In this document: positions 1 to 34,744 of the stretch, in pieces | How the letters are laid out: every line of letters starts with the position of its first letter | Position numbering within the stretch: the stretch's first letter is position 1 | Origin: Fimbriiglobus sp. | GTDB taxonomy: Bacteria; Planctomycetota; Planctomycetia; Gemmatales; Gemmataceae | Assembly (NCBI GenBank): GCA_025352235.1 | Contig: JANXTU010000067.1 | Coordinates: forward strand, 1 to 34,744 | Length of the DNA stretch: 34,744 nt | Reading direction: 5' to 3' | Notes under the pieces: generated by a model | Told to the model about the DNA's origin: nothing | Database searches by the model: none | Seen by the model: the letters and a program-made list of their open reading frames with translations, nothing else | Program-made: the position numbers and the translations under genes

Positions 1-88
1 CCTCCCGCATCAGGGTGAGGTAGGGGAGCAAAAAGTCCCACTCGGTATCCGAGACATCGCTCGGATACGGCTTCCGTGTCGTGTCCAT
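1..88 (-). CDS. IS5-like transposase, N-terminal fragment (runs off window)
   Basis: Reading the minus strand from an ATG at 88 gives 29 codons that stay open to the window edge. The peptide begins MDTTRKPYPSDVSDTEW and continues through LLPYL, which matches the conserved N-terminus of IS5-type transposases (DUF4096-like region: a short basic start, then the SD-x-EW-x-x-L-x-P pattern). The catalytic DDE domain would lie outside the window. A G-rich run just upstream of the ATG could serve as ribosome binding site. The IS end should lie between 89 and about 150. The stretch 112-134, read on the minus strand, begins GAGCCTGTTATTG and is a plausible terminal repeat, but the other end is not visible. 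Positions 135-256 hold nothing else recognisable. Confidence 0.75.
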   Translation of the reverse strand, partial: MDTTRKPYPSDVSDTEWDFLLPYLTLMRE

Positions 89-256
89 CCCCCCAAAATG
101 CCATAAATCAAGGGAATAAGTCAATAACAGGCTCTAGGAACTTTCAAAATCCCCCCGCGCCACGACCCGAATCACTTTTGCGCAAGGCGGAACTATGCGA
201 ACTACAATGGTGTCTGAGTTGGCAACGGTTGTATTCGGCGATTCGGAGGCGGAGTC

Positions 257-2674
257 ATGCAGAACTCGGTATTCGCGACGTGCCCGGGGTGCCAAGAGGT
301 GCTCCGCATTCCCGCCACGTGGGCCGACAAGGCCGTGAAGTGCAAGAAGTGCGGGTCGGTCGTCCGTGCGACCGGGAAAGCCGTCGTCGGAGCCGCTCCC
401 TCGAACGCGTTTGCCTTCGACGAACCCGAGCCGGAACCCGCCGCACCGGCGCCGTTCGTTCCCGCAGCCGAAACGCCGCCGACCATCTCCGCCCCGCCCG
501 CCTATGGCCCGCCGCCGATGCAACCGCAGGCGGTGGTTCCCGGCGGCTATCCGTATGGTCCGCCACCGGGCTACCCGTATGCTCCCGCCCAACCGGGTTA
601 CGCCCCAACGCCTTACGGCTACGCTCCGCCGCCCGGTTACCCTGGCGCCCCACCCGGCTATCCGTATCCCCCACCGGCCGGGTACGCGCCCAATCCTTAT
701 GGATACTCGCCTCAACCGACGCCCCAAGTCTTCGCGCCACCGGTGCCCGAGGCGTTCGCCGATCAGCCGAAGCTGAGCACCAAGCGGCGCTACAAGAAGA
801 GCAACAACACGCTGAAACTCATCGTGATGGCGGCGTTCTTCCTGATCGTCGCGGGCGGCGTCGCCGCGGCCGTGATATTCCAAGACACTGTGAAAGCCCT
901 CGTCTTAAACAAACCGAAGGCTAAGCCGACCGAGCCCGAAACACCCGGCGTGACAACTCCCTCCACGAAGCCCGGCGCCGTGGCGAACGCCTCCGCCGTG
1001 TTCCCCCGGCGGATGCTGTTCATCGGCATCACGAAGTACCTGTACTGCAACACCCTCCACGGCGGCGTCAACGGCGGACCCACCGGCAACGGCCGCTCCG
1101 AGTTCGCCGAAGCCGCGAAGCAACTCGCCTTCCAGTTCCGCGTGCCGACCGACAAAGACAATAACCAACTCTTCCTGCTGACCGACGCCGATGGGAAGAT
1201 GGCGGCAAACGCGGCCCAACGGCCGATGCTCAAAGATGTCATCCTCGATACCGTCAAACGCTTCGCCGAAAGCAGCCGGGGGCAGGATCGCGTCGTCTTC
1301 TACTTCGGCGGTCACGCCGCCATGAAAGACGGCGTCGCCTATCTCGTCCCGGTCGAAGGAGACCTGAACGACGTGGAATCGCTGCTTCCGCTGGCCGATT
1401 TCTTCGCCGCCGTGAAGGATAGCCCGGCCCAGCAGAAGGTCGTGTTGTTCGACGTTTGCCGGGCGAACACCGACGGCAACGTCGTGCGCCCCGGCAGCGA
1501 GGCCATGGGCGAGGAACTCGAAAAAGCCCTGCTGAGCCCACCGGACGGGGCGAATATTCAAGTCGTCACCGCGTGCAGCGCGGGGCAGAACGCGGCGGAA
1601 CTGCAAACCTCGGACGGCGAGCACTTCGCCGGCAGCGCCTTTTTAAACGCACTGCGTGTCGCGGCCAAGCAGTCGAAGGCCGGGAACAAATCGATGAAGC
1701 CCGAAGATGCGCTGCCCGTGGCGACATGGGTCGAAGTCACCAAGCCGATCCTCGCGGATTACGTCGGCGTGAAGATGAAAGCGCCGGTGCCCAAACTCGG
1801 CGGCGGCGAACTCGCGAACAGCGTGGCTTACAGCGCCGACGAAGCCGCGGCCAAGCGGTTCGACTTCCCGGCCGCGCCGAAAATGGTCGACGCGAGCAAA
1901 CTCAAAGATGTCTTCGCACTGCTCGACTTGAAGCCGGTCCACATCAAGAGCGACTCGGGCGGCGGGGACGATTCCATCGAAATGACCTTCCCTTTCCAGG
2001 CCGAAAAACTCGAGGGGTACAAGCCGGAGTTGATCGGCAAGGAGATGGAGGAAGCGACCAAGGACGCGAAAGCCTTCCCGCTGCGGGCGAAGACGGTGCT
2101 GGCGCTGAACACCATCCGCGACAACTGGGGCGGCCGAGACGGCAAAGGCAAATTCAACGGCATCCGCAACAGCTTCGCCGGCGAGACCAGCAACAACGTG
2201 AAGGAAGAGATCAAGAAAGAACAGATCCCGTTGGCGACCTTGACCCCCGATCTCGAAGACCTCGTCCGGGAGTTGGAGGCGCTGATGGCCGATGCCGAAA
2301 AAGAGGAATCGAAGGCGTGGAAAGCGAGTTTCTTCTACGCCTTGGCGCAGGCGAAGTCCCGGCTGGCCTACCTGCACGAAGCGAATCTCGCCCTCGGCAA
2401 AGTCTTGACGGACAGCCTCCCGGAACAGCTCGATAAATCGTTGGGATTGCAACTCGTTTCGGTCGAGAAGATGCAAAGCAAGAAGGAGTTTCGCAAGTTT
2501 TCGGATGAGGCCAAAGTCCTCTACGACACGCTCGCCACCGAGAACAAGGGCACGCCATGGGAGGTGCTCGCCAAGCGCGCCCGCGTCGAATCGTTGGGGT
2601 TGGAGTGGAAGGCGTACATGAAGCCGAAGGAGACCGGCGACGACGACAAGATGGAAGTGAAGAAGGACAAGTGA
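257..2674 (+). CDS. Caspase-like (peptidase C14) membrane protein with zinc ribbon
   Basis: 805 residues. The start ATG is preceded by GGAGGCGGAG. Order of parts: an N-terminal zinc ribbon with CxxC pairs at 9/12 and 29/32; a Pro/Tyr/Gly-rich repetitive linker (about 75-165, many PYGPPPGYP-type repeats); a basic patch followed by one membrane segment at about 186-208; a caspase-like domain at about 250-540; and a charged, mainly helical C-terminal region. The catalytic dyad is readable: His353 in YFGGHAA and Cys401 in LFDVCRAN, each after a hydrophobic beta-strand as in C14 peptidases. The membrane segment suggests the zinc ribbon and linker lie on one side and the protease on the other. Caspase-like proteins with accessory domains are common in planctomycetes. 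The substrate is unknown. The downstream antitoxin gene starts 19 nt after the stop, possibly by chance. Confidence 0.85.
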   Translation: MQNSVFATCPGCQEVLRIPATWADKAVKCKKCGSVVRATGKAVVGAAPSNAFAFDEPEPEPAAPAPFVPAAETPPTISAPPAYGPPPMQPQAVVPGGYPYGPPPGYPYAPAQPGYAPTPYGYAPPPGYPGAPPGYPYPPPAGYAPNPYGYSPQPTPQVFAPPVPEAFADQPKLSTKRRYKKSNNTLKLIVMAAFFLIVAGGVAAAVIFQDTVKALVLNKPKAKPTEPETPGVTTPSTKPGAVANASAVFPRRMLFIGITKYLYCNTLHGGVNGGPTGNGRSEFAEAAKQLAFQFRVPTDKDNNQLFLLTDADGKMAANAAQRPMLKDVILDTVKRFAESSRGQDRVVFYFGGHAAMKDGVAYLVPVEGDLNDVESLLPLADFFAAVKDSPAQQKVVLFDVCRANTDGNVVRPGSEAMGEELEKALLSPPDGANIQVVTACSAGQNAAELQTSDGEHFAGSAFLNALRVAAKQSKAGNKSMKPEDALPVATWVEVTKPILADYVGVKMKAPVPKLGGGELANSVAYSADEAAAKRFDFPAAPKMVDASKLKDVFALLDLKPVHIKSDSGGGDDSIEMTFPFQAEKLEGYKPELIGKEMEEATKDAKAFPLRAKTVLALNTIRDNWGGRDGKGKFNGIRNSFAGETSNNVKEEIKKEQIPLATLTPDLEDLVRELEALMADAEKEESKAWKASFFYALAQAKSRLAYLHEANLALGKVLTDSLPEQLDKSLGLQLVSVEKMQSKKEFRKFSDEAKVLYDTLATENKGTPWEVLAKRARVESLGLEWKAYMKPKETGDDDKMEVKKDK

Positions 2675-2693
2675 GACACCGGAGGACTTGAAT

Positions 2694-2927
2694 ATGGTTG
2701 CGATTTCGATGCGGGAAGCCCAAGCGACGCTACCGGAGTTGATCCATCGGCTGCGGCCCGGTGACGCGCTGCAGATCACCGAAGATGGCCGAGCGGTGGC
2801 GGTGGTGACGGCGCCTGTGCCCGAGTCGCCCCGAATGCCGAAGCTCGGCACGCAACGCGGCTCCGTACTATACATGTCGCCCGATTTCGATGCGCCACTC
2901 GAAGACTTTCGCGAGTACACGGAGTGA
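2694..2927 (+). CDS. Type II antitoxin, Phd/YefM (VapB-like)
   Basis: 77 residues from the ATG at 2694, which has GGAGGA at 2681-2686. An in-frame TTG two codons earlier is less likely because it lies too close to that site. The N-terminus, MVAISMREAQATLPELIHRL, has the Phd/YefM pattern of a beta-strand followed by a helix that forms the DNA-binding dimer. ITEDGRAVAVV is the usual following hairpin. The C-terminal third (pattern SPDFDAPLEDF) is acidic and would wrap the toxin. The stop overlaps the toxin start (GTGA), which is typical of toxin-antitoxin pairs and implies coupled translation. It probably neutralises the PIN toxin encoded next and represses its own promoter, as is known for the family. 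Confidence 0.85.
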   Translation: MVAISMREAQATLPELIHRLRPGDALQITEDGRAVAVVTAPVPESPRMPKLGTQRGSVLYMSPDFDAPLEDFREYTE

Positions 2928-3313
2928 GATACCTGCTCGACACCCACACTCTGATCTGGAGTCAGGACGACCCCGCCAAACTGTCAGCGACCGCGACGGC
3001 CACGCTGATCAACCCCTCCAACGACCGATTTCTCAGCGCAGCGACTGTCTGGGAAATCGGGATCAAAGTTGCTTTGAAGAAATTGACACTGTCGAAGCCA
3101 TTTCGCCCGTGGGTTGAGACCGCCATCCACGATTTGGTGCTGACCGAACTGCCCATCGAATTCGATCACATCGAACGGCAAATGACTTTGACTCACCACC
3201 ACCGCGACCCATTCGACCGAATGCTCGCAGCCCAGGCGCTCGTCCTCAGGATTTCCGTCATCAGTAACGATGCGATTTTCGATACGTACGGTGTCAGCCG
3301 GATCTGGAATTGA
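2924..3313 (+). CDS. PIN-domain toxin, VapC-like RNase
   Basis: 129 residues from a GTG at 2924 that overlaps the antitoxin stop. It begins with RYLLDTHTLIW, the classic first PIN motif carrying the first metal-binding Asp. A second acidic residue is in TVWEIGIK (Glu), and the third and fourth acidic positions are in HRDPFDRMLAAQA (DPFDR). It ends with ISNDAIFDTYGV, the usual last strand and Asp. These are the features of the Sll0205-like branch of PIN toxins, which cleave RNA using Mg or Mn. All catalytic acidic residues appear intact, so the toxin is probably active. The stop is 7 nt from the convergent DUF6065 stop. Confidence 0.88.
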   Translation: MRYLLDTHTLIWSQDDPAKLSATATATLINPSNDRFLSAATVWEIGIKVALKKLTLSKPFRPWVETAIHDLVLTELPIEFDHIERQMTLTHHHRDPFDRMLAAQALVLRISVISNDAIFDTYGVSRIWN

Positions 3314-3320
3314 ACCCGGA

Positions 3321-4064
3321 TCACCCCGCCTCGAACTCTTTCAAATCGATGCGGGTCTGGTGCGGGTCGAACGTGCCGGCGTCGGTCTTGCCCCGGAAGT
3401 AGTCCTTCTGCCAACCTTGTTTCAGCGTGTCCGGGTCGAGGACTTTCAGTCCTTCGAGGAACCCCGACCGGCTCGCCTCCCAGGTCCGATACTGCGATTG
3501 CAACTCCGGTTCCGCGGCCATCGGCACGATCTTCGGCACCAAGCCTTCCAGCAACCCGCGCGGCACCGGGACCAGCATGCAGATCGGGTCGCCTTTCGCG
3601 AAGCTCACCCATTCGCCCGGCCGCGTCAGTTTCCAGTTCATCGTGAAGGTGCTCGTCGCCCAATCGGTTTCGACGATCCCCTCCAACGGCTGCGCGCCGT
3701 CTTTGATCCAATTGCTCGGCCCCTTCACCCAGAGGTTCACCCCGGGCGGCGTCCGGAACAAATACGGCAAGCTGAAGGTGACGACCCCGGCCCCGAAGTG
3801 GCCGACGATGCACGGGTCGGCCGGGCCATCGAAGGCGAGTTCGACATCCTTCGGGTGCGCTCCGCCGTACCAGTACGCGCGGAACGACACCGGGCAGGTC
3901 AGTACCCAGCCGTGCTGGTTGGCCATGTTCAACGGTAAGCAGCGGTACGGGAAACGCTGCGCGGCGGCGCTCATCCAGTCGCGCTCGAGCGCGGCCGCCT
4001 CCAAGCCGAAAGCCGTGGGGACATCGTGGACCCGGTAGGCGATGAACTCGTGAGCGTCGGGCAT
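3321..4064 (-). CDS. DUF6065 family protein
   Basis: 247 residues on the minus strand, convergent with the toxin gene. The sequence contains RCLPLNMANQHGWVL near residue 41 and a region rich in Trp, Pro and Gly (LWVKGPSNWIKDG, MNWKLTRPGEWVSF), resembling DUF6065, a family of unknown function. There is no signal peptide or membrane segment, so it is probably cytoplasmic. The C-terminus (about 200-247) is charged and includes YFRGKTDAGTFDPHQTR. No catalytic motif is evident. The ATG at 4064 is used; no strong Shine-Dalgarno sequence is seen. The divergent MBL-hydrolase gene starts 88 nt away. Confidence 0.7.
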   Translation of the reverse strand: MPDAHEFIAYRVHDVPTAFGLEAAALERDWMSAAAQRFPYRCLPLNMANQHGWVLTCPVSFRAYWYGGAHPKDVELAFDGPADPCIVGHFGAGVVTFSLPYLFRTPPGVNLWVKGPSNWIKDGAQPLEGIVETDWATSTFTMNWKLTRPGEWVSFAKGDPICMLVPVPRGLLEGLVPKIVPMAAEPELQSQYRTWEASRSGFLEGLKVLDPDTLKQGWQKDYFRGKTDAGTFDPHQTRIDLKEFEAG

Positions 4065-4152
4065 GGAATCTCGCTCCGGTATTCCGCGCCGCCCCGCGGA
4101 GTAGAATAGATTAGCAATTCAACACGGCGCAACACTCGAGGATTCCCAAGGC

Positions 4153-5025
4153 ATGGCGGCTCGGATTACGGTTTTGGGCAGCGGGAGTTCCGGCAACGCC
4201 ACGCTGGTGCAAGCGGCGGGGCGGGGCCTGCTCATCGACTTCGGTTTCGCCCCGCGCGACCTCGGCTTGCGACTGCAAACGGCCGGGTTGAGTTGGTCGA
4301 ACGTCAACGCGGCGCTGCTCACGCACACCCACGGCGACCACTGGAATCGGTACACCCTCGAACAGTTCCGCCGGTTGAACATCCCGCTGATCGCCCACGC
4401 GTTGCACCACGACGCTTTGGCCGCCTGCGATGAATACGGCCCGTTGAAGAAGGCCGGATTGGTCCACGGCTACACGGCGACGCCGTTCACGCTCGGCGGC
4501 ATTCTGCGCGTGCAACCGGTGGAAGTGCCGCACGATTCCGAGCCGACATTCGCCTTTCGCATCGGGCAAGCGCTGCCGGATGGCACGTCGTGGAGTTACG
4601 GGCACGCGTCCGACTTGGGCTGCGTGCCCGAGGCATTGTTGAATCTCTTTTGCGGGGTCGATGCGCTCGCGCTCGAATTCAACCACGATGTCCAACTGGA
4701 GCGGGCCAGCCCGCGCCCCCGGCACCTCGTGCAGCGGGTGCTGTCCGACCGAGGCCATTTGTCGAACGATCAAGCCGCGGATGTGTTGAAGGCGTGGGTC
4801 GATGCCGGGGAAACGGGGGACATCCAAGCGGTGGTGGCCCTCCACCTCAGCCGCGATTGCAACCGGCCGGAACTGGCCCTGCGTGCGGCGACGGCCGCGG
4901 CTCCGCATGCGCAAATCTATGCCGCGACCCAAGCTCAACCGACGCCGACGATCGCCATTGTTCCCCGACCGGACCGGAAGCAAGCGAGTCGCCATCTCGC
5001 ACCGGCCGTCGATCATGCTGGGTGA
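4153..5025 (+). CDS. MBL-fold metallo-hydrolase, YycJ/WalJ-like
   Basis: 290 residues. The N-terminus ITVLGSGSSGNATLV is the usual first strand and Gly/Ser loop of YycJ-type metallo-beta-lactamase-fold proteins. The metal-binding motif is HTHGDHW (His58, His60, Asp62, His63). A further His is in VPHDSEP and another in YGHASDLG, consistent with a dinuclear metal site. Relatives are phosphodiesterase- or nuclease-like enzymes; the exact substrate cannot be told. There is no signal peptide, so it is probably cytoplasmic. The last 20 residues or so (after IAIVPRP) are basic and look unstructured. A damaged partial copy of its first 50 codons lies about 20 kb away at 24105-24262. Confidence 0.82.
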   Translation: MAARITVLGSGSSGNATLVQAAGRGLLIDFGFAPRDLGLRLQTAGLSWSNVNAALLTHTHGDHWNRYTLEQFRRLNIPLIAHALHHDALAACDEYGPLKKAGLVHGYTATPFTLGGILRVQPVEVPHDSEPTFAFRIGQALPDGTSWSYGHASDLGCVPEALLNLFCGVDALALEFNHDVQLERASPRPRHLVQRVLSDRGHLSNDQAADVLKAWVDAGETGDIQAVVALHLSRDCNRPELALRAATAAAPHAQIYAATQAQPTPTIAIVPRPDRKQASRHLAPAVDHAG

Positions 5026-5159
5026 TCTGGCGAAGCTGTGCCGATTCTCGGGTCCGCGCGGGTGGGTTGCATTCCGCAGTTCACCAACTCCGCGACAGCG
5101 GTGCCGAACGCGACGCCGATAGCGAACCTGCCGTATGTAGGTTCCCACGGAGTCGTTTG

Positions 5160-5924
5160 ATGAAATCGATGCTCGCTTGGATTGTGGCGTTCGGCGCGAC
5201 TTCCGTCGCGGCCGCGCAAGATTTGTCGAAACCGCTACCGGGTGTGATTCAATCGGCGCTGCCGGCGGGTTCGCCCGCCCCGGTGATGATTTCGCATTCG
5301 ACCAACTGGAACAATTGCGACGCTCCCCGAGCGAGTGGCGCCGCACCGCCGGCGCTTTGCCCGGCCAGTGCCTCCGGGTGTTGGGCGACGCGCGGCACGG
5401 CCTGCGAGCGTCTCCGGAACTGGTTGACCTTCCGCATTTGCGAACCGAATCAGGCGGCGCTCGTACCGGTCCCGTACCACGCGCCACTGCGGGCCTATTT
5501 CCCCGTGACGCCGATGCCGATCGGCTTCAACGGCCCATTCGAATGCAATTCGTCCCGCCGGCAACTCTGCGGTTGGGAGCCGATGACGCGCGGTCCGTCC
5601 GAATGCTCGACGGCGAGCGGCGTGACGGCCCGACCGGCCATGCCATTGCTCAATACCCCGATGACACGCCCAAGCGAAGAATCATGCGGAACGATGCAGC
5701 GGCCGTTTCTCTTCCGCCGCATGATGTCGTACTTTTCGTTCGGCGGCTGCGGATTGTTCCATCGCTGCGATTACGCCAAGTCGCCGATGATGTGCCAAAC
5801 TAGTGGTGCGGCCACGGGCCAATACGGCTATCACTACGCCGGGAATCCATCGCCGATGATGTACCCCGGCGTTCCGACGACAGCCGCGACCCGCTCGGCG
5901 ACCCGGCCGTTTACGAATCCGTAA
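5160..5924 (+). CDS. Cys-rich secreted protein of unknown function
   Basis: 254 residues from the ATG at 5160, with GGAG about 7 nt upstream. It has a signal peptide of about 20 residues (MKSMLAWIVAFGATSVAAAQ, cleavage after AAA or AQ). The mature part has 12 cysteines and many Met, Pro and aromatic residues. The central region repeats short patterns ending in Cys (CDAP, GCWA, ACER, ICEP, ECNS, LCGW), which suggests several disulfides or a metal-binding surface protein. The C-terminus is low in Cys and rich in Gly, Tyr, Pro and Thr. I do not recognise the family. The gene has a normal start, a clear signal peptide and a continuous frame, so I take it as real. The next gene is convergent and only 4 nt away. 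Confidence 0.6.
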   Translation: MKSMLAWIVAFGATSVAAAQDLSKPLPGVIQSALPAGSPAPVMISHSTNWNNCDAPRASGAAPPALCPASASGCWATRGTACERLRNWLTFRICEPNQAALVPVPYHAPLRAYFPVTPMPIGFNGPFECNSSRRQLCGWEPMTRGPSECSTASGVTARPAMPLLNTPMTRPSEESCGTMQRPFLFRRMMSYFSFGGCGLFHRCDYAKSPMMCQTSGAATGQYGYHYAGNPSPMMYPGVPTTAATRSATRPFTNP

Positions 5925-5928
5925 CGGA

Positions 5929-6381
5929 TCACTTCTTCGGATCGCCGGTCATGGTGCCGCCGGGTCGGGGCATCGGCTTGGACGAATCGATTTGGCGATT
6001 CGGAGCGTAGGGAACTCCCGGTGGGGAGATGAACCCCGGCTGCGGGAGTTCGTCAGACCGCGGATTGCCTGGCGGGTACGGTTGACCCGACGGATACGGT
6101 TGACCCGACGGGTAAATAATCGGGCCGGGGCCGGGGTAGCTCAGGGTCTCCCCGCCGAAGCCGGTACCATTCCGCGACACGGGGGTACCGTCGTAGCAAT
6201 CTTTTTTGCCCGACCCGTTGCGGCGAGCTTCGTTGGCATCGTTGTGATTGCCGTCGAGGTTCAGCCGCTCGTGGAGGCGTGGGAAGAGGTGCCGCCGTTC
6301 GCCGCATTCGCTTTGGCAACCGACGACGGCAGCGAGGACGATCAACATCAAGAAGCAACACAGGGTGCGCGGCATAGCCAA
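5929..6381 (-). CDS. Small lipoprotein, Pro/Gly-rich
   Basis: 150 residues. The N-terminus is hydrophobic and ends in the lipobox VVGC (Cys22), so the protein is probably exported and lipid-anchored. Two start codons are possible (Met1 and Met3). After the Cys comes QSECGERRHLFPRLHERL. The LFPRLH element also occurs just after the signal peptide of the cupredoxin-like gene at 13401. The mature part is low complexity: a duplicated YPSGQP unit and many Pro, Gly and Asn, with no recognisable enzyme domain. It might be a cell-envelope or spacer protein. The assignment as a lipoprotein is firm; its function is unknown. Confidence 0.7.
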   Translation of the reverse strand: MAMPRTLCCFLMLIVLAAVVGCQSECGERRHLFPRLHERLNLDGNHNDANEARRNGSGKKDCYDGTPVSRNGTGFGGETLSYPGPGPIIYPSGQPYPSGQPYPPGNPRSDELPQPGFISPPGVPYAPNRQIDSSKPMPRPGGTMTGDPKK

Positions 6382-6786
6382 ACTCCGCCATCGCCCCGGC
6401 CCATCGAGAGATGCGCCCCGGACTTGAATGAATTGTGCATTTTACAACCGGGAAAATGAAGCGGAACCGGTCGGAAAGTACCCGATTCCCCCGGTCGATA
6501 CCGGGCGCGGCACGACCATCCGCCCGCGTTTGCCCAGCCCGAACAACCGTTATGCTCGACAGACTCAGGAGTGAGACATCGCGAAACTCCGCTGGTCCGA
6601 AGCGTCGGACTCCGTCCCACCGCCGGTTCGAAAAGCCGAGCCGAGCGGAGAAAGTCGCTTTTCGCTCCGCGAAAAGTGTTTCCCGCCAGCACTTGAGTTC
6701 CGCAAGTCTCAGGCAAGCCCTGCCACTTTTCGCGGAGCGAAAAGCGACGTTCTCCACTGAGAATAGATTCGGCCGGTCCGGATCAT
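6382..6786. other. 405-bp intergenic region holding an inverted-repeat element
   Basis: This lies between the lipoprotein start and the 3' end of the SYLF gene, both on the minus strand. I see no credible gene here. The only clear structure is the large inverted repeat at 6647-6755 (separate entry). The promoter of the lipoprotein should lie in 6382-6500, but I cannot identify its boxes. Confidence 0.5.
6647..6755. repeat. Inverted repeat, 32-bp arms, each arm itself a palindrome
   Basis: The arm at 6647-6678 and the arm at 6724-6755 are reverse complements over 32 positions with one mismatch (at 6653); the inner 25 bp match perfectly. The loop is 45 bp. Each arm also contains its own palindrome, CTTTTCGC-TCC-GCGAAAAG, so the DNA can form either two small hairpins or one long one. 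This structure fits a REP/BIME or MITE-like element rather than a simple terminator. No target duplication is obvious. Confidence 0.8.
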
Positions 6787-7575
6787 TCACCCCCGGATGC
6801 GCTGGATGAAGCGGCGGATCGGTCCGCTCGCCGGCGGCGCGGCGTCGACCGGCACGGGCATCGGCTGCGGGACGATGCCGGCACCGGGCACCGCAATCAC
6901 CTTGGGTTCTTTTGTCTTCTCGACGATCAACAGTGAGATGCGCGACTTCAACTCTTCGGCCGATTGCCGCGTCAGTTCGCTCGTGTCTTTCTCGAAGCTC
7001 GCCGTCGTGTCGCCGTCGGCACCGAGGATGACCCCTTCCAACGAAACGCCCGCGAACAGTCCCCGGCTGCGCGAGTACGAGAAGATTTCGGCCTTCAACT
7101 TCCCGTCCGTCGCCAATTCGGCTTCGCGGCCGACCGGCCCCGCTGCAACGGCCGCATCGGCGCCGAGTTTCAACTTGGCTTTGCCATCGAGCAACCGCTC
7201 CAACCCTTTGCGGGTTTTGAACACGAGGACGACATCGGTCGATTGGATGCCGGCTTGGAAGCCGACGCTCGCCCCGCCGAGCTCGATGAAGCGAATGTCG
7301 CCCCAGCCGTTATTTTTGTCTTTGATCACGGCAACCCCGTGGCCGAGCCGGCCGCCAACGATGAAACCGGCCTTGATGGTATTCGGCACGATCACGACCG
7401 CTTCGGCCTGTTCCAGCAAAGCTTTGGGGATCGCCTTGTTGGGCGTATCGTTGAGTTCGTCGAGGACGTCGCGGGCCAATTTTAATGTCTCACGCGGGGC
7501 CGGCGGGGCCGCCGAAAGCGGTTGGACGACGAATGGGAGTGCTGCGAGGACTAGGGCGGATAGGCGGATCATCAT
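6787..7575 (-). CDS. SYLF-domain (Ysc84-type) secreted protein
   Basis: The reading frame extends to 7611, but the ATG pair at 7575/7572 follows GAGGAG directly and begins a good signal peptide (MMIRLSALVLAALPFVVQPLSA), so I start at 7575 (262 residues). The mature protein carries a SYLF/DUF500 domain: AEAVVIVPNTIKAGFIVGG, then GFQAGIQSTDVVLVF, then SYSRSRGLFAGVSLEG, the family's signature segment. SYLF domains bind lipids such as phosphoinositides in eukaryotes; in bacteria they are exported proteins of unclear role. The C-terminus is a Pro-rich tail ending in a basic peptide (RRFIQRIRG). It is divergent from the ArsC-like gene. Confidence 0.88.
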   Translation of the reverse strand: MMIRLSALVLAALPFVVQPLSAAPPAPRETLKLARDVLDELNDTPNKAIPKALLEQAEAVVIVPNTIKAGFIVGGRLGHGVAVIKDKNNGWGDIRFIELGGASVGFQAGIQSTDVVLVFKTRKGLERLLDGKAKLKLGADAAVAAGPVGREAELATDGKLKAEIFSYSRSRGLFAGVSLEGVILGADGDTTASFEKDTSELTRQSAEELKSRISLLIVEKTKEPKVIAVPGAGIVPQPMPVPVDAAPPASGPIRRFIQRIRG

Positions 7576-7721
7576 TGAACTCCTCGATAACGTAAAACCC
7601 GGTGAACGCAAAGATCTGCGCTCGCATCATACGTGTATTTTTACGCAAAAGGCGCGCCGCCGATACTGCAACTCGGCCGGGCGACTATTCATTCCCCCAT
7701 CCACCTTTCCGGAGAAGCGAC

Positions 7722-8072
7722 ATGCCGAAATCGATCGATTGGCTTTACCACCGCAAATCGTGCGCGACCTGCCAACGCGCCACCGACTACCGCGAGGCGG
7801 CGGGCACCGAAGTCAAAGAGACCGTGATCGCCAACACGACGAAATACGGTCCGGCGGAAGCACTCGCGCTGCTGAAGGGGATCGAGACGATCGTCGCGGC
7901 GAAGGGGGCGAAGATCCAAAGGTTGAACTTGAAAACCGACCGACCCGACGACGATGCGATCCTGGCGCTGCTCATCGGCCCGACGGGTAATCTCCGCGCC
8001 CCGACGGCCAAGGTCGGCCGGACGCTGCTGGTGGGCTTCCATAAAGATGCCTACGCTGAGGTGTTGGGATGA
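7722..8072 (+). CDS. ArsC/Spx-like thioredoxin-fold protein
   Basis: 116 residues from the ATG at 7722; GGAGAAG lies 5-10 nt upstream. The N-terminus, IDWLYHRKSCATCQRA, has the thioredoxin-fold beta-strand followed by a CxxC (Cys14, Cys17), as in ArsC-like proteins. The segment GPTGNLRAPTAKVGRTLLVGF resembles the conserved region around the cis-Pro and substrate-binding Arg of arsenate reductases (LRAPTAKVG compares with the RSP/RAP motif). It may be a reductase or a regulator of the Spx kind; no ars gene lies nearby, so an arsenate role is not supported by context. The ROK kinase gene starts 26 nt downstream on the same strand. Confidence 0.72.
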   Translation: MPKSIDWLYHRKSCATCQRATDYREAAGTEVKETVIANTTKYGPAEALALLKGIETIVAAKGAKIQRLNLKTDRPDDDAILALLIGPTGNLRAPTAKVGRTLLVGFHKDAYAEVLG

Positions 8073-8097
8073 TCGCTTCTCGGCGCGGGATACAACC

Positions 8098-9024
8098 ATG
8101 TTCCTCGGAATCGAAATCGGCGGCACCAAGCTCCAACTCGGATTGGGCGCGGGCGATGGCACCATCGTCCGACTCTGGCGCGGCACCGTCGATCCGGCGC
8201 TCGGCGGAGCCGGCATCCGCGCCGACATCGTCCGAAACTACGCGCCGTTGCTGCAATCGGCCGGGATGAAACATTCGGACATCCTGGGCATCGGCGTCGG
8301 CTTCGGCGGGCCGACCGACGACGCCACGCAATCGACCATCACCTCCCACCAGATCGCCGGTTGGGACAATTTTCCGCTGGCCGGCTTCCTCCACGAGAAC
8401 CTCGGTTCTCCCGCGGTGATCTGCAACGACGCCGACGTCGCGGGACTCGCCGAAGCCCACTTCGGCGCGGGGAAGGGGTTGAGTCCGATCTTCTACATCA
8501 CGGTCGGCACCGGCATCGGCGGTGGGCTGATTATCGATGGGAAAATCTATCGGGGCATGGGGCGCGGGGCTGCGGAGATCGGACAGGTCAGGCCGGTGTT
8601 TCCGGAAGTCAATCCGCAAAAGCAATGGCCACTCGAAGCGCTCGCTTCGGGGACCGGCATCTACGATCGGCGTAGGGATCGGCTGAACGTCGAGGGGTTC
8701 CCGGATGTCCCCAACGGGAGACAGGTGGTGACGCGGGCGAAAGCGGGAGAACCCGAAGCGAAGGCGGTTCTCGACGAAGCGGCCCAGGCCCTCGCCGAAG
8801 GAATCTGCACCGTCATTAAACTCCTCTGCCCGCGCCGTGTCATCATCGGCGGCGGCGTCTCGCTGATGGGAAACGACCTCTTCTTCGACCCCATTCGCAA
8901 GTACGTCGCCGAGCGCGGCTTCAAGCCTTTTGCCGGGCTCACCGACATCGTGCCGGCGGCGCTGGGCGAGGAAGTCGTCGTCCACGGGGCGCTGGCGTTG
9001 GCCTGCCAGCACTACTGCGGGTAA
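8098..9024 (+). CDS. ROK-family sugar kinase-like protein (no zinc cluster)
   Basis: 308 residues from the ATG at 8098. ATP/phosphate loops are present: IEIGGTKLQLG at the N-terminus, and TVGTGIGGGLI in the middle. CNDADVAGLAE contains the catalytic Asp environment expected for ROK sugar kinases (ND-x-x-x). The usual ROK zinc motif (CxCGxxGCxE) is absent, and the preceding GEIGH element reads AEIGQ, with the zinc-ligand His replaced by Gln. The C-terminal RRVIIGGGVS is intact. It is therefore probably a sugar kinase, or a related non-DNA-binding ROK protein, that does not use the structural zinc. There is no N-terminal helix-turn-helix. The substrate is unknown. Confidence 0.85.
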   Translation: MFLGIEIGGTKLQLGLGAGDGTIVRLWRGTVDPALGGAGIRADIVRNYAPLLQSAGMKHSDILGIGVGFGGPTDDATQSTITSHQIAGWDNFPLAGFLHENLGSPAVICNDADVAGLAEAHFGAGKGLSPIFYITVGTGIGGGLIIDGKIYRGMGRGAAEIGQVRPVFPEVNPQKQWPLEALASGTGIYDRRRDRLNVEGFPDVPNGRQVVTRAKAGEPEAKAVLDEAAQALAEGICTVIKLLCPRRVIIGGGVSLMGNDLFFDPIRKYVAERGFKPFAGLTDIVPAALGEEVVVHGALALACQHYCG

Positions 9025-9050
9025 GATGATGCGATAAAGGGGGACAACTT

Positions 9051-9671
9051 ATGGCGACCGCGACAATTGAAGTGCCCGCAACCGCTACCGCGCAGCTTAT
9101 GACCGCCGATGCGTTCTGGGACTTCTGCCAACTCTCCGAAAATGAAAACCGCCGGTTCGAACTCATTTGCGGAGAGGTCATCGAGATGCCCAATCCAACT
9201 CGCAAGCACGGACGCGTCTGCCTCCGGATCGGATACGAATTCGAGACCTACACCGAACGAGTCCGATGGGGATACGGAGCCTCCAACGATTCTGGAACCG
9301 TCCTTGCCGAAGATCCGGATACCGTCGTCGGCCCAGATGTCGCTTACTACGACGATTCCAAAACTTTCGCGGCGATCCATCCGAAGTGGGGTACGAAAGT
9401 CCCCGTCCTCGCCGTCGAAGTCCTGTTTCCTTCCGACCGACGCCGGGTCGTTTTGGAAAAGGTATCAGACTACTTGAGCAGCGGTGTGAAGGCCGTCTGG
9501 CTGGCCGATTACGAAGAAAGTTTCGTCACGGTGTTTCGCACGACGGCGGCGCCCAAAATCTTCGGGGTCAAAGACACGCTCACGGGTGACGATTACCTTC
9601 CCGGCTTCACCTGCAGCGTTGCGAAACTGTTTTTGATTCCCGGAGAGACCGCCGACGCCCCGAGCGCATGA
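9051..9671 (+). CDS. Uma2 family (DUF820) putative endonuclease
   Basis: 206 residues. It carries the PD-(D/E)xK-like pattern of Uma2 proteins: RRFELICGEVIEMP near residue 36 (conserved Glu and Gly), VVGPDVAYYDD (catalytic Asp), LAVEVLFPSDRR (the Glu, usually followed by SPSD; here FPSD) and KVSDYLSSGVKAVWLAD (Lys). The known fold is nuclease-like, but a cellular role for the family is not established. It is abundant in planctomycetes and cyanobacteria, usually as scattered single genes. It starts 26 nt after the ROK stop and its stop overlaps the trpF start (ATGA), so it may be co-transcribed with both. Confidence 0.85.
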   Translation: MATATIEVPATATAQLMTADAFWDFCQLSENENRRFELICGEVIEMPNPTRKHGRVCLRIGYEFETYTERVRWGYGASNDSGTVLAEDPDTVVGPDVAYYDDSKTFAAIHPKWGTKVPVLAVEVLFPSDRRRVVLEKVSDYLSSGVKAVWLADYEESFVTVFRTTAAPKIFGVKDTLTGDDYLPGFTCSVAKLFLIPGETADAPSA

Positions 9672-10288
9672 TCATCCCCATCAAATTCTGCGGCGTCACA
9701 ACCCCGGACGACGCCCTCGCCGCAATCGAGGCCGGCGCCGACATGATCGGCTTGAACTTCTCCGTTCAATCGGTGCGGTGCATCTCGCTCGAACGAGCCC
9801 GCGTCATCATCGGCGCCGTTCCGGACTTTCACAACTTCACCGGCGTCTTCGTCGAACAAACGTCGGACGAAGTCGACTCGATCCGCCGTGAACTCGACCT
9901 CGCTCACCGCCAGACTTACTCGACCCCGTGGTCCGCCGGTTCCATCGCGGCATTCCGCGTGCGCTCCGCGGACGATATCGCGCAGATTCGCGCGCTGCTC
10001 GCCATGTCCGCCGCTCCGATGGCCGTGCTCATCGATTCCTACGTGGCCGGGGCCATGGGCGGCACCGGCCACAAAGCGCCGTGGGAACTCCTCGCGGGGC
10101 AAGATTTCGGCGTGCCCTTGATCCTCGCGGGTGGCTTGACGCCGGACAACGTCGCCGAGGCGATCCGCCTTGTGAAACCATGGGGCGTGGACGTGGCCAG
10201 CGGCATCGAGAGTTCCCCAGGCCGCAAAGATGCGGGAAAAATGCGGGCGTTCGTGGCCGCGGTCCGGGATGTCGAGCGGGCGCTCTAG
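9668..10288 (+). CDS. trpF: Phosphoribosylanthranilate isomerase
   Basis: 206 residues, with its ATG overlapping the Uma2 stop. TrpF catalyses the third step of tryptophan synthesis, the Amadori rearrangement of N-(5-phosphoribosyl)anthranilate to CdRP. It is a single TIM barrel. The start motif IKFCGVT holds the catalytic Cys8 (family KICGIT). AVLIDSY probably carries the acid Asp. The phosphate-binding end is LAGGLTPDNV plus VDVASGIESSPGRKD, both characteristic. The stretch GGTGHKAPWELL matches the family GGTGxxFDW loop with a substitution of FDW by APW. The length is normal. No other trp gene lies in the window. Confidence 0.9.
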   Translation: MIIPIKFCGVTTPDDALAAIEAGADMIGLNFSVQSVRCISLERARVIIGAVPDFHNFTGVFVEQTSDEVDSIRRELDLAHRQTYSTPWSAGSIAAFRVRSADDIAQIRALLAMSAAPMAVLIDSYVAGAMGGTGHKAPWELLAGQDFGVPLILAGGLTPDNVAEAIRLVKPWGVDVASGIESSPGRKDAGKMRAFVAAVRDVERAL

Positions 10289-10319
10289 AATGACCCCATC
10301 GTTGGGGCGGAGGTGCATC

Positions 10320-11276
10320 ATGGCCGTCAACTACTGGCTCGGCGTCGATCTCGGCGGGACGAAAATCCTCACCGGCCTCTTCGACGATCAATTCAAGTTG
10401 ATCGCGCGGAACAAGCAGCCGACGGGAGCCGAGGCCGGGCCGACCGGCGTCTTCGGCCGCGTGATCCAAGCCGTCGATGTCGTGTTGCGCGAAGCGAAAA
10501 TCGAACCGGGTCAAGTCCGCGGAATGGGCTTCGCGATCCCAGGGCAGATCGAACCGGGCAAGCCCGTGGTGCGCTTCGCCCCCAACCTCGACTGGCGAGA
10601 TGTCGATTGCTCGGCGCTCCTGCCGGCGACTTGGCCGTGGCCCGTGTTCCTCGAGAACGACGTCCGCATGGGCACCTACGGCGAGTTCGCCCACGGCGCG
10701 GCCAAGGGGGCCAAGCACGTCTTCGGCATTTTCGTCGGCACCGGCGTCGGCGGCGGGTTCATCCTCAACGGCGAACTCTTCACCGGTTTCAACGGCCACT
10801 GCGGCGAGATCGGCCACATCGTGCTCGATTGGCGCAAAGGCTCCACGCTCGAATCGATCGCCGGTCGCAAGTATCAGATGAAACGGGCGAAGGAACTGCT
10901 CGACGACGCCCCGAAGCGCATCCGCAAAGAGTGGAAAGGCATCGACACCGAGAAGGTGAAAAGCTCGCAGCTCGCCGAGTTTTACCTGAAAGATGATCCC
11001 ATCGCGGTCGGCATCATCGACGATGCGGCCCGGGCCATCGGCGCCGCCATCGGGAGCGTCATCAACCTGATGAGTCCGGAGATCGTCGTCATCGGCGGCG
11101 GCGTGACCGGGGCCCTCGGCGAAAGCTTCACCGAGCGGATTTGGGACATCGCCCAGCGCTACACTCTCCCGGGGGCGGCGGCCAACATGAAATTTGCGAC
11201 TGCGGCGCTCGGCGACGATTCCGGGATCGTCGGTGCCGCGGCCTACGCCCGCTCGAAAGTCGAGGCCCAAAAGTGA
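10320..11276 (+). CDS. ROK-family kinase, glucokinase-like (no zinc cluster)
   Basis: 318 residues from the ATG at 10320, with GGAGG at 10309-10313. VDLGGTKILTGLFD is the first phosphate loop, FLENDVRMGTYGE holds the catalytic Asp region, IFVGTGVGGGFI is the second phosphate loop, and GHCGEIGHIVLD is the usual sugar-binding Glu-His element. The CxCGxxGCxE zinc cluster that normally follows is absent; a short STLESIAG segment takes its place. VVIGGGVTGALG closes the fold. The protein resembles glucokinases of the ROK group, but sugar specificity cannot be read. It is only about 38% of the way between trpF and hisN in spacing terms: 31 nt after trpF, and its stop overlaps the hisN start. Confidence 0.85.
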   Translation: MAVNYWLGVDLGGTKILTGLFDDQFKLIARNKQPTGAEAGPTGVFGRVIQAVDVVLREAKIEPGQVRGMGFAIPGQIEPGKPVVRFAPNLDWRDVDCSALLPATWPWPVFLENDVRMGTYGEFAHGAAKGAKHVFGIFVGTGVGGGFILNGELFTGFNGHCGEIGHIVLDWRKGSTLESIAGRKYQMKRAKELLDDAPKRIRKEWKGIDTEKVKSSQLAEFYLKDDPIAVGIIDDAARAIGAAIGSVINLMSPEIVVIGGGVTGALGESFTERIWDIAQRYTLPGAAANMKFATAALGDDSGIVGAAAYARSKVEAQK

Positions 11277-12061
11277 ACCCCGAATGGCGCAGCCGGTACA
11301 ACTTGGCCGTCGAAGCCGCGCGGCGCGGCGGCGACTTCGCGAAGACGATCTACGATGCGACCTTCCAAGATCGGGCGGCGCTGGAGGTGATCCGCAAGGC
11401 CGATGACAGCCCGGTGACAGTCGCCGACCGCGGCGCGGAGAAGTTGATCCGCGACCTCATCGGGAAGCACTTCCCCGGCGACGGTTTCCTCGGCGAGGAA
11501 TTCGGCAATCAAGAAAGCTCCACCGGCTTCCGCTGGATCATCGACCCGATCGACGGCACGAAATCGTTCGTCCGGCACGTCCCCATTTGGGCGACGCTGA
11601 TCGGGCTGGAGTTCGAGGGCGAACAGATTGCCGGGGCGGTCTACATCCCCGCCTTCCGGCAGATGTATCGGGCCTTGCGCGGCGACGGGGCCTACCTCGA
11701 CGATCTGCGCATCCGCGTTTCGGACACGCCGACGCTCGCGGAATCGATCCTCTGTTATTCGAGCATCGGCTGGTTCACCCGCGCCGGCCGGCAGAACACG
11801 TTCCTCAACCTCTATCAGCAGACCGGCCGGCAGCGCGGCTACGGCGACTTCTACGGATTCGTCCTCGTCGCGCAGGGGGCCGTCGATTTGATGGTCGAAC
11901 ACGGCGTGAGCGCGTGGGATGTGGCCGCGACCAAGGCGATCATCGAAGAAGCCGGCGGGACTTTCACCGACTGGGACGGCACGCCGACGATCCACCGGCC
12001 CGATGTTTTAGCGACCAACGGCAAACTTCACGCGGCGGCGCTGGCGCTACTGAAGGAGTGA
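11273..12061 (+). CDS. hisN: Inositol-monophosphatase-like, probable histidinol-phosphatase
   Basis: 262 residues from a GTG at 11273 that overlaps the ROK stop (GTGA). Family motifs are present: DSPVTVADRGAE (45 onward), GEEFG (metal Glu at 75 or 76), WIIDPIDGTKSF (metal Asp91 and Asp94) and SAWDVAATKAI (last metal Asp). These bind two or three Mg ions in the Li-sensitive phosphatase fold. The stretch RGYGDFYGFVLVAQGAVDLM is the type seen in HisN histidinol-phosphatases, which dephosphorylate histidinol phosphate in histidine synthesis. That assignment is favoured over inositol phosphatase, but only by local similarity. No other his gene is visible here. Confidence 0.82.
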   Translation: MNPEWRSRYNLAVEAARRGGDFAKTIYDATFQDRAALEVIRKADDSPVTVADRGAEKLIRDLIGKHFPGDGFLGEEFGNQESSTGFRWIIDPIDGTKSFVRHVPIWATLIGLEFEGEQIAGAVYIPAFRQMYRALRGDGAYLDDLRIRVSDTPTLAESILCYSSIGWFTRAGRQNTFLNLYQQTGRQRGYGDFYGFVLVAQGAVDLMVEHGVSAWDVAATKAIIEEAGGTFTDWDGTPTIHRPDVLATNGKLHAAALALLKE

Positions 12062-12068
12062 TTTCCAA

Positions 12069-12476
12069 TGTGGCGACACGTTTTCCAACGTGTCGGACAT
12101 AGGAGTTACGCACTTGGGTGGGTGGTGGGGGTTTGGGCAGGATTGATTCTTGCCCATCTAGCCCAGGCGTGTGCAGTTTGTTGTCCAAACTGCCTCGGAT
12201 CACTCAACTGCGTAACTCCCTGGACAGTCTTGGATCTTCCGACACGTTAAGAAACGTGTCGCCACACCGACAAAGCCCCGTCCTGGCGATCAATGGGGAG
12301 ACACGTTTTCCAACCTGTCGAAAAGTCTTGGATCTTCCGACACGTTCAGAAACGTGTCGCCACAGAGATTAAGCCACGCCCTGGCGATCAATGGGGCGGC
12401 ACGTTTTCAAACGTGTCGAAAAGTCTTGGATCTTCCGACACGTTCAGAAACGTGTCGCCACAGAGATTGAGCCACG
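12069..12476. repeat. Tandem array of three 98-bp palindromic units
   Basis: The core GTCTTGGATCTTCC occurs at 12227, 12325 and 12423, exactly 98 bp apart. Each unit has two hairpins with CGACACGTT / AACGTGTCG stems: 12074-12095, 12240-12261, 12299-12320, 12338-12359, 12397-12418 and 12436-12457. One outer stem in unit 2 and one in unit 3 carry a base change. Units also share the spacer CTGGCGATCAATGGGG. The first unit is split by a MITE-like element. The array fills most of the gap between hisN and the cupredoxin gene; 12477-12594 holds nothing else that I can identify. It may act as a REP-like or termination region. Confidence 0.9.
12100..12221. mobile_element. MITE-like 122-bp element inside the tandem array
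   Basis: Perfect 11-bp terminal inverted repeats, GGAGTTACGCA at 12102-12112 and its complement at 12209-12219, extend imperfectly to about 19 bp. The element is flanked by GGACA on both sides (12095-12099 and 12222-12226). Removing it together with one GGACA restores a unit exactly 98 bp long, so this is a real insertion with a 5-bp target duplication. It encodes no transposase. Inside it is a hairpin GCAGTTTG-TTGTC-CAAACTGC (12173-12193). The parent IS is not in the window. Confidence 0.85.
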
Positions 12477-12594
12477 ATTCCGAATCAAACCGGGACTTTT
12501 CTTCCCCCCGACATTGCCAAACACCCCCGGTGCGGAGAATAATGGAGTCGTGATACCCGCCGGTTCTCCCACGTTCCTTCTCGGAGCCTCTCCC

Positions 12595-13368
12595 ATGCGC
12601 TGTTTTCTGTTGCTGTCCACCCTCCTCGGCGTCGGCTCGTTCGCGGCCGGGGCCGAAAAATACATGACCATCCAAGGCACCATCAAGTGGAAAGAGGCCA
12701 AGCCGCCCGCGGCGGTGATTATCGACGTCAAGACCGACGCGGCCGTCTGTTGCAAAGCCGGTCCGTTGGAGTCGAATCGAGTCGAAGTCGATCCGAAGAG
12801 CCTGGGCGTGAAGAACGTCACGGTATGGCTCCGCCCCGACACCGATGTCCGGGCGGACACCTTTCCGCTCGATAAGATCCACCCGGATTTGGCCAAGCCG
12901 AAGTCGGTCGAGCACGTCATCGATCAACCGAAGTGCCAGTTCGAGCCGCGGGTCATCGTGGCTCGCGCCGGCGACACCTTGGTCGTCAAGAACTCCGCCG
13001 CCATCGGGCACAACGTGAATTACTCCAGCGATATCGAGTCGTTCAACGTCAACCTCCCGGCCGGTTCGCAGAAGAAACTCGACAAGCCGCTCGAAGCTCA
13101 AAAGTCGCCGATCGGCGTCGCCTGCAACGTCCACACGTGGATGGAAGGCAAAGTCCGCGTCTTCGATCACCCGTACTTCGCCATCACCGACAAAGACGGC
13201 AAGTTCGAAATCAAGAACGCCCCCGTCGGCAAATGGCGCGTCGTGTACCACCACGAAGGCGGCTACCACAAAGGCAAGGAAGGCTTGCTCGGCTACCCGG
13301 TCGAATTGAAGGGCGACAAGAAGACGATGGAGATGGACGCCGTGAAACTGGAACTGCCGAAGCCGTAG
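12595..13368 (+). CDS. Secreted cupredoxin-like copper protein
   Basis: 257 residues with a signal peptide (about 1-20, ending AAGA). The C-terminal half is cupredoxin-like. Its copper ligands can be read: His139 in IGHNVNYSSD, then Cys177, His180 and Met183 in ACNVHTWM, the type 1 Cys-x2-His-x2-Met pattern. The last part (about 190-257, FAITDKDGKFEIKNAPVGKW) resembles the carboxypeptidase regulatory-like beta-sandwich. The N-terminal part (about 25-110) carries CC at 52-53 and conserved VKNVTVWLRP. Proteins of this type are annotated as methylamine-utilisation-like or plastocyanin-like in planctomycetes. An electron carrier in the periplasm is likely. A paralogue follows 32 nt downstream. 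Confidence 0.8.
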   Translation: MRCFLLLSTLLGVGSFAAGAEKYMTIQGTIKWKEAKPPAAVIIDVKTDAAVCCKAGPLESNRVEVDPKSLGVKNVTVWLRPDTDVRADTFPLDKIHPDLAKPKSVEHVIDQPKCQFEPRVIVARAGDTLVVKNSAAIGHNVNYSSDIESFNVNLPAGSQKKLDKPLEAQKSPIGVACNVHTWMEGKVRVFDHPYFAITDKDGKFEIKNAPVGKWRVVYHHEGGYHKGKEGLLGYPVELKGDKKTMEMDAVKLELPKP

Positions 13369-13400
13369 TCCAATGCGAACCCCGACCCGGAGCCTTCCCC

Positions 13401-14333
13401 ATGCGAAGTTTGCTCTCGTTCCCAATGCGATGCGCCTTTTCCCTCGGCATCGCACTGCTCGCGGGTTCGCTGGCCCAAGCCCAATGCGATCGTGGCCCGC
13501 TCTTCCCACGATTGCACGCCCGGCTCCATCCGCAGCCTTGCATCCCGTTGATTCCGTGTTGCCCGCCCGCGATCATGGCGCCCGTCGCGAAAGCGGAGCC
13601 GGCTAAAACTTACGATTACGTGACCCTCGTCGGCGCGGTCCGTTGGCCGGGGGATCGACCCGAGCCAACCGCGAAGTTCGCGAACAACGGGGTGCGGCCG
13701 ATGCCAGGCTTCGGTTTCATCATCATCAACGACTTGATGATCGAACCGACAACCCGCGGCGTCAAAAACGTGATGGTCTGGCTGCGTCCCGACGTCGACG
13801 ACCGGGCGCAATCATTCCCGTTCAACAAGATCAAGCCGGAACTCCGGGACGCGGGGCCACTGTCGACGCTGCATACCATCGGTTTGAAAGATGGGAATTT
13901 CGAACCGCGCGTTCTCGCGGCCCGCGCCGGCGATCAGCTGCGATTTTTCAACAATTCGCCGGCCAGGATCAACGTGAACTATTCCAGCGACATCGAATCG
14001 TTCAACATCCTCTTGCCGAGTGCGGGTGAAAAGAAGTTGTCCAAGTCCTTGGAATATCAACGCCCACCGATCGCGTTTGCCTGCAATGTCCACCCGTGGT
14101 TGCAAGGCCGAGTCCGCGTTTTCGACCACCCGTATTTCGCCGTCACCGATGAATTTGGGCACTTCGAAATCCGCGGTGTGCCGGCGGGAAGATGGAGAAT
14201 CGTTTACGCCCACGAACACGGTTACCACCGGGGCAAAGCGGGCGTCCCCGGTTTCCCCATCGAAGTGAAGAACGACAAAGCCCTCGTGGTCTTGGACAAT
14301 ATCCCGCTCGATTTGCCGACACCCCAGAAGTAG
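13401..14333 (+). CDS. Cupredoxin-like paralogue with lost copper ligands
   Basis: 310 residues, clearly homologous to the preceding gene over about residues 75-310 (VKNVMVWLRPDVDDRAQSFP, then FEPRVLAARAGDQL, NVNYSSDIESFN, ACNVHPWLQGRVRVFDHPYF). The His ligand is replaced by Ile190, and the axial Met by Leu234; Cys228 and His231 remain. So it probably does not bind copper as a normal type 1 site. The N-terminus carries a signal peptide, then CDRGPLFPRLHARLHPQPC and IPCCPP, a Cys-rich insert absent from the paralogue. The LFPRLH element is shared with the lipoprotein at 5929. Probably a tandem duplicate that has taken a structural role. Confidence 0.8.
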   Translation: MRSLLSFPMRCAFSLGIALLAGSLAQAQCDRGPLFPRLHARLHPQPCIPLIPCCPPAIMAPVAKAEPAKTYDYVTLVGAVRWPGDRPEPTAKFANNGVRPMPGFGFIIINDLMIEPTTRGVKNVMVWLRPDVDDRAQSFPFNKIKPELRDAGPLSTLHTIGLKDGNFEPRVLAARAGDQLRFFNNSPARINVNYSSDIESFNILLPSAGEKKLSKSLEYQRPPIAFACNVHPWLQGRVRVFDHPYFAVTDEFGHFEIRGVPAGRWRIVYAHEHGYHRGKAGVPGFPIEVKNDKALVVLDNIPLDLPTPQK

Positions 14334-14422
14334 GTGTCGCGGCATCCGCCCGCATCTATCGACTTGTATTTCGGGGCTCGCTGCGGTATGCCGCCGTCCG
14401 AACGAACCGGGGGGAGTCGACG

Positions 14423-14782
14423 ATGCCGAATGCGAGCGATGCCATCCTACGCGGGATTGCGCGGGACGAGTCTCTGACGCGGGGGCTCGGGGATGTCGAG
14501 GCCCGCATGTTGGTCGATTGGCTGGTCGGTTGGGCCGAGATTCTCAGCGATGCCGCGCGGACACCCCAAGAGGCGGCACGGCTCGCGGCCCGGCTCTGCC
14601 GGCGTGGGCGGGCCATCGGGCGATTCGTGCAATTGTGGGTGGAACCGAAATCGCGCGGCTCGGCCGCGCAATTGGCCGCTACCGAGCGCTTCGCCTGGCC
14701 CTTGCCGAGCGACCGGCGCTCGGAACCCGCCGACCTGATGGAGCACATTTTGAACTGGGAACGCCAGCATCAACCGCTTTGA
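14423..14782 (+). CDS. Small hypothetical protein, probably helical
   Basis: 119 residues from the ATG at 14423, with GGGGGAG about 8 nt upstream. There is no signal peptide or membrane segment. The sequence is rich in Ala, Arg, Leu and Glu and is probably helical (ARMLVDWLVGWAEILSDAARTP, then QEAARLAARLCRRGRAIGRF). Two Trp-rich helices and a C-terminal segment with LMEHILNWERQHQ suggest a compact helical bundle. I do not recognise the family. The start codon, ribosome site and codon use are reasonable, so I think it is real. It sits between the cupredoxin paralogue and the hydrolase gene, with 130 nt of unassigned sequence (14783-14912) after it. Confidence 0.6.
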   Translation: MPNASDAILRGIARDESLTRGLGDVEARMLVDWLVGWAEILSDAARTPQEAARLAARLCRRGRAIGRFVQLWVEPKSRGSAAQLAATERFAWPLPSDRRSEPADLMEHILNWERQHQPL

Positions 14783-14912
14783 AAACCCGCCGGGCGGGGA
14801 CGGTTCGGGAAATCGCCGGCTTGATTCCGCTTTTCCAACGATTTATCATCGGGGGACGTTGTAGAATTCAGGCGGATGCCACGCCGCGTCCGATTCTCCC
14901 CGGAGCAGTGAT

Positions 14913-16013
14913 ATGTTTCGCCTTCGCACTTGGCTCGTAGCCCTCCTCGCCATTTCGCCTACCGCGACAATGGCTGCTGAAGAACTCGCGAAGGTCGAAA
15001 CCAAGGATGTCTCGTTCGACAGCGTGGATAGTGTCGAGCTTCAAGGGACGCTGTACAAGTCGGTCAAAGGCGGCATCAGCCCCGTCGTACTGCTGCTCCA
15101 CAGCTTCGGCAAAGACCCGAACCAAGGCGACTGGAAAGGTTTGGCGATGACCCTCGCCCGCAACGGCTTCTCGGTGTTGCGCTTCGACTACCGCGGCCAC
15201 GGCAAGAGCACGAGCATTGGCAATCCGAAATTGTTCTGGGGTGACTTCCCCGTGAACGCCAAGTACATGCCGGGGCTCGCCTCGAAAACACCGCTGCCGA
15301 AAAAACTCTCGATTCAAGATGTGAGCGCGAAGCCGGGTTACTATCCGATGATCGCCAACGACATCATGGCGGCCCGCGTCGCCCTCGACAAAATGAACGA
15401 CGCCGGGGACGTGAACACGAGCAGTGTTTACCTGATCGGCGCGACCGACGCCGCGACCGTCGGCTTGCTCTATATGACGGCGGAATGGGCCCGTCCGCAA
15501 GTGGTCCAACAAGCTGCGGGTTGGTCGCTGGTGGGCAGCCTCACGCGGTTGGCGAACAACACGGACTCGGCCGGCAAGGACATCGCCGGGGCGATTTGGC
15601 TCTCGGCCGAACGGCACCCATCGATTTCCCACGACCTCCTCAAGAGCTGGGTGACCCTCGACAGCACCCGCGAACTCCGGGACAAAAACCCGATGCTCTA
15701 CCTTTACGGTGCCAAAGACACGGCCAAGACGGGGATCGGCAGCGCGAAACTCTTCGTCAACGACGTCCTGCAAGCCAAGCCGCCGAAGGGCGCCAAGATC
15801 GCGGCTTTGAACTTCACTGAATACAAAGAGATCGCCGATACCGGCAATGTCGGCGTCAACCTGCTCGGCGGTAAGCTCGGCACCGAAGACATGATCGTGA
15901 AGTACCTCGAAACTTTAGAAAAAGACCGCAAGAACGTCGTCCGGACGCCGAATCGCAACTGGACCAAAGCCCCGTATGTCCTCGCGGACCTCTACGGCGC
16001 CTTCGCCAAATAG
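14913..16013 (+). CDS. Exported alpha/beta-hydrolase-fold protein, atypical nucleophile
   Basis: 366 residues with a signal peptide (about 1-22, ending TMAAE). The fold is recognisable from VVLLLHSFGKDPNQGDW (oxyanion-hole HxFG) and FSVLRFDYRGHGKST (strand-loop DYRGHG), both hallmark segments of alpha/beta hydrolases. The nucleophile elbow, normally G-x-S-x-G, reads G176-A-T178-D-A180, so the Ser is replaced by Thr. A later LYLYGAKDTAKTG is the strand and Asp region. Activity is uncertain; it may be a weak hydrolase or a non-catalytic member. A clear terminator follows at 16036-16068. Confidence 0.8.
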   Translation: MFRLRTWLVALLAISPTATMAAEELAKVETKDVSFDSVDSVELQGTLYKSVKGGISPVVLLLHSFGKDPNQGDWKGLAMTLARNGFSVLRFDYRGHGKSTSIGNPKLFWGDFPVNAKYMPGLASKTPLPKKLSIQDVSAKPGYYPMIANDIMAARVALDKMNDAGDVNTSSVYLIGATDAATVGLLYMTAEWARPQVVQQAAGWSLVGSLTRLANNTDSAGKDIAGAIWLSAERHPSISHDLLKSWVTLDSTRELRDKNPMLYLYGAKDTAKTGIGSAKLFVNDVLQAKPPKGAKIAALNFTEYKEIADTGNVGVNLLGGKLGTEDMIVKYLETLEKDRKNVVRTPNRNWTKAPYVLADLYGAFAK

Positions 16014-16035
16014 GCCGCGCGGATACCCACCTCGC

Positions 16036-16068
16036 AAAGAACCCCCGTGCCGGGGGTTCTTTCTTGTT
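16036..16068 (+). terminator. Rho-independent terminator after the hydrolase gene
   Basis: A perfect 12-bp stem, AAAGAACCCCCG / CGGGGGTTCTTT, with a 3-nt TGC loop. It is followed by CTTGTT, a short T-rich tract. The hairpin lies 23 nt after the hydrolase stop and 30 nt before the sulfatase start, so it separates two transcription units. It is the most convincing terminator in the window. Confidence 0.88.
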
Positions 16069-16097
16069 CCGGGCCAATTCCATCCGAGGTTCGCACC

Positions 16098-17672
16098 ATG
16101 AGGTTCTCCGCTTCGGCCATCGCGTGTTTGATCGCGTTCCCCGCCATCGGCGCCGAACCCGCGAAACCCAACGTCCTCGTCATCGTCGCCGACGACCTCG
16201 GCTACTCCGACCTCGGCTGCTACGGCGGCGAAATCGCAACGCCGAACTTGGACGCCTTGGCGAAGAACGGGTTGCGCTTCGCGCAGTTCTACAACACGGC
16301 CCGCTGCTGGCCGTCGCGCGCGGCGATCCTCTCGGGCTACTACGCCCAGCAAGTCCGCCGCGACTCCGTGCCGGGGATCAAAAGCGGCGCCCAGGGCACG
16401 CGGCCCGAGTGGGCCAAGCTGCTGCCCGAGATGTTGAAGCCGCTCGGCTATCGCTCGTATCACTCGGGCAAATGGCACGTCGACGGCAAGCCTTTGGATA
16501 ACGGCTTCGTGCATTCCTATAGCCTCGACGACCACGACCGGCACTTTGCGCCGAAGTCGCACAGCGAAGACGGCAAACCGCTCCCGGCCGTGACCGCGAA
16601 GGACGGTTACTACTCCAGCACGGCGATCGCCGAGCACGCCATCAAGTGCTTGAAAGAACACGCGGAGAAACACGCCGACACGCCCTTCTTCGAATACCTC
16701 GCCTTCACCGCCCCACACTTCCCGGTGCAGGCGCCGTCCGCCGACATCGCCCCGTACAAGAAAAAATATCTCGCCGGTTGGGACGACCTCCGCGACGATC
16801 GCTGGAAACGGATGCGGGAGCAGAAGATCGGCGGGACGGTGCTCGCCCCCATCGAGCGCGCCCTGGGGCCGCCGTACAACATCCCCGAGGCGATCCAGAA
16901 ACTCGGGCCGAACGAACTCAGCCGGCCGCTGGCTTGGAAAGATTTGACCGCCGAGCAGCGCGAATTCCAAGCTTCCAAAATGGCCGTGCATGCGGCGATG
17001 GTCGACCGGATGGACCGCGAGATCGGCCGGGTGATCGCGCAGTTGAAAGCGATGAACACCCTCGACAATACGCTCATTTTCTTCCTGTCCGACAACGGCG
17101 CCAGCGCCGAGATCATGGTTCGCGGCGACGGTCACGACCCGCACGCCGAGTGCGGCACCGGGGCGACGTTCCTCAGCATCGGGCCGGGTTGGTCGAGCTT
17201 GGCGAACACCCCGTTTCGCCGGCACAAAACGTGGGTTCACGAAGGGGGCATCTCGACTCCGTTGATCGTCCACTGGCCAAAGGGCTTCGCGGCGCGCGGG
17301 GAACTGCGGACGGCGCCCGGGCACTTGGTCGACCTCGTGCCGACGATCTTGGCGGCGACCGGCGGTAAGGTTCTCGGCGACGCGCCGCCGGCGCCGGGAA
17401 TCAGCTTGTTGCCGAACTTCGCCAAAGACGGCACCGCGAAGCACGATTCCATTTGGTGGTTGCACGAGGGGAACCGGGCCTTGCGGGTCGGCGATTGGAA
17501 AATCGTCGCGGCGGGGAAAACGAGCCCGTGGGAACTCTACGATCTGGGTGAGGATCGCTCGGAGACGAAGAACCTCGCCAAAGTGAACCCGAAGAAGGTC
17601 GAGGAGCTGGCCGCGATCTGGCAGAAGCAGTTTGAAGAACATGGGGCGCTGGCGAAGAAAGATTTGAAGTGA
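16098..17672 (+). CDS. Formylglycine-dependent sulfatase (arylsulfatase-like)
   Basis: 524 residues with a signal peptide (about 1-18, ending AIGA). NVLVIVADDLGYSDLGCYGG provides the metal-binding Asp pair. CWPSR (Cys70) is the C-x-P-x-R signature in which Cys is converted to formylglycine by FGE or an anaerobic enzyme. HSGKWH is the downstream Lys/His element, LIFFLSDNGA the second metal Asp/Asn pair, and KTWVHEGGISTPLIVHWP the usual C-terminal active-site region. It should hydrolyse sulfate esters outside the cytoplasm. The large fusion gene starts 64 nt downstream on the same strand. A terminator lies just upstream. The natural substrate (sulfated polysaccharide or other) is not readable. 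Confidence 0.92.
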   Translation: MRFSASAIACLIAFPAIGAEPAKPNVLVIVADDLGYSDLGCYGGEIATPNLDALAKNGLRFAQFYNTARCWPSRAAILSGYYAQQVRRDSVPGIKSGAQGTRPEWAKLLPEMLKPLGYRSYHSGKWHVDGKPLDNGFVHSYSLDDHDRHFAPKSHSEDGKPLPAVTAKDGYYSSTAIAEHAIKCLKEHAEKHADTPFFEYLAFTAPHFPVQAPSADIAPYKKKYLAGWDDLRDDRWKRMREQKIGGTVLAPIERALGPPYNIPEAIQKLGPNELSRPLAWKDLTAEQREFQASKMAVHAAMVDRMDREIGRVIAQLKAMNTLDNTLIFFLSDNGASAEIMVRGDGHDPHAECGTGATFLSIGPGWSSLANTPFRRHKTWVHEGGISTPLIVHWPKGFAARGELRTAPGHLVDLVPTILAATGGKVLGDAPPAPGISLLPNFAKDGTAKHDSIWWLHEGNRALRVGDWKIVAAGKTSPWELYDLGEDRSETKNLAKVNPKKVEELAAIWQKQFEEHGALAKKDLK

Positions 17673-17736
17673 GTCCTCCTCTCCTCTCTCCGACATACGA
17701 TAACTTCGCAAATTAGTCGTCACAGGGTCGAACACG

Positions 17737-20700
17737 ATGCACCGCTTCTCCATGACCGCACTTCTGGTCGGTTCGCTGTTGGCGTCCGCATCGTGGGCGG
17801 CCGAGGCACCGCTCTCCTTCCAGCAGGCGCTCGCGAAGGAACCGGTGGCCGACCTCGCCAAGGAGGCCCGAGCCAAGGGGGATGCCGGCCGCGGGGCGGT
17901 GCTGTTTTTTCAGCCGTTCCTCGCCTGCGCGAAGTGCCACGATGCCGAGGCCGGCACGCAACTCGGGCCGGATTTGGCCAAGACCGGCAAAGAGGGGACG
18001 GCGGAGTACCTCATCGAGTCGGTGCTGCTGCCGTCGAAGGTTATCAAAAAAGGTTACGAATCGGTCGTCTTCACGCTGACCGACGGCCGGACGCTGACGG
18101 GCTTGATCGCCGAAGAAAAAGAAGGCCGGGTGACGCTGCTCGATCCCGCGGCCGCGGGTAAGCGCATCGTGTTGGCCAGTGCCGACATCGAGAAGCGCAC
18201 GACCAGCCCGCAGTCGCTGATGCCCGAGGGCATGGTGAACGCGCTTTCGGATCGCCAGCAATTCCTCGACTTGGCGAAATACTTGATCGAGATCGCGGAG
18301 CATGGCCCGGCCCGGGCCAAGGAACTCCGACCGGCCCAGACGGCGCTCGTCATCCCCGAGTACGAGAACGACATCGACCACGCCGGGATCATCCGGGCCC
18401 TCGATCCGAAGGCCCTGAAGCGCGGCGAAGCGATCTACACCCGCATCTGCGGGAACTGCCACGGCACCAAAGACGCCCCCGGTTCGATGCCGACCTCGCT
18501 GAAGTTCGCATCGGACAAATTCAAGAATGGCCATGATCTGCACAGCCTCTATCAGACGCTGACACGCGGTTACGGCATGATGACGCCGCAGACGTGGATG
18601 GTGCCGCAGCAGAAGTACGACGTGATTCACTACCTGCGGGAGACGTTCCTCAAACCGCACAACTCGAGCCAATTTCACGCCGCCGACGAGGCCTATCTCG
18701 CGGCGTTGCCGAAGGGCAAATCGGTCGGCCCCCCGGCGGTGACGGTCGAACCGTGGGTGACGATGGACTACGGCCCGAGCCTCACGAATAGTTACGAAAT
18801 CGGCGGGCCGGGGCCGAACATCGCGTACAAGGGAATCGCCGTGCGACTCGACGCCGGGGCGGGCGGCGTGTCGCGCGGGAAGCGCTTCGCCCTGTTCGAC
18901 CACGACACGATGCGCTACGCCGCCGGGTGGACCGGCGACGGCTTCATCGATTGGAAAGGGATTCACTTCAACGGGCAGCACCAGGTTCACCCGAAGCTCG
19001 CGGGGGACGTGCAAATCGCCAATCCGGTGGGGCCGGGTTGGGCGAATCCGGAGACCGGCTCCTTCGACGACCCGCGGTTAAAAGGCCGCGACAACCGCTT
19101 CTACGGTCCTCTGCCGCGCGAATGGGCCCAGTTCAAAGGTACCTACCAATTCGGAGATCGGACGATCCTGTCGTATACGGTCGGCGCGGCGGGCGTGCTC
19201 GAATCACTCGGCTCGGAAGCCGATCCGAAGTTCCCGAATGCGACGATCTTTTCGCGGACGCTCGAAATCGGCCCGACGACGAAAGAACTCCTCGTTCGGA
19301 TCGCGCCCGAGGGCAAGGCCGTCGCCGCGGTCGGTGACAGCCGGGTGTCACTGACAACCGCGTCCGGATTCACACTGCTGAAAATTTCCGCGTCGACGAC
19401 GATGACCCGCGTCAAAGTGCTGATGTCGGCCGGACGCGCCGATGACCTCGCGGCGTTCGCCAAGACGTCGCCGGCGCCGCAGCCGTTGAAGCCCCTCACC
19501 GAGGGCGGCCCGAAACGCTGGCCCGAGATTCTGAAAACCACCGTCGCACTCGGCAAGAACGACGGCCCGTTCGCGGTCGATACCTTCGCACTCCCGGAGC
19601 GCAATCCGTGGAATGCCCAACTCCGGTTGACCGGGTTCGACTTCTTCCCCGACGGAAAACGCATGGCCGTCTGCTCGTGGGACGGCGATGTCTGGATCGT
19701 CTCCGGACTTGACAAACCCACCGGAGGACTGACGTGGCAGCGAATCGTCAGCGGGCTGTTCCAACCGCTCGGGTTGAAGCTCCGCGACGGCGCGATTTTC
19801 GTCTGCTGCCGCGATCAGATCGCCAAGCTCCACGACCTCAACGGCGACGGCGAAATCGATTTCGTCGAGTGCTTCAACAACGACCACCAAGCGACGGAGC
19901 ATTTCCACGAATTCGCCATGGGGTTGCAGACCGACGCCGAAGGAAATTTCTACTACGCCAAGAGCGGCCGGCACGCCCTCCCGGCCCTCGTGCCGCACCA
20001 CGGCACGCTGTTGAAAGTGTCGAAGGACGGCTCGAACACTGAAATCCTCGCCACCGGATTCCGCGCCGCCAACGGCGTCTGCCTCAACCCGGACGGCACG
20101 TTTTACGTCACCGACCAAGAAGGTTTCTGGACGCCGAAGAACCGGATCAACCTCGTGGAAAAGGGCGGCTTCTACGGCAACCTCTTCGGCTTCACCGGCA
20201 TCAAAGACACCTCCGACGCCGCGATGAAGCAACCGCTCTGTTGGATCACCAACGACTTCGACCGCTCTCCGGCGGAACTGCTTTGGGTGACCTCCGAGAA
20301 GTGGGGCGCCCTCAAAGGATCTCTGCTGAACATCTCCTACGGGATGGGGAAAATCTACGTCGTCCCGCACGAAAAGGTGAACGGTCAGACCCAAGGCGGG
20401 ATGGTGGCACTGCCGCTGCCGCCCTTCCCGACCGGCATCATGCGCGGCCGGTTCCACCCGACCGACGGGCAACTCTACACCTGCGGCATGTTCGCTTGGG
20501 CCGGAAATCAAACGGCCCAAGGCGGCTTCTACCGCGTGCGCGCCACCGAGAAGCCGGCCGATTTGCCCGTAACGCTGAAGGCCAAAACCGGCGCCGTCGA
20601 AGTGACCTTCACCGATGCGCTCGACGCGAAGAACGCGGCCGACATCAAGAACTACGAAGTGAAGATCTGGGGCTTGCATCGCACGGCGGGGTACGGCTCG

Positions 20701-22473
20701 AAGCATATCGACGAGCACGCCCTCACCGTGGCGAGTGCAACGCTGTTGGCCGATGGCAAAACCGTCCGGCTCGTCCTCGACGGTCTCGCGCCGACGTGGT
20801 GCATGTCGATCCAATACCGGTTGAAGGGAGCCGACGGCCGGGCCATCGCCGGGGTTATCCACAACACCATCCACGAGATCGAAGGTCAACCGAAAGCGGC
20901 GCCGAAGCCGAAACCGGTGAAGGTGTTCATCCTCGCGGGTCAGTCGAACATGGAAGGGCAAGCCGTCTCGGATCTGGACGGCAAGGACTACAACGGCGGC
21001 AAAGGGACGCTCGCCGCGATGTTGAAAGATCCAGCCCATGCGAAGCTCGTGCAACACCTCAAAGCGGACCAAGGTTGGACTGTCCGCGGTGATGTCTGGG
21101 TCCGTTACCAGCGCGAGAAGCAAAAACTGCTGGCGGGGCCGCTGTCGATGGGTTTCAGCGTGTACGGCGACTCGCACCACTTCGGACCGGAGTTGCAATT
21201 CGGCCACGTCGTCGGCGACCATTTCGACGAACAAGTGTTGCTGATTAAAACCGCGTGGGGCGGTAAGAGCCTGTTCAAAGACTTCCGCCCTCCGAGCTCC
21301 GGCGGCGAAGTCGGGCCGTACTACACGAAGATGATCGCCGAGATCCGCGCGGCACTGGACAACCTGAAAACCGACTTCCCCGCTTACGCCGGGCAAGGCT
21401 ACGAACTCGCCGGGTTCGTTTGGTACCAAGGTTGGAACGACGGCGTCGACCCGAAGAAAGCCATCCCCGAGTACGAACAAAACTTGGTCAACCTCATCAA
21501 GGATGTCCGCAAGGAATTCCAATCTCCCAAGCTGCCCGTGGTCGTCGGCGAACTCACGGGGTCGTGGGTGAAAGCGCCCAAAGAGTGGGAGGCGCTGCGG
21601 GCCGCGCAGGCTGCCGCCGCGAAGACGCCCGAGTTCGACGGGAACGTGCTCTTTGTCGCAACGCGCGACTTCGTCCGCAAGCCCGAGGATTCCCCGAACC
21701 CCGGCCACGGCCACCACGAGTTCGGCAACGCCGAGACCTACTTCCTCGTCGGCGACGCGCTCGGCCAAGGGATGGTGAAGTTGTTAACGGCGAAGCCGAA
21801 GGAAAAATCCGAGCCGGGCAAACCGACGGCGCACACCGACCGCCAACTCGAAGGGTGGACGATCCGCATCGACGACCGTTTGCTGAAAGGACCGGACGAA
21901 GCATTGGGAACCAAGTCGCTGCGATTCCTCGAAGGCAAACTGGCCGACATCAAAGCCGTCGTCCCGGCGGACAAGTTGAAGAAACTCCAAGCCGTCGTGA
22001 TCGTCCTCGATCTGGCGCATGGTAAGTTATCGTCGATGCAGTACCATCCGGGCGCCGGTTGGTTGAAGGCCAACGGGTACTCCGAAGATCTCGCGAAGTG
22101 CGTCCACATTCCGATCGCCGCGCAATTGGCGACGAAGCGGAGCATCAACGAGCAACCTTGGGTGATCCTGCACGAACTCGCCCATGCTTATCACGATCAA
22201 GTCTTGGGCTTCGACGAACCGCGCATCCGCGAAGCCTACGACAACTACAAGAAGAGCGGCCGCGGCGACAAGACGCTGTTGTTCAACGGCCAACGGGTCA
22301 AGCACTACGCCTTGACGACGCCGATGGAATTCTTCGCGGAAATGACGGAAGCGTACTTCGGCGTCAACGATTTCTTCCCGTTCAACAAAGCCGAGTTGAA
22401 AGAAGCCGAGCCGGAGATCCTTGAACTATTGAAGGGGATCTGGGACGGCCCGATCCCCCCACCGAAGCGCTGA
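17737..22473 (+). CDS. Five-part fusion: two c-type haems, propeller, esterase, metallopeptidase
   Basis: 1578 residues with a signal peptide (about 1-22). Order of parts: a c-type haem site CAKCH at 64-68; a second haem site CGNCH at 238-242; a DUF6797-like region from about 338; a sorbosone-dehydrogenase-like propeller at about 620-950, with a Ca-binding-like segment LNGDGEIDFVE; an Ig-like linker; an SGNH/sialate-O-acetylesterase domain from 1062, with FILAGQSNMEG and nucleophile Ser1070; and an HExxH metallopeptidase domain, HELAHAYHD at His1479, with MEFFAEMTEAYF (about 1530-1541) as a possible third-ligand helix. The first three parts form the known PVC-type cytochrome c/propeller pattern. 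The last two are an addition. It is probably a periplasmic enzyme acting on acetylated glycans; whether it is cleaved into separate chains is unknown. Confidence 0.85.
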   Translation: MHRFSMTALLVGSLLASASWAAEAPLSFQQALAKEPVADLAKEARAKGDAGRGAVLFFQPFLACAKCHDAEAGTQLGPDLAKTGKEGTAEYLIESVLLPSKVIKKGYESVVFTLTDGRTLTGLIAEEKEGRVTLLDPAAAGKRIVLASADIEKRTTSPQSLMPEGMVNALSDRQQFLDLAKYLIEIAEHGPARAKELRPAQTALVIPEYENDIDHAGIIRALDPKALKRGEAIYTRICGNCHGTKDAPGSMPTSLKFASDKFKNGHDLHSLYQTLTRGYGMMTPQTWMVPQQKYDVIHYLRETFLKPHNSSQFHAADEAYLAALPKGKSVGPPAVTVEPWVTMDYGPSLTNSYEIGGPGPNIAYKGIAVRLDAGAGGVSRGKRFALFDHDTMRYAAGWTGDGFIDWKGIHFNGQHQVHPKLAGDVQIANPVGPGWANPETGSFDDPRLKGRDNRFYGPLPREWAQFKGTYQFGDRTILSYTVGAAGVLESLGSEADPKFPNATIFSRTLEIGPTTKELLVRIAPEGKAVAAVGDSRVSLTTASGFTLLKISASTTMTRVKVLMSAGRADDLAAFAKTSPAPQPLKPLTEGGPKRWPEILKTTVALGKNDGPFAVDTFALPERNPWNAQLRLTGFDFFPDGKRMAVCSWDGDVWIVSGLDKPTGGLTWQRIVSGLFQPLGLKLRDGAIFVCCRDQIAKLHDLNGDGEIDFVECFNNDHQATEHFHEFAMGLQTDAEGNFYYAKSGRHALPALVPHHGTLLKVSKDGSNTEILATGFRAANGVCLNPDGTFYVTDQEGFWTPKNRINLVEKGGFYGNLFGFTGIKDTSDAAMKQPLCWITNDFDRSPAELLWVTSEKWGALKGSLLNISYGMGKIYVVPHEKVNGQTQGGMVALPLPPFPTGIMRGRFHPTDGQLYTCGMFAWAGNQTAQGGFYRVRATEKPADLPVTLKAKTGAVEVTFTDALDAKNAADIKNYEVKIWGLHRTAGYGSKHIDEHALTVASATLLADGKTVRLVLDGLAPTWCMSIQYRLKGADGRAIAGVIHNTIHEIEGQPKAAPKPKPVKVFILAGQSNMEGQAVSDLDGKDYNGGKGTLAAMLKDPAHAKLVQHLKADQGWTVRGDVWVRYQREKQKLLAGPLSMGFSVYGDSHHFGPELQFGHVVGDHFDEQVLLIKTAWGGKSLFKDFRPPSSGGEVGPYYTKMIAEIRAALDNLKTDFPAYAGQGYELAGFVWYQGWNDGVDPKKAIPEYEQNLVNLIKDVRKEFQSPKLPVVVGELTGSWVKAPKEWEALRAAQAAAAKTPEFDGNVLFVATRDFVRKPEDSPNPGHGHHEFGNAETYFLVGDALGQGMVKLLTAKPKEKSEPGKPTAHTDRQLEGWTIRIDDRLLKGPDEALGTKSLRFLEGKLADIKAVVPADKLKKLQAVVIVLDLAHGKLSSMQYHPGAGWLKANGYSEDLAKCVHIPIAAQLATKRSINEQPWVILHELAHAYHDQVLGFDEPRIREAYDNYKKSGRGDKTLLFNGQRVKHYALTTPMEFFAEMTEAYFGVNDFFPFNKAELKEAEPEILELLKGIWDGPIPPPKR

Positions 22474-22520
22474 CGCCGGTGTACAATGCTCTTTTCGGTC
22501 CGACTCCCCGGAGGCCGACG

Positions 22521-24083
22521 ATGCGCCGATTCCTTTGGTCGCTGACGCTGATCTCCGCGTGCGCGGCGATCGGCTGCGCGGGCCGACCGGAGCCCGAAGC
22601 CCCCGAACCGGAGGCCGCGCCCGTTCCGCCCGAGGTCCCCGCCGAAATCGCGTTGCCCCCGGCCGAGTCGGCGAAGGATCGCGAAGTCCGCACCCTGCTG
22701 GGGCTTTTAAATACGACCGAAGGGGCGGAACTCGCGAAGGCGGCGCGAGCGTTACACGAAGAATTTCATTTGCGCGGAATCGGAACACTCCCGCGCAAAG
22801 AAACCGTCGACGCGCTGATCAACTCTCTGGATCGCAAATCGACCGACGTGCGTTACGACATCCTGGGGGCATTGATCGCGATCGGCGACGAGTCCGAGTT
22901 GCCGTTGTACATCCGATTTTTGGACGATCCGGATCCGGTCTTTGTGACGTGGGGCTACGGGGGATTGGACCGCCTCGGCCCGAAGGCCATCGGCGCGGCG
23001 CCGCACTTGATCGCCAAAATCGCGGCGGGCAAGGTCTTCCGGTTCGCCACGCTCGCCAAGATCGTCGGCAAAAACGCGGTGCCCGTCATCCTCGACGCGG
23101 TCGCGCGGTACGAAGTCGGCGACCACGCGACTTGGGAAGCGGTCCGCGTCCTCTACGAATACCCCGATCCGAGTGCCTCCGAATACATGGGAAAGATGCT
23201 GGCCAGCCCGCAGCACACGGCGATGGCGGGCCTGTACTTCGCGGCCATCGCCGACGAACCGGCGTTGGCCCGATTCCGGAAATGCCTGACGTCGCCGGCG
23301 CCGGATCCCGCGGACGCCACGCAGCATGTTTACGGGGGCAGCGAAGCCGCGGTGGTGCGCAGCCTGGCGGTGAAAACGCTGGGGGCGAAAAAGGACAAGG
23401 CGTCGTTCGAGGCCATACTGAAGATGCTCTCGGACGACCCGTCCATCCTCGTGCGGGCGGCGGCGGCCGTCGCGATGGGCGAATACGCGGACCCGAAAGC
23501 CATTCCCGCGCTGGTGAAATCGTTCGATTATCCCGACGCCAATTACAGTTCGCAGGGTCACACCAAAGGGACTCTCCGGAGGGCCGCCGTACGGTCGATC
23601 GCGAAGATCGGAACCGCGGACGCGCTCGTGGCGCTCTACGCCGGGTCGAAGGGCGGTCCGGCGCAGAACCCGTGCATCGAATTTTGGTGCGGCACCAAAG
23701 ACCCCAAGCATTTCGCCGCGTACCTCAAGCTGTTCGACGCCGAACCGATCCCGCCTAAGGTCGGGGCGGGGTTGATCGAGAGCCTGCTGCGGAATCAACC
23801 CGCTCGGAAGGAACTTACCGTCGAAGAGCGGACCGCCGCGGAGAAAGAGTTCGCGGCCCAAGTCGACGATGACAAACGCTTCGGACCGAAATCGGACCTC
23901 ACCGACGGCGGCAAGTGGACCATCCGGTACACCTATTCGTTCTTGTCGCCCGATTTTGTGTCCGTCGATTTCACGATGCGTAGTACCCACCCCAACGGTC
24001 GCGGATTCGGAGACAGCGTGCTCTACCGGAAAACCGCGGGGCGCTGGAAGCCGATGGGAATCACGGGCGTCGAGACATCATGA
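22521..24083 (+). CDS. HEAT-repeat-like lipoprotein
   Basis: 520 residues from the ATG at 22521, with GGAGG upstream. The N-terminus is a lipoprotein signal (LISACAAIGC), so the protein is probably anchored in a membrane by its Cys19. A Pro/Glu/Ala-rich linker follows. The rest consists of alpha-helical repeats of the HEAT type: VDALINSLDRKSTDVRYDILGAL, then ADPKAIPALVKSF, and others, about 30-40 residues each. The C-terminal 90 residues or so (GKWTIRYTYSFLSPDFVSVDF) look like a beta-strand domain. HEAT proteins usually bind partners; none is indicated. It follows the large fusion gene by 47 nt, so both may be expressed together. Confidence 0.78.
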   Translation: MRRFLWSLTLISACAAIGCAGRPEPEAPEPEAAPVPPEVPAEIALPPAESAKDREVRTLLGLLNTTEGAELAKAARALHEEFHLRGIGTLPRKETVDALINSLDRKSTDVRYDILGALIAIGDESELPLYIRFLDDPDPVFVTWGYGGLDRLGPKAIGAAPHLIAKIAAGKVFRFATLAKIVGKNAVPVILDAVARYEVGDHATWEAVRVLYEYPDPSASEYMGKMLASPQHTAMAGLYFAAIADEPALARFRKCLTSPAPDPADATQHVYGGSEAAVVRSLAVKTLGAKKDKASFEAILKMLSDDPSILVRAAAAVAMGEYADPKAIPALVKSFDYPDANYSSQGHTKGTLRRAAVRSIAKIGTADALVALYAGSKGGPAQNPCIEFWCGTKDPKHFAAYLKLFDAEPIPPKVGAGLIESLLRNQPARKELTVEERTAAEKEFAAQVDDDKRFGPKSDLTDGGKWTIRYTYSFLSPDFVSVDFTMRSTHPNGRGFGDSVLYRKTAGRWKPMGITGVETS

Positions 24084-24104
24084 TCACATTTGGGAAGCTC
24101 ACGG

Positions 24105-24262
24105 CATGGCGGCGCGGATCACGGTTTTGGGCAGCGGGAGTTCCGGCAACGCCACGCTGTTGCAAGCGGCGGGGCGGGGCTTGCTCATCGACCTCGGCTT
24201 CGCCCCGCGCGACTTCGGGGTCCTGTTGCAATCGCCGGGTTGGGTTGGTCGAACGTCAACAT
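24105..24262 (+). pseudogene. Broken partial copy of the MBL-fold hydrolase gene
   Basis: The first 50 codons or so are nearly identical to those of the gene at 4153. They encode the same opening, MAARITVLGSGSSGNATLLQ, then GLLIDLGFAPRDFG. A single-base deletion, in CAATCGCCGGG compared with CAAACGGCCGGG, shifts the frame, and the similarity stops at GTCAAC, before the metal-binding HTHGDHW. The copy therefore lacks the active site. The 5' flank does not match the other copy. The rest of the 24084-24386 gap (124 nt after the copy) has no recognisable gene. Confidence 0.88.
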
Positions 24263-24386
24263 GTAGGTACGGCAAACGGCCCAACTCGGGAAGTTAAACG
24301 GTTCATTCAAATCAGGATTACGACTGCCGGCTAACGCTCAGCATCGGTCCGGTAGATAGGACACTGGGAAAGAGGCTCATCCGCGT

Positions 24387-26630
24387 CTACTTCCGCTTCT
24401 TCTTTTTCCTCTCCGGTTCGGCTTCGACCTTCGGTTTCCGGATCGGTTTGCGCTTCTCCACGGGCGAATCCTCCCGCGGGGCGGTCGGGGGTTTGCCGAC
24501 GACGCGCAGGTCGAGCATCCGTTTTTGCAATTCGACGCGGGCCACTTCCACGATGACCCGATCCCCGAGCCGGTAGCGAGTTTTCGTCCGGCCGCCGATG
24601 AGGCTCCGCGACGATTCGTCGAACGTGTAGTAATCGTCTTTGATCGATGAAATGTGGATCAGCCCCTCGGCCGGGAACTCCTCGGCTTGGGCGAAGAAAC
24701 CGTACTCCGCAACGCCGGTGATCACGGCCGTCAGTTTCAAACCGATGCGGGTGCTGAGGTGCTGCAGTAGCTTCAACTTCACCAGTTCTCGCTCGGCTTG
24801 CTCGGCCCGGCGCTCCATCTTCGAACAATGTTCGCCGAGGATGACCAACTCGTTTTCGTCCGCCGACGCGCGGCGGGTGCGGATCCAGCGGTCGAGTAAA
24901 CGGTGAACTTGCAAATCCGGGTAACGCCGGATCGGCGAGGTGAAGTGGCAATAGTCGAGGCTGGCCAGTGCGTAGTGCTGATCTTGAATCGGCGAATAAA
25001 TGGCCTGTTTCAAACTGCGGAGCAATGAGAAATGGATCGCGGCCCGCTCCGGTTTGTCGGCGGTTTCGCGTAGAACGCGCTGCAGCTCGAATCGATCCTG
25101 CGAGCGCTTCATCGGGTAGCCCAGGAACTCCGCGAATGCGGCGAACTCCTGCAATTTCTCCGGGTTCGGCGCCGGGTGGACGCGTCGCAAGAACGGCACC
25201 GGCAACCGTGACAGGTGTTCCGCCACGGCCTCGTTCGCCGTCAGCATGCACTCTTCGATCATCTGGTGGCTGATGTCGTTCACCGCGAAATGGGCCCCGC
25301 TCATCTTGCCGTCGCCGTCGTATTCGAGCACCGCCTCGGGCATGCTCAGTTCGAGGCTGCCGCGTTTCTGCCGCTTCTTGCGGAGCTTGAGGGCGAGGTC
25401 GCGCATCCGGTGCAGCATCGCCAACACATCCGGCGCCGGCATCTCCCCGTCGCCCTTCAACATCAACGAGACTTGCTCGTAGGCGAACCGCTGCCGAACG
25501 CGGATCGCCCCGTTGTAAAAGCGCACGTCGGCTTTCTGCCACTTGTCGTCGAACTCGATTTGCACCGTCTTCACGTAGCGGATTTTGCCCTGCTGCAAGC
25601 TCGCCAAGCCGTTGGAAATCACCTCCGGGAACATCGGGATGACTTTCTGCGGCAAATAAATGCTGGTCGCCCGCTTGCGTGCCTCCGTGTCGAGCGCACC
25701 GCCCGCGGGCACGAAATGGGCTACGTCCGCGATGTGCACCGTCAGCACCGTGTGCCCGGTCTTCTCGTCGTGTTCCACACCGATGGCATCGTCGAAATCG
25801 CGGGCGTCGACCGGGTCGATGGTGATGACCAAGTCGCCGGTGAAGTCCGTGCGGCCGTTCGTCGTTTCGACGAACGCGTCGGCTTGGGCGCGGGCTTCGT
25901 TCAGCGCCGCTTCGGGGAATTCCTCCGGCAGTCCGAACGCCCGGATCACCGTCAGCAGGTCGACCCCCGGCTGACTGAGCGGACCGAAGACTTCCGTGAT
26001 GACCCCTTCGCCGCGGTCCTCGGCCGTCGGGAAACTCAGCAGGTCGATTTGCACTTTGTCCTGTGGGCGAACCCCCTTGGCCCCGGGGTCGCCGACGGAA
26101 ACGGAATGGGCGAAGACAATGCCGTCGACCTTCACATACCCTTCGCCGTCGCGCTCGAAGTAGGTGCCGACGAACGTCCGCGTGGCCCGTTCGAGCACGC
26201 GGACGATCTCCCCGCTGGCGTTGGCCATCTTCCCGGCCGGCCGCAGCAACTTCACCTGCACGCGGTCCCCCGAAGCCGCGTCGAGTTCGCGCCCCGCGCG
26301 GATGGCCACGTCCGGCAGGAAGGGTTCGCCCGGCTTGGCATCGAGGCGGACGTACCCCGGCCCGGCGTTGGTGCGCCGGTAGGTGCCGAAGACGGTGCCG
26401 TGCGGATTTTCGGCGACGAGGGTCGATCCGGAGCCGACGCGGATGCGGCCGTCGCGGATCAGTTCCTTGAGCGCGCTGCGGAACGCGGGGTAATCCTGCT
26501 CCGGCACGGCCAAGCGCTTCGAGAGCACCTTCGGCTTGATCGGGCTGTAACTTGGCCGGCCGAGGGCTTCGAGAATCCGCGCGGCAATATCGGGCATCGT
26601 CGGTTCGACTTTGAGTTGAGGTACTTCCAT
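24387..26630 (-). CDS. rnr: Ribonuclease R
   Basis: 747 residues, minus strand. RNase R is a processive 3'-to-5' exoribonuclease of the RNB family that can digest structured RNA. Order of parts: an N-terminal winged-helix region (about 10-70), cold-shock-like domains (about 75-230), and a catalytic RNB domain (about 260-590) with VITIDPVDARDFDDAIG (Asp272 to Asp281, the metal-binding cluster), HIADVAHFVPAGG and HFTSPIRRYPDLQVHRLL. An S1 domain follows (about 635-715, ending RLGDRVIVEVARVELQKRMLDLRVV), and the tail is Lys/Arg-rich, as in other RNase R proteins. The length is normal. No strong Shine-Dalgarno sequence precedes the ATG; an internal Met at residue 12 is an alternative. Confidence 0.93.
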   Translation of the reverse strand: MEVPQLKVEPTMPDIAARILEALGRPSYSPIKPKVLSKRLAVPEQDYPAFRSALKELIRDGRIRVGSGSTLVAENPHGTVFGTYRRTNAGPGYVRLDAKPGEPFLPDVAIRAGRELDAASGDRVQVKLLRPAGKMANASGEIVRVLERATRTFVGTYFERDGEGYVKVDGIVFAHSVSVGDPGAKGVRPQDKVQIDLLSFPTAEDRGEGVITEVFGPLSQPGVDLLTVIRAFGLPEEFPEAALNEARAQADAFVETTNGRTDFTGDLVITIDPVDARDFDDAIGVEHDEKTGHTVLTVHIADVAHFVPAGGALDTEARKRATSIYLPQKVIPMFPEVISNGLASLQQGKIRYVKTVQIEFDDKWQKADVRFYNGAIRVRQRFAYEQVSLMLKGDGEMPAPDVLAMLHRMRDLALKLRKKRQKRGSLELSMPEAVLEYDGDGKMSGAHFAVNDISHQMIEECMLTANEAVAEHLSRLPVPFLRRVHPAPNPEKLQEFAAFAEFLGYPMKRSQDRFELQRVLRETADKPERAAIHFSLLRSLKQAIYSPIQDQHYALASLDYCHFTSPIRRYPDLQVHRLLDRWIRTRRASADENELVILGEHCSKMERRAEQAERELVKLKLLQHLSTRIGLKLTAVITGVAEYGFFAQAEEFPAEGLIHISSIKDDYYTFDESSRSLIGGRTKTRYRLGDRVIVEVARVELQKRMLDLRVVGKPPTAPREDSPVEKRKPIRKPKVEAEPERKKKKRK

Positions 26631-26790
26631 TCTAGGCGATGGCGGTACGGTCGTCGGGAATCGAAAGTTCCAAATATCCTTGTCGGGTCGCGCGATGCGA
26701 CGTACGAGGGTTCAGGAATCGGGGGTCTGACGCCGGTGGGAGAAGTCCGTGAATTTCCATTGATGGCGAATGGGCCGCGCGAAAGTCGGC

Positions 26791-28104
26791 CTACGAATGC
26801 CCGCCTTTCGGACTACCCCGCAGAGCCCGGATGCATTCCGGAAAGAGCACCTCCTGCCGGAAGCCGCCGATTTCGTTGAACGGGAGTTCGCGCGCTTCGC
26901 CTAGCACTTCGATCCCGGACATGCCCTTCGCTTCTTGGATCAATGGGGCGCTCACCCACATTTCGGCGACTTCGAGGGTGTTCGGGATCACCGCGAAGCG
27001 GATCTTGTCGAAGATCGGGTTCCAACAGGTATCGACACAGGCTTCGATGCATTCGCGGTCGGTGCCGAAGCTGAACGGCAGTTTGCTGCGCCAGAGGAAC
27101 CGGGCCGTGAGGTTGTTCATCTCGAACGGCAAGTTCCAGATCGATTTGAGCGCCCGAGTGGTGGTGAGGTCGGCGATGCCGATGCCGGTGCCGTTGCCGT
27201 CGCTGTCCGGCGAGATGTCCAAGCAGCCGATGCGCGTGATCTGCGGTTTGTTCGTTTCGAGGTGCGGGTGACCTTCGATCAGCAACCGGCCGACGACGTT
27301 CGGGTCGATGCCGGCGCCGCTGTAGTTCTTGCCGCATTCGCCGATGATGAGCACGTCGAGTTGATCGAAGGGAATCCGCCCGAGCAGGCCGAAGGCTTCT
27401 TTCAACAGCACCGGTTCGCGCGTGAAGAGGTCGTCGCGGTCGACGAGTTCGAGCCGGGCGGTTTGTTCTTTGGCGTTTTCGAGGATGCCGAGGCCGCCGA
27501 GGAACTTGGTGTTTTCGACGAGCACTTTGGCGGTCTCGGGCATCATGTCGCGCAAGCCCCGGATGCCCCAGCGGTGGTGCTGATCGGCGCCGTGCCGTTT
27601 GCCCAACCCGATGACGAGCATCTTGAGGATGCCGCTCTCGAAGTCGCCGCGGAAGTCGGTGTGCGGCTTGATCCGTGCGACCGTCACGAGTCCGTCGGCG
27701 GCGAGGGCGTTTTTGTCGTGCCAGACCGGCTCGCCCCAACTGTTGGTGCCGACCGCCACGGCGTCCATGTCGGTCTTCACCGAAACCCCGAGGTGGGCTT
27801 CGTCGATTTGATAATGCGACAACAGATTCCGTTGACCCTCGGCCGTGGCACCGCCGTGGGACCCCATCGCCGCGACGACGAACGGTTTCGCGCCGAGTTC
27901 CAGCAGCGCATCGACGGTCGCCTTCGCCAGCAGTCCGTGGTTCTTGATCCCCCGGCTCCCGCAGCCGACGGCGATGCTCATGCCGGGGCGAATCCGCGCG
28001 GCGAGTTTGGATTCTTTCCAGACCCGCCGGCACTCGGTGTAGACATCCGCGACGAACGGCTGCGGCGCGGTCTGGCGGATCTGCTGGACACGGGGGATTT
28101 TCAT
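26791..28104 (-). CDS. LarA-like (DUF2088) racemase-family protein
   Basis: 437 residues from the ATG at 28104; a GTG at 28113 is in frame but lacks a better ribosome site. LarA proteins are lactate racemases that use a nickel pincer cofactor; homologues act on other 2-hydroxyacids. GCGSRGIKNHGLLA and VVAAMGSHGGATAEGQ (GSHGG at 81-85) are the usual nucleotide- and substrate-binding segments. ARIKPHTDFRGDFESGILKM holds the His and the Lys expected to carry the cofactor. The segment GLGKRHGADQHH supplies more His. The gene is 44 nt downstream of the third SGNH gene. No cofactor-synthesis genes (larB, larC, larE) are visible in this window, so activity and substrate are open. Confidence 0.78.
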   Translation of the reverse strand: MKIPRVQQIRQTAPQPFVADVYTECRRVWKESKLAARIRPGMSIAVGCGSRGIKNHGLLAKATVDALLELGAKPFVVAAMGSHGGATAEGQRNLLSHYQIDEAHLGVSVKTDMDAVAVGTNSWGEPVWHDKNALAADGLVTVARIKPHTDFRGDFESGILKMLVIGLGKRHGADQHHRWGIRGLRDMMPETAKVLVENTKFLGGLGILENAKEQTARLELVDRDDLFTREPVLLKEAFGLLGRIPFDQLDVLIIGECGKNYSGAGIDPNVVGRLLIEGHPHLETNKPQITRIGCLDISPDSDGNGTGIGIADLTTTRALKSIWNLPFEMNNLTARFLWRSKLPFSFGTDRECIEACVDTCWNPIFDKIRFAVIPNTLEVAEMWVSAPLIQEAKGMSGIEVLGEARELPFNEIGGFRQEVLFPECIRALRGSPKGGHS

Positions 28105-28147
28105 AGCGAACACTCGGGGGAACGGTCGATCACCGACCTCGGTTGTT

Positions 28148-29257
28148 TTATCGGCACGGGGCGATGTGACCGGCGAGTTCGCGCGTGAATCGGGTCGCGC
28201 CGTCTTGGGTCAGGTGGTAGCCATCGGGCAGCGCAGCATCTTCGGCCCACGGGCTCCCGTCGATCAGCGGCACGCCAAACTCGCGCTGGAGACCCCGGCG
28301 ATAGTCGTCGCCGAGGCGGATCGATTCGGGCGTCATCATCGTGCGGAATCGGCCCGACTCCGGCAGGGCCAGTAGCGAAACGTCGATGCCGAGATTGCGG
28401 CAGCGCGCGAGGACAGTACGGAGGGCGCGGTCCGCGACGGGGGCGACCGCGAATCCTTGGAACAGCGGCGCGTAGAAACCCGCGACTTGCGGCCAGCCCT
28501 TCTCCACTTGCTCCGCCGTGTACGTCTTGCGCCCCGGCAGCCAGCCCCAGCCGTCGAGCGGCGCCCACGCGGCATCGGTGCGCTCCGTGCGCGGCACCGA
28601 CTCAGGCCAGAGTTGATCGAGAAATGCCCGGCGGTGGTACCACGCGGGGATCGTCCGACCCCAGCGCATCTTGGCACGAACGTCCTCGGCGTCGGCGAAA
28701 TAGTCGACCACAATCGGCTCGTCCGATTCCCGCAATCGCGGGGCAACGATCCGCCGATCTTCGCGGTACGGCCCGTCGCCGCGCAACAGGGGCGCCCAAT
28801 ATTCGAGGAGGATCGCATCGGGTCGAATCCCGTCCGTCAGCATCCGTTCGAGCGTCATCAACTGCAAGATCGGACCGGCCCCGGCCAGCGACATGTTGAA
28901 CAAAAGCGGCGCCCCGAGCGGGTCACCGAGGGAGGCTTCGTAAACATCGGGGCGAACGCCCATCGCCGTGCGCGAACTGCCGAGGACCACGGTGAGTTTG
29001 CGATCCGGGAATTGCCGGCGTTTTTGTTCCAGCGAGCGCAGGCGGAAGCCGTACTCCGGATCGCGCCAATGCGCCGGGCCTTTTTCCAACAGCATCGCCA
29101 ATCCGAAGTTGAACGCGAACAAGCCGGCGACGAACACCGCGAGCGCGCGGAGGCCGCGGGTCCGCCGCGCGGTAGGGTTGGCGGCACGAACCGGGGCCGG
29201 TGCCACGAGGATGTCGAAGGTTCGCACGCGCACGGCCGTTTCGGATTCCACCATCAT
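28148..29257 (-). CDS. SGNH/AlgX-like protein 3 of O-acetylation cluster
   Basis: 369 residues from the ATG at 29257, which overlaps the preceding stop as ATGA, so I prefer it to the second ATG at 29254. A cytoplasmic tail of about 35 residues is followed by one membrane segment (about 36-55). The SGNH-type nucleophile is in VVLGSSRTAMG (GSSRT at 93-97) and the catalytic Asp/His pair is in LPDGYHLTQDGATRF near the C-terminus. Relatives of the AlgJ/AlgX and DltD kinds act together with an MBOAT acyltransferase to put acetyl groups on exported polysaccharides. The enzyme is probably anchored in the inner membrane with its active domain in the periplasm. Confidence 0.78.
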   Translation of the reverse strand: MMVESETAVRVRTFDILVAPAPVRAANPTARRTRGLRALAVFVAGLFAFNFGLAMLLEKGPAHWRDPEYGFRLRSLEQKRRQFPDRKLTVVLGSSRTAMGVRPDVYEASLGDPLGAPLLFNMSLAGAGPILQLMTLERMLTDGIRPDAILLEYWAPLLRGDGPYREDRRIVAPRLRESDEPIVVDYFADAEDVRAKMRWGRTIPAWYHRRAFLDQLWPESVPRTERTDAAWAPLDGWGWLPGRKTYTAEQVEKGWPQVAGFYAPLFQGFAVAPVADRALRTVLARCRNLGIDVSLLALPESGRFRTMMTPESIRLGDDYRRGLQREFGVPLIDGSPWAEDAALPDGYHLTQDGATRFTRELAGHIAPCR

Positions 29258-30243
29258 CGGGGGAGTTCCCCCTTCAGTCGGTCGGTGAAGGCCGCGGCCC
29301 CGCGCGGTGTGGCGTGGTGACCATCGGCAAAGTCGCCATTGGGCAGCCAATCGCGACTTTTCAAGATGGGCACGGACCGCTCGTTCGAAAGGCGATTGAG
29401 GAACTCGTCGAACCGGTTGATTCCAACGTTGCCGTAGCCGGATTGGAACTCGGTCGATTCCGGCGCGACGAACAGAATCACCCGCATCCCGCGTTGTTGC
29501 CCGAAGTCGATCATTTGTCGAAGGGCGTCGCAAGCCGGGCCGCCGGGGCGGTAGTCCGCGAACGCGGGCCCGTACTCCCGCATCGCATTGTCCGTCAGTT
29601 CGCTGCGCCGCTGCGGGGCAGGTTCGATCCCGAGGACGTACCCGCGCGCGTCGGACGTGCGATTGCGGCGGATCGCGAGCGAGCCGGGCAGCCAGACGGG
29701 GGCATACTCGTTCAGCAGGGCGCGGCGGTAGTGGGACGATGACTGAAACCAGTGACAGCCCGTTGTCGCGGCCGCATCGGCCGGGCAGCCGAGTTCACGA
29801 AGAACTACCGGTTCTTGCGCTCGCAGCCGGTGCGATTGCAGCCAGCGCATCTCGAACGGTTCCGGCAAAACCGCGAGCAGTGCCGGGTGGATCTCGATCA
29901 GCAGGACATCGGCGTGGACCCCCGCATCGATCAAGCGGCGCAGGTAGAGCCACTGTGCGATTGGCCCGCAGCTCGAGCAGCCGAAGTTGAACGCGTGGAA
30001 CTCCGGGCCGAGCCGTTCCGCGTCGATCAGCAATTGCGTCCGCGAGCTGCCGAGGGCGAGGAGTCGCGGGCGGTCGGCCGAATCGGACCAGAACTCCGGG
30101 TGCTTCTGGAGTAGCTCGAGTTTCTCGGCGTAGATCGGGTCGCGCACCGGGAGCGCGTCCGATTCGATGGAGCGCGACAGCCCGGCCTGCACGGCGCAGA
30201 ACAGCAGGACTCCGAGGACCAAAGCTCGCCGGGATCGCATCAT
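29254..30243 (-). CDS. SGNH/AlgX-like protein 2 of O-acetylation cluster
   Basis: 329 residues from the ATG at 30243, which overlaps the upstream stop (ATGA). It has an N-terminal membrane anchor or signal (about 7-23). The nucleophile motif is LLALGSSRTQLL (GSSRT at 65-69), and the catalytic Asp/His pair is in FADGHHATPRGAAAFTDRL near the end. FHAFNFGCSSCGPIAQWLYLRRLIDAG matches a segment shared with the other two SGNH proteins (NFG...GPI...LRRLLDA), which shows they are paralogues. The ending overlaps the start of the next gene, so translation is probably coupled. This is the shortest of the three. Confidence 0.78.
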   Translation of the reverse strand: MMRSRRALVLGVLLFCAVQAGLSRSIESDALPVRDPIYAEKLELLQKHPEFWSDSADRPRLLALGSSRTQLLIDAERLGPEFHAFNFGCSSCGPIAQWLYLRRLIDAGVHADVLLIEIHPALLAVLPEPFEMRWLQSHRLRAQEPVVLRELGCPADAAATTGCHWFQSSSHYRRALLNEYAPVWLPGSLAIRRNRTSDARGYVLGIEPAPQRRSELTDNAMREYGPAFADYRPGGPACDALRQMIDFGQQRGMRVILFVAPESTEFQSGYGNVGINRFDEFLNRLSNERSVPILKSRDWLPNGDFADGHHATPRGAAAFTDRLKGELPR

Positions 30244-31352
30244 TTTGCTCCCCCGGCGAAGTGCGGGCGGATCGCCTCGGCCGTCAAGCGCCGGGTGAAC
30301 CCTTCGGCGCCCGCGCGGAACAGATGATGGCCGTCGTAAAAGTCTTCTTCGGCCAACCAGTGCCGGGCGTCGGAGAAGCCCGCACCGTTCGCATTCGCCA
30401 CGACTTCTAGCGATTTGGCGATCCGATCCGACAACCCGTCCGGGTAGAGCCGTCGAAACGTCGGTGCCTCCGGCATAGCGATCACCCGCGTGCGGATCCC
30501 GCGCTCGCGGCACAGCGCAAGCAGTTCCGCCAAGGCTCGCATCGGTCGCCCCTCGGGCGTCGTGACGGCCAGTGTGGCGCGGTACTCCGCGTCGGCGTTG
30601 GCCGTGCGCTCATATCGTTCTTCGGGGGTCACGGTCTGCCGCGGGGGCGTCGCCCAACCGTGCGCGTCGGTGTTGCGGCTCCAGTCGCCGCGCAGGTTCC
30701 ATGGGATCCAACTCGGCACCGCGCGGCCGAGGAATTGGAACCGCAGAGCCGATGCGGGGGCATAGACCGAATCGCGCCACGCCGAGCGCACTCGATCCTC
30801 GCGGAACCCGAACCGCGCGACGAGATCGACTTCCGAACTCGACAACCGTTCGCCCGTCAGGAACAACTGTTCGCCCGGTCCGTCCGCGCCGTCGGCGAGC
30901 GCCGGCGGCAGCACTTCGATCAACAGCAACGCGGGCACGACCTCCGCGTCCAACAGTCGCCGCAGGTACACCCGATGCGTGATCGGCCCGCTCGCGGGAG
31001 TGCCGAAGTTGAAGGCCCGGACACCCGGGAGTTCGCCCTCCACCTGCCCGGCGTGGAACCCGAGCAGCGTCCGCGAACTCCCGAGCATCAGCACCAGCGG
31101 CCGGCCGTCGGAGCGCGCCGCGAGTTTGTCGAATTTGTCGCCGAAGGTCGGGTCCTTGCGCTTGGGATTGTGTTCCGCGTAGGCGCCGAAGCCGAGGTGG
31201 AACCCGACGAGGCTAAGGAGGCCGATGAGCACCGATCTCGCCGATTGGGTACGGCGCTTCGAAGGGACCTCACCCCCCGGCCCCCACACCGCAGCGGAGA
31301 GGGGGAGCGAGATCGAGGTTCTTTTGCGCGGTGCCGGTGCGAGGATCGCCAT
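30240..31352 (-). CDS. SGNH/AlgX-like protein 1 of O-acetylation cluster
   Basis: 370 residues from the ATG at 31352, 13 nt after the MBOAT stop. The N-terminal membrane segment is at about 41-58. The nucleophile motif is LMLGSSRTLLGF (GSSRT at 91-95), and the Asp/His pair is in FYDGHHLFRAGAEGFTRRL. A central segment, FNFGTPASGPITHRVYLRRLLDAE, is shared with the two following paralogues. Residues 14-29 (SISLPLSAAVWGPGGE) are encoded by a palindromic repeat (31268-31311), so either the true start is further downstream or a repeat has entered the 5' end of the gene. The function proposed is the same as for its paralogues. Confidence 0.76.
   Translation of the reverse strand: MAILAPAPRKRTSISLPLSAAVWGPGGEVPSKRRTQSARSVLIGLLSLVGFHLGFGAYAEHNPKRKDPTFGDKFDKLAARSDGRPLVLMLGSSRTLLGFHAGQVEGELPGVRAFNFGTPASGPITHRVYLRRLLDAEVVPALLLIEVLPPALADGADGPGEQLFLTGERLSSSEVDLVARFGFREDRVRSAWRDSVYAPASALRFQFLGRAVPSWIPWNLRGDWSRNTDAHGWATPPRQTVTPEERYERTANADAEYRATLAVTTPEGRPMRALAELLALCRERGIRTRVIAMPEAPTFRRLYPDGLSDRIAKSLEVVANANGAGFSDARHWLAEEDFYDGHHLFRAGAEGFTRRLTAEAIRPHFAGGAK
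31268..31311. repeat. Palindrome-like repeat within the SGNH1 coding start
   Basis: The sequence CCTCACCCCCCGGCCCCCAC followed by ACCGCAGCGGAGAGGGGGAG contains an imperfect inverted repeat (C-rich run, GCAGC centre, G-rich run). I recall similar C/G-rich repeats as common in Gemmata-type genomes; this is from memory and not checked. Read on the minus strand it encodes SISLPLSAAVWGPGGE of SGNH protein 1. Confidence 0.6.
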
Positions 31353-31365
31353 GGGAGACCCCCGC

Positions 31366-32892
31366 TCAAAAGGTGAAGTAGATGAAGGTCTTCCCCACCG
31401 GCGGGGCGAGCAGCATTGCGAGTGTCAGGCAGGTCGCGTAGCCCATGCCGAGCGCCAGCGGCGGGGCTTTCGCCCAGATGCGTTGCCACACCCCGAACCG
31501 CACGATCACTTGGCACGCGAGTACGAAGAGCACCGTGTACCAGAGGCTGCGGTTGTTGAGGTCGAGCGGTTTGCCGGGGACGAACGCGAACATCCGCTCG
31601 AGCACGGCCCACGAGCCGGCGAGGTCGGGGCGGAAGAAAATCCAGGCGAAACTCACCGCCGCGAAGGTCACCGCGATCCGCAACACCGTCCCGAGGCCCG
31701 ACTCGAGCGCCGCTTTCAGCGTCGGTTGGGTTTCGCTCCAAGCGCGGAACTGCCGGTGGCCGATGAGCAGCGCACCGTGGATCACGCCCCAAAGCACGTA
31801 GCTCCAACTCGCCCCGTGCCAGAGTCCGCCGAGGGCCATCGTGAGCATCAGGTTCCGGTTCGTCGCCCAAGTGCCGCCGCGGTTCCCCCCGAGCGGGATG
31901 TAGACGTAGTCGCGCAGCCAGGAACTCAAACTGATGTGCCAGCGCTTCCAAAACTCGGCGACGTTCGGCGCCAGATACGGCATGTCGAAGTTCTTGTTCA
32001 ACCGGTAGCCGAGCAGGTGCGCCAAGCCGATAGCCATGTGCGAGTAGCCCGCGAAATCGGCGTAGATGCGCAGGGCGTAGGCCATCACCGCGAGCCAGAC
32101 CGACGCGGTGCTGTAGTCGCCCGGTTTGTGCAGCGGGCCGTCATACCCCGGCGGCAGGCCATCGCAGAAAAGGGCCATGCGGTCGGCGATGGCGAGCTTC
32201 AAAAAGACGCCGAGCAAAAAGTGTTGCACGCCGACTTGCACACGCACCCAGTTCCAGCGTTTGATCCGCCGCGTCTGCTTCAGGAAGTCGCCGGCGCGGA
32301 CGATCGGCCCCGCGACCAAGTGCGGGAAGAACAGGATGAACAGCAGGAAATGCGGCAGACTCCGCTCGGCCTTGATCTTGCCCCGGTAGACGTCGACGGC
32401 GTAACTGATGGCTTCGAAGGTGTAGAACGAAATCCCGAACGGGATCAGGATGTTCAACGTGTCGAACGAGCCGGGCACCCCGGCGGTTTCGAAGAGGGCG
32501 TTCAACGAGCCGAGGAAGAAGTTCTTGTATTTGAAGTACGCAAGGATGCCGAGGTTCATGCCGATGCTGGTCAGCAAGATCGCCCGCCGGCCGCGCGGGT
32601 TCGCGGTGCGGTCCATGAGCCGGGCGAGTAGGAAGTCGGCAACGGTCGTCGCGCCGACGAGGAACGCCAGTTCGGCGCTCCAGGCGGCGTAAAAGTGGAA
32701 GCTCGCGATCACGAGCCACCAAACGCGGACGGTCTTCCAGCGCCGCGGAGTCAGCCAGTAGACGCCGGCGACGACCGCGAAGAATATCAGGAATGGCTGT
32801 GTTTGGAAGAACGGCTCCGGCAGCCATTCCCGGAGCGCGCGGAAGTACGCGAACTCCGATTCGGGCCGGGATGTCGACGCGGCGAACAACAT
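31366..32892 (-). CDS. MBOAT family O-acyltransferase (AlgI-like)
   Basis: 508 residues, about ten or more membrane segments. MBOAT proteins move acyl groups across the inner membrane; AlgI does this for alginate acetylation. The conserved region is FWKRWHISLSSWLRDYVYI (His319 near the middle) and the second His, usually catalytic, is His359 in GLWHGASWSYVLWG. The motifs YKYKNFF, PFGISFYTFEAISYAVDVYRG and FFPHLVAGPIVRAGDFL are typical of the AlgI/DltB branch. The ATG at 32892 gives a normal-length protein. The stop is 13 nt before the first SGNH gene, so the four genes from here to 28148 look like one operon. The helicase gene ends 95 nt upstream on the same strand. Confidence 0.92.
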   Translation of the reverse strand: MLFAASTSRPESEFAYFRALREWLPEPFFQTQPFLIFFAVVAGVYWLTPRRWKTVRVWWLVIASFHFYAAWSAELAFLVGATTVADFLLARLMDRTANPRGRRAILLTSIGMNLGILAYFKYKNFFLGSLNALFETAGVPGSFDTLNILIPFGISFYTFEAISYAVDVYRGKIKAERSLPHFLLFILFFPHLVAGPIVRAGDFLKQTRRIKRWNWVRVQVGVQHFLLGVFLKLAIADRMALFCDGLPPGYDGPLHKPGDYSTASVWLAVMAYALRIYADFAGYSHMAIGLAHLLGYRLNKNFDMPYLAPNVAEFWKRWHISLSSWLRDYVYIPLGGNRGGTWATNRNLMLTMALGGLWHGASWSYVLWGVIHGALLIGHRQFRAWSETQPTLKAALESGLGTVLRIAVTFAAVSFAWIFFRPDLAGSWAVLERMFAFVPGKPLDLNNRSLWYTVLFVLACQVIVRFGVWQRIWAKAPPLALGMGYATCLTLAMLLAPPVGKTFIYFTF

Positions 32893-32987
32893 GGAGCGCG
32901 TCCGTGCGGCGGGGGGCGGTGATCCATCACCGGGGTTGCGGATGGTACCGCGATCCGAAAATCGCCGTCAAGCCCGTTGCCCGATTG

Positions 32988-34208
32988 CTAGCGCCGACGC
33001 GGCGGCGGGTTCCCGCGCCCAGCGGCCTTCGGCCGGCCCCCTCCCCCGCGCGGGGCGGGTGCCGCCACCGGCTTCGGCGCCAATTGCTGGTAATCGAAAT
33101 CGGGCAGTGTCACTCTCGGGAGACGCTGGCCGACTTGCCGTTCGATGCGGGCTAGCGACGCTTCTTCGTCGGGTGACACCAGAATGAACGCATCCCCCGT
33201 CGCCCCGGCCCGGCCCGTGCGACCGATGCGGTGGACGTAATCTTCGGGCACGTCCGGCACGTCGGTGCTGATGACGTGCGTGACGTGGGCCACGTCCAAG
33301 CCGCGGGCCGCGATGTTCGTCGCCACCATCACCTGGCAGTCGCCTTTTTTGAAGCCGGCCATCGCCGAACTCCGCTGCGACGGCGTCCGGTTGCTGTGCA
33401 ACTCCGCGACGGTGAAGCCGTCGGTCGCCACTTGCTTCGCCAACTTGCGCGCCGCGTGCTTCGTCCGCGTGAAGACCAAAATCGACGGCATCTCGGTGCT
33501 GCGTAACAAGTGGCGCAACAACGCATTCTTCAAATGCGCCGGTACCGGGTAGGCCGCCTGCGTGATGCCCACGGCCGTGGCCGTGCGCTTGCCGATTTGC
33601 ACCGTCACGGGGTTCTTCAGTAACTCGGCCGCGAGGTTCGCGATCGTCGGCGGCATCGTCGCGCTGAACAACAACGTCTGCCGACGACCGGGGAGTTTCT
33701 TGACGATGCGCTTCACGTCGGGCAGGAAGCCCATGTCGAGCATGCTGTCGGCTTCGTCGAGGACGAGTACCGCCGCGCCGGCGAACTTCGCCCCGAGCGA
33801 ATTCATATGGTCGAGCAACCGCCCCGGCGTGGCGACGACGATGTCCGGCCCGGCTTGGATGGCCCGCTCTTGGGCGCCGATCGGCCGACCGCCGACGACG
33901 AGCGTCGATTTCAAGTCGGTGTGCGCGGCGAACCCCTTGGCGGCGGTTTCGATCTGCTCGGCGAGTTCGCGCGTCGGGGAAATCACGACGACGCGGATCC
34001 CCTTGCGCGGCTGCAACAGCAGGCGGTGCATGATGGGCAGCAGGAACGCGGCCGTCTTCCCGGTGCCGGTCTGCGCGGTGGCGAGGACATCGCGCCCCTC
34101 GAGCGCCGGCGGGATCGCCCCGGCCTGCACCGGCGTCGGATCGGTATACCCGAGTTCCTTGGTGGCCTTCAACAGCAGCGGGTTCAAACCGAGAGCGAGA
34201 AACGGCAT
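32988..34208 (-). CDS. DEAD-box RNA helicase, RhlE-like
   Basis: 406 residues from the ATG at 34208, which follows GGAG closely; an in-frame start nine codons earlier lacks this. Motifs in order: Q motif (YTDPTPVQAGAIP), Walker A (AQTGTGKT, 45-52), SPTRELAEQI, TPGRLLDHM, DEAD (VLVLDEADSMLDMGF), SAT (LLFSATMPP), TRTKHAARKLA, NIAARGLDVAHVTHVI and HRIGRTGRAGATGDA. These are complete for ATP-dependent unwinding of RNA duplexes. The C-terminus is a Pro/Gly/Arg-rich tail, as in RhlE relatives. Such helicases act in ribosome assembly or cold-adapted RNA decay; here RNase R is a neighbour on the same strand but about 8 kb away. Confidence 0.92.
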   Translation of the reverse strand: MPFLALGLNPLLLKATKELGYTDPTPVQAGAIPPALEGRDVLATAQTGTGKTAAFLLPIMHRLLLQPRKGIRVVVISPTRELAEQIETAAKGFAAHTDLKSTLVVGGRPIGAQERAIQAGPDIVVATPGRLLDHMNSLGAKFAGAAVLVLDEADSMLDMGFLPDVKRIVKKLPGRRQTLLFSATMPPTIANLAAELLKNPVTVQIGKRTATAVGITQAAYPVPAHLKNALLRHLLRSTEMPSILVFTRTKHAARKLAKQVATDGFTVAELHSNRTPSQRSSAMAGFKKGDCQVMVATNIAARGLDVAHVTHVISTDVPDVPEDYVHRIGRTGRAGATGDAFILVSPDEEASLARIERQVGQRLPRVTLPDFDYQQLAPKPVAAPAPRGGGGRPKAAGRGNPPPRRR

Positions 34209-34368
34209 GGCGACTCCGTCGGCCAAAACCGCCATTATATAGGTGCGACGGGAGAAGGGTGGTCACGTCGGTAGAATCGGGTGAGCCAAACATTCTCGGA
34301 GTTTGTCGTCGCAGGCGGTCTCTGGAGGTGACTTTTTGCGTGACGTCGGTGAGGACGACCCCGGGAAA

Positions 34369-34593
34369 ATGCTTCCGACCGAATGTGTGACATCCCCCCG
34401 CCGGAACAAATTGGACGCGTTGCAATGCACCGTCGCCGCGCTCGGGGCGTTCTACCCGCGTCGGACCGTCTCCGACGCCGGCGGGTTGGCCCATTGGCTC
34501 GAGCCGCTCAACGGCAACCGGATCTACCGGCCCGAGCAAGAGTACGTCGGCAAGGCAAACGCCCCGTACACCCCGCTCGAAAAGCGGCCGTAG
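34369..34593 (+). CDS. Short open frame of uncertain reality
   Basis: From the ATG at 34369 the frame gives 74 residues: a start (MLPTECVTSPRRNKLDALQC), then ALGAFYPRR, GGLAHWLEPLNGNRIY and RPEQEYVGKANAPYTPLEKRP. I do not recognise the family and cannot tell whether it is expressed. Some composition (Trp, Tyr, Pro, Asn) looks protein-like. It partly overlaps a minus-strand terminase-like frame. It could be a real small gene or the remains of one at an insertion junction. Confidence 0.25.
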   Translation: MLPTECVTSPRRNKLDALQCTVAALGAFYPRRTVSDAGGLAHWLEPLNGNRIYRPEQEYVGKANAPYTPLEKRP

Positions 34594-34744
34594 TACCGGC
34601 TGGCGCACACAATCTTGATCCGCAAGTTCGGCGCGCGGCCGAGTTCCCACAAGACGCGCAGACAGACCTGCGTCGTCTTGCCGTGGTCGCGCGGTAGTTC
34701 CACCAGCGCCAGGCGATGCGCGCTCAGATGGTTCTGCAAAGCCG
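34524..34744 (-). pseudogene. Terminase-like ATPase fragment (runs off window)
   Basis: The minus strand, from the window edge, reads LSAHRLALVELPRDHGKTTQ and then VCLRVLWELGRAPNLRIKIVCAS. The pattern PRDHGKT is a Walker A of the type seen in phage and gene-transfer terminase large subunits. After CAS (about 34605) the similarity stops: RYYGRFSSGVYG and a stop at 34524-34526 follow, not the usual terminase continuation. So the gene is broken at about 34605, or this is the edge of a different insertion. The upstream part lies outside the window. Confidence 0.5.

Follow-up and report, generated by a model that had tools for sequence, protein, structure and literature searches.

The window analysed here, a stretch of 34,744 nucleotides from a contig of a Gemmataceae planctomycete, carries three tandem 98-bp units at positions 12069-12476, in the gap between two genes. 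The features of the locus, with strand where one applies, are the following:

11141..12061, + strand: gene upstream of the array, a member of the inositol-monophosphatase family that comes nearest to HisN (TIGR02067, E 5.6e-77, below the curated cut-off)
12069..12097, + strand: REP arm 1 (unit 1 left), TGTGG head, palindrome CGACACGTTTTCCAACGTGTCG at 12074-12095, GA tail
12095..12099: GGACA target-site duplication, left copy; the unit is again 98 bp long once its flanks are joined
12100..12221: MITE of 122 bp without a gene, bounded by TAGGAGTTACGCA.../...TGCGTAACTCCCT; some 15 related copies in the genome
12222..12226: GGACA target-site duplication, right copy
12238..12266, - strand: REP arm 2 (unit 1 right), TC, palindrome at 12240-12261, CCACA
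12267..12293: linker joining unit 1 to unit 2, part of the 98-bp direct repeat
12294..12320, + strand: REP arm 3 (unit 2 left), degenerate, TGGGG plus AGACACGTTTTCCAACCTGTCG
12336..12364, - strand: REP arm 4 (unit 2 right), palindrome at 12338-12359 plus CCACA
12365..12391: linker joining unit 2 to unit 3
12392..12418, + strand: REP arm 5 (unit 3 left), TGGGG plus CGGCACGTTTTCAAACGTGTCG
12434..12462, - strand: REP arm 6 (unit 3 right), palindrome at 12436-12457 plus CCACA
12463..12476: truncated linker of unit 3 and end of the repeat; the match to unit 2 stops at 12476
12595..13368, + strand: gene downstream of the array, encoding a secreted protein that matches cupredoxins weakly (PF00127, E 1.9e-4)

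The right-arm palindromes start at 12240, 12338 and 12436, that is, 98 bp apart each time, and the left-arm palindromes at 12074, 12299 and 12397, where the first interval is 225 bp (98+127) and the second again 98 bp. Once 127 bp are taken out of unit 1, the units measure 98, 98 and 85 bp and are identical at 86/98 (unit 1 versus 2), 80/85 (2 versus 3) and 73/85 positions (1 versus 3), confirming the 98-bp period described in the initial annotation. Each unit is an inverted pair of REPs, the scheme of the REP being GTGG-CGACACGTT-nnnn-AACGTGTCG-GA with a 22-bp palindrome. Two hairpins had been claimed for each unit; all six arms are indeed present, but in units 2 and 3 the left arm has degenerated, reading AGACACGTT...AACCTGTCG and CGGCACGTT...AACGTGTCG, respectively, with GGGG replacing GTGG at the head of both. 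The inner gap between the arms of a pair is 17 nt in units 2 and 3 and 144 nt (17+127) in unit 1. As unit 3 is without most of its linker, the array amounts to three inverted pairs and two connecting linkers. Single-stranded DNA of a REP pair is predicted to form a long hairpin (fold z of -7.9 for unit 3, DNA parameters).

The array begins 8 nt past the stop codon of the HisN-like gene. The start codon of the downstream neighbour is probably at 12595, judging from a signal-peptide-like N-terminus.

The inserted element

The 122-bp insert at 12100-12221 has perfect 11-bp inverted repeats (GGAGTTACGCA), each set in from the end of the element by 2 nt (TA.../...CT), and is bordered on both sides by GGACA (12095-12099 and 12222-12226), all as initially described; minus 127 bp, unit 1 is again 98 bp long. 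It is short and non-coding, with inverted ends, a target duplication and multiple copies, as expected of a MITE. The related copies elsewhere in the genome, full or partial, are 86-95% identical and all lie outside the REP repeat; several have 5-bp duplications of their own (TTGGT, TTGTT, ATATG), and the others none that is recognisable. No preference of the MITE for REP sites was seen, the flanks of the other copies being without REPs. On three contigs of the same genome (C152, C81 and C361; loci L004, L006 and L015) a MITE copy has a common left flank, after which the sequences differ or end; this looks like assembly breakage at the MITE repeat.

Which came first, array or MITE? Imagine the 122-bp stretch was ancestral to the unit and was lost from units 2 and 3. 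Parsimony alone could favour this scenario, and we found no sequence evidence for it. Against it stand the perfect 5-bp duplication and inverted ends of the stretch and the existence of copies elsewhere without a REP, several bearing duplications of their own. Furthermore, removing the stretch restores the modal REP gap, and none of the 47 other gaps (10-56 nt) within REP pairs contains an extra 122 bp, an absence by which the scenario is refuted; we give it practically no credence. Since the insert splits the spacer of a single pair, carries its own target duplication and upon removal leaves the modal 17-nt gap, the array is older than the MITE, as had been proposed. The 144-nt gap is the sole outlier among REP pairs and hence lends independent support to insertion. 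Note that the insertion, originally called datable, can be placed in a relative order of events but nothing beyond that.

Elements of 1.06-1.08 kb that end in TAGGAGTTACGCAGTTG, as the MITE does, occur in other Gemmataceae, namely G063 (L219), G072 (L225), G076 (L227) and G113 (L243). The transposase of the G063 element matches the IS701-family model NF049921 (E 2.4e-109), and those of G072, G076 and G113 are similar by eye. The MITE resembles these autonomous IS701-type elements in its ends (TAGGAGTTACGCA) and in the length of its duplication (5-6 bp, recognisable at the G063 and G076 elements) but differs in having no transposase. Given these shared ends, we regard the insert as an IS701-type MITE. 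In the window's own genome, a search for a complete IS bearing precisely the ends of the MITE returned only TAGGCCTTACGCA-ended elements, among them the full-length IS701 homolog on C122, and no autonomous partner with the same ends. Across the family, GGAGTTACGCAGTT-ended elements are present in 30 of 95 genomes, as MITEs of 76-397 bp and, in four, as the 1.06-1.08-kb elements.

The repeat family across the genome

The window belongs to a 5.49-Mb draft genome of 613 contigs with a completeness of 90%. Allowing at most two mismatches, the pattern CGACACGTTnnnnAACGTGTCG occurs 97 times in it, whereas the same pattern reversed, which served as a control, does not occur; the palindrome is therefore not a product of chance. 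From 43 loci about 132 copies were gathered, so that the genome holds about 130 REPs in 65 clusters. GTGG stands at the foot of 96 of 134 REPs (the runner-up head being found in three), GA follows on the far side of the palindrome in 75, and the loop, read on the strand with GTGG, is rich in pyrimidines (TCTT, TCCC, TTCC, TTTC, TCCT). Neighbouring REPs form 48 inverted +- pairs with GTGG facing outward, as opposed to 11 -+ neighbours and one ++ pair, and the inner gaps of pairs other than unit 1 fall into two classes, 10-28 and 36-56 nt, with a mode of 17.

In 19 of 37 REP pairs the two arms have identical loops, compared to 10.5 expected by shuffling (p 0.0008), and recognisably the same spacers recur on separate contigs (C64/C590; C533/C410), a pattern that would fit copying of the REP pair as a unit, albeit indirectly. 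The near-perfect 22-bp palindromes are strongly conserved whereas the spacers between the arms are not; since most spacers have diverged, most copies look old. A short palindrome, dispersed in high copy number, mostly extragenic and marked by a conserved tetranucleotide (GTGG) at one foot, is what defines REPs and BIMEs; inverted REPs at limited spacing with a predicted long hairpin are the mark of REPINs. The early suggestion of a REP-like element is therefore supported and can be refined to inverted REP pairs of the REPIN/BIME type that are scattered over the genome and have a related variant on both sides of a RAYT gene in another genus.

To locate the clusters relative to genes we trained a simple codon model on the window; it is a rough tool that missed the window's own hisN-like gene. 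By this model, predicted coding cover averages 25% for REP clusters versus 83% for loci overall; 14 of 57 clusters were called mostly coding, probably in part through prediction error. The model took the place of a test based on the longest open frame (p 0.07), which told little in this GC-rich genome. Adjacent gene 3' ends mostly lie no more than 60 nt from a cluster, and the 35 clusters with both neighbours called occupy 20 tandem, 11 convergent and four divergent gene gaps.

A structured RNA and a regulatory site had both been entertained as the identity of the repeat. Neither finds support: some 65 clusters lie beside unrelated genes, and an Rfam scan of the window yielded no family at gathering score. 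Alternatively, the hairpins might be kept mainly because they terminate transcription of the hisN-like gene or protect the 3' end of its mRNA. The short distance from the hisN-like stop to the array, the proximity of most clusters to a gene 3' end and the strength of the predicted hairpins (DNA parameters) all speak for such a role. However, no T run follows the hairpins, and the inverted pairs with conserved GTGG heads, like the association with RAYT, would be left unexplained. Moreover, a mobile REP could come to act as a terminator secondarily; for E. coli REPs, such side effects on transcripts are known. We therefore consider termination or protection a highly improbable primary role, while an effect of the REPs on the 3' end of the upstream mRNA is possible.

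Transposases and related repeats

Among 95 genomes of the family, the repeat is clear in three: the window's own (G000), a congener (G002, with 11 matches to the same repeat) and a member of another genus (G024). A single match in G096, with two mismatches, is doubtful. G024 contains about 70 copies of a variant, CGACAAGTTnnnnAACTTGTCG, i.e. GTGG-CGACAAGTT-TATT-AACTTGTCG, the stem of which shows a paired C-G to A-T change, both sides being altered so that the change is compensated. At locus L145 of this genome, tandem doublets of the variant with a period of 118-119 bp lie at 48-239 and 1005-1264, on both sides of a RAYT gene (273-962, - strand, 230 aa), the arrangement known as a REPtron. The RAYT protein matches NF047646 (REP-associated tyrosine transposase; E 1.4e-16, below the curated cut-off) and nothing in Pfam at E 0.001. 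A Pfam Y1_Tnp search of the window's genome and three relatives had found RAYT-like genes, none beside the repeat, and had missed this one, which was recovered with NF047646.

Aligned with its homologs, the G024 protein (P0001) displays candidate HuH/Y1 motifs, MPSHVHW (HVH) and WQHEGYDHW..YVDDNP, and the homologs (in G029, G039, G033, G006 and G021) keep both the HuH and the Y motif. The genes for these homologs adjoin palindromes of their own, which are GTGG-, GTAG- or other-headed and include GTGG-GGCAGGCC..., GTGG-GACACGAT... and GTGG-AGCAGACA..., as well as GTAG-CGACAAGCTG... in G006 and, in G033, GTGG-GGCACGTT-TTG-AACGTGCC-GGA, a close likeness of the window's REP.

The window's own genome has six RAYT-like genes (on C270, C254, C151, C205, C583 and C89), of which the one on C89 is the closest homolog of the G024 RAYT, at 33%. 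Searches of this 90%-complete draft of 613 contigs with PF01797, NF047646 and P0001 found none of the six adjoining the window's repeat, so that one REPIN hallmark, a RAYT paired with its REP within one genome, is missing from the draft. We conclude that the cognate transposase has been lost or is unassembled. A RAYT adjoining the repeat was not found in congener G002 either, and the cognate RAYT is therefore inferred from another genus. In its anatomy, the window's repeat resembles REPs that are served by a RAYT, and its close relative in G024 adjoins a RAYT gene.

One might instead suppose that a DNA-binding protein, be it a regulator or a nucleoid protein, recognises the palindromes and that selection maintains them at many loci, so that they would not be mobile relics. 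Strong conservation of the 22-bp palindromes next to unconserved spacers is what this model would lead us to expect. However, to a dimeric protein on duplex DNA the site would not look symmetric, given its orientation-specific GTGG head and pyrimidine loop; the clusters are found 3' of unrelated genes, with only 4/35 in divergent gaps; and the G024 variant flanks a RAYT gene. We regard protein-binding sites as very improbable.

Origin of the array

Very probably, the array consists of RAYT-mobilised REPINs that were amplified in tandem and then struck by a MITE. With their inverted REP palindromes, outward-facing GTGG at the foot and 17-nt spacer, the units are three tandem copies of REPIN type. 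By analogy with characterised systems, a RAYT, i.e. a HuH/Y1 single-strand transposase, would bind GTGG plus hairpin on single-stranded DNA and mobilise the inverted pair (PMC3116915, PMC8266576); we assume on this basis that a RAYT was the mover in the window's lineage too. For a Marinomonas REP with a GTGG head, cleavage at CC has been reported (PMC8266576). The 98-bp unit of pair plus linker would then have been amplified in tandem, as happens in BIMEs. Later, an IS701-type MITE entered the spacer of unit 1 and duplicated 5 bp at its target. A variation on this theme, which we find rather unlikely, is an orphan REPIN family: the genome would truly be without a cognate RAYT, and the copies would stay palindromic through another resident RAYT acting in trans or through host use of the hairpins at gene 3' ends.

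How does the family compare to known repeats? With GTAG-tagged REPs and BIMEs (PMC3733652, PMC8266576) it shares a palindrome of 20-30 nt, a one-sided tetranucleotide, high copy number, extragenic location, inverted pairs and tandem arrays. It differs in its new stem and loop (CGACACGTT-YYYY-AACGTGTCG), in having GTGG as the rule, in its Gemmataceae host and in the lack of a visible cognate RAYT in the window's genome. GTGG also replaces GTAG in most GTAG-20 elements of Opitutus terrae, and the planctomycete Rhodopirellula baltica has several GTAG families (PMC3733652). The REPINs of Pseudomonas fluorescens SBW25 (PMC3116915) are likewise inverted doublets with ends conserved above the spacer and the potential to form one long hairpin, but SBW25 has about 1,400 REPs compared to about 130 here, and the spacers of the window's family are much more diverged and fall into a short (10-28 nt) and a long (36-56 nt) class. 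REPtrons are RAYT genes flanked by their own REPs (PMC2817692, PMC8266576); the G024 variant is alike, with tandem doublets on both sides of the RAYT, whereas the window's genome and G002 have no such RAYT beside the repeat. A literature search of limited reach for REPs together with Gemmata found nothing. The repeat thus belongs with the GTAG-type REPs, among which it forms a new family marked by GTGG at the head; it is a known kind of bacterial repeat and no new kind of system.

The analysis adds a GTGG-headed REP family and a RAYT clade in Gemmataceae, and with the MITE nested in the REP array it is clear in which order the two mobile repeats arrived. Since the stem shows a paired change between two genera and each homologous RAYT has a different palindrome, these repeats form a natural set in which to follow co-change of RAYT and hairpin.

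Further pairings of RAYT and palindrome were encountered in passing. A same-clade RAYT homolog with one TGA interruption lies near 1501-1893 of L181 (G033:C457), flanked by GTGG-GGCACGTTTTGAACGTGCC-GGA palindromes that are near-identical to some REPs of the window's genome. In that genome, a RAYT above the NF047646 cut-off (L133/L071, G000:C151) is flanked by GTGTGGCTGGCCTCTTTGAGGCCGATGCCCGA palindromes, a second GTGG-headed REP family. Finally, at 986-1434 of L173 (G006:C15), five GTAG-headed CGACAAGCTG palindromes at a regular spacing of 107 bp lie beside a same-clade RAYT.
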